From contig NZ_CP076718.1 of the NCBI RefSeq assembly GCF_011682235.2, positions 3,210,400-3,274,399 of the forward strand: 64,000 nt of DNA, written 5' to 3'. The notes under the pieces were generated by a model, which saw only the letters and a program-made list of their open reading frames with translations, did not search any database and was not told the DNA's origin. Below are positions 1-64,000 of this stretch, in pieces (positions within the stretch are counted from its first letter, which is position 1; every line of letters begins with the position of its first letter). Source of the stretch: Rhodocaloribacter litoris. GTDB taxonomy: Bacteria; Bacteroidota; Rhodothermia; Rhodothermales; ISCAR-4553. The position numbers and the translations under genes are program-made.

Positions 1-226
1 GAGCTGCCGCCCCAGCCGCCTCTGGTACATTTCGCACGCGCTCTCGATGTGCTGGCCTGGAGTCGCATGCCGGTGACCGCACGCAGCTCTGCCTGACGAG
101 CGGATGCAGGCGACCCACGGCCAGCCCTGCTGCGGACGCGATCGCCTGGCCCTTGCGCCTCGGCCACGACGCCGACCGGCCCCACGCCAACACGAGTACC
201 GCAAGCTCCAGCGCGGGTGAGCGGGT
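1..226. other. window edge without a recognisable gene
   Basis: Minus-strand frames stay open here, but only because GC-rich DNA has few stop codons. One reads LELAVLVLAWGRSASW and continues into low-information Arg/Ala/Gly sequence with no start codon or family motif. It may be the decayed remnant of a gene or of the downstream end of the permease operon. No function is assigned. Confidence 0.3.
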
Positions 227-1885
227 TCAGAGCGCCCCGGCGGCGTCGCGGGCGCCCAGGCGGTGCACCACGAGGGTGGAGAGGCCGATGAGCAGCATCA
301 GGAAGACGGCGTAGGCGGCGGCCGCGCCGAAGTCGTAGAGCCGGAGTTGCGCCAGGATCTCGACGCTGATGGGCCGGTTCTCGAAGATGTAGAGCATGAT
401 GGAGGAGACGAACTCGCCCAGGGCCGCCACGAACGTCAGCAGCGTGCCGGCCAGGATGCCCGGGCCGATGACGGGCAGCACCACACGCCGGAACGTGGTG
501 AGGAAGCCCGCGCCCAGGTCGGCCGAGGCCTCGGAGAGGCGGTCGTCGTAGCCCTCGAGGGCGGCCACGGTGGCGCGCACCACGAAGGGGATGTGGCGGA
601 TGAAGTAGGCCAGCGGCAGGATCCAGAAGGTGCCCACCAGGATGCGCCCGAAGCCGAGCGGTGAGGGGGTGTTGAACGTCACGATCAGGTTGACGGCGAT
701 GACCGTGCCGGGGATGGCGAAGGGCAGGGCCGTCAGCAGGCGGAGAAAGGTGCGGCCGGGCAGCCGGCTCTTGGCGATCAGCAGCGCCGCCGCCACGCCG
801 AAGACCACGTTCGCCGCCGTGGCCAGCGCGGCCATGCGCAGGCTGTTGCGGATGGGCTGGAACACGTCCGGGTCGGCCAGCAGGTCCACGTAGTTGGCCA
901 GCGTGTAGCGGGCCGGGAGGATCTGGTAGGTCCAGCTCCCTTCCTGCGCGAAGGACAGCAGCACGATGGTGGCGATGGGCAGCAGGAGGAACAGCAGCAG
1001 GGCCAGCGCCCCGCCCAGGGCCAGCGCCCGCGCCCACCCGCTGCGGACCGGCACCGGCGGCGGGGCGGCCCCCTTGGCCGCCCCCGTGCCCGGCCGCCGC
1101 GGCCCCAGCTCGATCAGCAGCAGGAACGCCAGGCAGATCAGCGTCAGCACCGTGGAGACGGCCGCCGAGAGGGCCAGGTCGCCGTTGGTCTTGTAGTTGT
1201 AGATCTGGAGCGTGAGGAAGTTGTCCGTGCCGGCAAAGAGCAGCGGGGCGGTGAACGAGGCCATGGACACCATGAAGACGAGCAGGGCGGCGCTCACGAG
1301 GGCCGGCCGCAACAGCGGCAGCACCACCCGCCGGAAGGTCAGGTGGGGCGGGGCCCCCAGGTCCGCGGCGGCCTCCAGCAGGCTCCGGTCCACCCCGCGC
1401 AGCGCGGCCATGACGAACAGGTAGAAGTAGACGTAGAGCGAGTAGACGTGCACCAGCCAGACGGCCCACAGCCCCTCGAACCGGAACGGCACGGCGTCGA
1501 GGCCGAGCAGCGCCTGGAGGCTGCGGGGCAGGATGCCGCTCTCGCCGTAGAGGAACAGGAAGGCCAGCACCCCCACCAGCGGGGGCAGCGCCAGCGGGAG
1601 GGCCGCCAGCGCCATCAGCGTGCGCCGCAGCGGGAAGTCGAACCGGAAGAACAGGTAGGCCAGCGTGGTGCCCAGCACCCCGGCCCCCAGCACCGTCGTC
1701 AGCGAGATCCACACCGACGTGTAGAGCGCCCGCACGTTGGCCGAGCGCCACGACGAGAAGAGGGCCGCGTAGTTGTCCCACGTCATGCCTGTGGCGAACA
1801 TCCGCAGGCTGGGGTAGACCACGTAGCCCAGCAGGATCGCCAGGACGGGGACGAGCAGCCAGAACGCACCGCGACGGGAGAGCAT
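227..1885 (-). CDS. ABC transporter permease, two fused permease domains (FbpB/ThiP-like)
   Basis: This 552-residue inner-membrane protein carries two binding-protein-dependent permease units in one chain. Each unit has an EAA loop that contacts the ATPase: LLEAAADLGAPPHLTFRRVV near residue 170 and LSEASADLGAGFLTTFRRVV near residue 450. About twelve hydrophobic segments are visible. Fused permeases of this form serve iron(III), thiamine, sulfate-like or 2-aminoethylphosphonate importers. No ATPase or binding-protein gene lies in the window; they could lie beyond base 1. The start codon at 1885 is followed by a signal-anchor-like stretch. The family call is firm; the substrate cannot be read from the sequence. 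Confidence 0.88.
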   Translation of the reverse strand: MLSRRGAFWLLVPVLAILLGYVVYPSLRMFATGMTWDNYAALFSSWRSANVRALYTSVWISLTTVLGAGVLGTTLAYLFFRFDFPLRRTLMALAALPLALPPLVGVLAFLFLYGESGILPRSLQALLGLDAVPFRFEGLWAVWLVHVYSLYVYFYLFVMAALRGVDRSLLEAAADLGAPPHLTFRRVVLPLLRPALVSAALLVFMVSMASFTAPLLFAGTDNFLTLQIYNYKTNGDLALSAAVSTVLTLICLAFLLLIELGPRRPGTGAAKGAAPPPVPVRSGWARALALGGALALLLFLLLPIATIVLLSFAQEGSWTYQILPARYTLANYVDLLADPDVFQPIRNSLRMAALATAANVVFGVAAALLIAKSRLPGRTFLRLLTALPFAIPGTVIAVNLIVTFNTPSPLGFGRILVGTFWILPLAYFIRHIPFVVRATVAALEGYDDRLSEASADLGAGFLTTFRRVVLPVIGPGILAGTLLTFVAALGEFVSSIMLYIFENRPISVEILAQLRLYDFGAAAAYAVFLMLLIGLSTLVVHRLGARDAAGAL

Positions 1886-1914
1886 AGGGCAAACGATTCA
1901 GATCAGGAGCCGGG

Positions 1915-2350
1915 TCAGCGTGCGCCGAGATCGAACGTAGATTCCAGCGGATTCAGGAACTGCACGCCTTCGATGGTGGCGCCGGTCGGGAAGTCCTCGC
2001 TCAGCACGACAGGGATCTGGTTCAGCCGGGCCGTTGCCCAGATCTGTGCGTCGTAATAGGAGAAACCGTGGTCCCGCACGCCGCGAACAGCTTCCAGGAT
2101 GACGGCGGGCGTGAGGGGAAAGATCGGGAAAACCTGCGCGTAAAGCTCGACGTGCCGGTACGCCTCGTCCGGCGAGAGCGGAGGGGTCAGCTTGCGCAGG
2201 GCTACGCTGCAAAACTCCGACGGCCGGTAAGGCTGCGCTCTGGGTCGCCCCAACATGGGCGAGCACGTCAAAGGCGCGCTGTTGCTTGCTCGGCGTGGAA
2301 GCGTCGAAGCAATAGAGGAGCAGGTTGGTGTCGAGCAGGTAGCGCAACAT
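1915..2350 (-). pseudogene. PIN-domain toxin (VapC-like), frameshifted
   Basis: The N-terminal part (MLRYLLDTNLLLYCFD) carries the first PIN acidic residue. The rest (SEFCSVALRKL, then SYYDAQIWATA and LSEDF) carries the remaining acidic positions but lies in a different frame. The frame changes near 2220-2240, just before the Ser-Glu-Phe motif. The length from start to stop, 436 bp, is not a multiple of three. PIN toxins are Mg-dependent RNases that cut tRNA or rRNA; as read, this one would end in an unrelated tail and be inactive. The intact antitoxin gene lies just upstream. A one-base sequencing error is possible. Confidence 0.75.
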
Positions 2351-2356
2351 GGCCCC

Positions 2357-2641
2357 TCAGCGTCGCGTGCCGGGACGCAGTTGCTCCTCGCGCTCGGCGT
2401 AGAGGGCTTCACGGTCGAAGCGAAAGCCGGCCGGTGTGCGATGGGTTTCGGCGAGGCGACGGGTGTATTCGAGCAGGCCATGGAGCGCATCGCGACGGGG
2501 CAGGGGCTCTCCGGGCTGGTCGCGCAGCATCGCATCGAGGGCCCGGCGGATGAGCTCGGCTTCGGAGACGCCAAGCGCTTTCGCCCGGCGTTTGAGCGCG
2601 TGCTCCTGCTGTTCGGTGATATAAAGCTGCTTGCGGATCAT
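2357..2641 (-). CDS. ribbon-helix-helix antitoxin (CopG/VapB-like)
   Basis: This 94-residue protein begins MIRKQLYITEQQEHALKRRA, followed by ALGVSEAELIRRALDAML. That is the beta strand plus two helices of a ribbon-helix-helix DNA-binding domain, with a charged C-terminal tail that would cover a toxin. The ATG at 2641 was chosen because it opens exactly at the ribbon strand; the longer frame adds 19 unconvincing residues. The gene ends 6 bp before the PIN toxin frame, the usual antitoxin-first order. Such proteins repress their own operon, but I could not identify an operator. Confidence 0.82.
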   Translation of the reverse strand: MIRKQLYITEQQEHALKRRAKALGVSEAELIRRALDAMLRDQPGEPLPRRDALHGLLEYTRRLAETHRTPAGFRFDREALYAEREEQLRPGTRR

Positions 2642-2728
2642 GGGGATGAACGGGGCTTGTTTTTTCCTCAAACCGGCAACTTCACGATGAGGTTGCACCC
2701 GCTTTGATCCGGGCGTTGGCGGCGGGGG

Positions 2729-3412
2729 TCACACGGCGATGCGGCCTTCGAGGGCGCGGGAGAGGGTGGCCTCGTCGGCGTACTCGAGGTCGCCGCCGAT
2801 GGGCAGGCCCCGCGCGATGCGGGTGACGCGCACGCCGAAGGGCTTGAGCAGTTGCGAGATGTAGTAGGCCGTCGTGTCGCCCTCGACGTTCGGGTTCATG
2901 GCGAGGATGACCTCGCGCACGGGCGGGCGTGGCTCGGCGGCCGGACCGGGTTCGCGAACGGTGCCGGGGGCGGGCAGGCCGTCCCCGCCGGCGGCCGTCG
3001 TGGCGAAGGACGGGTCCACGCGGGCCACCAGCTCCCGGATGCGCAGGTCGTCCGGCCCGACGCCGTCGAGCGGGGAGATGACGCCGCCGAGGACGTGGTA
3101 GACGCCGTGGTACTCGTTCGTGCGCTCGAGCGCCACCACATCGTTCGATTCCTCGACCACGCAGATGAGGCCGTGGTCGCGCCGGGGAGAGCGGCAGATC
3201 GGGCAGGGGTCGTCGTCCGTCACGTTGAAGCAGACCGAGCACGCCCGCACCCGGTCCTTGACGGCCACGAGCGCCTTCGCCAGCTCGACGACCTCCTCGC
3301 GCGGCATCTTCAGCACGTAGGCCGCCAGCCGCTGCGCCGTCTTCCGCCCGATGGTCGGCAGTTTCGTGAACTGCTCCACCAGCGCCTCCACGGATTCCGA
3401 AGTGAATTGCAT
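2729..3412 (-). CDS. recR: recombination protein RecR
   Basis: RecR is a DNA-clamp protein of the RecFOR pathway that loads RecA on gapped DNA. The 227 residues show the N-terminal helix-hairpin-helix ([13 protein letters not shown], residues 18-30), a four-cysteine zinc finger (CSVC and CPIC, about residues 58-72), a Toprim domain ([14 protein letters not shown]) and the C-terminal [19 protein letters not shown] motif. A Gly/Pro-rich insertion of about 30 residues (about 133-163) splits the Toprim domain and makes the protein longer than the usual 200 residues. It follows ebfC by 76 bp in the dnaX-ebfC-recR order conserved across many bacteria. Confidence 0.96.
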
Positions 3413-3464
3413 CGTGTGGAAAAAAGTTCAGTCGGTACGGTCTCCGGCAAACCTACCACCGCCG

Positions 3465-3484
3465 GGTGACATCGATGTGTCACC
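3465..3484 (-). other. inverted repeat between ebfC and recR
   Basis: GGTGACA and TGTCACC form a perfect 7-bp stem around a 6-base loop in the 76-bp gap between the two genes. There is no U-run after it on the minus strand, so it is not a standard terminator. It may be an mRNA processing or stability hairpin. Confidence 0.35.
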
Positions 3485-3488
3485 GGGT

Positions 3489-3824
3489 TTAAAGGCCCAG
3501 CTGGCTCAGGTCCATCCCCGGGGGGAGGAAGCCCCCGGCGGCTTTTTGCAGCTCCTGCCGGGCCATCGCGGCGGCCTCGTCGAGCGCCTTGTTGACGCCC
3601 GCGATGATGAGGTCGGCGAGCAGTTCGGGGTCGTTCGGGTCGATGACGCCCGGCTCGAGCTCGAGGCCGGTGATGCGCTGCTGGCCGTTGGCGGTGACGC
3701 GCACCATCCCGCCACCCGCCTCGGCGGTGACGGTCTTCCGGGCGAGCGCCTCCTGCGCCTCGGCCATCTTCTGCTGCATCTCCATGATCTTGCCGAACAT
3801 GTCGGCCATGTTCAATCCTTCCAT
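3489..3824 (-). CDS. ebfC: YbaB/EbfC nucleoid-associated protein
   Basis: This 111-residue protein matches the YbaB/EbfC family: MFGKIMEMQQKMAEAQEALA at the N-terminus, then AEAGGGMVRVTANGQQRITG, and DPNDPELLADLIIAGVNKAL. Family members dimerise and bind DNA as small nucleoid proteins. The start MEGLNMADMFGKI places the first helix correctly; the second Met (MADMFG) is an equally good start. The gene sits between dnaX and recR, the classical order, and is probably co-transcribed with them. Confidence 0.93.
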   Translation of the reverse strand: MEGLNMADMFGKIMEMQQKMAEAQEALARKTVTAEAGGGMVRVTANGQQRITGLELEPGVIDPNDPELLADLIIAGVNKALDEAAAMARQELQKAAGGFLPPGMDLSQLGL

Positions 3825-3858
3825 GGGGTCGTTCTCCGGTCGTCACACGGCGGGGAGC

Positions 3859-5835
3859 TTACCAGACGATCTCGCCGCCGAATTGTTCGAAAATAGCCTG
3901 TAGAACGGGATTTTCGGCCCGTTTGTGCTGGAAGTAGGCCCGGGCGTCGAAGGCGTCGCCGGTGTCCTCGTCGGCGGCCGGTTTCACCTCGGGGCGGATG
4001 ACGAACTGCAGCCGGGCGATTTCCTCGCGGGTGGTGGTGCGCAACTGTTTCAGGAGGAAGTCGTGCTGGCTGCCGAGGAGCCGCTGGTGGAAGTCGTCCG
4101 GCACGGCGACGAGGACCGTGCCGTGGCGCACGTCGAGGGGGGCGGTGTGCTGGAGCAGCGCCCCCACGTGGATGCGGGCCTTCTTGACGGCCTGCACGTA
4201 GGCGGTCCAGGCGCCTTCGATCCGGCGCAGCATGGGGGTGTCGTCGGTGCCCGGTGCCGGGGCGGCGGGGGCCTCGGCCACGGCCACGTCGACGCTTCCC
4301 TGCGGTCCGGACCCGTCCCCGCGGGAGGTTCGTTTCTTCAGCGCCGGCGGGCCGAACAGGGTGGGGTAGAGGTCGGTGTCGGGCTGGGAGGAGGGGGCTT
4401 CGGGGGACGGCGTTCGGGGGTCGGGCTGTGGGCTGTGGGGGGGGGCGACGCCGGCGGGCTCCTCTTCTTCCGCTTCCGGTTTCGCGGTCTCCGTTTCTTC
4501 ACGCGCGTCGTTTCGTTCCTCCGGCGTGCCGGTTTCCGGCGTCCGGGCGTCGCGTGCGGTGCCGGGCCGTTCGGGTTTCGCCGGGGCCGGGCGTTGCACG
4601 TTCCGGTGTTCCGCGGTTCCGGTATCCGGCCCGGCGGCTGCGGGCAGGTCTGCGGGAAGCCTGCCCGCGGCGAGCATTTGTTCGAGGTGGTCGAGGCGGG
4701 CGAGGGCGGTCCGGAGGTCGGTGCTCCGGGTGAGGGCGGCCATTTTCAGCAGGGCCGTCTCCAGGCGGAGGCGTGGCTGGCGGCTCGTTTTGAGGGCGTC
4801 TTCCGTCTCGGTGGCGATCAGGAGCAGGCGCAGCAGGTCGGTCTCGGTGAAGTCGCGGCTGTGCGTGGCGTATGCCTGGCGGGTGGCCTCGACGGCTTCG
4901 ATGAGCGTCGTATCCGGCATGGTGCGGGCGACGAGCAGGTTGCGCAGGTGTTCCGTCAACCCGTCGACGAACTCCTGCAGGTCGTAGCCGGCGCGGACGA
5001 TCCGGTCGACCAGGCGGAGCATGCCGCCGCCGTCGCGGGCGACGACGTTCCGCGTCACCTCGAAGAAGAGGTCGGTGCTGACGACGCCGAGGGCGCGGGT
5101 CAGTTCGTCGTGCCGGAGGTCGGTGCCGCAGAGGGAGACGGCCTGGTCGAAGACGGAGAGGGCGTCGCGGAGGGCGCCGTCGCCCTTGCGGGCAATCAGC
5201 ATGAGGGAGGCCTCATCCGCCGTAATGGCTTCCTCGCGGCAGATGTGCCGGAGCTGCGCGATGATCTCGCTGACGGCGATGCGGCGGAAGTCGAACCGCT
5301 GGCAGCGTGAGAGGATCGTCGGCAGCACCTTGTGCGGCTCGGTGGTGGCGAAGATGAACAGGGCGTAGGGCGGCGGCTCTTCGAGGGTTTTCAGAAAGGC
5401 GTTGAAGGCTGCCTGCGAGAGCATGTGCACCTCGTCGATGATGTACACCTTCTTGCGGGCACCCTGCGGCGGGATGCGGATGGTTTCCTGCAACTCCCGG
5501 ATGTCGTTGACGCTGTTGTTCGAGGCGGCGTCGAGCTCGATGATGTTCAGGCTGCGGCCGGCCTCGAACGACAGGCACGCCTCGCAGCGGCGGCAGGGTT
5601 CGGCGGCGTCGTCGCGTTCCGCGGGCGGCGTCGTGCAGTTGATGGCTTTGGCCAGGATGCGGGCCGCCGTTGTCTTGCCCACCCCGCGCGGCCCGCTGAA
5701 CAGATAAGCGTGCGCGAGCCGGTCCATCCGCAGCGCGTTCTTCAGCGTCTCGGTGACGTGCTCCTGCGCGACGACCTCGGAGAAGCGTTGCGGGCGATAC
5801 TTCCGGGCGGTGACGAGGTACCTCTGTTCGGGCAT
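3859..5835 (-). CDS. dnaX: DNA polymerase III subunit tau/gamma
   Basis: DnaX is the clamp-loader ATPase. From the ATG at 5835 (MPEQRYLVTARKYRPQRFSE) it has 658 residues: Walker A GPRGVGKTTAARILAK, a cysteine cluster ending CRRCEAC, Walker B DEVHMLSQAAFNAFLKTLEE, and sensor 1 ATTEPHKVLPTILSRC. A Pro/Glu-rich linker (about residues 420-540) leads to a tau C-terminal domain. The upstream 106 codons of the longer frame are non-conserved and overlap the promoter, so they were rejected. Nine consecutive C on the coding strand (4437-4445, about codon 464) lie in the linker and might allow slippage to a shorter gamma form. First gene of dnaX-ebfC-recR. Confidence 0.95.
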   Translation of the reverse strand: MPEQRYLVTARKYRPQRFSEVVAQEHVTETLKNALRMDRLAHAYLFSGPRGVGKTTAARILAKAINCTTPPAERDDAAEPCRRCEACLSFEAGRSLNIIELDAASNNSVNDIRELQETIRIPPQGARKKVYIIDEVHMLSQAAFNAFLKTLEEPPPYALFIFATTEPHKVLPTILSRCQRFDFRRIAVSEIIAQLRHICREEAITADEASLMLIARKGDGALRDALSVFDQAVSLCGTDLRHDELTRALGVVSTDLFFEVTRNVVARDGGGMLRLVDRIVRAGYDLQEFVDGLTEHLRNLLVARTMPDTTLIEAVEATRQAYATHSRDFTETDLLRLLLIATETEDALKTSRQPRLRLETALLKMAALTRSTDLRTALARLDHLEQMLAAGRLPADLPAAAGPDTGTAEHRNVQRPAPAKPERPGTARDARTPETGTPEERNDAREETETAKPEAEEEEPAGVAPPHSPQPDPRTPSPEAPSSQPDTDLYPTLFGPPALKKRTSRGDGSGPQGSVDVAVAEAPAAPAPGTDDTPMLRRIEGAWTAYVQAVKKARIHVGALLQHTAPLDVRHGTVLVAVPDDFHQRLLGSQHDFLLKQLRTTTREEIARLQFVIRPEVKPAADEDTGDAFDARAYFQHKRAENPVLQAIFEQFGGEIVW

Positions 5836-5873
5836 GGGAGCGGGGACGACGTTCGGTGAAACGGGCCGGGCGC

Positions 5874-5902
5874 AACATAGCAGGTCGATCCCGGATCTGC
5901 AA
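5874..5902 (-). promoter_or_regulatory. promoter of dnaX (-35 TTGCAG, 17 bp, -10 TATGTT)
   Basis: Read on the minus strand, TTGCAG (5897-5902) and TATGTT (5874-5879) are separated by exactly 17 bp, about 40 bp before the chosen dnaX ATG. Confidence 0.6.
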
Positions 5903-6085
5903 GGGCATACCCTCCGTGCCCCGGCAAAGATCCGGTGCGGGAAGGCGCAGGCCGGGTAACCCGACGCCGCCCTTTCCCCCACCCCGCCGGCAGACGCCTC
6001 ACGCCTCCGCTCCGGCTGCCGCGACGACACGAAGAAGCCACCGGGCCATGGAGTCGTCATCCTCCTTCCTCCACCCCTCCACACT

Positions 6086-6114
6086 TTTTTGGCAGGCAAA
6101 CGCCGGTGTATTAC
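6086..6114 (+). promoter_or_regulatory. possible promoter of csaA (TTTTTG, 17 bp, TATTAC)
   Basis: TTTTTG and TATTAC lie 17 bp apart, 26 bp before the csaA start. Neither box is strong. Confidence 0.3.
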
Positions 6115-6139
6115 CTTGGGGGGGAAAAGAAGGAGGAAG

Positions 6140-6478
6140 ATGGAGCCGATCACCTGGGACGACTTTCAGAAGGTCGAACTGCGCGTCGGGACGATCGTGG
6201 CCGTCGAGGCGTTCCCCGAGGCCCGCAAGCCGGCCTACAAGCTGACGCTGGATTTCGGCGAGCCGATCGGGCGCCGGCGTTCGAGTGCGCAGATCACCGA
6301 CCTGTATGCGCCCGAAGACTTGCTGGGCCGGCAGGTGGTGGCCGTGGTCAACTTTCCGCCGAAGCAGATCGGCCCGTTCATGTCGGAGTGCCTGGTGACG
6401 GGCTTTCCCGATGCGAACGGCGCCGTGGTGCTGGCCATCCCCGAGCGTCCCGTCCCGAACGGTGCCCGTCTTTTCTGA
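6140..6478 (+). CDS. csaA: tRNA-binding (OB-fold) protein, CsaA family
   Basis: This 112-residue protein is a single OB-fold tRNA-binding domain: [20 protein letters not shown], then [37 protein letters not shown] and the C-terminal [13 protein letters not shown]. CsaA proteins are dimers with chaperone-like and tRNA-binding activity linked to protein export. The ATG at 6140 follows a perfect AGGAGG (6131-6136); the earlier in-frame start adds 17 basic residues over that site and was rejected. The size matches the family. Confidence 0.92.
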
Positions 6479-6505
6479 GCAACCACCCGACCCGATCGTG
6501 AAGCC

Positions 6506-7786
6506 ATGCCGTCCTTTGCCTTGCGTTTCTCCGTTGCCTGTACGTTGATCCTGGCCGCCGTGCTGCCGGTGTGGGCGCAGCCTGCGGCGCTCCGGGCCGC
6601 CCGGATGCTCGACGTCGAGACGGGGCGGATCGTGGCCCCGGCGGTGGTCGTCGTCGAGGGCGCGCGCATCAGCGCCGTCAACCCGCCGGCGCTGCCCGAG
6701 GGGGCGGCGGTGCTCGACCTGGGCGACGTGACGCTCCTGCCCGGCCTGATCGACATGCACACGCACCTGACGGGCGACCTCTCGGGCGACTGGGTCCACC
6801 GCCCGGTGCGCGAGACGGCCGCCGACGCGGCGCTGCGCGGGGCGAAGAACGCCCGCACGACGCTCCTGGCCGGCTTCACCACCGTGCGCGACGTGGGGGC
6901 CCCGGGCTTCGCGGACGTGGCGCTCATGCGCGCCGTCGAGCGCGGCGACGTCGCCGGGCCGTGGATCTTCCCCGCCGGGCATGCCCTGGGCATCACCGGC
7001 GGCCACTGCGACGTGACGGGCTACGCCCCCGGCATCCTGGAGGGCGGGCCGGAGCAGGGCGTGGCCGACGGCCCGGACGAGGTGCTCAAGGCCGTCCGCT
7101 ATCAGATCAAACACGGCGCGAAGGTCATCAAGACGTGCGCCACGGCCGGGGTGCTCTCGCACGAGGGGCCGGTGGGCGCCCAGCAGTACAGCGACGAGGA
7201 GCTGCGCGTGATGGTGGAGGAAGCCGCCCGCCACGGCCTGAAGGTGGCCGCGCACGCCCACGGCAGCGAGGGCATCCTGGCGGCGGTGCGCGCCGGCGTG
7301 GCCTCCATCGAGCACGGCTCCATGCTCACCGACGAGATCATCGCCGAGATGAAGGCCCGCGGCACCTACCTGGTCCCGACCACCTACCTGGCCGACGCCA
7401 TCGACCTGGACGCGCTGCCGCCCCACATCCGCGCCAAGGCCGAATACGTGCTGCCGCTGGCCCGCGAGAGCCTCCGCCGCGCCATCGCCGCCGGCGTCCG
7501 GATCGCCTTCGGGACCGACGCGGCCGTCTACCCCCACGGCGACAACGCGAAGGAGTTCGCCGTGCTCGTCGCGCTGGGCATGACGCCGCTGGCGGCGATC
7601 CAGGCGGCCACGATCCACGCCGCCGACCTGCTCGGCGTCGACGACCGCGGCCGCATCGCGCCGGGCCTGCTGGCCGACCTGATCGCCGTGCCCGGCAACC
7701 CGCTCGACGACGTGCGCGTGCTCGAAGACGTGCGCTTCGTCATGCGCGGCGGGCAGGTGTTCAAGCACGGCAAGACGGCCCCCTGA
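6506..7786 (+). CDS. exported amidohydrolase (imidazolonepropionase/Xaa-Pro dipeptidase-like)
   Basis: This 426-residue metal-dependent hydrolase has an N-terminal signal peptide (SVACTLILAAVLPVWAQPA). It keeps the amidohydrolase metal site: HTH in LIDMHTHLTGDLSG, a candidate bridging lysine in AKVIKTCATAGV, histidines in VAAHAHGSEG and SIEHGSML, and the catalytic Asp in RIAFGTDAAVYPHGDNAKE. The C-terminus returns to the beta-sandwich (GLLADLIAVPGNPLDDVRVL). Relatives cleave peptide, cyclic amide or acyl-amino-acid bonds. It lies 28 bp after csaA and 96 bp before hutU. The export signal argues against a cytosolic role in histidine breakdown. Substrate unknown. Confidence 0.87.
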   Translation: MPSFALRFSVACTLILAAVLPVWAQPAALRAARMLDVETGRIVAPAVVVVEGARISAVNPPALPEGAAVLDLGDVTLLPGLIDMHTHLTGDLSGDWVHRPVRETAADAALRGAKNARTTLLAGFTTVRDVGAPGFADVALMRAVERGDVAGPWIFPAGHALGITGGHCDVTGYAPGILEGGPEQGVADGPDEVLKAVRYQIKHGAKVIKTCATAGVLSHEGPVGAQQYSDEELRVMVEEAARHGLKVAAHAHGSEGILAAVRAGVASIEHGSMLTDEIIAEMKARGTYLVPTTYLADAIDLDALPPHIRAKAEYVLPLARESLRRAIAAGVRIAFGTDAAVYPHGDNAKEFAVLVALGMTPLAAIQAATIHAADLLGVDDRGRIAPGLLADLIAVPGNPLDDVRVLEDVRFVMRGGQVFKHGKTAP

Positions 7787-7882
7787 ACCGTTCCTTTCTG
7801 CGGGGCTGTGGTGGCTCCGATCTTCGAAGCGCTTCCGGCGTTGGTTGTTTGTCTTCCCGATGAATCCCGTGAGCATGGAGCG

Positions 7883-9553
<1,671 letters not shown>

Positions 9554-9560
9554 GGCGGCG

Positions 9561-12500
9561 TCAGCCCACCTCTACCAGTTCGGCGTCGGCGGTGGGGACG
9601 GTGGCGGCGAGCGTCGGGGCGGCGTCGCGGCGCGTCAGGTAGGTGTAGACCGCCGGGATGACGTAGAGCGTCAGGAACGTGCCGAAGAGCATCCCGCCGA
9701 TGATGGCGATGCCCATCGGGGCGCGGCTCTCGCTGCCGGCGCCCAGCGCCAGCGCGATCGGGAGGATGCCCAGGATCGTCGAGATGCTCGTCATGAGCAC
9801 CGGACGGAACCGGGCTGCCGCCCCCTCCCGGATCGCCTCCCCGATCGACTGCCCCGTCGCCTTCCGCTGGTTGGCGAACTCGACGATCAGGATGCCGTTC
9901 TTCGTCACCAGGCCGATGAGCATGATCATCCCGATCTGGCTGAAGATGTTGATCGTCTGGCCGAAGTACCACAGCGAGAAGAGGGCGCCGGCCAGGGCCA
10001 GGGGCACCGTGAGCATGATGATGAGCGGGTCGCGGAAGCTCTCGAACTGGGCGGCCAGCACCAGGTAGATCAGCACCAGGGCCAGGAGGAAGACGAAGAG
10101 CAGGCTGGAGGCACTCTCGGCGAAGTCGCGCGAGGGGCCGGTCAGCGCCGTGGCGAACGTCTCGTCGAGCACCTCCCCGGCGAGGCGGTCCATGGCGGCG
10201 ATGCCGTCGCCGATGGTCTTGCCCGGCGCCAGCCCGGCCGAGATGGTGGCCGAGACGTAGCGGTCGAAGCGATAGCGCTGGGGCGGGCTGCTCTCCTCCG
10301 AGACGCGCACCAGGTTGTCGAGCTGGACGGGCTCGCCGGCGGCGTTGCGGACGAAGAGGGTGCGCAGGTCGAGCGTCTCGTTGCGGTCGGCGCGGTCCAC
10401 CTGGGCGATGACCTGGTACTGCTTGCCGTCCATGATGAAGTAGCCGACGCGCTGGGCGCTGAGGGCCAGCTGGAGCGTCTGCGCGATGTCGAGCGCCGAG
10501 ACGCCCAGCGCGCGCGCCCGCTCGCGGTCGATGGTGATGCGCAGCTCGGGCTTGTTGAACTTCAGGTCGGCGTCGACGAAGGTGAAGGTCGGCTCCCGGC
10601 GGGCGGCCTCCAGGAAGCGCGGCAGCGTCTCGCGCAGCTTCTCGAAGCTGGGGGCCAGCAGGACGTACTGCACCGGCAGCCCGCCGCGCCGGTCGCCCAG
10701 GCTCTGCGGCTCGGAGACGAACGTGCGGGCGCGCGTCATCTGGTTGACGCGGGCCGTGAGCGCCTCGGCGATCTCCGTCTGGGACCGCGCCCGCTCCTCC
10801 GCCGGGGGCAGGATGAGGAAGGCAAAGCCCGAGTTGACCGACGAGGCGGCGCCGAAGCCCGGCGACGTCACCGAGATGATGGCCTCGGCTTCGGGCACCT
10901 CCGCCTGGATCGTCCGGATGAGGTCGTCCATGTAGGCATCCATGTACTCGTACGTGGCGCCCTCCGGGGCCGTGGCGAAGAGCCGGATACGGCCCCGGTC
11001 TTCTTTCGGGGCCAGCTCCTGCGGCAGGCTGGTGAAGAACAGGTAGACCAGGGCGAAGCACGCCGCGATGACGGGCAGGGCCAGCCACCGCCGCCGCAGG
11101 AAGGCGTCGAGCGAGCGGGTGTAGCGGCGGTTGAGTTGCACGAAGAACGGCTCCGTCTTCCGGTAGAACCACGAGTGGTGCGCGTGCGGCTTGAGCAGGC
11201 GCGTGCTCAGCATCGGCGTCAGCGTCAGCGCCACGAACGACGAGATGACGACGGCCCCGCCGAGCACCACCCCGAACTCGCGGAAGAGCCGCCCGGTCAG
11301 CCCGCCCAGAAACAGGATCGGCAGGAAGACGGACACGAGCGCCAGCGTCGTGGCGATCACGGCGAAGAAGATCTCGCGCGTGCCCGTGATGCCCGCCTCC
11401 AGCGGCGGCTTGCCCGCCTCGATCTTGGCGTAGATGTTCTCGAGCACCACGATGGCGTCGTCCACCACCAGCCCGATGGCCAGCACGAGCCCCAGCAGGG
11501 TCAGCACGTTGATCGAGAAGCCGGCCACGTACATGATGAAGAAGGCGCCGACGAGCGAGACCGGGATGACGAGCACCGGGATGAGGGTGGTGCGCACGTC
11601 GCGCAGGAACAGGAAGATGATGAGCACCACCAGGACCAGCGCCAGGAAGATCGTCTGCTGCACCTCGGTGACGGAGTCGCGGATGTAGTCGGTCACGTCG
11701 AAGCCGATGCCGAGCTCGATGTCCGGCGGCAGGTCCCGGGCGATCTGGTCGACGCGGCGGTAGAACTCGTCGGCGATGGCGATGTAGTTGGCGCCGGGCT
11801 GGGGCTGGAGCACCACGCCGACCATCGGGATGCCGTCCCGCTTGAGGACGGTGCGTTCGTTGAGCGGGCCCAGCTCGGCCCGGCCCACGTCGCGCAGGCG
11901 GACGATCTGCCCCTGGTTTTCCTTCAGGATGAGGTTGTTGAACGCCTCCGGGTCTTCGAGGCGGCTCATGGTGCGGATCGTCAGCTCTACCTGATCCCCC
12001 TCGATGCGGCCCGAGGGCAACTCCACGTTCTCACGCTGGAGGGCGTTGCGCACGTCGAGCGGGGAGAGCCGGTAGGCGGCCAGGCGCTGCGGGTCCAGCC
12101 AGATCCGCATGGCGTATTCCTTCTCGCCCCAGATCTGCACGGCGCTGACGCCGGGGATCGTCTGCAGACGCTCCTTGAAAACCTCGTCGGCGAAGCGGGA
12201 GAGCTCAAGCAGGTTGCGCCGGTCGCTCCGAATGTTGAGGAAAACGATAGGCTGAGCGTCCGCATCGGCCTTGGAGACGACGGGTGGCTCGGCATCCGGC
12301 GGCAGGTTGTTCATCGCCCGCGAGACGCGGTCGCGCACGTCGTTGGCGGCCCGCTCGAGGTCCACGTCCAGGTTGAATTCCACCGTGAGCGTGCTGCGGC
12401 CCTCGCGGCTGACCGACGTCAGCGTACGGATGCCGTCGACGCCGTTGACGGACTCCTCCAGCGGCTCGGTGATCTGTGACTCGATGACGTCGGCGTTGGC

Positions 12501-12659
12501 GCCCGGGTAGCTGGTGCTGACGCTGATGATCGGCGGGTCCACGGCCGGGTACTCGCGCACGCCCAGGAAGGTGAAGCCGATGAGGCCGAAGAGCAGGATG
12601 GCCACGGACATCACGATGGCCAGGACGGGGCGGCGGATGCTCAGCGAATAGAGGCTCAT
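9561..12659 (-). CDS. RND efflux pump inner-membrane transporter (AcrB/MexB type)
   Basis: This 1032-residue protein is a full-length hydrophobe/amphiphile efflux RND pump, a proton-driven trimer exporting drugs, dyes or other amphiphiles. It opens MSLYSLSIRRPVLAIVMSVA. The proton-relay aspartates are in GLVVDDAIVVLENIYAKIEA (TM4) and the partner lysine in LIGLVTKNGILIVEFANQRK (TM10). Two large periplasmic loops follow TM1 and TM7. It is the second gene of a two-gene operon, 36 bp after the membrane-fusion protein. No TolC-like outer-membrane channel is encoded nearby, so a shared channel elsewhere is likely. Substrate unknown. Confidence 0.96.
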   Translation of the reverse strand: MSLYSLSIRRPVLAIVMSVAILLFGLIGFTFLGVREYPAVDPPIISVSTSYPGANADVIESQITEPLEESVNGVDGIRTLTSVSREGRSTLTVEFNLDVDLERAANDVRDRVSRAMNNLPPDAEPPVVSKADADAQPIVFLNIRSDRRNLLELSRFADEVFKERLQTIPGVSAVQIWGEKEYAMRIWLDPQRLAAYRLSPLDVRNALQRENVELPSGRIEGDQVELTIRTMSRLEDPEAFNNLILKENQGQIVRLRDVGRAELGPLNERTVLKRDGIPMVGVVLQPQPGANYIAIADEFYRRVDQIARDLPPDIELGIGFDVTDYIRDSVTEVQQTIFLALVLVVLIIFLFLRDVRTTLIPVLVIPVSLVGAFFIMYVAGFSINVLTLLGLVLAIGLVVDDAIVVLENIYAKIEAGKPPLEAGITGTREIFFAVIATTLALVSVFLPILFLGGLTGRLFREFGVVLGGAVVISSFVALTLTPMLSTRLLKPHAHHSWFYRKTEPFFVQLNRRYTRSLDAFLRRRWLALPVIAACFALVYLFFTSLPQELAPKEDRGRIRLFATAPEGATYEYMDAYMDDLIRTIQAEVPEAEAIISVTSPGFGAASSVNSGFAFLILPPAEERARSQTEIAEALTARVNQMTRARTFVSEPQSLGDRRGGLPVQYVLLAPSFEKLRETLPRFLEAARREPTFTFVDADLKFNKPELRITIDRERARALGVSALDIAQTLQLALSAQRVGYFIMDGKQYQVIAQVDRADRNETLDLRTLFVRNAAGEPVQLDNLVRVSEESSPPQRYRFDRYVSATISAGLAPGKTIGDGIAAMDRLAGEVLDETFATALTGPSRDFAESASSLLFVFLLALVLIYLVLAAQFESFRDPLIIMLTVPLALAGALFSLWYFGQTINIFSQIGMIMLIGLVTKNGILIVEFANQRKATGQSIGEAIREGAAARFRPVLMTSISTILGILPIALALGAGSESRAPMGIAIIGGMLFGTFLTLYVIPAVYTYLTRRDAAPTLAATVPTADAELVEVG

Positions 12660-12695
12660 GGCGCGGGAGGGCTGGAGGAAAGCGGGCGGCGCGGC

Positions 12696-13778
12696 TCACT
12701 CGGTGCCCGGGGCGGCCAGGTCGAACCCGGCCAGCTCGACCGGCAGGCCGGAGCGGAGCTGCAACAGCCCGGACGTGATGACGGTGTCGCCGGGGGCCAG
12801 CCCGGCCACCACCTGCACCTGGTCCTCCAGGCGCAGGCCGGTCTCGACCGGCTGTTCGACGGCGCGTCCGGCGCGGTAGACGAAGACCTGCTTGCCGCCC
12901 AGCACGGGAATGACGGCGATGGCCGGCACGGTCAGCGCGTCGGGGATCTCCTCGAAGACGACTTCGACGCGGGCGAAGGCGCCGGGCAGCAGCCGGCCCT
13001 GCGGGTTGGCGGCGCGGGCCCGCAGGCGCAGCGTCCGCGTGGCGGCGTCGATGCGGGGCTCGTAGGCATAGATACGCCCCTCGAACGTGCCCTCGACGCC
13101 CTCGACGGTGAAGGCGATCCGGTTGCCGACGCGGACGCGGTGGGCATGCCGCTCGGGGATGGAGAACTCGAGCTTCACCGTGCCGATGTCCTGCAACGTG
13201 GCGATCCGGGTGCTCGGGCTGATGTAGCTGCCCTCGCTCACGTAGCGCAGCCCGATGAGTCCGTCGAAGGGGGCCCGTAGCTCCGTCCGGGCGATCTGGG
13301 CCTCGATCAGGGCGACGGCGGCCCGCTGCACGTCCCGCTCGTTCACCGTGGCGTCGTACGTCTCCTGGCTGATGCCCTGCTTCTCGAGCAGTTGCCGCTG
13401 CCGCTGCACCCGGTCCTCGGCCAGCCGGAGGCGGAGCCGGGCCTGCTGGAGCTGGGCCTGCAACTCCTGGTCGTTCACCTTCAGGAGCAACTCGCCGGCC
13501 TGCACGCGGCGGCCCTCCTCGATGGCCAGGTGCACGATCCGGCCCGTGGCCTCACTCCGCAACTCGACCTCCTCGTTGGCCAGGATCGTGCCCGTGGTCA
13601 CGAGCCGGTCCTGCAACGGCTGCGGCTCGACGACGACGGCTTCGACGCGGAGGGGGGCCTGGTTACCGGCCGCGGGCTGGGTAGCGCCGGCCGCCGGCGT
13701 GCCGCCGCGCAGCTTCGGCCAGGCCAGCAGCGCCACGACGACCAGCAGACCGGCACCGATCAGGATGCGTTTGATCAC
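12696..13778 (-). CDS. RND efflux periplasmic adaptor (membrane fusion protein)
   Basis: This adaptor links the RND pump to an outer-membrane channel. From a GTG at 13778 (V-I-K-R-I-L) it is 360 residues: one N-terminal membrane anchor (ILIGAGLLVVVALLAWP), a barrel-sandwich/lipoyl half (GRIVHLAIEEGRRVQAGELL), a coiled-coil hairpin (QLQQARLRLRLAEDRVQRQR), the second lipoyl half (RAPFDGLIGLRYVSEGSYIS) and beta-barrel plus membrane-proximal domains. The much longer open frame upstream runs antisense to hutH and is an artefact of GC bias. The GTG lies directly before the anchor, but the exact start is uncertain because no strong ribosome site is visible. Confidence 0.92.
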   Translation of the reverse strand: MIKRILIGAGLLVVVALLAWPKLRGGTPAAGATQPAAGNQAPLRVEAVVVEPQPLQDRLVTTGTILANEEVELRSEATGRIVHLAIEEGRRVQAGELLLKVNDQELQAQLQQARLRLRLAEDRVQRQRQLLEKQGISQETYDATVNERDVQRAAVALIEAQIARTELRAPFDGLIGLRYVSEGSYISPSTRIATLQDIGTVKLEFSIPERHAHRVRVGNRIAFTVEGVEGTFEGRIYAYEPRIDAATRTLRLRARAANPQGRLLPGAFARVEVVFEEIPDALTVPAIAVIPVLGGKQVFVYRAGRAVEQPVETGLRLEDQVQVVAGLAPGDTVITSGLLQLRSGLPVELAGFDLAAPGTE

Positions 13779-14045
13779 GTTGAACGGTCGGGAAAGGGGT
13801 GAGCAGAGAACCTCGTGAACGGGCGGTGCGGGAAATACGGCGACGCCCGCCAAAAGTTTGTCTTGCACGGGGCGAACTGCATCGGCACCTCTTCGAACTG
13901 CATGCCCCTGTTGCCGGCTGCATCTTGCGGGGGCGTTGGCGGATTCCGTGTCCCGCACTGGAAAAAAGGGCACGAAACCGCGACCGGCCCATACAAGCCG
14001 GCGGGAGAAGCCGTATTTTGTCCGGAAAAAGAAAAAAAGACCGGT

Positions 14046-15563
14046 ATGCGACCCGAGCCTCTGGTTTACGTCACGATCGCGCACCTGTACGAAGATCTGT
14101 GTCGCAGCCTGGACATGCTGCGCCGGGATGACTCGGCGGTGCGGCGGTCGCGGGCCGTGGTGGAGCGGGCCCTGGCCGATGGCGGGACGTACTACGGCAT
14201 CAACACCGGCTTCGGCAAGCTGGCCCGGGTGCGCATCCCGGCGGATCAGCAGGCCCGGCTCCAGCGCAACCTGCTCCTGAGCCATGCCGTCGGGGTGGGC
14301 GAGCCGATCCCGCGCGACGTCACCCGCCTCATGCTGCACCTGAAGATCCACGCGCTGGGGCTCGGCTATTCGGGCGTTTCGCCGGAGACGTTCCACCGGC
14401 TGTTGCTCTTCGCCGAAAAGGACTGGGTGCCGGTAGTGCCGAGCAAGGGCAGCGTCGGTGCCTCGGGCGACCTGGCGCCGCTGGCGCACCTGGCGCTGCC
14501 CCTCCTGGGCCTGGGGGCCTTCTGGCGTCCCGACGGGGCGGGCACGGTGCCCGCCGCCGACGTGCTCGCGGCGCACGGCCTCGCTCCCATCGACCTCCAG
14601 CCAAAGGACGGGCTGGCTCTCATCAACGGGACGCAGATGATGAGCGCCTACGGAGCCTACGTGCTGGAGAAGGGGAGCCGGCTCGTCCGCACGGCCGACC
14701 TGCTGGCGGCCATGAGCCTGGAAGCCCTGCAGGGAAGCATCAAGCCGTTCGATGCCCGCATCCAGGCCGTCCGTCCCCATCCCGGGCAGGCCCGCGTGGC
14801 CGAGAACGTCCGGCACCTGCTCGAAGGCAGCGAGATCCTGGAATCGCACCGCGACTGCGGGAAGGTGCAGGACCCCTACTGCCTGCGGTGCGTGCCCCAG
14901 GTGCACGGCGCCGGCCGCGACGCGCTCGCCTATGCCACGCGCGTCGTCGAGACGGAGATCAACGCCGTCACGGACAACCCGCTGGTCTTCGAGGACGGCG
15001 ACATCCTCAGCGGCGGCAACTTCCACGGGCAGCCGCTGGCCCTGGCCCTCGACGTCGCCGCGATGGCGCTGGCCGAGCTGGCTTCCATCTCCGAACGCCG
15101 CATCTACCTGCTCCTCGAAGGACACGACGGCCTGCCGACCCTCCTCATGCGCGAGACGGGCCTCAACTCGGGCTTCATGATTCCCCAGTACACCGCCGCC
15201 GCCCTCGTCTCGGAGAACAAGGTGCTCTGCCACCCCGCCTCCGTGGATTCGATCCCCACGAGCCTGGGGCAGGAAGACCACGTCAGCATGGGCTCGATCA
15301 GCGCCCTCAAGCTGGTGAACGTGCTGCGCAACCTGGAACACGTGCTGGCCATCGAACTGCTCACCGCCGCGCAGGCGCTCGACTACCGGTTGCCCCTTCG
15401 GCCCGGTCGCGGCGTGGAGGCGGCCCATCGCTACGTGCGCCGCCTCATCCCCCATCGCGAGGCCGACTACCTCTTCCAGGAAGACCTGCTCCCATGCCTC
15501 GACCTGATCCGCACCGACGCCCTCCTCGATGCCGTCGCCGAAGAAGGCTGTGTGCTGGCTTGA
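14046..15563 (+). CDS. hutH: histidine ammonia-lyase
   Basis: HutH deaminates L-histidine to trans-urocanate, the first step of histidine degradation. The 505 residues carry the self-cyclising Ala-Ser-Gly that forms the MIO cofactor (GSVGASGDLAPLAHLAL), the N-terminal YGINTGFGKLA loop, QDPYCLRCVPQVHGA, and NFHGQPLALALD. The start at 14046 (MRPEPLVYVTI) fits the family; the longer frame adds 77 residues of unrelated sequence. The gene is divergent from the RND operon across 267 bp and is followed after 87 bp by hutI. A TATTTT box lies at 14014-14019 but without a recognisable -35. Confidence 0.97.
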   Translation: MRPEPLVYVTIAHLYEDLCRSLDMLRRDDSAVRRSRAVVERALADGGTYYGINTGFGKLARVRIPADQQARLQRNLLLSHAVGVGEPIPRDVTRLMLHLKIHALGLGYSGVSPETFHRLLLFAEKDWVPVVPSKGSVGASGDLAPLAHLALPLLGLGAFWRPDGAGTVPAADVLAAHGLAPIDLQPKDGLALINGTQMMSAYGAYVLEKGSRLVRTADLLAAMSLEALQGSIKPFDARIQAVRPHPGQARVAENVRHLLEGSEILESHRDCGKVQDPYCLRCVPQVHGAGRDALAYATRVVETEINAVTDNPLVFEDGDILSGGNFHGQPLALALDVAAMALAELASISERRIYLLLEGHDGLPTLLMRETGLNSGFMIPQYTAAALVSENKVLCHPASVDSIPTSLGQEDHVSMGSISALKLVNVLRNLEHVLAIELLTAAQALDYRLPLRPGRGVEAAHRYVRRLIPHREADYLFQEDLLPCLDLIRTDALLDAVAEEGCVLA

Positions 15564-15650
15564 CGTTTAAAAAACGGGGGTGACGGGTTCCGCATTCCCG
15601 GCCTGAAACGTGGAACACGCTTGCTTTCCTTTCAACGTGGAGCGACGGAC

Positions 15651-16889
15651 ATGCCTTTGAAACGTCTCGTCAACGCCGGCCTCCTGTATACGTGCGCTGC
15701 GCCGGGCGGGCAGGCGGCCGTGCATCCGGTCCCGCGCGGTACGCTCGTGTGGGAGGGCGAGGTGATCCGCTGGGTGGGGCCGGAGGCGGACCTGCCGGCG
15801 GCTTTCGCCGGAGCCGAGCCGGTCGATGCCGGCGGGGCGATGGTGATCCCCGGTCTCATCGACTGTCATACCCACCTGGCCTTCGGGGGCTGGCGGGCCG
15901 GCGAGTTCGAGCAGCGCATCCTGGGAGCGGGCTACCGTGAGATCGCCCGTGCCGGGGGGGGCATCGCCGCCACGGTGCGGCACACGCGAGCGGCCTCCGA
16001 AGAGGCCCTGTTTGCGCGCTGCCTGGACTTTCTTCGCGAGATGGCCCGCCTGGGGGTGACGACCGTCGAGTGCAAGAGTGGCTACGGGCTCACCGTCGAG
16101 GATGAGTTGAAGACGCTGCGGGTGTACCGGCGCCTGGCCGGGGCACAGCCCGTGGGGATCGTGCCCACGCTGCTGGGGGCGCACGTCGTCCCGCCCGAGT
16201 TTGCGAACGACCGGGCGGGCTACCTGCACCTGCTGTGCGACGAGCTGATCCCCCGCGTGGCCGCCGAACGGCTGGCCGTCTTCGCCGACGTGTTCGTCGA
16301 GGAGACCGCTTTCCGGCCGGAGGAGGCGCGGCGCTACCTGGCGGCGGCCCGCCGGCACGGGCTGGAGGCCAGACTCCACGTCGACCAGCTCGGCGACGAC
16401 GGCGGCGCGCGCCTGGCCGCCGAGGTGGGGGCCGTCTCGGCCGACCACCTCGAGTACACCGGCGACGACGGCATCCGGGCCCTGGCCCGGGCCGGGGTGG
16501 TGGCCGTGGCCCTGCCGCTGGCCACCCTCTACCTGGGGCAGCGGCCCATGGCGGCCCGCCGCTTCGTCGAGGCCGGCGTGCCCGTGGCCGTGGCGACGGA
16601 CTTCAACCCGGGCACGGCCCCCAGCTACCACCTGCCGCTGGCCCTCACGCTGGCCTGCACGCTGAACCGCCTGACGCCTGCCGAAGCCCTCAAGGGCGCC
16701 ACCTGCTACGCCGCCCGGGCAATCCGGCAGGAACGGCGCCTCGGCTCACTCGAACCCGGCAAACGGGCGGACTTCGTCCTCCTCGACGCGCCGGACGTCA
16801 ACTACTGGCTCTATCACTTTCGCCCGAACGCCGCGCTGGCGACGTTTCTGCGGGGACGGCCGCTTTCCACCGGGGCAGCGTCACCGTGA
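15651..16889 (+). CDS. hutI: imidazolonepropionase
   Basis: HutI hydrolyses imidazolone-5-propionate to N-formimino-glutamate, the third step of histidine breakdown. The 412 residues show the metal ligands in PGLIDCHTHLAFGGWRAGEF, the loop AGYREIARAGGGIAATVRHT, ECKSGYGL, HVDQLGDDGG, SADHLEYTGDDGI and the catalytic Asp in AVATDFNPGTAPS. The start MPLKRLVNAG at 15651 was preferred over the one 10 codons upstream. With hutU and hutH three of the four steps are covered; no formiminoglutamase (hutG or hutF type) gene is in the window. Its last 92 bp overlap the kinase gene on the other strand. Confidence 0.96.
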   Translation: MPLKRLVNAGLLYTCAAPGGQAAVHPVPRGTLVWEGEVIRWVGPEADLPAAFAGAEPVDAGGAMVIPGLIDCHTHLAFGGWRAGEFEQRILGAGYREIARAGGGIAATVRHTRAASEEALFARCLDFLREMARLGVTTVECKSGYGLTVEDELKTLRVYRRLAGAQPVGIVPTLLGAHVVPPEFANDRAGYLHLLCDELIPRVAAERLAVFADVFVEETAFRPEEARRYLAAARRHGLEARLHVDQLGDDGGARLAAEVGAVSADHLEYTGDDGIRALARAGVVAVALPLATLYLGQRPMAARRFVEAGVPVAVATDFNPGTAPSYHLPLALTLACTLNRLTPAEALKGATCYAARAIRQERRLGSLEPGKRADFVLLDAPDVNYWLYHFRPNAALATFLRGRPLSTGAASP

Positions 16890-19419
16890 AGGTGCTGCCC
16901 GCCCCTGCCTCCGAGGTCACCGTCACCTGCCCGTCCATCATCTCGACGGCCTTCTTCACGATGGCCAGCCCGATACCGGTGCCCGGATATTCCTCCCGGC
17001 CGTGCAGGCGGTGGAAAACCTGGAAGATCTGCGTGTGAAACGCCGCCGGGATGCCGATACCGTTGTCCACCACATGGACGAGCACCTGACCGGACGTCGT
17101 TTCGGATCGGATGGTGATCTCGGGAGGGATGCCCTGCCGGTGATAGGTCAGTGCGTTTTCCATCAGGTTCAGGAATACCTGTTGCAGCAGGGTCGGGTCG
17201 CCTTTGACCACCGGCAGGTCGTCCGGCCGGTCGAGACGGGCGTCGAGCGCTTGCAGGCGCGGCGCCAGGGTTTTTTCGACCTGGTCGAAGACCCGTGCGA
17301 GCGGCACCGGCTCGCGGCCGACGGCCTTGCGGCCGAGGCGGGCGTAGGCCAGCAGGTCTTCGATGAGCTGTTCCATCCGCTCGCTGGCTTCGAGGATGTG
17401 GTTGAGGAAATGGCGGGTCTGTTCGTCGTGGGGATGACGGGCCAGGAGGTCGGCGAAGCTGCGGATGGCCCGGAGCGGAGCCCGCAGGTCGTGGGAGACG
17501 GAATAGCTGAAGGCCTGGAGTTCCCGGTTGGCGGCCTCCAGGCGGGCGGCGCGGCGCTGGAGGTCCCGGTTGAGGCGGCGGATCTGCTCCTCGGCTTGTT
17601 TGCGTTCGGTGATGTCCCGGCCGACGGCCTGGTATTCGACGATGCGCCCCTGCTCGTCGCAGAGCGCGCGGTGCGTCCAGAGGTGCCAGCGCACGTCGCC
17701 GCCGGGTCGTATGATGCGCAGCTCGACCGTGCGCACCGGGGAGGCACAGTTCAGGTCGTCGAGGTTCTGTGCCAGCAGGTGCTGGTCCTCGGGCGGGATC
17801 TCGGGGATGAAGGTCGAGCCTACGATCTCGTCCACGGTGCGCCCGAAGTAGCGGGCATAGGCCGCGTTGGCGAACGTCGTGACGCCTTCCGGCGTGAAGC
17901 GGCAGATGAGCTCGGTCTGGTCCTCGACGATGGCGCGGTACCGGGCCTCACTCAAGCGGAGCGCGTGCTCGGTGCGCCGGCGCTCGGCGATCTCTTCTTC
18001 GAGCCGGGCGATGGTGTGTTCGAGCTCGGCCGTGCGCTCGGCGACGCGCTGCTCGAGCTCGGCGTTGAGGCGGCGGATCTCCTCCTCGATCTTTTTCTGC
18101 TCCGTGATGTCCACCACCCCCGCGATGGCGCCGGTATAGCGCCCCTGTGCGTCGAGGATCGGCGCCGTCGCCATCAGGGTGTGGATGCGCCGGCCGTCGC
18201 GGTGCATCAGTTCGAACGTATGGAGTTCCTTGATGCCCTGTTGTCGTCGCTCCAGGTTGTGCATGGCGATGGCCTTTCCCTGTTCGTCCATGAAGTCGAA
18301 CAGGTGGCGCCCGAGCATCTCGGCCGGGGTGTAACCGAGCATGTGCGCCATGCTGGGGTTGACGAACGTGGTGACGGCCCCGGCATCGATCACCCAGATC
18401 CCTTCCTGGGCCAGCTCGACGAGTTGCCGGTATTTGCGCTCGCTCTCGCGCAGGGCCTGCTCGGCCTGCTTCCGCTCGGTGATGTCACGGATCAGTCCCA
18501 GGGCTTCGTCGTTTCCGACGGGTACCAGGCGGGCCTCGAAATAGCGGAGTGCGTGGCCGGCGCGGTCCGGCAGTTCGTATTCGAAGACCTGTCCCGTTCC
18601 CGTCGCCAGGGTCTGTTCGAGGAAGTGCTGGGCCCGGGTGGCCAGGCTCGGCGGCAGCACGTCCTGCTGGCGCTTGCCGAGCAACTCCTCGGGCGGGATC
18701 AGCGGCTCGATCTCTTTGGAGGGGATGTATTCCAGATAGCGCCCTGTCCGGTCGAGCCGGAACATCATGTCCGGTACGGCTTCGAGCAGGGCGCGCAGGT
18801 GGGTTTCACGCTCGCGCAGGGCCTTTTCGCTTTCTCGAAGGCGTTCGAAGGCCTTTTGGAGGGCGTGGGAGGAGAGTTCGAGCAGCAGGGCCGTGATGAA
18901 GAAGTACAGGGAAACGATGAACCACGAGGTGTAGGTCGTGTCGGGTTGCCGGGAGGCGGGAAGCAGGTCCGCCCGGTCCAGCCAGGTCAGCGCCAGCCCG
19001 GCGAGGGCGGCCGCGCCGGCCACCTTCAGGGCGCCGCCCCGGCGCAGCACCAGCCCGGCCATGATGATCAGCAGGAAAAAGCCGTAATACGGCGCCGTGT
19101 GGATGCCGCCCCCCAGCACACTGCCGGCAAGGAAGAGAGCGCCCAGGCCGGTGATGAAGGCCACCGCCGACGACCGCACGTACCCGCGCCGCACGGTGTA
19201 GAGCAACCCGATCATGAGCAGGGTGGCCAGCCCGGCAAGCAGGTAGCGGGGCAGATCGGGGGGAATGATCCGGAGCGCGAGCAACAGCCCGTAGAGACCC
19301 ATGCCACCGAGCGAGATCAGCAACGTCAGGTACAGCACATAGGCCTCGCGCGACGGGCCTTCCCGCGCAGACAGCGGCAGGGTTGTCAGGGTGTGGAGCC
19401 AGGCAGGCGTCACGGTCAC
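16798..19419 (-). CDS. membrane-bound multi-PAS sensor histidine kinase
   Basis: This 873-residue kinase starts at GTG 19419. About six hydrophobic segments fill residues 25-180. A short coiled coil follows, then three PAS units (LRALLEAVPDMMFRLDRTGR; YRQLVELAQEGIWVIDAG; YRAIVEDQTELICRFTPEGV), each closed by a PAC-like DITERKQAEE segment; a long coiled coil lies between PAS 2 and 3. HisKA has the phospho-accepting His at about 643 (FSYSVSHDLRAPLRAI). The ATPase domain shows an N box (LMENALTYH), G1 (VDNGIGIPAAF) and G2 (EYPGTGIGLAIVKK). Its C-terminal tail is read antisense to the end of hutI. No response regulator gene is adjacent, so partner and signal are unknown. A TATAAT lies upstream at 19455-19460. 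Confidence 0.93.
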   Translation of the reverse strand: MTVTPAWLHTLTTLPLSAREGPSREAYVLYLTLLISLGGMGLYGLLLALRIIPPDLPRYLLAGLATLLMIGLLYTVRRGYVRSSAVAFITGLGALFLAGSVLGGGIHTAPYYGFFLLIIMAGLVLRRGGALKVAGAAALAGLALTWLDRADLLPASRQPDTTYTSWFIVSLYFFITALLLELSSHALQKAFERLRESEKALRERETHLRALLEAVPDMMFRLDRTGRYLEYIPSKEIEPLIPPEELLGKRQQDVLPPSLATRAQHFLEQTLATGTGQVFEYELPDRAGHALRYFEARLVPVGNDEALGLIRDITERKQAEQALRESERKYRQLVELAQEGIWVIDAGAVTTFVNPSMAHMLGYTPAEMLGRHLFDFMDEQGKAIAMHNLERRQQGIKELHTFELMHRDGRRIHTLMATAPILDAQGRYTGAIAGVVDITEQKKIEEEIRRLNAELEQRVAERTAELEHTIARLEEEIAERRRTEHALRLSEARYRAIVEDQTELICRFTPEGVTTFANAAYARYFGRTVDEIVGSTFIPEIPPEDQHLLAQNLDDLNCASPVRTVELRIIRPGGDVRWHLWTHRALCDEQGRIVEYQAVGRDITERKQAEEQIRRLNRDLQRRAARLEAANRELQAFSYSVSHDLRAPLRAIRSFADLLARHPHDEQTRHFLNHILEASERMEQLIEDLLAYARLGRKAVGREPVPLARVFDQVEKTLAPRLQALDARLDRPDDLPVVKGDPTLLQQVFLNLMENALTYHRQGIPPEITIRSETTSGQVLVHVVDNGIGIPAAFHTQIFQVFHRLHGREEYPGTGIGLAIVKKAVEMMDGQVTVTSEAGAGSTFTVTLPRWKAAVPAETSPARRSGESDRASS

Positions 19420-19512
19420 CTCGTCTTCGAAAAAAAAGCGCCGGAACGGGCTTCATTATAGGATCTGCCCCCGTATTTTGCGACGAGAAAAAAAGGATCT
19501 TTCGAGACGGGC

Positions 19513-19995
19513 ATGCACGTCAAGATTTTCACCACCGGTGGTACCATCGACAAGGTGTATTTCGACGCGAAGAGCGACTACGTCGTCGGGGAGCCGCAGA
19601 TCATCGAGATTCTGCGCCAGGCCAACGTGACGGTGCACTACGAAGTGGAGACGCTCTTTCGCAAGGACAGCCTGGATTTGACCGACGCCGACCGGGCGGT
19701 GATCGTGGAGCGGGTGCGCCACGAGCCGGCCCGGCACGTGCTCATCACGCACGGCACCGACACGATGATCGAGACGGCTCGTGCGCTCCGGTCGGTTCCG
19801 GGCAAGACGATCGTGCTGGTGGGTTCGCTCAGCCCGGCCCGCTTCAAGCACACCGACGCCGAGTTCAACATCGGTTTCGCGATGGCGACGGTGCAGGCCA
19901 TGCCCGAGGGGGTCTACATTGCGATGAACGGCCGCATCTTCGACCCGGAGCGGGTGCGGAAGAACCGGGCGATGAACCGGTTCGAGCCGGCGTGA
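19513..19995 (+). CDS. single-domain asparaginase-like protein
   Basis: The 160 residues match only the N-terminal domain of type I/II L-asparaginases: FTTGGTIDKVYFD carries the nucleophile Thr loop, ITHGTDTMIETARAL carries the second Thr/Asp motif, and IVLVGSLSPARFKHTDAEFN follows. The C-terminal domain of ordinary asparaginases (about 320 residues) is missing, but the frame has a clean start and stop and the protein ends soon after MNGRIFDPERVRKNRAM. Short stand-alone versions appear to exist as a family, so this is probably not a truncation. Whether it hydrolyses asparagine is not shown. GTATTTTG lies 33 bp before the start. Confidence 0.8.
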   Translation: MHVKIFTTGGTIDKVYFDAKSDYVVGEPQIIEILRQANVTVHYEVETLFRKDSLDLTDADRAVIVERVRHEPARHVLITHGTDTMIETARALRSVPGKTIVLVGSLSPARFKHTDAEFNIGFAMATVQAMPEGVYIAMNGRIFDPERVRKNRAMNRFEPA

Positions 19996-20084
19996 GCCGA
20001 CCCCGGGCAGGGAGGACCGGGAACGATTCGGGCGGCCTCCGGTATGCGCCTGCGTCTGCACGGCGTGTGGAGAAGGAGGAGGCC

Positions 20085-20663
20085 ATGCAACATCTCCAGC
20101 ACCTCGCGGCCGGAGACGGCCGCAACGACATCCCGACGGCACCGTTTCTGCGGCTCGAACCGGTGCATCTCGGACATGCGCCCGCCATTCAACGCCTGGC
20201 CGCCGACCCCGCCGTCACGGCGACGACCAACCTGCCGGAACCCTACCCGCCCGACGGGGCGCTGCACTGGATTCGCTACCTGTTGCCCAAGCGGCAGGCC
20301 GGGGTCGAATACGCGTTCGTCCTGCTCGATGCCCGGGACGAGGTCGTCGGCGTCAACGGGTTCGTGGAGGTCCGGCGGGAGGAAGGATGGGCCGAGCTGG
20401 GCTACTGGATCGGGCGTCCCTACTGGGGGCGCGGCTATGCCACCGCCGGCGGCCGTCTCCTCCTGAACTTCGGATTTGGAGAGCTGGGACTGCATAGCGT
20501 CGTCGCGCGGCCGCTCGTGCGCAACCGTGCCTCCTGCCGTGTGCTCGAAAAGCTCGGGTTTCGCTTCGTGGAAACCCAGCGCAACGTCTTCCCGAAGTTC
20601 CACCCGGACGACCTGCTGGCCGTCTACGAGATGACGGCTGGGGAATGGGCCGCGTTGCCGTGA
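20085..20663 (+). CDS. GNAT-family N-acetyltransferase (RimJ/RimL-like)
   Basis: This 192-residue protein has the RimJ/RimL-type acetyltransferase fold: LRLEPVHLGHAPAIQRLAAD at the N-terminus, AELGYWIGRPYWGRGYATAG carrying the acetyl-CoA pyrophosphate loop, and LVRNRASCRVLEKLGFRFVE carrying the conserved Asn and the final helix. Family members acetylate N-termini of ribosomal proteins or small molecules. The ATG at 20085 follows AAGGAGGA; the long frame starting upstream overlaps the asparaginase-like gene in another frame and was rejected. Substrate unknown. Confidence 0.88.
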   Translation: MQHLQHLAAGDGRNDIPTAPFLRLEPVHLGHAPAIQRLAADPAVTATTNLPEPYPPDGALHWIRYLLPKRQAGVEYAFVLLDARDEVVGVNGFVEVRREEGWAELGYWIGRPYWGRGYATAGGRLLLNFGFGELGLHSVVARPLVRNRASCRVLEKLGFRFVETQRNVFPKFHPDDLLAVYEMTAGEWAALP

Positions 20664-20673
20664 GCCGGACGGT

Positions 20674-21399
20674 ATGGACGCCGCTTGCTACCGTGAGATG
20701 GCCGCCCTGGAGGATCACCACTGGTGGTTCGTGGCCCGGCGGCGCATCCTGGCGACGGTGCTCGACGGGCTGGACCTGCCGGCGCACGCCACGGTGCTGG
20801 AGGTCGGCTGCGGCACGGGGGGCAACCTGCCCCTGCTGGCCCGTTACGGGTCTCTCTACGCCTGCGAGCCTGCACCCGAGGCCCTTGCCCTTGCCGCCGC
20901 CCGCGGGCTGGCCCGCGTGGCTCCGGGCCGCCTGCCGGACGGCCTGCCCTTCGGCGACACGACGTTCGACCTCATCGCCCTGCTCGACGTGCTCGAACAC
21001 GTCCGTGAGGACACGGCCGGCCTGGCGGCGCTGTATGCCCGGCTTCGCCCCGGCGGATGGCTGCTGCTCACCGTCCCGGCCTACGGGTTCCTCTGGAGTG
21101 CGCACGACGAGGTCAACCACCACGTGCGCCGGTATACCCGCCGCGAGCTCGTGCGGAAACTCCGGCAGGCGGGCTTTCGGGTGTGCCATGCCACGTACTT
21201 CAACACGGTGCTTTTTCCGGCCGTGGCCGGCCTGCGACTGGCCGGGCGACTGCTCGGCCGCACCGGCAGCGACCTGACCCTGCCCGGCCCGCGTCTCAAC
21301 GGGATGCTGGTACGAATCTTTGCCGCCGAACGCCACCTGGTGTCCCGCCGGCGGATGCCCTTCGGCGTCTCCATCCTGGCGCTGGGCCGGCGCCCGTAG
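20674..21399 (+). CDS. class I SAM-dependent methyltransferase
   Basis: This 241-residue protein begins MDAACYREMAALEDHHWWF, a start seen in methyltransferases linked to lipid or polyprenol metabolism. It carries motif I EVGCGTGGNLPLLARYG, the acidic loop YACEPAPEALALAA, DLIALLDVLEHVREDTA and LRPGGWLLLTVPAYGFLWS. The C-terminal half is basic with a hydrophobic patch (VLFPAVAGLRLAGRLL) that may touch the membrane. It starts 10 bp after the acetyltransferase gene, so the two are probably co-transcribed. The fold is sure; the substrate is not. Confidence 0.88.
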   Translation: MDAACYREMAALEDHHWWFVARRRILATVLDGLDLPAHATVLEVGCGTGGNLPLLARYGSLYACEPAPEALALAAARGLARVAPGRLPDGLPFGDTTFDLIALLDVLEHVREDTAGLAALYARLRPGGWLLLTVPAYGFLWSAHDEVNHHVRRYTRRELVRKLRQAGFRVCHATYFNTVLFPAVAGLRLAGRLLGRTGSDLTLPGPRLNGMLVRIFAAERHLVSRRRMPFGVSILALGRRP

Positions 21400-21649
21400 C
21401 GTGACCGGACCCGGCGGCACCGACCACGTAGCGCGCCGGGTTGCGGATCCCCCGTTCCGGGCGGTCGCCCTCCGAACAGGGAAACGGGCAACCGGGAACC
21501 CGGAATCTGCACCGGCAATCCCAGACCTCCTCCGAACGTTCAACGGGCCGGGGCAACCTGAGGCCGGGTGGGCACGTATGGGCCGCGCCGGCTGCCGGTG
21601 CCGCATGCCGGCCGCGAGACAACGCGCAAGACAGGACGACGCAAGATTC

Positions 21650-22213
21650 ATGGCGGGGCAAGACGGCTTCGGGGAGCTGCTCGTGGCACAGGCCCGGGCG
21701 GGAGACGAACGCGCGCGATCGGTGCTGCTCGAGCGCCTGGAGCCTATCCTCCGGGCCTTCTTCATCAAGCGCATCGGCGTGCGACCCGAAGTGGACGACC
21801 TCGTGCAGAACACCCTCGTGCGGGTGCACACCGGCCTGGCCGACCTCAAGGATCCGGCCCGGCTGAAAGCCTTCGCCATGAAGGCCGCCCTGTTCGAACT
21901 GCAGGACCTGTACCGGGGACGCTATGGCACCAGGGAATATCTCTTCGCGCCGGATGCCGCACCGGAACCGGACCCGCAACACGGCCCGGACGGCGCCGGC
22001 GTGGATCTCGAGCGGGCGCTGGCGGTGCTGACACCCCGTGCGCGCCGCATCATCGAACTGCGCGAATATGGATACCGGTACGAGGAAATCGCGCAAATGA
22101 TCGGTTCCACGGAGGCGGCCATCAAGATGCAGGTCAAGCGGGCGTTCGAGAAGATGCGGAACGTTCTCGCGACGGTGCTCGTGGCCGGGCTTCTTGCCCT
22201 GCTCGGGGGCTAG
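21650..22213 (+). CDS. ECF-type RNA polymerase sigma factor with hydrophobic C-terminal tail
   Basis: This 187-residue sigma factor has region 2 (LLVAQARAGDERARSVLLER to VDDLVQNTLVRVHTGLADLK) and region 4 (LTPRARRIIELREYGYRYEE, IAQMIGSTEAAIKMQVKRAF). After the region 4 helix the chain ends in ATVLVAGLLALLGG, a run of about 14 hydrophobic residues that could sit in the membrane, unlike ordinary FecI proteins. The ATG at 21650 (MAGQDGFGELL) puts region 2 at the right distance; the longer frame adds 110 residues of low-complexity sequence. A FecR-like anti-sigma gene follows after 150 bp and an STN-type receptor gene after that, the FecI-FecR-FecA layout. Confidence 0.87.
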   Translation: MAGQDGFGELLVAQARAGDERARSVLLERLEPILRAFFIKRIGVRPEVDDLVQNTLVRVHTGLADLKDPARLKAFAMKAALFELQDLYRGRYGTREYLFAPDAAPEPDPQHGPDGAGVDLERALAVLTPRARRIIELREYGYRYEEIAQMIGSTEAAIKMQVKRAFEKMRNVLATVLVAGLLALLGG

Positions 22214-22363
22214 CGGCAGGGACCGCTCTCGTGCGGGTGCGGGGGGGAATCCGTTGCCGGGGAGGTGTCCTGCGCCGTTACTTTTACGGGTGTGCGGGCG
22301 GCTACTCCGAAGGGCCACTTCAGGCCGGTTGGCTTTGCCTTGCTTTTGATGAGGATGCGTTCG

Positions 22364-23524
22364 ATGAAGCAGGAGTTCGATCCAACGCTTTTTGACGAAG
22401 CCCTGACGCCGGAAGCGCGGCGGGCGTTGCAGGCGGTGCTGGACGAGGATCCGGCGCTGGCGGCAGCCTTCGAGCGCTGGCGGCGCGTGCGGATCGCCCT
22501 GCGTGCGCACCTGGAGGCCCGGGTCCCCGACCGTCATCTGCTCGTCCTCTACGCGCTGGCTCGTGGCGGGCGCGCCGACGTGCTGGAGCCCGGGGAGCGT
22601 GCGGCCCTCGAGGCGGCCCGGGAAGACCTCGACCGGGCGCTGGCAGCCCATCCGGCCCTGCACGACGTCATCCGCCGCATCCAGGCCGACGCAGACGCTT
22701 TTGAGGCGGTATGGGAGGCCCGGTCCGCTCCGGCCCGGCCGCGCAGGGCTGCGCGCGGTCCTGCGGAGCGCCCGGCCCGGCCGCCCCGTCGCCGCACCGT
22801 GCAGCGCTGGTCCTGGCGGGTTGGCGCCGTGGCAGCCGTCACCCTCTTTGCGGTGGTGCTCACGCTGCTGGTGCAACGCGAGCGTGGGATGGTCACCCTC
22901 CGCACCGGCCCCGGTGAGGTGCGTCTGGTCGAACTGGCCGGCGGCTCGACGGTCCGGCTGATGGGGGGCTCGGAGTTGACCTATGCCGACCCGACCCGCG
23001 GGGGGCCGCCGCATCGCCGGGCCCGGCTGCGGGGCCGCGCCTTCTTCGACATCGCACCGGATGGAGAGGGCTTCACGGTCGAGACGCCGGTGGCGCTGGC
23101 CACGGTGCTGGGGACGCGCTTCGGCGTGCAGGCCGGCGAGGCCGAAACCGAGGTGGTCCTCGTGACCGGACGCCTGGCCCTGGCGCCCCGGTCGGTGCAG
23201 GAACGCCTGGTGGTGCTCGAGCCGGGCCAGATGAGCCGGGTGGCCGCCGGCGCCCTTCCCTCCACCCCCGTTCCCGTCGACCTGACCGCGGCGCTCGACT
23301 GGACGGGGCTCTTCCTCTTTCGCGCCACGCCCCTTCCCGAGGTCCTCGAGCGGCTGAGTGATCACTACGGCGTCCCGGTGACGCATGCACCGGCACTGGC
23401 CGGAGAAGCCATCAGCGGCACGTTCGAACAGGACCAGGCCCTTCCCGAAATCCTGGAGACCCTTGCGGCCGCCCTCGGCGCCGAGGTGCGCCCCGCCGGC
23501 AACGGGTGGCGGCTGGAACGCTGA
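22364..23524 (+). CDS. FecR-family anti-sigma factor with C-terminal DUF4974-like domain
   Basis: This 386-residue membrane protein would hold the neighbouring sigma factor and receive the signal from the TonB receptor. Residues 1-150 are cytoplasmic and rich in Arg/Ala/Glu. A membrane helix follows at about 153-170 (VGAVAAVTLFAVVLTLLV). The periplasmic FecR domain shows MVTLRTGPGEVRLVELAGGS, RGRAFFDIAPDGEGFTVETP and VLGTRFGVQAGEAETEVVLV. The C-terminus (PLPEVLERLSDHYGVPVTH to the end) resembles an STN/DUF4974 domain, which can pair with the receptor STN domain. The start at 22364 (MKQEFDPTLF) follows GAGG; an ATG 15 bp earlier is possible. The cytoplasmic part is longer than the usual 80-90 residues. 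Confidence 0.88.
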   Translation: MKQEFDPTLFDEALTPEARRALQAVLDEDPALAAAFERWRRVRIALRAHLEARVPDRHLLVLYALARGGRADVLEPGERAALEAAREDLDRALAAHPALHDVIRRIQADADAFEAVWEARSAPARPRRAARGPAERPARPPRRRTVQRWSWRVGAVAAVTLFAVVLTLLVQRERGMVTLRTGPGEVRLVELAGGSTVRLMGGSELTYADPTRGGPPHRRARLRGRAFFDIAPDGEGFTVETPVALATVLGTRFGVQAGEAETEVVLVTGRLALAPRSVQERLVVLEPGQMSRVAAGALPSTPVPVDLTAALDWTGLFLFRATPLPEVLERLSDHYGVPVTHAPALAGEAISGTFEQDQALPEILETLAAALGAEVRPAGNGWRLER

Positions 23525-23697
23525 ACCCGGAAACCCCGTGCCCGGGTGCGGGTAGGTAACCTCCGTTCGTGCCCGATGCCCGCTGGGCGGTCGGGAGCGG
23601 ATGCGACGGGGGGAAACCGGCTCCGGGATGTGGTGTGCGCTGTGGCCCCTGCCGTCGTTCCCTGGCTTATCCTTCAGCTTTTCGGCCTTTTTCCGGC

Positions 23698-26328
23698 ATG
23701 GGGCGGTGCGTGCTCTTCTTCGGCATCCTGCTCACCGGATGGCTGGGCGGGCCGTGCACCGCGTCGGCCCAGACCATCCGCCTGGACGGGCGCGCGCGGT
23801 CGCTGGCGGCAGCGCTGGAGCTGTTGCGTGAGGAAGCCGGGGTGGATGTGGTTTATGCCGAGCGGATGGTGGCGGACCGGATGACCACCTGCCGGTATGC
23901 CGGGAAAGATCCGGCCGCTGCGCTGGCGTGCCTGTTGCAGGGAACCGGGTTGCGGGCCGAGCGGGTGCGGGCAAGGCAATACGTGCTCATAGAAGAACCG
24001 GCCGCCGCCACGTCCACATTGCGACGGGAGACGCTCTCGGGCTTCGTCGTCGACGCGGAGACGGGCGAGGCGCTGCCGGGGGCACACGTCTACCTGGTCG
24101 AGCAGGGGCTGGGGGCTACCACGAACGGGGCCGGCTATTTCGCCTTGCCTGTGCCGGGCCCGGCCTCGCACCGCGTGCGTGTCAGCTACCTGGGCTATCA
24201 GGCCGTGGATACGGTGCTGGCGCTGCCCGCCCGGGCCGTCACCGTAGCCCTGCAGCCGGCCGCGCTCCCGGGCGAGGAGGTGGTGGTGGAAGGCACGCAC
24301 CACCCGGCCGGAGACGCCGCCGGTACGCCGGGGGTGGTGGCCGTGCCCGTCAGCCGCCTCGAAGAGCTGCCGGCTTCGCTCGGCGGGCAGGACCTCTTTC
24401 AGGCCCTCGAGTGGATGCCCGGCGTCCAGCGAGCCGGCGAGGTGACCGGCGGCCTCATCGTCCGCGGCAGCGGGCCGGACCAGAACCTCTACCTCCTCGA
24501 CGGGGCCCCCGTATACCACCCCTGGCACGCCTTCAGCCTCATCTCGACGTTCCAGACGGACACCTTCAAGGACATCCGGCTCTACCAGGGCGCCTTCCCG
24601 GCCGAGCATGGCGGGCGCCTCTCGGCCGTGCTCGACGCCGAACTCAAGGACGGAAGCCGCACCCAGCCGCACCTGCTGGCCGCCCTGAACGCCCTGAATG
24701 CCCGCTTCGTCGTCGAAAGCCCCATCACGCCGAACAGCTCGTTCATGCTTTCCGGGCGCCGCTCCTACATCGACAAGCTCATCGGGCGTGAGCATCCCGT
24801 CGAAGACGAGGCCGGCCGGCGGGATACCCTCCGCACAGGCTACTATTTCTACGACTGGAGCGCCAAGCTCCTGGTGCGTCCCGGTGCCCGGAGTCGCCTC
24901 ACCCTCAGCTACTACCGGGGCCGGGACGTCGTCGACCTGCGCCTGCCCTTCGACGTCTCGCTCGACTTTTCGTCCTGGCTGCGTCCGGCCGACCTCTTCT
25001 TCGAGATCGATCAGCAGTGGGGCAACACCCTCTATAGCCTCCGGTATCAATCCCTGGCCTCGGATCGTCTCTTTCTGACGGTTACGGGGTATGATGCCGA
25101 ATATGCGGCGAGCGAGGGCACCGTCCTGCAGCCGACGAGCAGCGCTTCCGTCGTATCGCGCTACGGTGTACGCCTGCGCGACCTCGGGCTGAAGGTGGAC
25201 GTGGACTACTACCACACGCTTCGCCATCAGCTACGGGCGGGGGTGCAGGTGGTGCACCGGCGCTTCCGCAGCGACCTCCACGCGGTGCTGCAGCGTTCCC
25301 GGGCCGCCATCGACACGGTGGCACAGGCCGGCCGGCTGAGCGATGTGGAACTGGCGGCCTATGTGCAGGAGGTGTGGCAACCCACGCCGCGCTGGCGAAT
25401 CCAGCCGGGGCTCCGGCTGAGCTATTTCAGCGGGGGAAACTACGTGCGCCTGAGCCCGCGCCTGAGCCTGCAGTATGCGGTGCATCCCGAACGGCTGATC
25501 CTGCGCGCGGCCGCCGGTACGCAGGTGCAGTACCTCCACCGCCTGCGCGATCGCTTCTCGTTCCTTTACGACCTGGTTTCGAGCCGGTGGATCCCTGCCG
25601 GCGAACGGGTGCATCCGTCGCGCGGCGCCCAGGTGAGCGTCGGCGCCGAGAGCCGCCTGCGCCCGTGGCTGGCGCTGACGGTGGAGGGGTACTGGCGGGG
25701 CGCGCGCAACGTCCTGTTGCCCGAAGACGTGTTTCAGGACAAGGACGGGCTGGAAGGGCCGGGCATCGACGTGGGGGCGCTGCTGGGGCAGTACGTGCCG
25801 GGCTATGCCTATGCCTACGGTGCAGAACTGACGGCGCAGCTGGTGCACGGGCCCTGGCACGTGCTGCTGAGCCACACGGCCGCCCGTGCCTTCAACCGGG
25901 CCCGCGATGAGGCCGCGCGTTATCCGTCCGACTACGACGTGCCCGCCTCTCTGCGTACCGTCGTGCAGTGGGAGCGGGGACGATGGCGGGCTTCGGTCGC
26001 CTCGGTCTGGCGGAGCGGCTACCCGTTGACGGTCCCCGTGGCCCGTTACGTGCTCCGTGGCCCGCTCGACGACGAGCCCACCCCGTATCTCTACCGTCCC
26101 CGGGTCAACAACGGCCGCCTGCCGCCCTACCTCCGCTTCGACGTGACGCTCGGCTACCGCTTCTCCTGGCTGGGCGCCCGGTGGCACGCCGAGGTGCACG
26201 TGTACAACCTCACGAACCGGCGCAACGTCATCGACCGGACGTATGACCCGGCCCAGGAGGTGGTGCGCGGCCAGGATCGGTACGGCCTGCCCCTCCTTCC
26301 CCTGTTCGAATTCCGGATGGAACTGTGA
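23698..26328 (+). CDS. TonB-dependent outer-membrane receptor with STN signalling domain
   Basis: This 876-residue receptor has a signal peptide (VLFFGILLTGWLGGPCTASA) and an STN domain (about residues 25-95: IRLDGRARSLAAALELLREE to GLRAERVRARQYVLIEEP). A carboxypeptidase-like beta-sandwich follows (GFVVDAETGEALPGAHVYLV), then a plug (LFQALEWMPGVQRAGEVTGG, IVRGSGPDQNLYLLDGAPVY) and a 22-strand-type barrel ending in an aromatic-rich stretch (PLFEFRMEL). The STN domain marks it as a transducer that signals uptake to FecR and the sigma factor encoded just upstream. Its stop overlaps the GTG of the DUF4249 gene. The ligand is unknown. The start at 23698 was chosen because it opens the signal peptide. 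Confidence 0.93.
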   Translation: MGRCVLFFGILLTGWLGGPCTASAQTIRLDGRARSLAAALELLREEAGVDVVYAERMVADRMTTCRYAGKDPAAALACLLQGTGLRAERVRARQYVLIEEPAAATSTLRRETLSGFVVDAETGEALPGAHVYLVEQGLGATTNGAGYFALPVPGPASHRVRVSYLGYQAVDTVLALPARAVTVALQPAALPGEEVVVEGTHHPAGDAAGTPGVVAVPVSRLEELPASLGGQDLFQALEWMPGVQRAGEVTGGLIVRGSGPDQNLYLLDGAPVYHPWHAFSLISTFQTDTFKDIRLYQGAFPAEHGGRLSAVLDAELKDGSRTQPHLLAALNALNARFVVESPITPNSSFMLSGRRSYIDKLIGREHPVEDEAGRRDTLRTGYYFYDWSAKLLVRPGARSRLTLSYYRGRDVVDLRLPFDVSLDFSSWLRPADLFFEIDQQWGNTLYSLRYQSLASDRLFLTVTGYDAEYAASEGTVLQPTSSASVVSRYGVRLRDLGLKVDVDYYHTLRHQLRAGVQVVHRRFRSDLHAVLQRSRAAIDTVAQAGRLSDVELAAYVQEVWQPTPRWRIQPGLRLSYFSGGNYVRLSPRLSLQYAVHPERLILRAAAGTQVQYLHRLRDRFSFLYDLVSSRWIPAGERVHPSRGAQVSVGAESRLRPWLALTVEGYWRGARNVLLPEDVFQDKDGLEGPGIDVGALLGQYVPGYAYAYGAELTAQLVHGPWHVLLSHTAARAFNRARDEAARYPSDYDVPASLRTVVQWERGRWRASVASVWRSGYPLTVPVARYVLRGPLDDEPTPYLYRPRVNNGRLPPYLRFDVTLGYRFSWLGARWHAEVHVYNLTNRRNVIDRTYDPAQEVVRGQDRYGLPLLPLFEFRMEL

Positions 26329-27326
26329 CGCGCCGCCCGGTCATAGGACCCCTCGGGTGCGGGCTGCTGCTGGGCCTGCTCATCCTGGCGCTCGGCCGGT
26401 GCGATACCGTCGAGCCCGTGGAGGACGAGCGCGTGGTGATCGAGGCCTTCTTCGATGCAGGCCGGCCGCTGCCGCCGCTGACGCTCCGGCGCACCGGACC
26501 GCTCTCGGCCCCCTACCTGCCGGGCGAGGCCACCGCCATCACCGATGCCGGGGTGGTCCTCGAACTCGACGGGCAAACCATCCCGTACCGCCCCGACCCC
26601 GAGCATCCAGGGCGATACGTGCCGGCCGGAGGACCGGCCGTGGTGCCGCCACGGGCTGGCTTCGCCCTCACGGTGCAGTGGGCGCACCAGGTCGCCCGGG
26701 CCACGGGGACCATCCCGCCACCCGTCGCCCTGGACACCGTCGAGGTGTACGTGCCGGAGCGGCCCGTGCAGGCCGTCCTGCTCGATTCGCTTTTTCTGGG
26801 TGTCGACTCACTCAACGTCGGGGCGCGCGAAGGTTTTATCTATCCGGTCGAAGTCACCCTCCGCTGGCACGTCGACTTTGACGAGATCGGGCCGGACAGC
26901 CTCTACTGGGTGGAAACCCGTCTCCAGCCCCGTACCGCCTTTTCGTCGACCCTCATCGACTTCTTCCTGCTTCCGGAAGAGATTCTCAGGGAACGCACAT
27001 TGCCGCGCGACGGGCAGGGACGTCGCGTCTGGACGGGCGTCTACGCCGTCCCCGTCGAGGCGGAGGACGTGCCGCTGCCGCTGCATGACCTGCGGGTGGC
27101 TCTGCTGCGCAGCGGTCAGGACTACGCCCGCTTCGCCACCACCCGCGACGCCCCCGAACGCCGGGAACCCCGCTCCAACGTTACCGGGGGGCTCGGCATC
27201 GCAGCGGGCATCTCGGTCGATTCACTCCGTCTCCGCCTCGGGCCGGGCAGCGGCCTGCACGGGAACCCGCTCGCCGGGTCGTCGTCCTCCCTCCGGCCAC
27301 ACCGTGCACCGAGGAAGGCGCCATGA
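26325..27326 (+). CDS. DUF4249 family lipoprotein, receptor partner
   Basis: This 333-residue protein starts at GTG 26325, overlapping the receptor stop by 4 bp. A lipoprotein signal (GLLLGLLILALGRC) ends in a lipobox Cys near residue 26. The body matches DUF4249: VVIEAFFDAGRPLPPLTLRR, ITDAGVVLELDGQTIPYRPD, YRCVP-like spacing before FALTVQWAHQVARATGTIPP. In Bacteroidota such lipoproteins are encoded next to TonB receptors and are presumed surface partners that bind the cargo. The C-terminal 25 residues are low-complexity Ser/Arg/Pro and overlap the recX start. The role is inferred from the pairing. Confidence 0.8.
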   Translation: MTRRPVIGPLGCGLLLGLLILALGRCDTVEPVEDERVVIEAFFDAGRPLPPLTLRRTGPLSAPYLPGEATAITDAGVVLELDGQTIPYRPDPEHPGRYVPAGGPAVVPPRAGFALTVQWAHQVARATGTIPPPVALDTVEVYVPERPVQAVLLDSLFLGVDSLNVGAREGFIYPVEVTLRWHVDFDEIGPDSLYWVETRLQPRTAFSSTLIDFFLLPEEILRERTLPRDGQGRRVWTGVYAVPVEAEDVPLPLHDLRVALLRSGQDYARFATTRDAPERREPRSNVTGGLGIAAGISVDSLRLRLGPGSGLHGNPLAGSSSSLRPHRAPRKAP

Positions 27327-27988
27327 CCGAGATCGACCCGCCGGTACGAACCATCACCCGCCTCGCGACGCAGCAGAAAGACCCCGACCGCGTCTCCGTT
27401 TTTCTCGACGGGGCCTTTGCGTTCGGCCTGCACGCGGAAGTGGTGGCGTCGTTCGGGCTGGCGAAGGGGCAAACGCTCACCGAAGACGACTGTGCCCGGC
27501 TGGTGGAGGCGGACGCCGTGCTGCGGGCCAGGGCCGTCGCCTTCGACTACCTGGCCCACCGGGCGCGCACCGAGGCCGAAGTCCGGCGCCGGCTGGTCCG
27601 CAAGGGCTTCGCGCCGGGTGTGGCGGAGGAGGTCATTGCCCGGTTGCGGGCCCTCGGGTATCTCGACGATGCCGCCTATGCGCGGGCCTACGCCCGGAGC
27701 CGGTTCGCCGCCCGCGGCTATGGCCCGCAGCGCCTCCGCGCCGAACTGCTCCGCCGGGGGGTGGAGCCGGCCCTCGTCGAGGAGGCCCTGGCGGACTTCG
27801 CCGACGAGGCGGCCTTCCTGGAGGAGGCACGCCGCCACGCGCGCCGGCGATGGCCGCGCCTGGCCGGGGAACCCGATGCCCGCAAACGCCGGAGAAAACT
27901 GGCGGACTACCTCACCCGGCGGGGCTTCTCGTTCGACGTCGTCCGCCAGGTGGTGGAGGAACTGGAGCGCGAGGCAGGCGCAACATGA
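27323..27988 (+). CDS. recX: regulatory protein RecX
   Basis: RecX binds RecA filaments and restrains recombination. The 221-residue protein has three-helix repeats typical of the family: AVAFDYLAHRARTEAEVRRR, LVRKGFAPGVAEEVIARLRA, LGYLDDAAYARAYARSRFAA, RGYGPQRLRAELLRRGVEPA, and a last repeat KLADYLTRRGFSFDVVRQVV. An N-terminal beta-rich extension (VSVFLDGAFAFGLHAEVVAS) is common in this phylum. The ATG overlaps the DUF4249 stop by 4 bp and its own stop overlaps the next ATG by 4 bp, so its translation is coupled to the receptor operon rather than to recA, which is not in the window. Confidence 0.93.
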   Translation: MTEIDPPVRTITRLATQQKDPDRVSVFLDGAFAFGLHAEVVASFGLAKGQTLTEDDCARLVEADAVLRARAVAFDYLAHRARTEAEVRRRLVRKGFAPGVAEEVIARLRALGYLDDAAYARAYARSRFAARGYGPQRLRAELLRRGVEPALVEEALADFADEAAFLEEARRHARRRWPRLAGEPDARKRRRKLADYLTRRGFSFDVVRQVVEELEREAGAT

Positions 27989-29115
27989 GGCAGCCGACCC
28001 CAGCGACGCAGCACGAGGGGCCCGCCCGGGCCCCCGTACCGGACGGCAGCGCCCCGGGCCGGTCCACGCTCGACCGGGCGCTGCGCCTCCTGCCGGTCGT
28101 GCTCGTCGTGGGGCTTGCCGGGCTGCTGCTGTGGTTCTTTGCCCGCCTGGTGGCCTTTCTGATGATCGGCCTGGTTCTGTCCTATCTCATGCGGCCCCTC
28201 ATGTATCGCCTCGAAGGGCTGGGCCTCGGGCGCATGCCCGCGATCCTCGTCACGTTCCTGGTCTTCTTCGGTGCCGTCAGCCTGCTCCTGACGTATCTGG
28301 TGCCGTTTGTCGTCAGGCAGGCCGGCGCCATTGCGCAGGAGGTGTCGCCGGAGCGGGTGCGCGGCGTGGCGGTCAGCATCGAGGCCTACATCCGCCGTGT
28401 GGTGCCGCTGCCGCCCGGGCAGTTCGAAGAGGGCCTCACGCACGCCGTCGAGGCCCTCTTCCGCGAGGAGCGCCTGAGGGGCCTCGTCGGGTCCGTGGTG
28501 GACCTCTTCACCAACCTCTTTTACGCCGTCATCGTCATCCCCTTCATCACCTTTTTCTTCCTGAAAGATGGGGCGCAGATCCGCAACGGGCTGCTCCGTC
28601 TGGTGCCCAACCGGTATTTCGAGGTTACGCTGGTCCTGGTGGAGAAGATCGAGACGAACATCGGGCGGTATTTCCGCGCGCTGGTGTGGCAGAGTCTCTC
28701 CATCGCCACCGTGGCGACGGTGCTGCTCTACGTCGTGGGCCTGGAATACGCACTGGTGGTCGGGATCTTTACCGGGCTGGCCAACACGATCCCGTACTTC
28801 GGCCCGTTTCTCGGCTTTCTGGCCGGCACGCTCGTCGGGATCGCACAGACCGGCGACTTTTCGCTGGTGCCGGGGGTGATCGTGGCGATGCTCCTCACCC
28901 AGTTGGCGGACAATGTGTTCTTTCAGCCCTACATTTTCTCGAAGGCCGCGCACACGCACCCGCTCGTCATCCTGTTCGTCGTGCTCATCGGGGCGCAACT
29001 GGCCGGCATCGTGGGGATGTTGCTGGCGATTCCGGTCACGACGACGATCCTGGTGACGGTCGAGCAGGTCTTGTGGAGTTTTCGTAACTACCGGATCCTG
29101 CGCGTGGCGCGCTGA
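27985..29115 (+). CDS. AI-2E family transporter (PerM/YdiK type)
   Basis: This 376-residue membrane protein has about eight hydrophobic segments, starting with LLPVVLVVGLAGLLLWFFAR and GLVLSYLMRPLMYRLEGLGL. A soluble central loop follows, then the conserved C-terminal block (VVIPFITFFFLKDGAQIRNG, GLANTIPYFGPFLGFLAGTL, QLADNVFFQPYIFSKAAHTH, HPLVILFVVLIGAQLAGIVG). Members export small molecules or ions; some are reported to move autoinducer-2 or sodium. The start overlaps the recX stop (ATGA), so the longer frame into upstream genes is a shadow. The exact substrate is unknown. Confidence 0.9.
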   Translation: MRQPTPATQHEGPARAPVPDGSAPGRSTLDRALRLLPVVLVVGLAGLLLWFFARLVAFLMIGLVLSYLMRPLMYRLEGLGLGRMPAILVTFLVFFGAVSLLLTYLVPFVVRQAGAIAQEVSPERVRGVAVSIEAYIRRVVPLPPGQFEEGLTHAVEALFREERLRGLVGSVVDLFTNLFYAVIVIPFITFFFLKDGAQIRNGLLRLVPNRYFEVTLVLVEKIETNIGRYFRALVWQSLSIATVATVLLYVVGLEYALVVGIFTGLANTIPYFGPFLGFLAGTLVGIAQTGDFSLVPGVIVAMLLTQLADNVFFQPYIFSKAAHTHPLVILFVVLIGAQLAGIVGMLLAIPVTTTILVTVEQVLWSFRNYRILRVAR

Positions 29116-29143
29116 GACGAGGGTTGCAACGAAGGAGGTTGTG

Positions 29144-29986
29144 ATGGTTGCAAGGGTGTCCGATTCGATTCCGCCCGCCGCCGACGTGCGGGAGGCCGTG
29201 GCGGCGATCCGCCGGGAGGAGCCGCGGGTGCCCGAGGTGGCCCTGGTGCTCGGCTCGGGCCTGGGGGACCTGGCCGAGGCGGCCGAGGCGGCCCGCGCCT
29301 TTCCGACGGCCGGCCTGCCGGGGTACCCGCACAGCACCGTCGAGGGACACCGGGGGCGGCTCGTCTTCGGGCGCTTCGAAGGGCGGGAGGTGGTGTTCGT
29401 ACAGGGACGGGTGCATCTGTACGAGGGGCATCCCGTCCGGGCCGTGGCGTTTCCGATCCGGCTGGTGCATGCCCTCGGCGCCCGCCGCCTCGTCGTGACG
29501 AACGCGGCCGGCGGTATCCATCCGCTGTGCACGCCCGGCACGCTCATGTTCATCACGGACCACATCAACTTCGCGTTCGCCAACCCGCTCGTCGGGCCGA
29601 ACCGGGACGGCGGGCCGCGCTTCCCCGACATGTCGGCGCCGTATGATCCGGCGTGGATCGACCGGGCCGAGGCGGAGGCCCTTCGGCTCGGCATCGCCAC
29701 CCGGCGCGGCGTCTACCTGTGGACGCGCGGGCCGAGCTACGAGACCCGGGCGGAAATCCAGGCGTTTCGCCGCCTCGGGGCCGATGCGGTGGGCATGAGC
29801 ACCGTGCCCGAGGTCATCCAGGCACGCTATCTGGGCATGCAGGTGCTCGGCATCTCCACCATCACGAACTACGCCGCCGGGTTGCACCCGGACCCGCTCC
29901 TGCACGAGGAGGTGCTTCGGGTCGGTCGCCAGATCCGGGAGGACCTGGAACGGCTCGTGCGGGGTGTGGTGCGGATGGGCGCCTGA
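29144..29986 (+). CDS. purine nucleoside phosphorylase (trimeric, class II)
   Basis: This 280-residue enzyme would split (deoxy)inosine and guanosine with phosphate into base and ribose-1-phosphate for purine salvage. Hallmarks are the phosphate loop VALVLGSGLGDLAEA, GYPHSTVEGHRGRLVFGRFE, QGRVHLYEGH, VTNAAGGIHPLCTPGTLMFI, the base-site loop RGPSYETRAEIQAFRRLGAD and VGMSTVPEVIQARYLGMQVL, with ISTITNYAAG near the end. The ATG at 29144 follows AAGGAGG; a GTG three bases earlier is also possible. Confidence 0.95.
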   Translation: MVARVSDSIPPAADVREAVAAIRREEPRVPEVALVLGSGLGDLAEAAEAARAFPTAGLPGYPHSTVEGHRGRLVFGRFEGREVVFVQGRVHLYEGHPVRAVAFPIRLVHALGARRLVVTNAAGGIHPLCTPGTLMFITDHINFAFANPLVGPNRDGGPRFPDMSAPYDPAWIDRAEAEALRLGIATRRGVYLWTRGPSYETRAEIQAFRRLGADAVGMSTVPEVIQARYLGMQVLGISTITNYAAGLHPDPLLHEEVLRVGRQIREDLERLVRGVVRMGA

Positions 29987-30034
29987 GGCCGGGCCGGAGA
30001 CCGGGTGATGGACGAGGAATTGCCCCGGAAAGCA

Positions 30035-30063
30035 TTGCCTTTCTGGAAGATGGGCGATATTGT
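30035..30063 (+). promoter_or_regulatory. promoter of the trypsin-TPR gene (TTGCCT, 17 bp, TATTGT)
   Basis: TTGCCT (30035-30040) and TATTGT (30058-30063) are 17 bp apart. Transcription would start near 30070, just before a strong AAGGAGG at 30071-30077. Confidence 0.5.
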
Positions 30064-30081
30064 TAGGGTGAAGGAGGCGAC

Positions 30082-30135
30082 GTGTTCTTCTACGCGGTGG
30101 CCTGGCGTTGGAGGCAAGGCAGATGTATGGGGTGA
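30082..30135 (+). CDS. possible 17-codon leader ORF
   Basis: The best ribosome-binding site in this region (AAGGAGG, 30071-30077) does not serve the protease frame. It is followed by a GTG at 30082 that opens a frame of 17 codons (MFFYAVAWRWRQGRCMG) ending at 30135. That frame overlaps the protease ATG at 30123 in another frame. It may couple translation of the protease gene to its own, or it may be chance. No relatives are recognised. Confidence 0.3.
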   Translation: MFFYAVAWRWRQGRCMG

Positions 30136-31874
30136 GTCGGGAAGACGGATGGCGGGCAGGGCTTCTGCTGGCGCTGGTCCTGTTCCTGCCGGTGCGTGCG
30201 GCGGCGGATCCGGCGCCCTACCGCCTTCATCTTTTCAGCGAGCTCGAACACCGGGTGGTGGCCGTGGGGGCACCGATCATCCTGGGCGTGAGTGTCTATG
30301 CGACACCCGGCACGCCGGAGCAGGCGAGGCAGATCGAGGCAGCCTTTCTCTCGGGGACCTTGCAGGGAACGTGGGAGGCGTTTGAACTGCTGCGTCGGGA
30401 GGAGGAACCGGTGCGCCGGGTTTCCTTCGACGGCGGCCCGGAGGTGCTGGTGCTTTCTGCCCGGTTCATCCTCCGGGCCTGGCAGACCGGTTCATTGCAG
30501 GTGCCTTCCTTCGTGATGACGCTCGGGGCCGCGGCGTATCGTACCCCCGCGCATGGGGTGCAGGTGTACCGGGTCGATCCGTCGTTCTTTTCGGCCCGGG
30601 AAGCGGTGGTGCCGGTGCGGGTGGAGGCACGCGATGTGGAGACGCGCCGGATCTACCGGCGGCACGGGTCGGCTTTTCTGGTGGCGCCGGATGCGTTTGT
30701 CACGAGTTATCACGTGGTGATGGAGGCCTCGCGCGTCGAGGTGACGTTGCCCACGGGCCGGCGTCTTCGGCTGGATCGCGCCTGGGCGGTCGATCCGGTG
30801 CACGACGTGGTGGTGCTCTACGTGAACCCGAAGGAGACGCGCGCCGCCGGCATGGTGCCCCTGCGCCTGGCGGCCACCGAAGGCGGGCCGGTCCCGGTGC
30901 CCGATCCGGCGGGCGCCGGAGACGTCGTCTTCACCTACGGCTGGCCCGGCGGCGTACAGCGCAGCACCGCCGCCCGGCGGTTCGACGACGTGGTCCTCAC
31001 CGGGGCCGAGCGACTCTGGATCAGTGCCAACCCGGTGCGGCCCGGCGACAGCGGCGGCCCGCTGCTCAACGGGAAAGGCGAGGTGCTCGGCGTGGTGTCG
31101 GCAGGGACGGTGCTGGCCTACCATCGGGACGTGCTGCGCGAGGAGGTCTGCATCGCCTCGGATCCACGGCCCGCCCTGGCGCAGCGACGGCTCGGCGCAC
31201 GTCCCCGGCTGCTCGACGACTTCTTCGAAGACCCCGCCTTTCAGTCGATGCCCCACGTGCTGGCTTTCCGCCTCTCGTCGTTGTTGCTGGCCGGGCATCG
31301 CCGGCAGGCGCTCTTCGACGCCTGGCTGGCCCTCTTCGAGGCGGCGGTCGCACAGTGGCAGACGCCCGATCCCGGATTGCACTTCGTGCAGGGCATGATC
31401 CATCAGCTGCTCGGTACCACCGAAGACGCCGCCGCTGCCTACCGGGCCGCCCTCGACACCTACGGCGACTATTTCCCGGCGGCCTACATGCTGGGCCGGT
31501 ATCATATGGAAGCCGGCCGCTATGCGCTGGCCGAGCGGTTCTTCCGTCGCACGCGGCGGTATCCGCCGTACCGGCACCTGGGGGCCTACGGGCAGGCACA
31601 GGCGCTGATGAAGCTGTTGCGCTACGAACACGCCGTTCCGCTTCTGCAGGCGGTGCTGCACCACGACGCCGGCTTCGGCCCGGCCCTCTACGACCTGGCC
31701 CTCTGCCGGCTTGCCCTCGGCGATCTGGAAGCCGTGCGCATCCTGCATGCCCGGCTCTTCGAGATCAGCCCGCCGTGGGCCCGGCGGCTACGGCAGGTGT
31801 TGCGCACCCCGGCCCTTCAGCCGATAACCCTCCTCGAACGTCCGCGTGCCACCCTGCGGCAACCGCCGCTCTGA
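30123..31874 (+). CDS. exported trypsin-like serine protease with C-terminal TPR repeats
   Basis: This 583-residue protein begins with a signal peptide (AGLLLALVLFLPVRAAA). A beta-rich region of unknown role (residues 30-165) precedes a trypsin-like domain with the triad His197 (SYHVVMEAS), Asp228 (DPVHDVVVLY) and Ser310 (RPGDSGGPLLNGKGEVLGVV). Residues from about 385 form tetratricopeptide helices (FVQGMIHQLLGTTEDAAAAY, YMLGRYHMEAGRYALAERFF). HtrA/Deg-type proteases use PDZ domains here; no PDZ is seen, and the TPR half may dock the enzyme to a partner. It would act in the periplasm or at the surface. The ATG at 30123 was chosen because it opens the signal peptide. Substrate unknown. Confidence 0.82.
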   Translation: MYGVSREDGWRAGLLLALVLFLPVRAAADPAPYRLHLFSELEHRVVAVGAPIILGVSVYATPGTPEQARQIEAAFLSGTLQGTWEAFELLRREEEPVRRVSFDGGPEVLVLSARFILRAWQTGSLQVPSFVMTLGAAAYRTPAHGVQVYRVDPSFFSAREAVVPVRVEARDVETRRIYRRHGSAFLVAPDAFVTSYHVVMEASRVEVTLPTGRRLRLDRAWAVDPVHDVVVLYVNPKETRAAGMVPLRLAATEGGPVPVPDPAGAGDVVFTYGWPGGVQRSTAARRFDDVVLTGAERLWISANPVRPGDSGGPLLNGKGEVLGVVSAGTVLAYHRDVLREEVCIASDPRPALAQRRLGARPRLLDDFFEDPAFQSMPHVLAFRLSSLLLAGHRRQALFDAWLALFEAAVAQWQTPDPGLHFVQGMIHQLLGTTEDAAAAYRAALDTYGDYFPAAYMLGRYHMEAGRYALAERFFRRTRRYPPYRHLGAYGQAQALMKLLRYEHAVPLLQAVLHHDAGFGPALYDLALCRLALGDLEAVRILHARLFEISPPWARRLRQVLRTPALQPITLLERPRATLRQPPL

Positions 31875-31949
31875 AAGCCCTGCACGGCGCTTCGCCCCCC
31901 TCGCGCCGCACCCTTCAAATGTGAAGTAAAACGCCTCTCTTGTGGATCA

Positions 31950-31978
31950 TTGTATTTTCTCTGTTCCTTTTGCATATT
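31950..31978 (+). promoter_or_regulatory. promoter of the PUR-protein gene (TTGTAT, 17 bp, CATATT)
   Basis: TTGTAT and CATATT lie 17 bp apart in an unusually AT-rich stretch (31920-31990) about 140 bp upstream of the gene. The leader is long but holds no clear structure. Confidence 0.45.
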
Positions 31979-32117
31979 AAGATACATAGACATCACCCAC
32001 CATGTGCCTTTCACCCTCGCTCGCGGCTCGCCACCCCCGGCGGGTCATCCGCGGGTCGTTTTACATCATCAAATAACCCCCTGCGCAGGCAGGCAGAGAC
32101 GGACGGAGCTGGGATCG

Positions 32118-32528
32118 ATGAGTTACCAACGGGAGCACCGGGACTACGAAGAGCGTCGACATGCGGGCCGTAACAACCGGTATCGGGAACACTATGACGA
32201 CGAGGACGGAGGAGCAGCCTCCGACCGGTACCAGCAGGAAGAAGTCTTCTCCAGGCGCGTCCCGGCCGGGAAACGCACCTATTTCTTTGACGTGAAGCCG
32301 ACGCGCTCCGGCGAGGACTTTTTCATCACCATCACCGAAAGCAAGCGCATCGACGACGGCCGCTACGAAAAGCATAAGATCTTTCTTTACAAGGAAGACT
32401 TCGGCAAGTTTATGTCGGCCATGCACGAGGTCGTACAGTTCGTCCGGGAGGAATGCCTGCCCGACTACGACTTCCGCGGGTTGCCGGATGTCTTCTCGGA
32501 TGAGGACTATCGCGACAGCGATTATTGA
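32118..32528 (+). CDS. PUR-domain nucleic-acid-binding protein (DUF3276)
   Basis: This 136-residue protein has a disordered, charged N-terminus (MSYQREHRDYEERRHAGRNN and on to residue 45). A PUR-type repeat follows: RRVPAGKRTYFFDVKPTRSG, EDFFITITESKRIDDGRYEK, HKIFLYKEDFGKFMSAMHEV. It closes with an acidic tail (DVFSDEDYRDSDY). DUF3276 proteins are common in Bacteroidota and relate to Pur-alpha; the Borrelia member binds DNA and RNA. It probably dimerises and binds single-stranded nucleic acid, but its targets are unknown. The ATG at 32118 starts the charged tail. Confidence 0.88.
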   Translation: MSYQREHRDYEERRHAGRNNRYREHYDDEDGGAASDRYQQEEVFSRRVPAGKRTYFFDVKPTRSGEDFFITITESKRIDDGRYEKHKIFLYKEDFGKFMSAMHEVVQFVREECLPDYDFRGLPDVFSDEDYRDSDY

Positions 32529-32713
32529 GCCCGGGCCGGCCGTGCGGCGTGGCGACGGGCGGCTCCGTGAACCTTTTGCAAAGCCCGCCCGGCCGGACCC
32601 CGGGGGCGAACAAATACCGCCGCGTGGATTATACAGGCCGGGCACGCCCGGTGCCGAAAAGGGTATGTGCGGGCGGCGACCCGCAACCCCGTTGTGATTT
32701 CGGCAGAGAGCAG

Positions 32714-33823
32714 ATGACAACCGTGCTCAGGCAAGCGGCGGCGCTGGAGGCGGTGCTCCGGCACATCCGGCCGGCGGTGCGGCGCGAGCGTCCCTATCAC
32801 GTCGGCGGCCTCCCGGACGTGGCCGTCAAGCTCAACCAGAACGAATCTCCCTACGACCTGCCGGACGACCTCAAGCGGGCGGTGCTGGAGGCGTTCATGG
32901 AGATCCCGTTCAACCGGTATCCCACCGAACAACCGGACCGCCTCCGGCACGCGCTGGCCCGGCGGCTCGAACACGACCCCGACGGCCTGCTGCTCAGCAA
33001 CGGCTCCAACGAGCTGACCTACACGCTCGGGCTGGCCCTCGTCGAAGCCGGCACACCGGTGGTGTTGCCGCGGCCCCTCTTCTCCCTCTACGAAACCATG
33101 GTGCGCCTCTTCGGCGGGAAGGTGGTGGGCGTGCCGCCTCGCCCGGACCTGCATTTCGACGCCGATGCCCTGGTGGCCGCCGTGGAGCGGCACCGGCCCG
33201 CGCTGACGGTCCTGGCCTCCCCGAACAACCCGACCGGGCTGGCCATGCCCCTGGCCGACATCGAACGCCTGGCCGCCGCCGCCGAAGGGTTCGTCGTCGT
33301 CGACGAGGCCTACGTCGAGTTCAACGACGAACCCAGCGCCCGGCACTTGCTCGATACCTACCCGAACGTGCTCGTCATGCGGACGTTCTCGAAGGCGTTC
33401 GGGCTGGCCGGGTTGCGTGTGGGGTACCTGATGGGGCATCCCGCCGTCGTCGCCGAGCTGCTCAAGGCCCGCCTCCCTTTCATGGTCGACCGCCTGGCCG
33501 AGACGGTGGCCCTGGCACTGCTGGAGCGGCCCGAGCTGGTGACGGCCCGCGTGGCCGAGCTGAAGGCGTCCCGGCAGGCCCTGACCCAGGCCCTCCAGGC
33601 CATCGAGGGCGTCGAGGTGCTGCCCTCCCAGGCCAACTTCGTCCTTTTCCGAACCCCCCTGGAACCCCGGCCGCTCATGGCTCGTCTCGCAGGGAAAGGC
33701 GTGCTGGTGCGCGACATGAGCGGCTATCCCGAACTGCCCGGCTATCTCCGCGTCAATGCCGGCACCCCGGCTGAGAACAAGGCGTTTTTGGGGGCGTTGA
33801 AAGAGGCACTGCATCCAACCTGA
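32714..33823 (+). CDS. hisC: histidinol-phosphate aminotransferase
   Basis: This PLP enzyme (369 residues) transaminates imidazole-acetol phosphate to histidinol phosphate in histidine synthesis. It shows VAVKLNQNESPYDLPDDLKR, FNRYPTEQPDRLRHALARRL, LLSNGSNELTYTLGLALVEA, LTVLASPNNPTGLAMPLADI, VVDEAYVEFNDEPSARHLLD and the PLP-lysine in VMRTFSKAFGLAGLRVGYLM. No other his gene is adjacent, so HisC stands alone here, and a related aromatic or Cobyric-type aminotransferase role cannot be excluded. The ATG at 32714 follows GCAGAGAGCAG. The gene lies 185 bp after the PUR gene. Confidence 0.92.
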   Translation: MTTVLRQAAALEAVLRHIRPAVRRERPYHVGGLPDVAVKLNQNESPYDLPDDLKRAVLEAFMEIPFNRYPTEQPDRLRHALARRLEHDPDGLLLSNGSNELTYTLGLALVEAGTPVVLPRPLFSLYETMVRLFGGKVVGVPPRPDLHFDADALVAAVERHRPALTVLASPNNPTGLAMPLADIERLAAAAEGFVVVDEAYVEFNDEPSARHLLDTYPNVLVMRTFSKAFGLAGLRVGYLMGHPAVVAELLKARLPFMVDRLAETVALALLERPELVTARVAELKASRQALTQALQAIEGVEVLPSQANFVLFRTPLEPRPLMARLAGKGVLVRDMSGYPELPGYLRVNAGTPAENKAFLGALKEALHPT

Positions 33824-33878
33824 TGCGGGCGAACCCGGCACCGACCGCATCGCCGCGCGTAGACGCGGTAAGAAACGA

Positions 33879-33907
33879 TTGCAGCGTCTTTCCCGGCGCA
33901 ACACTTT
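33879..33907 (+). promoter_or_regulatory. weak promoter candidate before the BFN gene (TTGCAG, 17 bp, CACTTT)
   Basis: TTGCAG and CACTTT lie 17 bp apart, 30 bp before the start. The -10 box is poor. Confidence 0.3.
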
Positions 33908-33937
33908 TTCCGATACGGCACATTTCAACAGGATGCA

Positions 33938-34525
33938 ATGGGCTTTATCCAGGTAGAAATCATCGGACTTTCGACCAGTCCTTCCAGCGGGGGCGCCTAT
34001 GCGCTCGTGCTCGGCGAAGTCAACGGCAACCGCCGTCTGCCGATCATCATCGGTGCTTTCGAGGCCCAGGCCATCGCCCTGGAACTCGAGAAGATCACCC
34101 CGCCGCGGCCGATGACGCATGACCTCCTGCGTGATCTCTTCGAGGCGGTCGATGCCGAGGTCCTCGAAGTGCTGATCGACGAACTGCGCGAGGGGACGTT
34201 CTTTGCCAAGATCCGCTACGTGCACGACGGTGAGGAAGGACAGCTCGATGCGCGTCCCAGCGATGCGGTGGCGCTGGCCGTCCGGGTGGAAGCCCCGATC
34301 TTTGTGGCGGCTGCCGTGCTCGAGGAGGCCGGTATCCCGACCGAAGACGAGATGTCCATGACGCATGCCGAGCCGGTGGAGGAGGAAAAGGAGGAAGAGC
34401 CCCTGCCGAAGTCGCCCCTGGCCCGGCTGCAGAAGCAACTCGAAGACGCCATTGCGGAGGAAAACTACGAGCTCGCCGCCAAGCTCCGTGACAAGATCCA
34501 GCGTCTCGAAAGCGAAAACAACTGA
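33938..34525 (+). CDS. bifunctional nuclease domain (DUF151) protein with UVR motif
   Basis: This 195-residue protein has a BFN domain (VEIIGLSTSPSSGGAYALVL, LPIIIGAFEAQAIALELEKI, RPMTHDLLRDLFEAVDAEVL, DARPSDAVALAVRVEAPIFV). After an acidic linker (EEEKEEEPLPKSPLA) it ends in a UVR helix-hairpin motif (LEDAIAEENYELAAKLRDKI). BFN proteins are reported to have DNase or RNase activity; UVR motifs bind UvrB or ClpC/Mcs-type partners. The combination recurs in Bacteroidota and chlorobia, so it is a family architecture rather than a unique fusion. A strong terminator follows. Confidence 0.9.
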   Translation: MGFIQVEIIGLSTSPSSGGAYALVLGEVNGNRRLPIIIGAFEAQAIALELEKITPPRPMTHDLLRDLFEAVDAEVLEVLIDELREGTFFAKIRYVHDGEEGQLDARPSDAVALAVRVEAPIFVAAAVLEEAGIPTEDEMSMTHAEPVEEEKEEEPLPKSPLARLQKQLEDAIAEENYELAAKLRDKIQRLESENN

Positions 34526-34577
34526 CGCCCCACCGGCCCGCTCGCCGGTGCCTCCGTCGTCCTCACCCGTACCGGTG

Positions 34578-34629
34578 AAACGAAAGGCTGCCCGCTTCAA
34601 CCCATACGCCGGCGCCCTTTCGTTTTTTT
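34578..34629 (+). terminator. intrinsic terminator after the BFN gene
   Basis: AAACGAAAGG (34578-34587) pairs perfectly with CCTTTCGTTT (34616-34625) over 10 bp. The second arm runs into seven T (34623-34629). The 28-base loop is long but contains its own GC-rich pairing. It separates the BFN gene from bshC. Confidence 0.65.
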
Positions 34630-34674
34630 CTTTTCCCGGCGGTCGTTCGCTGCCCGTATCAGCCTTCCGAGTTC

Positions 34675-36327
34675 ATGACCGTAGCCGCTTCGACCATCGC
34701 TGCCGTGCGTCGCATCCCGTTCGGTGCGTTCGACGCCTTCCCCCTGCTCTTCGAAACCTATTGTACGGCCTATGAAGCCCTGGACGCGTTCTATGCGGGC
34801 GACTTCCGCCGCGCCGAGGTCCGCGCCGACGCCGCCCGCCGCGCCGCAGAACACCCGCGGGACCGGGCAGCCCTGGTGGACGTGCTCCTGGAGCAGAACG
34901 CGCGCTGGGGGCTCGACGACGCCACGCGGGCCAACATCGAGGCGCTGCGCCGGCCGGAAACCGTGGCCGTGGTGACGGGACAACAGGTGGGGCTCTTCAC
35001 CGGTCCGCTCTACACCCCGTACAAAACCATCACGACGCTCCAGCTGGCGCGCCGGCTGCAGGAGGAAACCGGCCGGCCCGTCGTGCCGGTGTTCTGGCTC
35101 GAAGGAGAAGACCACGACTTCGACGAGGTGGCTGCGGTGCGGTTGCTCCAGCGTAACGAGCTGGTCGAAGTCCGCTATGCCGGGCACACCCCGCCCGAAG
35201 GCGGCAACCTCGGCCCGGTCGGGCGGCTCGTGCTCACCGGGCAGATCGACGAGGTGCTCGCAGCCGTCGAGGCGGCCCTTGCTCCTTCCGACTTTCGGGA
35301 CGGGCTGATGGAACGGGTGCGCGATGCCTACCGGCCCGGCGTCTCCCTGCTCGACGCCTTCGCCCGGCTCATGCGGGCCTTCTTTCCGGAAGAAGGACTG
35401 GTCTTCATCTCCCCGGATGACGCCCGCCTGAAGCGCCTGGCGGCTCCCCTCTTTCGCCGGGAGATCGCGGACCACGCCACGGTGCAGGCGCGCTTCGAGG
35501 CCGTCAGTGCCCGCCTCTCGGAGCATTACCATGCCCAGGTGCACGCCCGCCCCACCAACCTTTTCCTGCTCGAAGACAACCGGCGCTATGCCCTCGATGC
35601 CGAAGGCACGCACTTCCGGCTGCGGGGCACCGACCGCCTCCTGAACCGCGAGGACCTGCTCGCCCGCCTCGACGAGCACCCCGGCTGCTTCAGCCCGAAC
35701 GTCATCCTGCGCCCGCTCATGCAGGATACCCTCCTGCCGACGGCCGTCTACGTGGCAGGTCCCGGCGAGGTCTCCTACTTCGCCCAGCTCAAACCGGTCT
35801 ATGAATGGGCCGGCGTCCCGATGCCCGTCGTCTACCCGCGTGCCAGCGCCACCCTCGTCGAGTCCAAGGTGAAGAAGGTGCTGGCGCAGCACCCGATCGA
35901 CGTGCCGGACCTGGCCGAAGAGGCGGACCGGCTCTTTCGCCGTGTGGTGCTCGACGAGATGGAGGTGGACGTGGAGGCGGTCTTTCAGGAAGCCGTCCGG
36001 CACCTGCACACCGCCGTCAACACGTTCAAGCCGGTGGCCGAACGGGTGGACCGCTCGCTCGGCAAGGCCGCCGAAGCGACGCGGGCCGCGCTGGCGAAGG
36101 AGTTCGCCCGCCTGAAGGAGCGCGTCCTCAAGGCCGAAAAGCGCCATCACGACACGCTCCGCCAGCAGCTTCACAAGGCCCGGGTCAACCTCTTCCCGGA
36201 CGGCAAGCTGCAGGAACGGGTGCTTTCTCCCCTGTATTTCCTGAACAAATACAGCCCGGCCCTGCTGGTGCACCTCCGGAACGACCTCGACCTGGACACC
36301 ACCGAACACCAGATCGTGGAACTTTGA
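34675..36327 (+). CDS. bshC: bacillithiol synthase, cysteine-adding enzyme BshC
   Basis: BshC joins cysteine to glucosaminyl-malate, the last step of bacillithiol synthesis. The 550-residue protein shows the Rossmann-like core typical of the family: AVVTGQQVGLFTGPLYTPYK, TITTLQLARRLQEETGRPVV, VFWLEGEDHDFDEVAAVRLL, LVFISPDDARLKRLAAPLF, FSPNVILRPLMQDTLLPTAV and VAGPGEVSYFAQLKPVYEW. A long coiled coil (about residues 440-500) precedes the C-terminal YFLNKYSPALLVHLRNDLDL. BshA and BshB genes are not in the window. Confidence 0.95.
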   Translation: MTVAASTIAAVRRIPFGAFDAFPLLFETYCTAYEALDAFYAGDFRRAEVRADAARRAAEHPRDRAALVDVLLEQNARWGLDDATRANIEALRRPETVAVVTGQQVGLFTGPLYTPYKTITTLQLARRLQEETGRPVVPVFWLEGEDHDFDEVAAVRLLQRNELVEVRYAGHTPPEGGNLGPVGRLVLTGQIDEVLAAVEAALAPSDFRDGLMERVRDAYRPGVSLLDAFARLMRAFFPEEGLVFISPDDARLKRLAAPLFRREIADHATVQARFEAVSARLSEHYHAQVHARPTNLFLLEDNRRYALDAEGTHFRLRGTDRLLNREDLLARLDEHPGCFSPNVILRPLMQDTLLPTAVYVAGPGEVSYFAQLKPVYEWAGVPMPVVYPRASATLVESKVKKVLAQHPIDVPDLAEEADRLFRRVVLDEMEVDVEAVFQEAVRHLHTAVNTFKPVAERVDRSLGKAAEATRAALAKEFARLKERVLKAEKRHHDTLRQQLHKARVNLFPDGKLQERVLSPLYFLNKYSPALLVHLRNDLDLDTTEHQIVEL

Positions 36328-36454
36328 TCGGCTTAAAGAACGGGTACGGGGATGGGCGCGGAGCGACCCGCAGGAGGTGCGGGAACGGTTTCCGCTATCC
36401 CGGGTGAGGAAGGGTGGAAACCCCGCAATCTGAAAGCCGCAAAGCCCGTTTCAA

Positions 36455-37147
36455 ATGCATTCGGACGCCGCTTCGACCTCCGTCTTCAGCCCGTTGATCG
36501 AGATGGCCATCGAGCTGTCGGCGCAGTGGCATGACGGGACGTACCGGAAGAGCCGCTGGCGAGATCCCGCCTTCGAGGTGCCGACGGCCGAGGCCCTCGG
36601 GGTGCCGGTGATGGCACATGTGACCAATGTGGCCCTCACCGTCCAGCGAGCGGGATGGGACGACGTGACCGTGGCGGCGGCTTTCCTGCACGACGTCATC
36701 GAGGACGCCAACCGCTACGGGGAAGAGCTTCGTTACGGCGAGCTGTGCGCGCTCATGGGGGAGGAGGTGGCCCGCCGGGTGGCCGAGGTGACCGAACGGA
36801 AGTACGACGAGCACGGCAACCCTCGTTCGTGGCGGGTCCGCAAAGAGGACTACGTGGCGGCCTTGCGTGCGGCCTCGTCCGGCGCCATGGCCATCAGCCT
36901 GGCCGACAAGCTGCACAACCTCTGGTCGATGAACGAGAGCCTGGCCAGCGGCATCAACGTCTTCGAGAAGGGGCCGAACCGCAAGCCCCTCAGCGCCGGC
37001 CCGGAGGCGCAACGCTGGTTCTTCCGGGCCGTTCTGGAGGCTTCCACGCACCACGCGGATCCTCGTCTCGAACCCCTCCGTGCCGCCCTGCGCGAGGAGA
37101 TCGAGCGTTTCGAGCGTCTGGCGGCCACGCTGCCCGGGCCGCACTGA
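36455..37147 (+). CDS. HD-domain phosphohydrolase (RelA/SpoT hydrolase-like)
   Basis: This 230-residue protein resembles the metal-dependent hydrolase half of SpoT. It shows IELSAQWHDGTYRKSRW near the N-terminus, VMAHVTNVALTVQRAGWDDV with the first His, VAAAFLHDVIEDANRYGEEL with the HD pair, and ISLADKLHNLWSMNESLA with the last Asp. There is no synthetase or TGS domain, so it would be a stand-alone small alarmone hydrolase or a related nucleotide phosphohydrolase. The C-terminal helices (RWFFRAVLEASTHHADPRLE) fit the same family. Function by family; substrate not proven. Confidence 0.82.
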   Translation: MHSDAASTSVFSPLIEMAIELSAQWHDGTYRKSRWRDPAFEVPTAEALGVPVMAHVTNVALTVQRAGWDDVTVAAAFLHDVIEDANRYGEELRYGELCALMGEEVARRVAEVTERKYDEHGNPRSWRVRKEDYVAALRAASSGAMAISLADKLHNLWSMNESLASGINVFEKGPNRKPLSAGPEAQRWFFRAVLEASTHHADPRLEPLRAALREEIERFERLAATLPGPH

Positions 37148-37179
37148 CGCGCCCGCGTGGCCGGGTCGTGTCCCCGGGC

Positions 37180-38292
37180 TCAGGCCTGGACGATGGCCTC
37201 GCGGGCAAGGGTGCGGCCGGCGTCGGTGAGGTGGAGGCGCCCGTCGCTGCGGCGCACGAGGCCCCTGCCGAGGGCTTCGCGGACGACCCGGTCGGCGAAG
37301 GCGGCTTCCCAGCGAAGGTGCTCCTGGAGGTGGTCGATGCGGCACTCACGGGCTTCGTGCGGGCCGCCCTCGTGGTGGAGCAGGTGGATGGTGAGCATCT
37401 TCACGGCGAAGATCCATCGCTGGCGTCGCCGCCGCCGCACCAGGGCCAGGAGGCCGCGCTCGGGTGCCAGGAAGAAGACCGCGGCAAAGAGCAGGCCCAC
37501 GACGGTGGCCATGGCACCGGCGATGGAGGCGTCGAGCAGGTGGGCCAGCCAGTACCCGCCGACGGCCGAGGCCGCCCCGAGGCCCACGCCGAGCCCGATC
37601 ATGACGTCGAGGCGATCGGTGAGCAGGTAGGCCGTTGCCGGCGGCCCGATCATCAGGGCCACGACCAGGATCGATCCCACGGCGTCGAAGGCGCCCACGG
37701 CCGTCATGGAGACAAGCGTCATCAGCCCGTAGTGCAGCAGGCCCGGGGCGAACCCGAGCGCCGCCGCCAGCCCGGCGTCGAACGTGGCCAGCTTCAGTTC
37801 CTTGTAGAAAAGCAGCAGGAAGAGCGCATTGAGCAGCCCGACGGCGCCCATCACGTAGAGGGCCTTCGGGCCGAGGTCATACCCGGCCAGCACGAGCCGG
37901 TCGAACGGGGCGAAGGCCAGCTCGCCGAGCAGCACCGCGTCGGTGTCCAGGTGGACGTCCCCGGCGAAGCGGGCGATCAGGATGACGCCGAGGCTGAACA
38001 GCACGGGAAAGACGAGCCCGATGGCGGCATCTTCCTTCACCAGCCGCGTCCGGTGGATCAGCTCGACGAGCGCCACCGTGAGCACCCCCGTCAGCGCCGC
38101 ACCCAGGATGAGCAGGGGCGAGTTCAGGTCCTCCGTGAGGAAGAAGGCGACGACGATGCCGGGCAGGATGGCGTGGCTGATGGCGTCGCTCATCATGGCC
38201 ATCCGGCGCAGGACGAGGAAGGCACCCGGCAGCGCGCACGCCGCCGCCACCACCACGGCCACCAGTTGTATCTCAACCTGTTCGGGCGTCAT
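37180..38292 (-). CDS. metal ABC transporter permease (TroD/MntD-like) with winged-helix tail
   Basis: This 370-residue inner-membrane protein is the second permease of a Zn/Mn/Fe ABC importer. Residues 1-285 hold eight or nine membrane helices (LVAVVVAAACALPGAFLVLR, MMSDAISHAILPGIVVAFFL, LVSMTAVGAFDAVGSILVVA). Residues 286-370 form a soluble cytoplasmic tail, starting RRRRRQRWIFAVKMLTIHLL and ending VVREALGRGLVRRSDGRLHL, TDAGRTLAREA, which looks like the winged-helix of DtxR/MntR repressors without its metal domain. The ATG at 38292 was chosen over a long fused frame that runs antisense into its neighbour. It lies 8 bp after the first permease gene. Confidence 0.92.
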   Translation of the reverse strand: MTPEQVEIQLVAVVVAAACALPGAFLVLRRMAMMSDAISHAILPGIVVAFFLTEDLNSPLLILGAALTGVLTVALVELIHRTRLVKEDAAIGLVFPVLFSLGVILIARFAGDVHLDTDAVLLGELAFAPFDRLVLAGYDLGPKALYVMGAVGLLNALFLLLFYKELKLATFDAGLAAALGFAPGLLHYGLMTLVSMTAVGAFDAVGSILVVALMIGPPATAYLLTDRLDVMIGLGVGLGAASAVGGYWLAHLLDASIAGAMATVVGLLFAAVFFLAPERGLLALVRRRRRQRWIFAVKMLTIHLLHHEGGPHEARECRIDHLQEHLRWEAAFADRVVREALGRGLVRRSDGRLHLTDAGRTLAREAIVQA

Positions 38293-38300
38293 GGTCTGTT

Positions 38301-39455
38301 CTATGCGTTCGCGTCCTGCGGAGGGTTCCCGGCGTTCCGGTCCGTTGTTTCGCCCCGTGCAGCCAGGAGGCGGCGGGCCTGTTCGGTGCCTTCGGGGGTG
38401 AGGGCCCAGTGCTGGTCTCCGGTGGGGCGGACGTAGCCCTGCCCGGCGAGGGCTTCCAGGCTGCGGCGCGTGTGCACCGGCTCGTCGCGCATCACGTCGA
38501 GGACCGATTCGTGATGGGGATGACCGGGGTCGGTGTGCTGGCTCGAGAGGGCATAGAGGTCGAGCAGCACGGCCTCGTGGCGGAGGCGCCGGCTGTTGCG
38601 CCGGGCCCGTAGCTGGCGGGCCAGCAGGCCCCGGTTCGGGGCAAACAGCAGGGAGACGACGACGAGCACCCCGGCGCAGAGCACGATCATCGGTCCCGTC
38701 GGCAGGTTGGCCGCCGTGCTGCTGAGGAGGGCGCCGCCGGTGCCGGCCAGGGCGCCGAAGAGGGCCGAGAGGGCCACCATCAGGCCGAGGCGGTCGGTCC
38801 ATTGCCGGGCCGAGGCGGCCGGGGCAATGAGCATGGCGCTCATGAGCACCACGCCTACGGCTTGCAGGCCGATGACGATGGCCACGACGAGCAGCGACGT
38901 CAGGAGCACGTCGAGCGGGCCCATGCGCAGGCCCAGCGTGTGCCCGAAAGCCGGGTCGAAGGCCAGCAGCTTGAACTCTTTCCAGAAGAGCAGCATCAGC
39001 ACGAGGGCCACCGTGCCGAGGACACCCATCGTGAGGACGTCGCGCGTGACCAGGGCCGCCGCCTGGCCGAAGAGGAACGTGTCGAGGCCGGCCTGGTTGG
39101 CGTCCGGGCGTCGCTGGATGAAGGTCAGGAGCACGAGCCCGAAGCCGAAGAAGACCGAGAGCATGAGCCCGAGGGCGCTGTCGTACTTGACGCGGGTCGT
39201 CCGGGTGACGGCCATCACGAGCAGGGTGGCCAGCCAGCCGGCCGCGGCCGCACCGAGCATGAGCACCAGCGGCAGCTTGCTGCCGGTCAGGAGAAACGCC
39301 AGCGCGATGCCGGGCAGGGCGGCGTGCGAGATGGCGTCGCCGAGGAGGCTCTGTTGCCGCAACACGGCGAACGTCCCCAGCGCCCCGCTCACAATGCCGA
39401 GCGTCACCGCGCCCAGGACCACCGTGCGCAACGTGTAGTCGGTCAGCAGCTCCAT
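38301..39455 (-). CDS. metal ABC transporter permease (TroC/MntC-like) with winged-helix tail
   Basis: This 384-residue permease has the TroC fold: RTVVLGAVTLGIVSGALGTF, LGDAISHAALPGIALAFLLT (the conserved GDAISHA loop), and LLVVAIVIGLQAVGVVLMSA. Residues 280-384 are a cytoplasmic tail that again reads as a winged helix: VLLDLYALSSQ, then HTRRSLEALAGQGYVRPTGD and HWALTPEGTEQARRLLAARG. Its partner permease carries an independent, diverged copy. Encoded third in the binding protein-ATPase-permease-permease order. Confidence 0.92.
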   Translation of the reverse strand: MELLTDYTLRTVVLGAVTLGIVSGALGTFAVLRQQSLLGDAISHAALPGIALAFLLTGSKLPLVLMLGAAAAGWLATLLVMAVTRTTRVKYDSALGLMLSVFFGFGLVLLTFIQRRPDANQAGLDTFLFGQAAALVTRDVLTMGVLGTVALVLMLLFWKEFKLLAFDPAFGHTLGLRMGPLDVLLTSLLVVAIVIGLQAVGVVLMSAMLIAPAASARQWTDRLGLMVALSALFGALAGTGGALLSSTAANLPTGPMIVLCAGVLVVVSLLFAPNRGLLARQLRARRNSRRLRHEAVLLDLYALSSQHTDPGHPHHESVLDVMRDEPVHTRRSLEALAGQGYVRPTGDQHWALTPEGTEQARRLLAARGETTDRNAGNPPQDANA

Positions 39456-39518
39456 CCCGGTTGTGGTTTCAGGTGGCAGGTTGCAGGGCGGAGCGGATCC
39501 CCCGCGTAGCCGCCCGCA

Positions 39519-40343
39519 TCACGTTACCGAGGCGGTTTTGAGGAAGGCGATCCGCCCGCCGTAGGTCAGGCGCAGGTTCTCCTCCGTGAAGACCTCGTCG
39601 ACCGGTCCGCTGGCGATGCATCGGACGTTGAGCAGCATCACGGCGTCGAAGTATTCGGGCACCGTCTGCAGGTCGTGGTGGACGGCGACGACCGTTTTGC
39701 CGCGGGCCCGCAGTTCGCGCAGCAGGGCGATGATGGCGCGTTCGGTGGTGGCATCGACCCCCTGGAACGGCTCGTCCATGAGGTAGAGCTGGGCGTCCTG
39801 CACGAGGGCACGGGCCAGGAAGACGCGCTGCTGCTGCCCGCCCGAGAGCTGGCTGATCTGCCGCTTCGCGAAGGCGGCCATGTCCACCTTTTCGAGGGCT
39901 TCCAGGGCCAGGGCCCGCTCGCGCCGTCCCGGACGGCGAAACCACCCGAGACGGCCATAGAGTCCCATCATCACCACGTCGAGGACCGAAGTGGGAAAAT
40001 CCCAGTCGACGCTGCCCCGCTGGGGGACATAGGCCACGCGGTCCCGCTGTTTTTCGTACGGCTGCCCGTAGACGAGGATCTCGCCCGCCGCCGGCTTCAC
40101 GAGCCCGAGGATGGCTTTCAGGAGGGTCGTCTTGCCGGCTCCGTTCGGCCCGACGATGGCCATGAGCACCCCCGGCGGTACGTCCAGGTCGATGTCCCAG
40201 AGCACCGGCCGGTCCCGGTACGCCACCGTCAGGTCGCGCACCTCGATGGCAGGAATGGTTTCCGGTTTCAAGTTGCGGCTTTCCGGTTGTTCCGATCCGT
40301 GGTTCTCGGAAGGAAGCCCGGCAAAGAACGTTCGCTGTGTCAT
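39519..40343 (-). CDS. metal ABC transporter ATP-binding protein (TroB/MntB-like)
   Basis: This 274-residue ATPase powers metal import. It shows Walker A ([20 protein letters not shown]), the Q loop ([20 protein letters not shown]), the signature motif ([20 protein letters not shown]), Walker B ([13 protein letters not shown]) and the switch His ([16 protein letters not shown]). [10 protein letters not shown] is typical of the Mn/Zn subfamily. About 30 non-conserved residues precede the domain, so the true start may be internal (near [10 protein letters not shown]). It overlaps the binding-protein gene stop by 4 bp. Confidence 0.94.
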
Positions 40344-41311
40344 GTCGACTGTAGCGTTTGCCGGCCGAGCAGGGCGTCGACGATGGTGTCGACGTTGTGG
40401 CGGACCATGCCGGTGTAGGTGCCGGCGGGGGTGTCCGGGGCACCCAGGGCATCGCCATAGAGGGTACCGCCGATCCGGACGTCGAAACCGCGGGCCCGCA
40501 CCGCCGCCCGCACCGCCTCGATGCCGCGCGGCGAGACGGACGACTCGACGAACATCGCGGGGATGCGCCGCGTCGCCACGAAGTCGGCCAGCGCCTGCAC
40601 GTCGGCGGCACCGGCTTCGGTGGCCGTGCTGATGCCCTGCAGGCCGCGCACCTCGAAGCCGTAGGCGCGGCCGAAATAGCCGAAGGCATCGTGCGACGTG
40701 ATGAGCACGCGCTGCGCCGCCGGGATCTCGGCCACCCGCGCCCGCACATAGGCCTCCAGCGTCTCCAGCTCGGCGACGTACCGGCGGGCATTGGCCTCAT
40801 AGGTGGCCGCGTGGGCCGGGTCGAGCGTCGCCAGCACCTTCGCCACGTACCGGGCCGCCTCCATCCAGAGCGAGACATCGAACCAGATGTGCGGGTCGTA
40901 ATTGCCCGTGAAGTAGGCGGAACTCCGGTACCGGGTGGTGTCGATCCCGTCGGTGACGGCATAGGTCGGAATGCCCCGCTGCTTCATCTGCTCGAAGACC
41001 TCCGTCATCTTGCCCTCGAGGTGGAGGCCGTTGTAGAAGATGACGTCGGCCGAGGCCATGCGCGTCACGTCTCCCTCGCTGGCTTTGTAGAGGTGCGGGT
41101 CGACGCCCGGTCCCATCAGCCCCGTCACGTCCACGCGCTCCCCGCCGATGTGGCGGACCAGGTCGGCCACGAGGCTGGTGGTGGCCACGACGCGGATGGG
41201 GCGCCCGGACAGGTCGGCCGCGTCCGTCCGGGCGGCCTGCCGGCCGCAACCGGTGCCCAGCAGGGCCGAGACGAGAAGAACGACGAAGGAAGAACGTAGA
41301 GGTCCTGGCAT
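40340..41311 (-). CDS. metal ABC transporter substrate-binding lipoprotein (TroA/MntA-like)
   Basis: This 323-residue lipoprotein catches Zn2+ or Mn2+ outside the inner membrane. A lipoprotein signal ends [11 protein letters not shown]. The cluster A-1 fold shows [20 protein letters not shown], the metal-site histidines in [32 protein letters not shown] and [20 protein letters not shown], a helix backbone [20 protein letters not shown], then [20 protein letters not shown] and the Asp-rich C-lobe. There is no His-rich loop, which favours manganese or iron over zinc, but only weakly. First gene of the operon, behind a DtxR-like palindrome. Confidence 0.93.
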
Positions 41312-41363
41312 AGGCGTGAGGTCCGTGCGTTGAAGACACGGGGCCTATTACGCCACACACCAA

Positions 41364-41381
41364 TTTTAGTTTGGGCTAAAA
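41364..41381 (-). promoter_or_regulatory. DtxR/MntR-like operator upstream of the metal importer
   Basis: TTTTAGTTTGGGCTAAAA is a perfect palindrome with 6-bp arms (TTTTAG, CTAAAA) around 6 bp, in the AT-rich stretch 53 bp before the binding-protein start. Its form resembles boxes of DtxR/IdeR/MntR-type metal repressors, which bind TTTAG-N-CTAAA-like sites. No stand-alone repressor of this type is encoded in the window. Confidence 0.6.
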
Positions 41382-41438
41382 ATAATTTATGCCTCCTCAA
41401 TCCCCACGGGCGTGCGGGGGGCGGAGGCCGGCGGTACG

Positions 41439-42620
41439 TCAGGGCGTCGTATGGGGAGGCTGAAAGTTGATGTCGACCGGCTCGGGGTTTTCGATCCAGT
41501 CGGCCACGAAGATGTTGGTTTCGCGCGAGGGGGTGCGGCTGACGTTCCGGTTGGAGGCGAAGGCGAGCTTTTTCCCGTCGAAGGAGAACATGGGGAAGGC
41601 GTCGAACGTGCCGGAATGGGTGATCTGTTCGAGGCCGGTGCCGTCGAGGTTGATCATGAAAAGGTCGAACAGGCGGCCGTCCTCTGCGAGGGTGTGGTGG
41701 TTCGAGGTGAAGAGGATTTTTTCGCCCGAGGGGTGGAAGAAGGGGGCCCAGTTGGCCCCGGGAAGGTCGGTGATCTGGCGCGCGTTCGAGCCGTCGAGGT
41801 CGGCCACGAAGAGGTTCAGGGCTTTGGGTTCGACGAGCCCCCTGGCGAGCAGGTCCCGGTAGACGTCGGCGTCCTTGCCGGTGGGGCGGCTGGCCCGCCA
41901 GACGATCCGCTTCGAGTCGGGGGAGAAGAAGGCGCCGCCATCGTAGCCGAGGTCGTGCGTGAGCTGGAGCAGCTCGCCGGTGGCGATCTCATAGCGCCAC
42001 AGCTCCAGGTCGCCGGAGCGGGTGGAGGTGAAGACGACGTAGCGGCCGTCGGGGGAGACGGTGGCCTCGGCATCGTAGCCCGGCCCGCCGATGAGGCGTT
42101 CGGTGCCGGAGCCGTCCGCGTTGGCGACGTAGATGTCGTAGGTTTCGTAGATGGGCCACACGTAACGTCCCTGCTCGAACATCACGGTGGGGGGGCAGGC
42201 CGGGTCGGCGGCATGGGTGGAGGCGTAGATCACCCGTCCGTCGGGGAGGAAGTAGCCGCAGGTGGTGCGGCCCCGGCCGGTGGAGACGAGGCGATAGGGC
42301 TGGCCGTCGTCGAACGGGCGGCCGTCGGCGTTCATGACGTAGATCTGGTCGCAGCCCTGGTCGTTGATCGCGTCCCAGTCGCTCTGGAAGACCAGTTGTT
42401 CGTTGTCGAAGCTCCAGTACGCTTCGGCGTTGTTGCCGCCGAAGGTGAGCTGGCGGATGTTGCGCAGGTGCACTTCCCCGGCGAAGCGCAGCGAGTCGGT
42501 CGCCGGGTCGTAGGCGGCCGGGCCGGAGGTGCTCCGGGAGGAGGCGTCGCAGCCGGCCGTAGCCAGGGCAAGCAAAAATGCGATGAAGCCGAATCCGGCA
42601 CGGGAGCATCGGGTATGCAT
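41439..42620 (-). CDS. TolB-like beta-propeller lipoprotein (WD40/PD40 repeats)
   Basis: This 393-residue protein starts at 42620 (MHTRCSRAGF) with a lipoprotein signal (GFIAFLLALATAGC). It then has repeated PD40 blades: NIRQLTFGGNNAEAYWSFDN, ATVSPDGRYVVFTSTRSGDL, AFFSPDSKRIVWRASRPTGK, APFFHPSGEKILFTSNHHTL, AFPMFSFDGKKLAFASNRNV. TolB-like propellers act in the periplasm on cell-envelope or peptide binding; outer-membrane anchoring is likely here. It ends 128 bp before the metal-importer start. No specific function is known. Confidence 0.82.
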   Translation of the reverse strand: MHTRCSRAGFGFIAFLLALATAGCDASSRSTSGPAAYDPATDSLRFAGEVHLRNIRQLTFGGNNAEAYWSFDNEQLVFQSDWDAINDQGCDQIYVMNADGRPFDDGQPYRLVSTGRGRTTCGYFLPDGRVIYASTHAADPACPPTVMFEQGRYVWPIYETYDIYVANADGSGTERLIGGPGYDAEATVSPDGRYVVFTSTRSGDLELWRYEIATGELLQLTHDLGYDGGAFFSPDSKRIVWRASRPTGKDADVYRDLLARGLVEPKALNLFVADLDGSNARQITDLPGANWAPFFHPSGEKILFTSNHHTLAEDGRLFDLFMINLDGTGLEQITHSGTFDAFPMFSFDGKKLAFASNRNVSRTPSRETNIFVADWIENPEPVDINFQPPHTTP

Positions 42621-42680
42621 AGGCCAGGTAAGGAAACGGGCGAAATGCCTGTGCCTTCGCCCGTGGGGAGGAACCGGATC

Positions 42681-42706
42681 AAAGTTGAACAAACTTCTCC
42701 AAAGTT
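42681..42706. repeat. 10-bp phased AAAGTT/AAACTT repeats in a divergent promoter region
   Basis: AAAGTT (42681), AAACTT (42691) and AAAGTT (42701) recur at exactly 10-bp spacing, on one face of the helix, between two divergent genes (TolB-like and thioredoxin-TPR). Adjacent pairs form inverted repeats (AAGTT-N5-AACTT and AACTT-N5-AAGTT). A regulator-binding site is possible; chance is not excluded. Confidence 0.4.
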
Positions 42707-42726
42707 AACCGACACGGGGGTTCGAT

Positions 42727-43542
42727 ATGGCGGTAGCGGTTCAAAACTTTGAAGAAGACGTCTTACAGGCCAGCCATGAGAAGCCCGTGCTGGTCGATTT
42801 CTGGGCACCGTGGTGCGGGCCGTGCCGGGTGCTTGGGCCGGTACTCGAACGGCTGGCGACCGAGCAGCCCGATCGCTTTACGCTGGTCAAGGTGAACACG
42901 GACGAACATCCGGAGCTGTCGATGCAGTACGGCATCCGGGGCATTCCGGCGGTGAAGCTGTTCGTCGACGGGCAGGTGGTCGATGAGTTCGTGGGGGCGT
43001 TGCCCGAGTATGCCGTCCGGCAATGGCTGGAGAAGGCGCTGCCGAGTGAGCACAGGAAGCGGCTTGCCGAAGCCGAGGAAGCGCTGGAGGCCGGCGATGC
43101 GGCGCAGGCCGAGGCCCTGGTGCGCCGGGTGCTGGCCGAGGAGCCGGCGAACCCGCAGGCCCGGGCACTGCTGGCCCGTCTGCTCGTCTTCGACGATCCG
43201 GAGGAGGCCGCCCGCCTGGCCGAAGGCGCCTCGACGGCCGAGCCGCGCTACGTCCACCTGGCCGAAGCCGTCAAGACCATCGCCGGGCTGCTGCGGCGGC
43301 GGGAACAGGTCGAAAACCTGCCGGAGAGCCCGGCGCGGGAAGCCTACCGGGCCGCCCTCGAAGCCCTCGCCCGCAGGGACTTCGACACCGCCCTGGCGCA
43401 TTTCATCGAGGTCATCCGCACCGACCGGTACTACGACGACGATGCTTCGCGCAAGGCGTGTATCGCCCTGTTCCATCTCCTGGGTGAGGAGCACGAGGTA
43501 ACCCGCCGTCATCGCCGGACGTTCGACATGGCCCTGTACTGA
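42727..43542 (+). CDS. thioredoxin-domain chaperedoxin with TPR tail (CnoX/YbbN-like)
   Basis: This 271-residue protein has an N-terminal thioredoxin fold with an intact CGPC site (LVDFWAPWCGPCRVLGPVLE, about residue 36) and cis-Pro (YGIRGIPAVKLFVDG). From about residue 115 it continues as TPR helices (AEEALEAGDAAQAEALVRRV, LAEEPANPQARALLARLLV, EALARRDFDTALAHFIEVIR). CnoX/YbbN proteins combine redox and holdase roles and hand clients to GroEL or DnaK; many members lose the first Cys, but this one has both. The upstream region is shared with the TolB-like gene. Confidence 0.9.
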   Translation: MAVAVQNFEEDVLQASHEKPVLVDFWAPWCGPCRVLGPVLERLATEQPDRFTLVKVNTDEHPELSMQYGIRGIPAVKLFVDGQVVDEFVGALPEYAVRQWLEKALPSEHRKRLAEAEEALEAGDAAQAEALVRRVLAEEPANPQARALLARLLVFDDPEEAARLAEGASTAEPRYVHLAEAVKTIAGLLRRREQVENLPESPAREAYRAALEALARRDFDTALAHFIEVIRTDRYYDDDASRKACIALFHLLGEEHEVTRRHRRTFDMALY

Positions 43543-43577
43543 GGCCGGGCGGGCGTCCCTTCGCCGGACCGGCGGCT

Positions 43578-44009
43578 CTACTGCGCCGGTTCGCCCGTGA
43601 GGGTGACGACCAGGCGGCGCGGGCCGCCCCGATCCCGGTGCTCGCACAGGTAGAGCCCCTGCCAGGTCCCGAGCCGGAGCCGCCCCCCGGCGATGGGGAG
43701 CGTCAGGGCGGAGCCGATGAGCACGGCCTTGATGTGGGCCGGCATGTCGTCCGGTCCCTCGACGGTGTGACGGAAGTACGGGGCGTTTTCAGGCACGAGC
43801 CGGTTGAAGAACGCCTCCAGGTCGTGCCGCACGTCGGGGTCAGCATTTTCGTTGAGGGCCAGCGAGGCCGAGGTGTGGAGGATGAACACGTGGGCGAGGC
43901 CGGTTTCGATCTGCCGGAGCTCCGGCACCTGACGGGTGACTTCGTCGGTGATCAGGTGAAAGCCGCGCGGGCGCGGCGCCAGCGTGATCTCGCGTTGAAA
44001 CCAGAGCAT
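43578..44009 (-). CDS. YjbQ/UPF0047 family protein
   Basis: This 143-residue protein is the compact UPF0047/YjbQ fold: PRGFHLITDEVTRQVPELRQ, GLAHVFILHTSASLALNENA with a conserved histidine, VRHDLEAFFNRLVP, DMPAHIKAVLIGSALTLPIA and WQGLYLCEHRDRGGPRRLVV. Some members show a weak thiamin-phosphate-forming activity, but the natural role is unclear. The ATG at 44009 (MLWFQREITL) fits the family start; the ten upstream residues are dropped. It converges on the thioredoxin-TPR gene, 35 bp apart. Confidence 0.9.
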   Translation of the reverse strand: MLWFQREITLAPRPRGFHLITDEVTRQVPELRQIETGLAHVFILHTSASLALNENADPDVRHDLEAFFNRLVPENAPYFRHTVEGPDDMPAHIKAVLIGSALTLPIAGGRLRLGTWQGLYLCEHRDRGGPRRLVVTLTGEPAQ

Positions 44010-44117
44010 GGTCCTGTGTCGGGGTCGTTTTGATCGGTTCACCTTGCTCGTCGGCGGTGCCGGGCTTTCGCCCTGTTCCCGTTCCTCAGGGTTTGTCCTA
44101 TGGGCTGCGCGGCCCGC

Positions 44118-45386
44118 TCACCCGCCGCCGGTGCCGGGGAGGGCGAGGTCCAGCCAGACTAGGAAGTGGTCGCTGAGCGGGGCGTTCGGGTCGTCGGGGC
44201 GGTCGATGCCGCCGTCGAGAATGGTGAGGCCGGTCGAAGGGAGCACATAGTCGACGCGGAGGCCCCAGCGGGCGGTGTCGTCGGGGTCGAGGTCGGGAAA
44301 GGGGGACTGGCCCGCGGCCTGCGGCACGAAGTCGCCCTGGATACGCGGGTGCCGGAGGAGGAAGGTGCCGACGGGGTCGTTGAGGGAGGAGCCTTCGTCC
44401 GGGTCGGCATTGAGGTCGCCGAGGAGGACGAAGGGGGCATCCGGGGCAAGCCCCCCGCGGCGGCCCTGGTCGTCGATCAGGAACGTCGTGTCCCGGCCGC
44501 GGGGGGGTGCGGTAAGGTATTCGGCCCAGAAGCGGATCTCATCGTGGTTTCGGCGCTTGTTGCGGCCCTCGGGGCCGTCGAAGGCGGGCGGCGTGGGGTG
44601 GCTGGCGAGGAGGTGGAGGACATGCCCTCCGGGCAGGCGCACCGGCACGTCCCAGTGGCTTTTCGAGCTGAGGGGAAAGGCCTGCCAGACCGCGTCGTCG
44701 TACCAGGGTTCACCGGTGGCGGGATCGATGGGGCGGAGGGCGTCCGGCAGGCGGTGCCAGGGGAAGTCGCGGAAGGTGCGCACGCTGTCGGTGAGGATCT
44801 CGAAATCTTCTCGCACGAGCAGGGCCATGGCATACTGGCCGGGAAACGTGCCGAAGCCCCAGCAGTCATTGCCGTAGGCGCGGCCTTCGGGGGTCTGGGG
44901 GGCGGGCCGGCCATCGGGCCCGGAGGGGGGCGGTTCGGGAAAGGCCGTCACGGCACGGCCGTCGTGGTCGAGGTCGAAGCCGCTGGGCCGGCCCGTGTTG
45001 GTCGGGGCCATGAAGGCCCGGTAGCGGATCGGTTCGAGCCCTTCGGCCTGGGAGACGGCGAGGAAAGTGTCGGCAAAGCGCTGGCCGTTCCGGCCTGCCG
45101 GATCGCCTTCCCGGTAGCCGGGGGCACCGGGCATGTCGTAGGCGATTTCGTTGAGCAACAGGATATCCGGCCGGCGTCGCTGGATCTGTGCGGCCAGGCG
45201 TTTCAGGCGCGGGTGGTCCGGGCGGCGAAGGTCCTCCGTTCGCACGTCTTCCAGGTTGAACGTGGCCACACGCACGGTGACGCGACCGGGCACCTCCGGA
45301 GAGGAGGAACAGCCGGACAGGGAAAGGGCCAGCAGCAGGGCGGCGGGGAACAGGCACAGCACGGGGAGACAGGCCGGGGGGGTCAT
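44118..45386 (-). CDS. endonuclease/exonuclease/phosphatase-fold lipoprotein
   Basis: This 422-residue protein has a lipoprotein signal (PAALLLALSLSGC) and the EEP fold. Visible are VRVATFNLEDVRTEDLRRPD, IQRRRPDILLLNEIAYDMPG with a metal-binding Glu, VLHLLASHPTPPAFDGPEGR, APFVLLGDLNADPDEGSSLN with the Asp-Asn pair, and the terminal DDPNAPLSDHFLVWLDLALP with the catalytic Asp-His. Bacterial relatives hydrolyse DNA, sphingomyelin or phosphoinositides. Export plus lipidation points to the periplasm or surface. The ATG at 45386 opens the lipobox; a longer frame beyond it is a GC artefact. Confidence 0.85.
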   Translation of the reverse strand: MTPPACLPVLCLFPAALLLALSLSGCSSSPEVPGRVTVRVATFNLEDVRTEDLRRPDHPRLKRLAAQIQRRRPDILLLNEIAYDMPGAPGYREGDPAGRNGQRFADTFLAVSQAEGLEPIRYRAFMAPTNTGRPSGFDLDHDGRAVTAFPEPPPSGPDGRPAPQTPEGRAYGNDCWGFGTFPGQYAMALLVREDFEILTDSVRTFRDFPWHRLPDALRPIDPATGEPWYDDAVWQAFPLSSKSHWDVPVRLPGGHVLHLLASHPTPPAFDGPEGRNKRRNHDEIRFWAEYLTAPPRGRDTTFLIDDQGRRGGLAPDAPFVLLGDLNADPDEGSSLNDPVGTFLLRHPRIQGDFVPQAAGQSPFPDLDPDDTARWGLRVDYVLPSTGLTILDGGIDRPDDPNAPLSDHFLVWLDLALPGTGGG

Positions 45387-45417
45387 ACGGGGTTCGGATG
45401 ATGCGACGGAGGGACCC

Positions 45418-45446
45418 AACATAGCACCGCCGGAGCAAAATCGCAC
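45418..45446 (-). promoter_or_regulatory. promoter of the EEP lipoprotein gene (GTGCGA, 17 bp, TATGTT)
   Basis: On the minus strand GTGCGA (45441-45446) and TATGTT (45418-45423) lie 17 bp apart, 32 bp before the chosen ATG. The -10 is the same as that of dnaX. Confidence 0.5.
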
Positions 45447-45855
45447 CCCTGTTTGCCGAACAGGTCGGCATTGAACAGCAGGCTGTACAGTCGGCCGGTG
45501 GAAAGGCGGAAAAGGCGCGTTCACAGACGCCGGGGGACGGGTCGCAGAACATGGCACGGGCTTTGGAGGCAGTCCGGACGTCGTGAAAGCGATCGGCCCG
45601 TCGCCTCCCCGTGTCATGGTGGGGACAGCAGTCGGGGAGGCGACCATGACCGCACACACGGGCCGGGCCCTGCGTCGTACCGGCCCGTGTTTCCAGATAC
45701 ATGCGATATGGCCTGCTTTGCCTGCGGAGGCATTTGGGGAGGTGCTGGGGTTCGCAGGGAAGCAGGCCCGGTGCGCGTCGCCCGCCTGGATGGGTTCCCC
45801 TTCCGGGCAGGGGACGCGCACCTTTTTGGAGGGAAAGGGACCGGTCTCCGGTTCG

Positions 45856-45884
45856 TTGCGACCTGCCGGACCGTTCGGTATATT
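45856..45884 (+). promoter_or_regulatory. promoter of glgX (TTGCGA, 17 bp, TATATT)
   Basis: TTGCGA (45856-45861) and TATATT (45879-45884) are exactly 17 bp apart, 75 bp before the GTG start. Confidence 0.65.
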
Positions 45885-45958
45885 CGTTCGTTCCGGCGGT
45901 GCCGGCCGGCCGGCCCGGTCCGGGCATCGCCTCTGCCTCGAACCAAGAAGCACCCCCC

Positions 45959-48124
45959 GTGAAGCGCGAAAACGAGCAGGAACTCCTCGCTCGTCTGACG
46001 AGGCCGTCGCTGCACATGCATCCCGGCAGGCCCTTTCCGCTGGGCGCCACCTTCGACGGCCTCGGGGTGAACTTTGCCCTCTACAGCGTGCATGCCGAAC
46101 GGGTGGAGCTGGTGCTTTTCGATCACCCGGACGATGCGACGCCGGCTTACACGTGTGCCCTTCCGGAGCGCACGGGGCCGATCTGGCACGGCTACGTGCC
46201 CGGCCTGCGGCCCGGCCAGCTCTACGGCTATCGCGTCTACGGGCCTTACCGCCCGGAGGAGGGGCATCGCTTCAACCCGAACAAGGTGCTGCTGGACCCG
46301 TATGCCCGGGCCATCGGCCGGCCGCTTCGCTGGCACGACAGCCTCTTCGGTTTCAAGCCCGGTGATCCCCAGCAGGACCTGTCCTTCAACCCGCAGGACA
46401 GCGCGCCGTACGCCCCCCTCGGCGCGGTCGTAGGCGAAGGGTTTGCCTGGGGCGACGACCACCCGCCGCGCATCCCGTGGTCGGACACGATCATCTACGA
46501 GACGCACGTCAAGGGCATCAGCATACGCCACCCGGAGGTGCCCGAAGAACTGCGCGGGACGTACCTCGGCCTGGCCTCCGAACCCATCCTGGAACACCTC
46601 AAACGCCTGGGTGTGACGACGATCCAGCTCCTGCCCGTCCATGCCAAGGTGAACGACCGGCACCTGGTCGAGGCCGGCCTCGCCAACTACTGGGGGTATA
46701 ACACCCTGGCCTATTTCGCGCCGGAGCCGACCTATTCGACGAACGGACCCATCACAGCCGTGGACGACTTTCGGATGATGGTCCGCGCCCTGCACGCCGC
46801 CGGCTTCGAGGTCATCATCGACGTCGTCTACAACCACACCGGCGAAGGCAACCACCTCGGCCCCACCCTTTCCTTCCGGGGCATCGACAACCGGGCCTAT
46901 TACAAGGAGCACCCGGACAACCCCCGTTTCCTGATGGACTTTACCGGAACGGGCAATACGCTCGACGCCGGCAACCCGCACGTGCTCCAGCTCATCATGG
47001 ACAGCCTGCGGTACTGGGTCGAGGCGATGCACGTCGACGGCTTCCGCTTCGACCTGGCCGCCGCCCTGGCCCGCGACCTCTACGAGATCAACATGCTCTC
47101 GGCCTTCTTCAAGGTCATCCAGCAGGACCCCGTGCTCAGCCAGGTCAAGCTCATCGCCGAGCCGTGGGACGTGGGACCCGGCGGGTATCAGGTGGGGGAG
47201 TTTCCCTGGCTCTGGACCGAGTGGAACGGCAAGTACCGCGATGCCGTCCGCCGCTTCTGGCGCGGCGACCGCGGCGTCGCCGGCGACTTCGCCACGCGCA
47301 TCGCCGGCTCCAGCGATCTCTACGAGCTTTCGGGCCGCCGTCCCTTCGCCTCGATCAACTTCGTCACCGCCCACGACGGCTTCACGCTCGAGGATCTGGT
47401 CAGCTACGAAAAGAAACACAACGAGGCCAACCTCGAAGACAACCGCGATGGCACCAACGCCAACTACAGCACCAATTGCGGCGTGGAGGGACCCACGGAC
47501 GACGAGCGGATCCTGGCCCGGCGCGATGCCCTCAAGCAGAGCCTGCTCGGCACGCTGCTGCTCTCACAGGGTGTGCCCATGCTCCTCGGCGGCGACGAGC
47601 TCTCGCGCACCCAGCACGGCAACAACAACGCGTACTGCCAGGACAACGAGATCAGCTGGTACGACTGGGATCTCGACGAGCGCAAGAAAGCCTTCCTCGA
47701 ATTCACACGCCGGCTCATCGCCTTTCGAAAGGCCCATCCCAATTTTCGTCGTCACCGCTTTCTGACCGGTCAGGTGGATGAGTTCGGGATCAAGGATGTG
47801 ACGTGGTGGCATCCCGGCGGGCGGGAGATGACCGTGAAGGACTGGCAGGCACCGGAGCTGCATGCTTTCGGTATGCTCCTGCGGGGCGATCGCATCGCCG
47901 ATGTGAATGCCCAGGGAAGACCCATCTTCGACGATACGTTTCTGGTGCTGTTCAACGCCGGGGATCGGAGTGTCGCCTTCACCCTGCCGGAGGCGCCGGC
48001 GGGGGCCCCGCGGCTGTGGGAACGCATGCCCGAGTTCCCGCGCAGCGTGCCGTTGCTGACCTACCGGCCGGGAGATACGGCCCGGCTCCGGCCCCATCAT
48101 CTGGCCGTGCTCCGGGCGCGGTAG
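45959..48124 (+). CDS. glgX: glycogen debranching enzyme GlgX
   Basis: GlgX hydrolyses alpha-1,6 branches of glycogen limit dextrins. The 721-residue protein starts at GTG 45959. It has an N-terminal CBM48 ([20 protein letters not shown]), then a GH13 barrel with [20 protein letters not shown], the nucleophile Asp in [16 protein letters not shown], the acid Glu in [20 protein letters not shown] and [21 protein letters not shown] loop [20 protein letters not shown] and a C-terminal beta domain complete it. No other glg gene is near. A family-GH13 isoamylase of plant type (TreX) is the alternative, but size and motifs favour GlgX. Confidence 0.94.
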
Positions 48125-48145
48125 CGGGGCGGTGGTCCCGGCGGC

Positions 48146-48174
48146 TTGCGCGAAGCGCTTTTGTTTCGTAGCTT
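48146..48174 (+). promoter_or_regulatory. promoter of uxaA (TTGCGC, 17 bp, TAGCTT)
   Basis: TTGCGC (48146-48151) and TAGCTT (48169-48174) are 17 bp apart. The regulator palindrome lies just downstream, across the expected transcription start near 48181, so binding would block initiation. Confidence 0.6.
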
Positions 48175-48175
48175 C

Positions 48176-48191
48176 GCTTAACCGGTAAAGT
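48176..48191 (+). promoter_or_regulatory. LacI-family operator 1, before uxaA
   Basis: GCTTAACCGGTAAAGT matches the palindrome ACTTAACCGGTTAAGT at 14 of 16 positions. It overlaps the expected transcription start of uxaA. Confidence 0.7.
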
Positions 48192-48205
48192 AGACGGCGG
48201 CTCAC

Positions 48206-49852
48206 ATGGCTCAGGTGCTCCAGGTTCATCCCGCGGACAACGTGCTCGTGGCGCTGGTCGACCTGCCGGCGGGCACGAGCGTGTCCTGCGACGGGGCCCG
48301 CTGTGTGCTGCCGGAGGCCGTGCCGGCCAAGCACAAGTTCGTCACGAAGGACCTGGCGCCCGGCGACCCGGTCGTCATGTACGGGGTGCTCGTCGGGCGG
48401 GCGGCCCGGCCCCTGACGCGGGGCACGCGTCTGACGACGGAGAACGTGCGTCACGACGCCAGCGGCTTCGGGGCCTGGCACGGCCCCCGTCCCTGGCAGG
48501 CGCCGGACGTCTCGCGATGGCAGGCGCGTACCTTCCTCGGCTATCACCGTTCGGACGGTCAGGTAGGGACGGCCAACGTGTGGCTCGTCGTGCCCCTCGT
48601 TTTCTGTGAGAACCGGAACGTAGAGGTGTTGCGCGAGGCCTTCGAACCCGTGCTCGGCTATGCCCGGCCCGGGCGCTACGCCCAGCTGGTCGCCGCGCTG
48701 GCGAACCGCTACCGGCAGGGCGCCACGCCCGACGAGCTGCGGCACCTGCCCGTCCCGCCGGGGACGGAAGCCCGTGCCGGCCGCGTCTTCCCGAACGTGG
48801 ACGGCATCCGCTTTCTGACGCACCAGGCCGGTTGCGGGGGCACCCGCGAGGACGCCCGTGCGCTCTGCGGGTTGCTGGCCGGTTACCTGCATCATCCCAA
48901 CGTGGCCGGTGCCACCGTCCTCAGCCTGGGCTGCCAGAACGCCCAGGTCGAGGTGCTGCGCGAGGAACTCCACCGGCGCAATCCCCGCTTCGACAAGCCG
49001 CTGCTGGTCTTCGAACACCAGCGCTACGGCACCGAGGAGGACCTGCTCACGGAGGCCGTACGGCAGACGTTCGTCGCCCTGGCGGAAGCCGACCGGATCG
49101 AACGGCGACCCGCCCCGCTGGGCAGGCTTACCATCGGAGTCGAGTGCGGGGGGTCGGACGGCTTCTCCGGGTTGTCCGCCAACCCGGTCATCGGGCACGT
49201 GGCCGACCTGATCGTAGCCCTCGGCGGCTCGGTCATCCTCTCGGAGTTTCCCGAACTGTGCGGGGTCGAACAGGAACTGATCGACCGGTGCGTGAGCGCC
49301 GAGGTGGCCGATCGCTTCCGGACGCTGATGCGGGCGTACGCCGCACGGGCCGAGGCCGTCGGGGCCGGCTTCGACATGAACCCCTCGCCGGGCAACATCC
49401 GGGACGGGCTCATCACCGACGCCATGAAGTCGGCCGGGGCCGCACGCAAGGGCGGCACCTCCCCGGTGGTGGATGTGCTCGACTACCCGGAATACGTGCG
49501 GCGGCCGGGTCTGAACCTGCTCTGCACGCCCGGCAACGACGTCGAGTCCACGACGGCCATGGCCGGTGCCGGCGCCAACGTGATCCTGTTCTCGACCGGG
49601 CTGGGCACGCCCACCGGCAACCCGGTCGCCCCCGTCGTCAAGGTCTCCTCGAACACGGCGCTGGCCCGGCGCATGCCGGACCTGATCGACTTCGATGCCG
49701 GGCCGGTGATCACCGGGGAGCAGACGATCGCGCAGGCCGGCGCAGCCCTGCTGGAGCTGGTGATCCGGGTTGCTTCCGGTGAGCAGCTTACGAAGGCGGA
49801 ACGACTCGGCCAGTACGATTTCATCCCCTGGAAACGCGGGGTTTCGCTCTGA
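48206..49852 (+). CDS. uxaA: altronate dehydratase (UxaA)
   Basis: UxaA dehydrates D-altronate to 2-keto-3-deoxygluconate in galacturonate breakdown. The 548-residue protein has an N-terminal SAF domain (VLQVHPADNVLVALVDLPAG to about residue 85). A dehydratase domain follows, with FLGYHRSDGQVGTANVWLVV, HQAGCGGTREDARALCGLLA, VLSLGCQNAQVEVLREEL, GVECGGSDGFSGLSANPVIG, TMAGAG-like blocks and SRTVDVL-like iron-site residues. It is the first gene of a TRAP-transporter cluster and has its own regulator site. The galactarate dehydratase family is the near alternative, but uxaB is also encoded here. Confidence 0.92.
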   Translation: MAQVLQVHPADNVLVALVDLPAGTSVSCDGARCVLPEAVPAKHKFVTKDLAPGDPVVMYGVLVGRAARPLTRGTRLTTENVRHDASGFGAWHGPRPWQAPDVSRWQARTFLGYHRSDGQVGTANVWLVVPLVFCENRNVEVLREAFEPVLGYARPGRYAQLVAALANRYRQGATPDELRHLPVPPGTEARAGRVFPNVDGIRFLTHQAGCGGTREDARALCGLLAGYLHHPNVAGATVLSLGCQNAQVEVLREELHRRNPRFDKPLLVFEHQRYGTEEDLLTEAVRQTFVALAEADRIERRPAPLGRLTIGVECGGSDGFSGLSANPVIGHVADLIVALGGSVILSEFPELCGVEQELIDRCVSAEVADRFRTLMRAYAARAEAVGAGFDMNPSPGNIRDGLITDAMKSAGAARKGGTSPVVDVLDYPEYVRRPGLNLLCTPGNDVESTTAMAGAGANVILFSTGLGTPTGNPVAPVVKVSSNTALARRMPDLIDFDAGPVITGEQTIAQAGAALLELVIRVASGEQLTKAERLGQYDFIPWKRGVSL

Positions 49853-49886
49853 TCGCTCTTTCGGTGCAAACGATCTGCTGAACGCT

Positions 49887-50870
49887 ATGGCTGCATACGG
49901 CGGGCGTCGCTTTCTCCTGTTGGTGCTGATCTTCGTCCTGGCCGGATGCAGCGGGCGAACCGGCGTGCGGGTGATCAAGCTGGGCCACGGTCTCGACCCG
50001 ACCCACCCGGTGCACCGGGCCATGGAGTACATGGGGGAGCGGCTGGTCGAGCTCTCCGGCGGCACCATGCGGCTGCAGATCTACCCGAGCCAGCAGCTGG
50101 GGACCGAGCGGGAAACGCTCGAACTGCTCCAGATCGGCTCGCTCGGCATGACGAAGGTGTCCTCCAGCGTGCTCGAAGGGTTCGTGCCGGCGTTTCAGGT
50201 CTTCGGCCTGCCCTATCTTTTCCGGGACGACACCCACCGGTTTGCCGTGCTCGACGGGCCGGTGGGGCAGGAGTTGCTGCGGCGGGCCGAGCCGTTCAAC
50301 CTTCGCGGGCTGGCCTATTACGACGCCGGCAGCCGGAGCTTCTACACGAAGGACCGCCCCGTCCTCACGCCGGCCGACCTGGCCGGGCTCAAGATCCGGA
50401 CGCAGGAGAGTCCCGTGGCCATCCAGATGGTGCGGGCCCTCGGCGGGTCGGCCACCCCCATCGCCTGGGGGGAACTGTATACCGCCCTCCAGCAGGGGAT
50501 CGTGGACGGGGCCGAGAACAACCCGCCTTCCTTCTACCTCTCCCGTCACTACGAAGTGTGCCGCTACTATTCGCTCGACGAGCACACCTCGGTGCCGGAC
50601 GTGCTCCTGATCAGCACGCTCCTCTGGGAGGACCTGACCCCGCAGCAACAGGGCTGGTTGCAGGAGGCTGCGCAGGCCTCGGCGGTGTACCAGCGGCAGC
50701 TCTGGCAGGAGGCCGTCGAGGAGGCCCTGGCCGCCGTGCAGGAGGCCGGCGTCGAGGTCTTCCGCCCGGACAAGACCCCGTTCGTCGAGGCGGTGGCGCC
50801 GCTCTACGAGGCTTTCCGGAGCGACACGCTGGTCTACGGCCTCGTCGAGCGGATCCGCCGCACGGAGTGA
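49887..50870 (+). CDS. TRAP transporter substrate-binding protein (DctP family)
   Basis: This 327-residue lipoprotein has a signal FLLLVLIFVLAGC and the DctP fold: IKLGHGLDPTHPVHRAMEYM, GGTMRLQIYPSQQLGTERET, FNLRGLAYYDAGSRSFYTKD. The carboxylate-binding Arg/Asn region reads ADLAGLKIRTQESPVAIQMV and LYTALQQGIVDGAENNPPSF. It delivers a sugar acid to the membrane permease encoded next to it. Uronates such as galacturonate, or an unsaturated or oligomeric form, fit the locus. It is the first of three transporter genes, 35 bp after uxaA, so probably in the uxaA operon. Confidence 0.92.
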   Translation: MAAYGGRRFLLLVLIFVLAGCSGRTGVRVIKLGHGLDPTHPVHRAMEYMGERLVELSGGTMRLQIYPSQQLGTERETLELLQIGSLGMTKVSSSVLEGFVPAFQVFGLPYLFRDDTHRFAVLDGPVGQELLRRAEPFNLRGLAYYDAGSRSFYTKDRPVLTPADLAGLKIRTQESPVAIQMVRALGGSATPIAWGELYTALQQGIVDGAENNPPSFYLSRHYEVCRYYSLDEHTSVPDVLLISTLLWEDLTPQQQGWLQEAAQASAVYQRQLWQEAVEEALAAVQEAGVEVFRPDKTPFVEAVAPLYEAFRSDTLVYGLVERIRRTE

Positions 50871-50920
50871 GGCCGGCGCGGGAACACTGGCTGGACCGCA
50901 TGAACCCGGAACGACACACC

Positions 50921-51436
50921 ATGGAAAAACTACGCCGCCTCGTAGATCGCGGGCTCGCCGGGCTGCTCGTGGGCGTGATCGGGCTGGCCGTGCTCAACGT
51001 GCTGTGGCAGGTGTTCACCCGCTGGGTGCTGCGCGACCCGAGCTCGTACACGGAGGAACTGGCGCGCTACCTGCTCATCTGGATAGGGCTGCTCGGAGCC
51101 GCGTACGCCGCCGGGCAGAAGCTGCATCTGGCCATCGACCTGCTGCCGGGGCGGCTCACCGGCCGGGCGCGGCACCTCCTGGAGCTGGCGATCGGCGGGT
51201 GCGTCTTCGTCTTCGCGCTGGCCGTCATGGTGGTGGGCGGGAGCCGGCTCGTGCTGCTGACCCTTCGCTTCGAGCAGACGTCGGCGGCCCTGGGCGTGCC
51301 GCTCGGCTACGTCTACCTCGTGCTGCCGCTGAGCGGGCTGCTCATCATGTTCTACGCACTGGCCGACGGGCTCGGGCAGTGGCGGGCCTGGCGGCCGCGG
51401 CGGGACGAACCGCCCGCCCCCGGCGCGGAATCCTGA
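50921..51436 (+). CDS. TRAP transporter small permease (DctQ family)
   Basis: This 171-residue membrane protein has four helices (LAGLLVGVIGLAVLNVLWQV; YLLIWIGLLGAAYAAGQK; LAIGGCVFVFALAVMVVGGS; GYVYLVLPLSGLLIMFYALA). It carries the conserved HLAID-type motif (GQKLHLAIDLLP) and the Arg-Pro tail. It pairs with the large permease encoded next. The start at 50921 (MEKLRRLVDRGL) fits the family; an ATG 21 bp upstream is also possible. Confidence 0.9.
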   Translation: MEKLRRLVDRGLAGLLVGVIGLAVLNVLWQVFTRWVLRDPSSYTEELARYLLIWIGLLGAAYAAGQKLHLAIDLLPGRLTGRARHLLELAIGGCVFVFALAVMVVGGSRLVLLTLRFEQTSAALGVPLGYVYLVLPLSGLLIMFYALADGLGQWRAWRPRRDEPPAPGAES

Positions 51437-51462
51437 TTTTCTGATCCTTGCTTCCCGGTCCT

Positions 51463-52758
51463 ATGGCGTGGCTCGAAATCTTCATCCTGGTCTTCAGCTT
51501 CGTCGTGCTGATGACCCTGGGCGTCCCGATCGCGTTCTGCCTCGGGGTTGCGGCGGTGTGCACGATGCTGGTGAGCATCGACCCGGTGCCGGCCGTCACC
51601 ACGGTGGCCCAGCGGATGGCCACCGGGCTCGACAGCTTCGCCCTGCTGGCGATCCCGTTCTTCATCCTGGCCGGCCAGCTCATGAACCGGGGCGGGATCG
51701 CCCGGCGCCTCATCGACTTCGCCAAGACCCTGGTGGCGGTTCTGCCCGGCGGGCTGGCCCACGTCAACATCCTGGCGGCCATGCTCTTCGGCGCCATCTC
51801 GGGTTCGTCGGTGGCGGCGGCCTCGGCCGTCGGCGGGGTGATGGCGCCCCGCATGGAAGAGGAGGGCTATGACCGGGGATTCGGCGCGGCGGTGAACATC
51901 ACCTCGGCGACGACCGGTCTCATCATCCCGCCGTCGAACATCCTCATCGTGTATTCGCTCGCCTCGGGGGGGGTCTCCATCGCCGCGCTGTTCCTGGCGG
52001 GGTACCTGCCCGGCATCCTGGTGGGGTTGGCCCTGATGGTGGTGGCCGGCGTGATCGCCTGGCGGCGCGGCTACCCGCGGGCCGAACGCCTGCGGCCCCG
52101 CCTGATCGTGCGCCGCGGGCTGGAAGCCTTTCCGAGCCTGTTCATGCTCGTGCTGGTCATCGGCGGCATCGTGGCGGGCATCTTCACCGCCACCGAGGCC
52201 TCGGCCGTCGCCGTGGTCTATGCCTTCGTCCTGGCGATGATCTACCGCGAAGTGCGCCTGGCCGACGTGCCGGGCATTCTGCTGGAGACGGTCAAGACGA
52301 CGGCCATCGTGATGCTCCTGATCGGCACGTCCATGGGGCTTTCCTGGGTGATGGCCTACGAAAACATCCCGCAGAACGTAACCGAGGGCCTCATCGGGCT
52401 GGCGGAGAGTCCCCTCGTGATCCTGCTCATCATCAACCTCATCCTGCTGGCCGTCGGCACGTTCATGGACATGACGCCGGCCGTGCTCATCTTCACCCCG
52501 ATCTTTCTGCCCATCGTGACCGAGCTGGGGATGGACCCGACGCATTTCGGCATCGTGATGGTGCTCAACCTGTGCGTGGGGCTGTGCACGCCGCCGGTGG
52601 GGAGCGTCCTGTTCGTCGGGTGCGGTATCGCCGGGGTCCCCATCACGCGGGTCGTCCGGCCGCTGTTGCCGCTCTTTGCGGCCATGATCGTCGCGCTGTT
52701 GATCGTCACGTACGTGCCCTGGCTGAGCCTGTGGCTTCCGCGGGTGTTCGGTTTTTAG
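51463..52758 (+). CDS. TRAP transporter large permease (DctM family)
   Basis: This 431-residue protein is the transport subunit of the tripartite carrier, driven by the ion gradient. It shows the twelve-helix DctM pattern: LGVPIAFCLGVAAVCTMLVS, MAPRMEEEGYDRGFGAAVNI, TSATTGLIIPPSNILIVYSL, AGIFTATEASAVAVVYAFVL, GTFMDMTPAVLIFTPIFLPI and GIVMVLNLCVGLCTPPVGSV. It starts 26 bp after the small permease. The carrier as a whole likely imports a uronate. Confidence 0.94.
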   Translation: MAWLEIFILVFSFVVLMTLGVPIAFCLGVAAVCTMLVSIDPVPAVTTVAQRMATGLDSFALLAIPFFILAGQLMNRGGIARRLIDFAKTLVAVLPGGLAHVNILAAMLFGAISGSSVAAASAVGGVMAPRMEEEGYDRGFGAAVNITSATTGLIIPPSNILIVYSLASGGVSIAALFLAGYLPGILVGLALMVVAGVIAWRRGYPRAERLRPRLIVRRGLEAFPSLFMLVLVIGGIVAGIFTATEASAVAVVYAFVLAMIYREVRLADVPGILLETVKTTAIVMLLIGTSMGLSWVMAYENIPQNVTEGLIGLAESPLVILLIINLILLAVGTFMDMTPAVLIFTPIFLPIVTELGMDPTHFGIVMVLNLCVGLCTPPVGSVLFVGCGIAGVPITRVVRPLLPLFAAMIVALLIVTYVPWLSLWLPRVFGF

Positions 52759-52773
52759 CCGGGGGCCGGTTCG

Positions 52774-52802
52774 TTGCTTTCGACGGGTGCACGTCGTAAC
52801 TT
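52774..52802 (+). promoter_or_regulatory. promoter of the LacI-family regulator gene (TTGCTT, 17 bp, TAACTT)
   Basis: TTGCTT (52774-52779) and TAACTT (52797-52802) are 17 bp apart. The operator starts inside the -10 box. Confidence 0.6.
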
Positions 52803-52814
52803 AACCGATAAAGT
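52799..52814 (+). promoter_or_regulatory. LacI-family operator 2, before the regulator gene
   Basis: ACTTAACCGATAAAGT matches the palindrome at 14 of 16 positions and overlaps the -10 box. This suggests the regulator represses its own gene. Confidence 0.7.
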
Positions 52815-52852
52815 AAACCCAAGGGGCGGGAACGACGCCTTCGAGGAGCATC

Positions 52853-53917
52853 ATGGCCAAGCGCGTGCGCCTGATCGACATTGCCGAGCGGTTGAACCTG
52901 ACCAAGGTCAGCGTCTCGAAGGCCCTGCGCGACCACCCGGACATCTCGAAGGAGACACGGGAGCTGGTCAAGAAGACGGCGGCGGAGATGGGCTACACGC
53001 CCAACCTGCTGGCGCGCTCGCTCTCGTCGCGCCGGTCCCACACGCTCGGGGTGGTCGTGCCCAAGATCGCCCACACCTTTTTCTCGACCGTCATCGACGC
53101 GGTGCAGGAGGAGGCGACGAAGGCCGGTTACGGGATCGTGCTGGCCGTCTCGAGCGAGCGCGCGGAACTCGAACGCCAGCACATCGAGCGCCTGCTGGCC
53201 ATGCGGGTGGACGGGCTGCTCGTCTCGGTGTCGAAGGAGAAACCCGACCGGGCCATCTACGAGCGCGTCCGCGAGATGAACGTCCCCCTGGTCTTTTTCG
53301 ACCGGCGGATCGAGGACATGGGCTTCAGCAGCGTGACGGTGGACGACCGTGACGGGGCCCGGCAGGCCGTCGCCTACCTGATCGGGCAGGGTTACCGGCG
53401 CATCGCGCACATCGCCGGGTCGAGCGAGGTCGAGATCGGCCGGGAGCGACGGGCCGGGTACGAGGAGGCGCTGCGCCGGCACGGCCTTCCGGTGCCGGCG
53501 CACTGGGTCATCGAAGGCGGCTTCGACGAACAGCACGGCTATGACGCCTTCCGCCGGATCCTCCAGACGGGCGACCTGCCCGAGGCGGTCTTCGCGGCGA
53601 CGTTCCCGATCGGCCTGGGCGTCTACCGGGCCATCTGTGAACACAGCGTGGCCCTGTGCCGGTCGATCCAGATCGTCACTTTCGGCGAAGGGGGGCTGAA
53701 CGAGTTTTATACGTATCCGCACCTGTGTGTGCGCCAGCCCACGCGCGAGATGGGGCGCCGGGCCGTGGAGGTGTTGCTGGCCGAGATCGAGGCGCTCGAT
53801 GCGGGCCGGGTTGCGGAGGCGCCCCGGCACGTCGTGCTGGAGACGGAGCTCGTCCTGCCGCCCGACTACCCGCTGGCGCCGCTGGACGGCACGCAGGCAC
53901 GCACCCCGGCCGGGTAA
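52853..53917 (+). CDS. LacI-family transcriptional regulator of the pectin locus
   Basis: This 354-residue repressor has a LacI helix-turn-helix and hinge (RLIDIAERLNLTKVSVSKAL, RDHPDISKETRELVKKTAAE, MGYTPNLLARSLSSRRSHTL). A periplasmic-binding-like ligand domain follows (IAHTFFSTVIDAVQEEATKA, DGLLVSVSKEKPDRAIYERV, GFSSVTVDDRDGARQAVAYL, YRRIAHIAGSSEVEIGRERR). The inducer is probably a uronate-pathway intermediate such as 2-keto-3-deoxygluconate or galacturonate; this is inferred from the locus. Four groups of matching operators lie before uxaA, this gene, uxaB and the TonB receptor gene. The ribosome site GAGGAG precedes the ATG by 5 bp. Confidence 0.94.
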   Translation: MAKRVRLIDIAERLNLTKVSVSKALRDHPDISKETRELVKKTAAEMGYTPNLLARSLSSRRSHTLGVVVPKIAHTFFSTVIDAVQEEATKAGYGIVLAVSSERAELERQHIERLLAMRVDGLLVSVSKEKPDRAIYERVREMNVPLVFFDRRIEDMGFSSVTVDDRDGARQAVAYLIGQGYRRIAHIAGSSEVEIGRERRAGYEEALRRHGLPVPAHWVIEGGFDEQHGYDAFRRILQTGDLPEAVFAATFPIGLGVYRAICEHSVALCRSIQIVTFGEGGLNEFYTYPHLCVRQPTREMGRRAVEVLLAEIEALDAGRVAEAPRHVVLETELVLPPDYPLAPLDGTQARTPAG

Positions 53918-53936
53918 TTTTTTATTTTGCCCGATA

Positions 53937-53952
53937 ACTTAACCGGTTAAGC
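53937..53952 (+). promoter_or_regulatory. LacI-family operator 3, directly before the uxaB start codon
   Basis: ACTTAACCGGTTAAGC matches the palindrome at 15 of 16 positions. It ends at the base before the uxaB ATG, so it takes the place where a ribosome-binding site would be. TAACTT at 53935-53940 could be a -10 box, but no -35 is seen. Confidence 0.7.
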
Positions 53953-55446
53953 ATGGCCTTACCCGACCTCAACCGGCATACGGCCCGGCAACGCGGGCAG
54001 GAGCCGCTGGCGGCGCTGCCGGAGCGGGTGCTCCAGTTCGGCACCGGCGCCTTCCTGCGGGGCTTCGCCGGCTACTTCGTCGACCGGGCCAACGAGGCCG
54101 GCCGGCTCAACGGCCGGATCGTCATGGTGGGCTCGACCGGCAGCGGGCGCGTGCAGCGCCTGGCCGCTCAGGACGGCCTCTACACGCTGCTGGTGCGCGG
54201 GCGCGAGCACGGGGAGGTCGTCGACCGGGCGCACCTCATCACGGCCGTCGGCCGGGTGCTCTCGGCCCGCGACCGGTGGGCCGAGGTGCTCGAAGTGGCC
54301 CGCCACCCCGACCTTGCCCTGGTCGTCTCGAACACGACCGAGGTGGGCATCACGCTGGACGAGGACGATCGCATCGACCGGAACCCGCCGCGTTCGTTTC
54401 CGGGCAAGCTCACCGCCGTGCTCTACGAGCGAGCCCGGGCCTTCGACTTCGACCCGGCGCGCGGGCTCCTCATCCTGCCCTGTGAACTCGTCGACGACAA
54501 CGGGGATCGGCTCCGGGAGATCGTGCAGGCGCTGGCCGCCCGCTGGAAGCTCCCGCCCGCCTTCCTGGCGTGGCTCGACGCCTCCTGCCGCTTTTGCAAC
54601 ACCCTGGTCGACCGGATCGTGCCGGGGACGCCGCCGGAGGAGGAGGCCGCGGCCTTCTATGAGCGGCTGGGGTACCGGGACGAACTGCTGACCGTGGCCG
54701 AGCCGTATCGCCTCTGGGCCATCGAAGGCGACGACGAGGTGCGGGAGCGCCTGCCGCTCGCCGGCACCGACGCGGGGATCGTGGTCGCCGGCGACATCAC
54801 GCCGTACCGGCTGCTCAAGGTGCGCATCCTCAACGGCGCGCACACGATCTCGGTGCCGGCCGCGCTGCTCTGCGGCCTGGAGACGGTCTGCGAGGCCGTG
54901 GGACACCCGCTGGTGGGGCGCTTCATCCAGCGCCTCGTCCGGGACGAGATCGCGCCGGGGCTGGACCTGCCGGAGGATCTGGTCACCCCCTTTGCCGAGG
55001 CGGTCCTGGAGCGCTTCGCCAACCCGTTCATCCGGCATGCCCTGCGCGACATCACGTTTCAGCAGACCATGAAGATGCGGGTGCGTGTGGTGCCCTCGAT
55101 CGAGGCGTATGCGGCCCGGTTTGGCGAGGCGCCGCCGTCGCTGGCCTTCGGGTTTGCCTGCTTCCTGCTGTTTCAGCACCCGTGCTTTCGCCCGGACGGT
55201 CCCTGGCCCGAGGACGAGGCTGCGCCGTACTGGCAGGCCCGCTGGCAGGGGGTGGCGCCGGACGACGCGGAGGCGCTGGTGCAACGGGCCGCCGACGTGC
55301 TCGCCGACGCCGGCCGGTGGGGCCTGCAACTCCGCGCCGTGCCGGGTTTCGAACGGCACGTCGCCGTACATTTGCGGCGGGCTCTCCGGGAGGGTGTCCC
55401 GGCGGCACTGGCCGCGCATCTCGATGAGGTGGGCAGCCGGTCGTGA
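53953..55446 (+). CDS. uxaB: tagaturonate reductase (altronate oxidoreductase)
   Basis: UxaB reduces D-tagaturonate to D-altronate with NADH, the step before UxaA. The 497-residue protein belongs to the long-chain mannitol dehydrogenase family: VLQFGTGAFLRGFAGYFVDR opens the nucleotide fold, then VVSNTTEVGITLDEDDRIDR, FPGKLTAVLYERARAFDFDP, LPCELVDDNGDRLREIVQAL and the KxxxxNxxH catalytic motif in LLKVRILNGAHTISVPAALL. The neighbour uxaA favours tagaturonate over fructuronate or mannitol as substrate. Uronate isomerase UxaC, the step before, is not encoded in the window. Confidence 0.92.
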   Translation: MALPDLNRHTARQRGQEPLAALPERVLQFGTGAFLRGFAGYFVDRANEAGRLNGRIVMVGSTGSGRVQRLAAQDGLYTLLVRGREHGEVVDRAHLITAVGRVLSARDRWAEVLEVARHPDLALVVSNTTEVGITLDEDDRIDRNPPRSFPGKLTAVLYERARAFDFDPARGLLILPCELVDDNGDRLREIVQALAARWKLPPAFLAWLDASCRFCNTLVDRIVPGTPPEEEAAAFYERLGYRDELLTVAEPYRLWAIEGDDEVRERLPLAGTDAGIVVAGDITPYRLLKVRILNGAHTISVPAALLCGLETVCEAVGHPLVGRFIQRLVRDEIAPGLDLPEDLVTPFAEAVLERFANPFIRHALRDITFQQTMKMRVRVVPSIEAYAARFGEAPPSLAFGFACFLLFQHPCFRPDGPWPEDEAAPYWQARWQGVAPDDAEALVQRAADVLADAGRWGLQLRAVPGFERHVAVHLRRALREGVPAALAAHLDEVGSRS

Positions 55447-55671
55447 AGGGCCCGTGCAGGCACTCTTTCACGCAACCTGTGTGCAACCATGCGAGCGACG
55501 ATTCTTCAGCGCATCATCGACAGCGGGGCCGTAGCCGTGATCCGGATGCGGGACGCGCAGAAGCTCCTGCGAGTGGTCGAAGCGATCCGGGAAGGCGGCA
55601 TCACGGCGGTCGAGGTGACGATGACGGTGCCCGGGGCGCTGGCCGTCATCGAGGCGGTGGCCCGCCACCTA

Positions 55672-55684
55672 GTGCTGTGTCAAG
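55672..55684. repeat. left terminal inverted repeat of the IS630-type element
   Basis: GTGCTGTGTCAAG, matching the other end at 12 of 13 positions. The orfB stop codon lies inside it. Confidence 0.88.
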
Positions 55685-56303
55685 TTATAATTGACGGGTA
55701 TAGCCGCTTCAACTTCACCCGCGCATCCGCCGTCGTGAACTGCCAGTCTACACCCCGCTGCTTTGCGTTGCGCGCCTCGTACCAGGCGGCGATCTCGCCC
55801 TCTAACTGCGATGCATTGCCGATGCGGCGACAGAGACCCTGACGAACCAGCACCGAAAGCTCGATCTCGGCCATGTTCAACCACGAACCATGCACCGGCG
55901 TCGAGACTATCTCCAACTTGCGCACGATGCGCCGGGCGCGCTCGGCGTCGAAGACCTCGTAGAGCGCCGAGGCGGTGTGCGCGGAGAGGTTGTCCTGAAC
56001 CAGCGTGATCGTCTCGGCGTCTGGATAGAGGTCTTCGACGAGGTGGGCCACCACACGAGCCCAGGTCAAACGGTCCTGACGCTCCTTGACGAGCACCTTC
56101 CGGAAGCCGCCCAGGGGCTCGCAGAGCATATAGAGCGTGCGGGTCCCTTCGCGTTTGTACTCGTAATCCACGTGCCGCACCCCGTCGGCACGCGTGAAGG
56201 GCTGTCGCACCTCGCTGATGAGTTGCTTGCGCGCTTCGTCGAGGCACACAACCGGTCGGAGCGGGTCGTAGGGCCGGGCGTAGACATCGAGCACTTGCTC
56301 CAT
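55680..56303 (-). CDS. IS630 transposase, C-terminal DDE frame (orfB)
   Basis: The frame carries the catalytic DDE triad in VVCLDEARKQLISEVRQPFT, TLVQDNLSAHTASALYEVFD and WLNMAEIELSVLVRQG, all present. The listed start is its first ATG; the frame is open back to the slippage site near 56371, and after a -1 shift the fusion reads NELKPWRVKSWVIP, standard IS630 sequence. The stop codon lies inside the left inverted repeat, a compact arrangement common in this family. By itself it lacks the DNA-binding part. Confidence 0.9.
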   Translation of the reverse strand: MEQVLDVYARPYDPLRPVVCLDEARKQLISEVRQPFTRADGVRHVDYEYKREGTRTLYMLCEPLGGFRKVLVKERQDRLTWARVVAHLVEDLYPDAETITLVQDNLSAHTASALYEVFDAERARRIVRKLEIVSTPVHGSWLNMAEIELSVLVRQGLCRRIGNASQLEGEIAAWYEARNAKQRGVDWQFTTADARVKLKRLYPSIIT

Positions 56304-56335
56304 CTGGCAGACGAAGGCGGCATCGGCCTGAGGAA

Positions 56336-56809
56336 TTACCCACGACTTAACGCGCCAGGGCTTGAGTTCGTTTTTTTAAGCAACTGCCGCACGCTCTCAT
56401 GCGAGATCGATTCGACGTAACCGAGTTCGATCATACGGTCAGCCAGAAGGCGGAGCGACCACCGGGCAAAGCCTTCCGGCGGCTCTGAACAGCGCAGGGC
56501 CACCAGATGAGCCTCGACCTGCCCGTCGAAGATCTTCTCTTTAACCGGTTCGCGTTTTTTGCCGTAGAGAGCCACCTCGAAGCCTTCTTCGACGAAGCGC
56601 CGACGTAAGCGCTCGACGGTTCGGACACTGACGTTGTAGCTTTCGGCGATGCGTTCATCGGTCCAGGCCGGTGCGCCCTGGCTCTGGTCTGCTTTGAGCA
56701 GCATGAAGGCTCGTTTGACCGGCGGGACACCTTTTGAACGCCGCTCAATGAGGTCATCGAGGTGCTGGCGTTCACTGTCATTGAGCGTGACGCAGTATTT
56801 TTTGGCCAT
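56336..56809 (-). CDS. IS630 transposase, N-terminal DNA-binding frame (orfA)
   Basis: This 157-residue frame holds the helix-turn-helix part of the transposase: YCVTLNDSERQHLDDLIERR, WTDERIAESYNVSVRTVERL, RRRFVEEGFEVALYGKKREP and RWSLRLLADRMIELGYVESI. Its sequence runs ESVRQLLKKT before ending in a short unrelated tail. Just there, seven consecutive A on the coding strand (56371-56377) allow a -1 shift into orfB. The fusion would be about 375 residues, a typical IS630 transposase. Confidence 0.9.
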   Translation of the reverse strand: MAKKYCVTLNDSERQHLDDLIERRSKGVPPVKRAFMLLKADQSQGAPAWTDERIAESYNVSVRTVERLRRRFVEEGFEVALYGKKREPVKEKIFDGQVEAHLVALRCSEPPEGFARWSLRLLADRMIELGYVESISHESVRQLLKKTNSSPGALSRG

Positions 56810-56871
56810 GGCAGGAAGTGGCTTCAGGAGTGAGCGACTGTTGAAGCTACTATCCTACCCGGCAGATGATC

Positions 56872-56884
56872 CTTGACGCAGCAC
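56872..56884. repeat. right terminal inverted repeat of the IS630-type element
   Basis: CTTGACGCAGCAC, the reverse complement of the left end with one mismatch (C for T at one position). Confidence 0.88.
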
Positions 56885-57410
56885 TAGGCGACGACGTGCA
56901 ACTGGGCGTGGGGTCGGTGCTCTCGGCCGAGGTGGCCCGCCAGGCCATCGACGCCGGCGCCCGCTACGTCGTCAGCCCCGTCTTCAAGCCCGAGATCGTG
57001 GCCGAGGCGCACCGGCACGACGTGCCCGCCATGCCGGGCTGCTTCACGCCCACCGAGATCCTGGCCGCCACCGAGGCCGGCGCCGACCTCATCAAGGTGT
57101 TCCCGGCCGACGTGGTGGGGATGCCCTTCTTCAAGGCGGTGCTGGCCCCGATGCCGCACCTGAAGCTGATGCCCACCGGCGGCGTCACGCTCGAGAACGC
57201 GGGCGACTGGATCCGCGCCGGCGCCGTGGCCGTCGGCGTCGGCAGCGCCCTGCTGGACAAGGCCGCCATCGCCGCGGGCGACTATGCCGTCCTCACCGAG
57301 AACGCCCGGACGCTGCGCCGGAGCGTCGAGGCCGGGCGGGCCGCCGTGGCCTCCTGAGCGGCTCCAGGCCGGCGGCGGGTTTCATCCAACGCAAAACAGG
57401 AACAGCGATC

Positions 57411-58439
57411 ATGAAAGTCATCACCCTCGGCGAGATCATGCTCCGGCTCTCGACGCCGGGCTTCCAGCGGTTCGTGCAGGCGTCGTCGTTCGACGTCACC
57501 TTCGGAGGCGGCGAGGCCAACGTGGCCGTGTCGCTGGCGAACTACGGCTTCGAGAGCTACTTCGTCACGAAGCTGCCCCGCCACGAGATCGGGCAGGCGG
57601 CCGTCAACCACCTGCGGCGTTTCGGGGTGTCGGACCGCTTCATCGTCCGCGGCGGCGAGCGGGTCGGCATCTATTTCCTGGAGACGGGCGCCAGCCAGCG
57701 GGCCTCGAAGGTCGTCTACGACCGGGCCGGCGCCGCCGTCACCACGCTCACGCCGGAGGAGTTGGACTTCGAGGCGCTCTTCGACGGGGCGCGGTGGTTC
57801 CACTTCACCGGCATCACCCCGGCCCTCGGCGAGATCCCCCGGCGGACGGTGACGGCCGCGGCCCGCGCGGCCAAGGCGGCCGGCGTGACGGTTTCGTGCG
57901 ATCTCAACTACCGCAAGAAGCTCTGGACGGTCGAGGAAGCACAGGCCACGATGCGCCCGCTGATGGAGTACGTGGACGTATGCATCGCCAACGAGGAGGA
58001 TGCCGAGAAGAGCCTGGGCATGAAGGCGGGCGGGACCGACGTGGAGGCGGCGCACCTGGAGGAGGAAGCCTACGTGGAGCTGGCGCGCCGGCTCAAGACG
58101 ACGTACGGGTTCGAGGCCGTCGCCATCACGCTGCGCGAGAGCTTCTCGGCCTCGGTCAACGGCTGGAGCGCGCTGCTGCACGACGACCGGGATTGCCGGG
58201 AGCCGTACCGCTCGCGTCGGTACGAGATCCAGCTGGTCGACCGCGTCGGCGGGGGGGATGCCTTCGCCGGCGGGCTGATCGCGGGGCTGTTGCAGAAGGA
58301 CGACACCCGCCAGGCCCTCGAGTTCGCCGTGGCCGCCTCGTGCCTCAAACAGACCATTCCGGGCGACTTCAACCTGGTCAGCCGCGACGAGGTCGAGAAG
58401 CTCGCCGCCGGCGGCGGTTCGGGGCGCGTCGAGCGCTGA
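57411..58439 (+). CDS. kdgK: 2-keto-3-deoxygluconate kinase
   Basis: KdgK phosphorylates 2-keto-3-deoxygluconate to KDPG. The 342-residue PfkB-family sugar kinase shows [40 protein letters not shown], a lid segment [40 protein letters not shown] and the catalytic Asp in [20 protein letters not shown]. It lies 53 bp after the eda stop and has no operator of its own, so it is probably carried by upstream transcription. The element in eda may therefore be polar on kdgK unless it supplies an outward promoter. Confidence 0.94.
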
Positions 58440-58475
58440 ACCGGCCCGGCTCCGTTTCACCAGCCATCCACCCCC

Positions 58476-59924
58476 ATGTCGTCACTCGCTTCCCGTCGTG
58501 AATTCCTCCGGTGCCTGGCAGCCGGGGCCGGAGGCCTGATCGTGCTGCCCCTGGCCGGCAGCGGTTGCCGGGGGGGCGCAGGCCTCCGCGATGCGGCCGC
58601 GTGGGCGGAGGTGCCCGGCATCCTTGAGCGCATCCGGCCGCCCCGGTTCCCCGACCGTGATGTGCTCGTCACCGACTTCGGCGCCGTGCCGGGCGGGACG
58701 GAACCGGCCACCGACGCGTTCCGCCGGGCCGTGGCCGCCTGCCATGACGCCGGCGGCGGGCGCGTCGTGGTGCCGCCCGGCGACTTCCTCACCGGCCCGA
58801 TCCACCTGCGCTCGAACGTCAACCTGCACCTCGCCGAAGGCGCGACGCTGCGCTTCTCCACCAACCCGGAGGACTACCTGCCGCCCGTCTACACCCGGTG
58901 GGAGGGGGTCGAGTTGATGAACTATTCGCCGCTCATCTATGCGCGGGGGCAGGAAAACGTGGCCGTCACCGGGGCGGGCACGCTCGACGGGCAGGCCGAC
59001 GAGCAGCACTGGTGGCCGTGGAAAGGGCAGGCCCGGTATGGATGGACGGAGGGCAGCCCGGAGCAGGGGCCGGCCCGCGATCGCCTCTTCCGCATGGCCG
59101 AGGACGGCGTGCCCGTCGCCGAGCGCGTCTTCGGCACGGGCGACTACCTCCGGCCCAGTTTCATCGAGTTCTACGACTGCCGGAACGTGCTCATCGAAGG
59201 GGTGACGATCGTGCGCTCGCCGATGTGGCTCGTGCACCCGACGCTGTGCACCAACGTCACCGTGCGCGGGGTCACCGCCCGTTCCCACGGGCCGAACAAC
59301 GACGGCTGTAATCCCGAGAGCTGCACCGACGTGCTCATCGAGGACTGCTTCTTCGACACGGGCGACGACTGCATCGCCCTGAAGTCGGGGCGCAACGCCG
59401 ACGGGCGGCGCGTGGGCCGGCCCATCGAGAACGTCGTCATCCGGCGGTGCACGATGCGCGACGGGCACGGCGGCATCGTCATCGGGAGCGAGATGTCCGG
59501 CGGCGCCCGCCGCATCTTCGCCGAGGCCTGCCATCTGGACAGCCCCAACCTGGACCGCGTCCTGCGGATCAAGACCAACTCGGTGCGGGGCGGCTTCGTC
59601 GAGGACGTCTACCTGCGCGACATCACGGCCGGGCAGGTGGCCGACGCCGTCATCCGGATCAACTTCCTGTACGAGGAAGGAGATGCCGGCCCCCACGATC
59701 CCGTCGTGCGCAACATCGACGTGCGGCGGCTCACGAGCGGTCAGAGCACGTACGCGCTCTACCTCATCGGCTATCCGGACGCCCCCATCCGCGACGTGTA
59801 CCTGGCGGACTGCCGCTTCGACGGCGTCGCGCGCGACAGCGTCGTCGAGCACGTCGAAGGTCTGGTGCTCGACGAGGTGTTCATCAACGGAGAGCGGGTC
59901 GAACGGCTCGCGCCCACAACCTGA
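58476..59924 (+). CDS. exported glycoside hydrolase family 28 polygalacturonase
   Basis: This 482-residue enzyme would cut galacturonan by hydrolysis. It opens with a Tat-like signal with a lipobox (SRREFLRCLAAGAGG, then LPLAGSGC). The right-handed beta-helix carries GH28 motifs: NNDGCNPES, DTGDDCIALKSGRN, GHGGIVIGSEMSGG and RIKTNSVRGG; the catalytic aspartates lie in NNDG and TGDD. The enzyme would act at the surface or in the periplasm on pectin fragments. It lies 36 bp after kdgK. Whether it is endo- or exo-acting cannot be read. Confidence 0.93.
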   Translation: MSSLASRREFLRCLAAGAGGLIVLPLAGSGCRGGAGLRDAAAWAEVPGILERIRPPRFPDRDVLVTDFGAVPGGTEPATDAFRRAVAACHDAGGGRVVVPPGDFLTGPIHLRSNVNLHLAEGATLRFSTNPEDYLPPVYTRWEGVELMNYSPLIYARGQENVAVTGAGTLDGQADEQHWWPWKGQARYGWTEGSPEQGPARDRLFRMAEDGVPVAERVFGTGDYLRPSFIEFYDCRNVLIEGVTIVRSPMWLVHPTLCTNVTVRGVTARSHGPNNDGCNPESCTDVLIEDCFFDTGDDCIALKSGRNADGRRVGRPIENVVIRRCTMRDGHGGIVIGSEMSGGARRIFAEACHLDSPNLDRVLRIKTNSVRGGFVEDVYLRDITAGQVADAVIRINFLYEEGDAGPHDPVVRNIDVRRLTSGQSTYALYLIGYPDAPIRDVYLADCRFDGVARDSVVEHVEGLVLDEVFINGERVERLAPTT

Positions 59925-59930
59925 CCATCT

Positions 59931-61436
59931 ATGCGAGGCTGGTTTCTTTTTCTGCTGGTGATGCTGGTGCCGGCGACGGCCGCGGCCCAGCAAACGTACT
60001 ATGTGGCGCCGGGCGGACGTGCCACGGCGGCGGGCACCCTGGCCGATCCGTTCGATGGCATCCCGACCGCCCTGGCCCATGTGTCACCGGGCGACACGAT
60101 CTACGTGCGCGGCGGCACCTACGTCTCGCCGGTTCCCATCCGCATCGACCGTACCGGCCTCGAAGGGCAGTATCTCCACATCTGGGCCTATCCCGGCGAG
60201 ACGCCGGTCTTCGACTTCACCGGCGCCTCGCGCGGGTTCGACCTGCGCGGGTTCTACCTGCACCTGAAAGGGCTCGTGGCCGAGCACGCCGAGGATAACG
60301 GTTTTTACCTGAAGGGGGCCTCGTACAATATCCTCGAACAGGTGGTGGCGCGCTACAACGGCGACTCGGGCGTGCAGCTCGAAGACGGCGCCTCGTACAA
60401 CCTGCTGCTCAACGTGGACTCCTACGGCAACTACGACCCCGGCAACCACGGCGAGAACGCCGACGGCTTCGCCATCAAGTTTGGCGTGGGGCCGGGCAAC
60501 GTGCTGCGGGGGTGCCGGGCCTGGGGCAACTCGGACGACGGGTACGACTTCTGGTCGCGGGACGATCCCGGGCAGCAGGGCGTCACGGTGGAGGACAGCT
60601 GGGCCTTCAAGAACGGCATCAACGTGTGGGACGACCCGGGCTTTCAGGGGGATTCGAACGGCTTCAAGCTCGGGCACGGGCCGGGCCCGCACGTCCTCAC
60701 CGGCAACGTGGCCTGGGGGCACCGGGCCCACGGCTTCGACGTCAACGGCAACCTCAGCGGGGTGACGCTCTACAACAACACGGCCTACCTCAACGGCGGC
60801 TACGACTTCTATTTCGACGACGATCCGAACGTGGCCGACGGCGGGCACGTGCTGCGCAACAACCTCGCCTACGGCCGGGTGCGGATGGATGCCACGGTGG
60901 TCGATGATGCCGGTAACGCGTGGAATGCCGGCCTGCCGGCCCCGCAGCCGTCCTTCTTCCTGAGCCTCGACGACACCGGCGCCGACGGGCCGCGCGGTCC
61001 GGACGGCAGCCTGCCCGTATTGCCCTTCCTCCGCCTGGCCGCCGGCAGCCCCTACATCGACGCCGGCGTGGACGTGGGGCGTCCCTACGAAGGGGCGGCG
61101 CCGGACCTGGGCGCCTTCGAGTCGCCGTATGCGACGGGCACGCCGGTGCAGGTGAGCAACGAGGTGCCGGAGCGCCTGTGGCTCGGGGCTCCCTATCCGA
61201 ACCCGTTCGTCGACCGGGTCCACCTCACGTTCGAAGCCGCCCCGGCGGAGGAGTACCGCCTGCGCATCTTCGACGTGCTCGGGCGTACCGTCACCACGCT
61301 CGTCGATGGCGCCGTGGCGCCCGGGCGGCATACGGTCACGTGGGCGGCCGGCGCGCACCTGCCGCCCGGCCTCTACTTTGCCCGGCTGGAGGCCGGCGGG
61401 TCGGTACAGGTGGTCCGGCTCGTCAAAGCACGATAG
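59931..61436 (+). CDS. secreted pectate lyase-like beta-helix protein (PL9-like) with T9SS sorting domain
   Basis: This 501-residue protein has a signal peptide (GWFLFLLVMLVPATAAA) and a right-handed beta-helix: YYVAPGGRATAAGTLADPFD, GDTIYVRGGTYVSPVPIRID. Its helix shows blocks like those of family 9 pectate lyases: GENADGFAIKFGVGPGNVLR, NSDDGYDFWSRDDPG and DSNGFKLGHGPG, with Asp for calcium and Lys as base. The last 85 residues form a T9SS type A sorting domain (APYPNPFVDRVHLTFE, YRLRIFDVLGRTVTTLVDGA, LPPGLYFARLEAGG). It would leave the cell or be bound to its surface and make unsaturated oligogalacturonates. The GH28 gene ends 6 bp upstream. Confidence 0.88.
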   Translation: MRGWFLFLLVMLVPATAAAQQTYYVAPGGRATAAGTLADPFDGIPTALAHVSPGDTIYVRGGTYVSPVPIRIDRTGLEGQYLHIWAYPGETPVFDFTGASRGFDLRGFYLHLKGLVAEHAEDNGFYLKGASYNILEQVVARYNGDSGVQLEDGASYNLLLNVDSYGNYDPGNHGENADGFAIKFGVGPGNVLRGCRAWGNSDDGYDFWSRDDPGQQGVTVEDSWAFKNGINVWDDPGFQGDSNGFKLGHGPGPHVLTGNVAWGHRAHGFDVNGNLSGVTLYNNTAYLNGGYDFYFDDDPNVADGGHVLRNNLAYGRVRMDATVVDDAGNAWNAGLPAPQPSFFLSLDDTGADGPRGPDGSLPVLPFLRLAAGSPYIDAGVDVGRPYEGAAPDLGAFESPYATGTPVQVSNEVPERLWLGAPYPNPFVDRVHLTFEAAPAEEYRLRIFDVLGRTVTTLVDGAVAPGRHTVTWAAGAHLPPGLYFARLEAGGSVQVVRLVKAR

Positions 61437-61470
61437 AGCGATCGTTCAAACCAGACCGGAGCAACGACCG

Positions 61471-62229
61471 ATGAAGCTGTTTTCGCTCGACGGCAGGAAG
61501 GCGCTGGTCACGGGGGCCAGCCGGGGGCTGGGGCGGGCGATGGCGCTCGCGCTGGCCCGTGCCGGGGCGGACGTCGTCTGTGCCGGCACCACCCGCCGCG
61601 GAACCGACGAGACGGCCGCCGCCATCCGGGCCCTGGGCCGCCGCGCCTGGCAGGTGGCGGCCGACCTTTCCGACCGCGCGGCCCTGCACGCCCTGGTCGA
61701 GGAGGTGCAACGGGCCGCCGGCGACATCGACATCCTGGTCAACAATGCCGGCACGATCCGCCGGCACCCGGCCGTCGACTTCCCCGCCGAAGACTGGGAC
61801 CTGGTGCTGCGCACCAACCTGGACGCCACGTTCTTCCTGAGCCAGGCCTTCGGTCGCGCGATGATGGCACGGGGTGGCGGCAAGATCATCAACGTGGCCT
61901 CGCTGCTTTCCTTCACCGGAGGGATCACCGTGCCGGCCTACACCGCCAGCAAGCACGCCGTGGCCGGCCTCACCAAGGCCCTGGCCAACGAGTGGGCCCG
62001 GCACAACGTGCAGGTCAACGCCATCGCACCCGGCTACTTCCGCACCGACAACACGAAGGCGCTGCAGGAGGACCCGGTTCGTTCCCGCGAGATCAGCAGC
62101 CGGATTCCCGCCGGGCGGTGGGGAGAGCCGGACGACCTCGCCGGCGCCGTCGTCTTTCTGGCCGCCCCGGCCAGCGATTACGTGAACGGCCACATCCTCG
62201 TCGTCGATGGCGGCTGGACGGCCCGGTGA
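61471..62229 (+). CDS. kduD: 2-dehydro-3-deoxy-D-gluconate 5-dehydrogenase (KduD)
   Basis: KduD reduces 3-deoxy-hexulosonate to 2-keto-3-deoxygluconate. The 252-residue short-chain dehydrogenase shows the nucleotide motif ALVTGASRGLGRAMALALAR, the catalytic NNAGTIRRHPAVDFPAEDWD, FDLVLRT-like helix VLRTNLDATFFLSQAFGRAM, the Ser-Tyr-Lys triad (NVASLLSF...PAYTASKHAVAGLT) and NEWARHNVQVNAIAPGYF. Placing it beside kduI fixes the role; alone, this family is hard to tell from other sugar-acid dehydrogenases. It starts 34 bp after the lyase gene. The start at 61471 (MKLFSLDGRK) was preferred. Confidence 0.92.
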   Translation: MKLFSLDGRKALVTGASRGLGRAMALALARAGADVVCAGTTRRGTDETAAAIRALGRRAWQVAADLSDRAALHALVEEVQRAAGDIDILVNNAGTIRRHPAVDFPAEDWDLVLRTNLDATFFLSQAFGRAMMARGGGKIINVASLLSFTGGITVPAYTASKHAVAGLTKALANEWARHNVQVNAIAPGYFRTDNTKALQEDPVRSREISSRIPAGRWGEPDDLAGAVVFLAAPASDYVNGHILVVDGGWTAR

Positions 62230-62286
62230 CGGCAAGGGGCGGTGTGGTCCCTTCTCTTGAGATGACTGCGAACGAATACCGGAACC

Positions 62287-63114
62287 ATGATGCATTACCT
62301 GCCTGATCTCGAACGCTTCCGCCGCATGAACACCGAGGAATTGCGTGCCCATTTTCTCGTGTCCGGCCTGTTTCGGCCCGGGCACGTGACGCTGCGCTAC
62401 ATCGACCTGGACCGGCTGGTGCTCGGCGGTGCGGTGCCGGTGGAAGAGGCGCTGCCGCTGGAGGCCGTCGACGCGCTGGCGGCGGCCTATTTCGCCGAGC
62501 GGCGCGAGGTGGGCATCCTCAACGTCGGCGGCAGCGGTCGCATCACGGTGGACGGCACACGGTATGCCATGGCGCCCCGCGACGGGTTGTACGTGGGCCG
62601 CGGCAGCCGGGAGGTGCGCTTCGAAAGCGATGACCCGTCCCACCCGGCGCGGTTCTACCTGGTCAGCTATCCGGCCCATGCGGCCTACCCGACGACTCCC
62701 ATCCGCCAGCAGGACGTGGAGCGGGTGGAGCTGGGAACGGACGAAAAGGCCAACCGGCGTCACCTGTACAAGTACATCCATCCGGGTGGGGTGCGGAGTG
62801 CCCAGCTCGTCATGGGCATCACCGCGTTGCAGCCCGGCAACGTCTGGAACACGATGCCGGCCCATACGCACGCCCGGCGGACGGAGGTGTACCTGTATTT
62901 CGACCTGGCCCCCGACGACGTCGTCTTCCACTTCATGGGCGCGCCGCAGGAGACGCGCAGCCTCGTCGTGCGCAACGAGGAAGCGGCGCTCTCGCCCGGG
63001 TGGTCCATCCACGCCGGAGCCGGCACCGGCGCCTACACGTTCTGCTGGGCCATGGGCGGCGAAAACCAGGACTTCGCCGACATGCAGTTCGTCGACATGA
63101 AGGATCTGCGTTGA
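62287..63114 (+). CDS. kduI: 5-dehydro-4-deoxy-D-glucuronate isomerase (KduI)
   Basis: KduI isomerises the ketone made from unsaturated uronates, in the step before KduD. The 275-residue cupin shows MMHYLPDLERFRRMNTEELR, the beta strands IDLDRLVLGGAVPVEEALPL, VGILNVGGSGRITVDGTRYA and the metal-binding block MPAHTHARRTEVYLYF with the histidines and the glutamate. A second His appears in WSIHAGAGTGAYTFCWAMGG, and QDFADMQFVDMKDLR closes the protein. It is the last gene before a probable terminator. Together with kduD it serves the lyase branch of the locus. Confidence 0.95.
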   Translation: MMHYLPDLERFRRMNTEELRAHFLVSGLFRPGHVTLRYIDLDRLVLGGAVPVEEALPLEAVDALAAAYFAERREVGILNVGGSGRITVDGTRYAMAPRDGLYVGRGSREVRFESDDPSHPARFYLVSYPAHAAYPTTPIRQQDVERVELGTDEKANRRHLYKYIHPGGVRSAQLVMGITALQPGNVWNTMPAHTHARRTEVYLYFDLAPDDVVFHFMGAPQETRSLVVRNEEAALSPGWSIHAGAGTGAYTFCWAMGGENQDFADMQFVDMKDLR

Positions 63115-63116
63115 CG

Positions 63117-63151
63117 GGAAGCGGACCCGCTTCCGGGGCAGAGACTTTTTT
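63117..63151 (+). terminator. probable terminator after kduI
   Basis: GGAAGCG (63117-63123) and CGCTTCC (63128-63134) form a perfect 7-bp stem around a 4-base loop. Eleven bases later comes a run of six T (63146-63151). The gap makes it a weaker form than the bases directly after the stem would. Confidence 0.45.
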
Positions 63152-63172
63152 GAAGAGGCCCGGGAGATTGTC

Positions 63173-63201
63173 TTGACTTTGTTTGAAGGTTAAGATAGTT
63201 T
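63173..63201 (+). promoter_or_regulatory. promoter of the TonB-dependent receptor gene (TTGACT, 17 bp, TAGTTT)
   Basis: TTGACT (63173-63178) and TAGTTT (63196-63201) are exactly 17 bp apart. Two overlapping operators begin inside the -10 box, so the promoter would be tightly regulated. Confidence 0.68.
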
Positions 63202-63225
63202 AACCGGTGAAGTTACCGGTTAAGT
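63198..63225 (+). promoter_or_regulatory. LacI-family operators 4 and 5, overlapping pair before the receptor gene
   Basis: GTTTAACCGGTGAAGT (63198-63213) and AAGTTACCGGTTAAGT (63210-63225) each match the palindrome at 13 of 16 positions and share 4 bp. Both keep the ACCGGT core. Confidence 0.68.
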
Positions 63226-63309
63226 CCCGGAGCAGAGACGGGAAACAGGGTGGGGTCTTCCGGGCGCGGGCGCCTTTCCCGGCATCCGGTTCACCGGGAC
63301 GTAGATGGA

Positions 63310-64000
63310 ATGAACGGCATGGCACGCGCATTCGAACAACGCCTGCACGCGCCGGCACGGCAGCCGGAAGCGCTTGTATTCCCGAAGCGCTGGCGCATCG
63401 GTGTCCGGAAGCTTGGTCTGGGGATGGTTCTGGCCTTTCTTCCCGTGGCGACGGTCCTGGCGCAGAACGTCGGTCGTATCGCCGGAACGGTGACGGATGC
63501 GTCCACCGGGGAGCCGCTGCCCGGCGTCAACGTGGTCGTGGAGGGGACGAGCCGGGGTGCCGCCACGGACGTCGACGGCACCTACTACATCCTGAACGTG
63601 CCGCCCGGGCGCTACGACCTGCGGGCCAGCATGGTCGGTTACGAGGCGGCCGTCGTGACGGATGTCATCGTCCATGCAAACCGGACTACCACGGTCGACT
63701 TCGTGCTCACCGATGCGGCCATCGGGGCCGGGGAGGTGGTCGTCACCGCCGAGCGCCCGGACGTGGAGCGGGACAAGACGTCCACCAGCTATGTGGTGCG
63801 CCCCGAAGAGGTGCAGGCCCTGCCCGGCATCCGCGACATCGGCGACGTGCTCCGGCTGAGCTCCGACGTCGTCGACGGGCACTTCCGCGGCGGGCGGCTG
63901 GGCGAGGAGTTCTATTCGGTGCAGGGCATGGGGATCATGAACCCGCTGGACAATTCGGCGGCCTTCATGCCCATCATGAGCGCCGTCGAGGAGGTCGAGG
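63310..64000 (+). CDS. TonB-dependent outer-membrane receptor, incomplete at window edge
   Basis: The first 230 codons are visible and run off the window. A basic N-terminus (MNGMARAFEQRLHAPARQ) precedes a signal-like hydrophobic segment (LGLGMVLAFLPVATVLAQ). A carboxypeptidase-like repeat follows (IAGTVTDASTGEPLPGVNVV, GAATDVDGTYYILNVPPGRY), then the start of a plug (IGAGEVVVTAERPDVERDKT, LPGIRDIGDVLRLSSDVVDG). It is a receptor for large ligands, likely pectin-derived oligosaccharides given the shared regulator sites. Two ATGs (63310, 63319) are possible starts; both precede the signal. The barrel is outside the window. No STN domain is present, unlike the receptor at 23698. Confidence 0.88.
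   Translation, partial: MNGMARAFEQRLHAPARQPEALVFPKRWRIGVRKLGLGMVLAFLPVATVLAQNVGRIAGTVTDASTGEPLPGVNVVVEGTSRGAATDVDGTYYILNVPPGRYDLRASMVGYEAAVVTDVIVHANRTTTVDFVLTDAAIGAGEVVVTAERPDVERDKTSTSYVVRPEEVQALPGIRDIGDVLRLSSDVVDGHFRGGRLGEEFYSVQGMGIMNPLDNSAAFMPIMSAVEEVE

Follow-up and report, generated by a model that had tools for sequence, protein, structure and literature searches.

Why should both permeases of one metal importer continue beyond their membrane core into a tail that resembles the DNA-binding half of a repressor? The question is raised by a window of 64,000 nt, the whole stretch of DNA analysed here, from Rhodocaloribacter litoris (NZ_CP076718.1 of GCF_011682235.2, positions 3,210,400-3,274,399, forward strand). 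It contains an ABC-3 metal importer with PF00950 permeases, a PF00005 ATPase and a PF01297 binding protein, encoded by one minus-strand operon (37180-41311). Fusions of a permease with DtxR became known around 2012 and are proposed to act by releasing a repressor. The genes of the operon and the two tails are, in window coordinates:

40340..41311, minus strand: binding protein of the ZnuA/TroA family, first gene of the operon (PF01297, E=3.4e-83)
39519..40343, minus strand: ATPase subunit of the importer (PF00005, E=4.6e-32)
38301..39455, minus strand: TroC-like (C) permease, 384 aa, ABC-3 core (PF00950, E=3.7e-68, residues 7-271) plus C-terminal tail
38304..38642, minus strand: tail of the C permease, residues 272-384, an Arg-rich linker helix continuing into a winged helix
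37180..38292, minus strand: TroD-like (D) permease, 370 aa, ATG at 38292, ABC-3 core (PF00950, E=4.1e-44) plus C-terminal tail
37183..37467, minus strand: tail of the D permease, residues 276-370, a winged helix

Fold and ancestry of the tails

The core recognised by Pfam ends at about residue 271 in the C permease and at about 273-275 in the D permease, with some 113 and 95 residues following it, respectively. PsaC (7kyp/7kyo), the nearest solved relative of the D permease, is aligned with it over residues 10-286 only. In both proteins an Arg-rich stretch comes straight after the last hydrophobic segment and no further transmembrane segment is found, which, by positive-inside inference, fits the cytoplasmic location assigned to the tails in the first-pass annotation of this DNA. 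Identity among orthologues is 71-75% in the core and 43-58% in the tails. Conservation of the tails in orthologues indicates that they are real coding sequence and, since it extends across the order, rules out an artefact or a frameshift.

AlphaFold2 models, built with small alignments, predict the helix-helix-helix-strand-strand-helix order of a winged helix for both tails. The D tail is modelled with a pLDDT of 93.5 (helices 5-31, 37-40, 43-50, 54-66 and 81-93; strands 70-73 and 76-79) and the C tail with a pLDDT of 85.7 (helices 3-33, 45-51, 58-67 and 83-103; strands 71-75 and 78-81). Thus, winged helices on both the TroC-like and the TroD-like permease, as read from the letters in the first-pass annotation, are also what structure prediction yields, rather than some other fold or a domain lacking the helix-turn-helix. 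Foldseek searches against the PDB returned mainly winged-helix domains for both tails, with modest E-values, all above 0.001 and the best about 0.005. Matches of the D tail include IdeR, DtxR and MntR (TM 0.53-0.60), OhrR and the winged-helix part of methyltransferases; those of the C tail are MarR-type regulators, AF1382 and MntR. Profile-profile comparison with hhalign is more telling and relates the C tail to the winged helix of complete permease-fused DtxR modules (97.5%) and to the helix-turn-helix (HTH) of stand-alone DtxR (94.1%); the D tail is related to the latter at 93.8%. The two tails match each other at 88%, or 97% when cross-phylum alignments are used, and reversed controls stay below 3%. 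The DtxR kinship suggested earlier is borne out by these comparisons together with the Foldseek matches.

PF01325 has no match in either permease or tail up to E=1, and the same holds for Pfam FeoC and the tails. Searched alone against Pfam and NCBIfam, the tails give weak winged-helix matches (HemN_C, HVO_A0261_N) or none; a PDB sequence search with the D tail gave chance-level matches only, and a comparison with PHROGs nothing useful. Fe_dep_repr_C (PF02742), the metal-binding and dimerisation domain of DtxR, is absent from both tails in a Pfam scan, in agreement with the first-pass description of the tails as lacking this part. The tails are best explained as paralogous winged helices left over from a DtxR-type module, formerly fused to the permease, of which they were the DNA-binding half.

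Tails and complete modules across phyla

The first-pass annotation had raised the matter of whether relatives carry one tail or both. Within the order, the D permease has a match in 67 of 80 genomes and both tails are present in most; elsewhere there is one tail, two tails or complete modules. This occurrence in relatives and in other phyla rules out that the tails are confined to the R. litoris genome. Outside the order, a complete DtxR module on the C permease is the usual arrangement; in other Bacteroidota the C permease has 423-436 aa and contains PF02742 (E about 1e-21 to 1e-25), and the D permease has no tail. A wider sample, made from a collection scan and two phylum searches, holds 192 distinct loci. 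Classified by a short (winged helix only), full (complete module) or missing domain, 70 loci are short on C and on D, another 70 are full on C with a tailless D, 28 lack the C tail and have a short D tail, nine are full on both and six combine a full C with a short D. The opposite combination, a short C tail with a bare D, occurs twice: at one locus (L211) the contig ends there, and the other (L073) is a genuine loss of the D tail with no frameshift. Transporters with complete modules on both permeases come from Planctomycetes, Latescibacterota and Omnitrophota. Those with two short tails come from Rhodothermales, Chloroflexota, Omnitrophota, a Caldithrix and one genome of the Acidobacteriota group, as well as from a Krumholzibacteriia contig in which the D permease is cut by the contig end.

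In a tree of D-permease cores (root not inferred), permeases with a full or missing D domain are split from those with a short D tail with an SH-aLRT of 98, and the transporters with a full C and a short D lie near the base of the short-tail side. In our reading of this tree, the latter would be intermediates. The tails evolve faster than the core and were lost in several lineages. Since C tails were lost several times and the D tail once (L073), neither tail is essential.

Some loci depart from these classes. Three single-permease importers (L047, L048 and L049, in genomes G112, G137 and G225, respectively) have a complete three-domain DtxR, including the FeoA/SH3 domain, at the permease C-terminus, in proteins of 487-491 aa. 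The C permease of a Thermomicrobiales locus (L198) carries a decayed DtxR module, with a weak match and QERLWKAYL in place of HRLWE, possibly an intermediate between a complete module and a tail reduced to the winged helix. At L065 (4773-6959), in a family of the order with a full C and a tailless D (f4), a gene for a 728-aa outer-membrane-like protein lies between the C and D permease genes.

A separate repressor and conserved residues of the tails

The R. litoris genome encodes a stand-alone three-domain DtxR-family protein about 263 kb from the operon, and this is the only gene in the whole genome with PF02742 over the cut-off. Hence the first-pass remark that no metal repressor gene is near holds within the window, while the genome does have one. 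A DtxR-type operator-like site lies upstream of the operon:

41364..41381, no strand assigned: perfect palindrome TTTTAG-N6-CTAAAA, 53 bp upstream of the start codon of the binding-protein gene

The site, TTTTAGCCCAAACTAAAA, is the sole exact TTTTAG-N6-CTAAAA in the 4.5 Mb genome. In relatives, TTTAG-N6-CTAAA recurs at dtxR and transporter loci, several of which have it just upstream of dtxR. With a separate DtxR and a predicted DtxR-type operator, the tails are not needed for repression of the operon, and the two together rule out that the tails control the operon for want of any repressor. A second DtxR-like palindrome in the same genome, TTTTAGGTTAGACTAAAC (L134, G000:C1:4265655-4265672), is situated close upstream of a gene resembling a haem-motif (CxxCH) thiol-oxidoreductase or di-haem protein, which is likely a further member of the DtxR regulon. 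In four other genomes or MAGs (G303, G314, G265 and G279; L185, L210 and L059/L131), no Fe_dep_repr_C domain was found other than that of the permease-fused module, and there, by analogy with Chlamydia, the fusion may be the actual repressor.

The part of the domain that would read DNA behaves differently in the tails and in the repressor. Stand-alone DtxR proteins of the order are most conserved in the recognition helix (mean column entropy of 0.85 bits per column versus 1.17 for the whole HTH), whereas this helix is the variable part in the D tails (1.81 bits versus 1.37 for the whole domain) and in the C tails of the order (2.17 versus 1.78). The recognition helix is also variable in complete fused modules (2.84 bits versus 1.07 in stand-alone DtxR). 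The seven DtxR metal ligands, however, are kept in 85-99% of 84 such sequences (H 96%, E 99%, H 94%, H 86%, E 85%, E 96%, H 96%), so that these modules have conserved the sensing of metal and not the reading of DNA. In the tails, His, Glu, Trp and LT..G positions are near-invariant across several phyla, and two groups of residues stand out as candidates for metal binding:

37318..37386, minus strand: D-tail set H303, H307, E316, H321 and H325, at the end of helix 1 and in helix 2, candidate metal site
38514..38537, minus strand: C-tail pair H307 and H314 (QH...HPH motif), candidate metal ligands

Among D tails reduced to the winged helix, conservation of polar residues falls on His and Glu (H303 in 98%, H307 in 93%, E316 in 96% and H325 in 94%); in the corresponding C tails (n=72), H307 is kept in 96-97% and H314 in 98-99%. 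The D set varies with the type of the partner. E316 is present in 70/70 D tails paired with a short C tail and in 28/28 paired with a tailless C permease, versus 0/6 where C carries a complete DtxR module. Position 325 is His, Glu or Asp in 96/98 of the D tails paired with a C permease without the DtxR metal domain, and Arg in 6/6 of those paired with one that has it. The six cases with a full C comprise five Acidobacteriota-group genomes in one clade and one member of Chloroflexota, so this contrast rests on one or two evolutionary events. Within the Acidobacteriota group, the set is kept in L274, where the C tail is short, and absent in L185 and L268-L271, where C is full. To judge from these one or two events, it looks as if the metal site was handed over from the DtxR domain of C to the tails. 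There are exceptions: the D tail of L076, which has no C tail, is without most of the His/Glu set, and H307 is absent in L206 and L220. H303 and W328 of the D tail persist even where the rest of the set is gone; thus, part of the conservation is structural. In Chloroflexota (L239-L264), where the C permease lacks a tail, H325 of D is often replaced by Glu or Asp (17/28), as if the D site had been re-tuned upon loss of the C tail.

Role of the tails and comparison with known systems

The tail domain is probably a brake or gate on the transporter rather than on genes. Of this reading, the fold and the DtxR kinship, the lost metal-binding and dimerisation domain, the variable recognition helix, the conserved His and Glu residues, the separate DtxR and the operator-like site are supported by computation. 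Regulation of transport is favoured because the separate DtxR and the operator-like palindrome already serve transcription, and among the three functions put forward in the first-pass annotation (tethering the operator, sensing a repressor, regulating transport) it is the one that fits best. In its specific form, our reading is that the tails act on the transporter and not on DNA as a feedback gate, most likely sensing cytosolic metal through the His/Glu sets; we give it about equal chances of being right and wrong. The tails would hang below the channel, beside the ATPase subunits, and their helices 1 and 2, which bear the His/Glu sets, would bind cytosolic metal. The bound metal would stabilise one arrangement, affecting ATP hydrolysis and slowing the transport cycle, in principle as in MetNI and ModBC. 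The full evolutionary account, in which the DtxR module lost its metal domain and the leftover winged helices evolved a new His/Glu site to become a metal-operated brake, is tentative and rather short of an even prospect.

The main rival, unlikely overall yet with an appreciable chance of being correct, holds that the tails are assembly or stability domains which bind to the ATPase or to one another, or shield the permease from proteolysis, without any sensing of metal. Winged helices often mediate protein contacts, the conserved Trp and His could be structural, the tails are lost singly, and there is a precedent in FeoC, which protects FeoB from FtsH (PMC10710835). This explanation leaves the covariation of E316, H307 and H325 with the DtxR metal domain of the partner unexplained, and the tails do not match Pfam FeoC. 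A decaying, functionless remnant of the old fusion would account for the fast evolution of the tails relative to the core and for their losses in several lineages, but is very unlikely: the reading frames are open and the domains are folded, and conservation extends over several phyla, with His, Glu, Trp and LT..G positions that hardly vary.

Two further explanations keep the tails in gene regulation. It is improbable that they are DNA-binding domains, membrane-anchored or released by proteolysis, with the operon as their target. This mode has been proposed for YtgCR of Chlamydia, whose YtgR part binds to the ytg operator after cleavage from YtgC (PMC5599777, PMC7755916). The ancestral module was a DtxR repressor and a DtxR-type operator-like site is present upstream of the operon, but the metal-binding and dimerisation domain is missing from the tails, a separate DtxR is encoded in the genome, and the recognition helix, which is better conserved than any other part of the order's stand-alone DtxR, varies more than any other part of the tails. 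This last point weakens the tethering to the operator proposed earlier. Slightly more doubtful still is that the tails dock the stand-alone DtxR, sequestering or releasing it according to the state of transport. In several relatives its gene is found no more than a few kb from the importer; however, DtxR dimerises through the very domain that the tails lack, which also counts against the earlier idea that they sense a repressor, if this were to work by DtxR-type heterodimerisation, and two genomes with short tails (L209 and L206), possibly incomplete, show no PF02742 gene.

If a metal-sensing gate is the correct reading, a former repressor domain has been turned into a metal-operated brake on a transporter. 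The fusions form a series: the module may be complete on one permease or on both, complete on C with only a winged helix on D, or reduced to the winged helix on both. This series is an argument that, in many lineages, it is the transporter and not the promoter that the fused domain serves. The residues and natural variants described here are concrete material for testing post-translational control of manganese, iron or zinc import.

A direct literature search on permease, winged helix and DtxR returned nothing, and the Chlamydia precedent was reached through TroC. Orthologous permease-DtxR fusions were reported in 11 phyla (PMC5599777). YtgCR (CT069 of C. trachomatis) is, like the R. litoris protein, encoded in an ABCD metal-import operon and combines in one chain a TroC-like permease and, at its C-terminus, a domain derived from DtxR. 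YtgR, however, is a complete metal-binding repressor that is cleaved and resides on YtgC, whereas R. litoris has a winged helix only, on both permeases, with a separate DtxR in the genome. Importers of the TroABCD/PsaABC/MntABC type share the core permeases, ATPase and binding protein, but matches to PsaC and ZnuB end before the R. litoris tail. DtxR, MntR and IdeR share the winged-helix fold and a remote sequence kinship of the N-terminal domain; the tails differ from them in being attached to the membrane and in having neither a PF01325 match, nor PF02742, nor a conserved recognition helix. The likeness to MetNI and ModBC, ABC importers subject to trans-inhibition through cytoplasmic C-terminal domains (PMC10710835), would lie only in the proposed mode, a cytoplasmic C-terminal regulatory domain that senses the imported substrate; their domains are of other folds and located on the ATPase subunit, and sensing by the R. 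litoris tails is our inference. FeoC would be alike as a winged helix working on a metal transporter and not on DNA, but it is a separate protein. The tails of R. litoris are thus a reduced form of the known TroC-DtxR permease-repressor fusion, present on both permeases.
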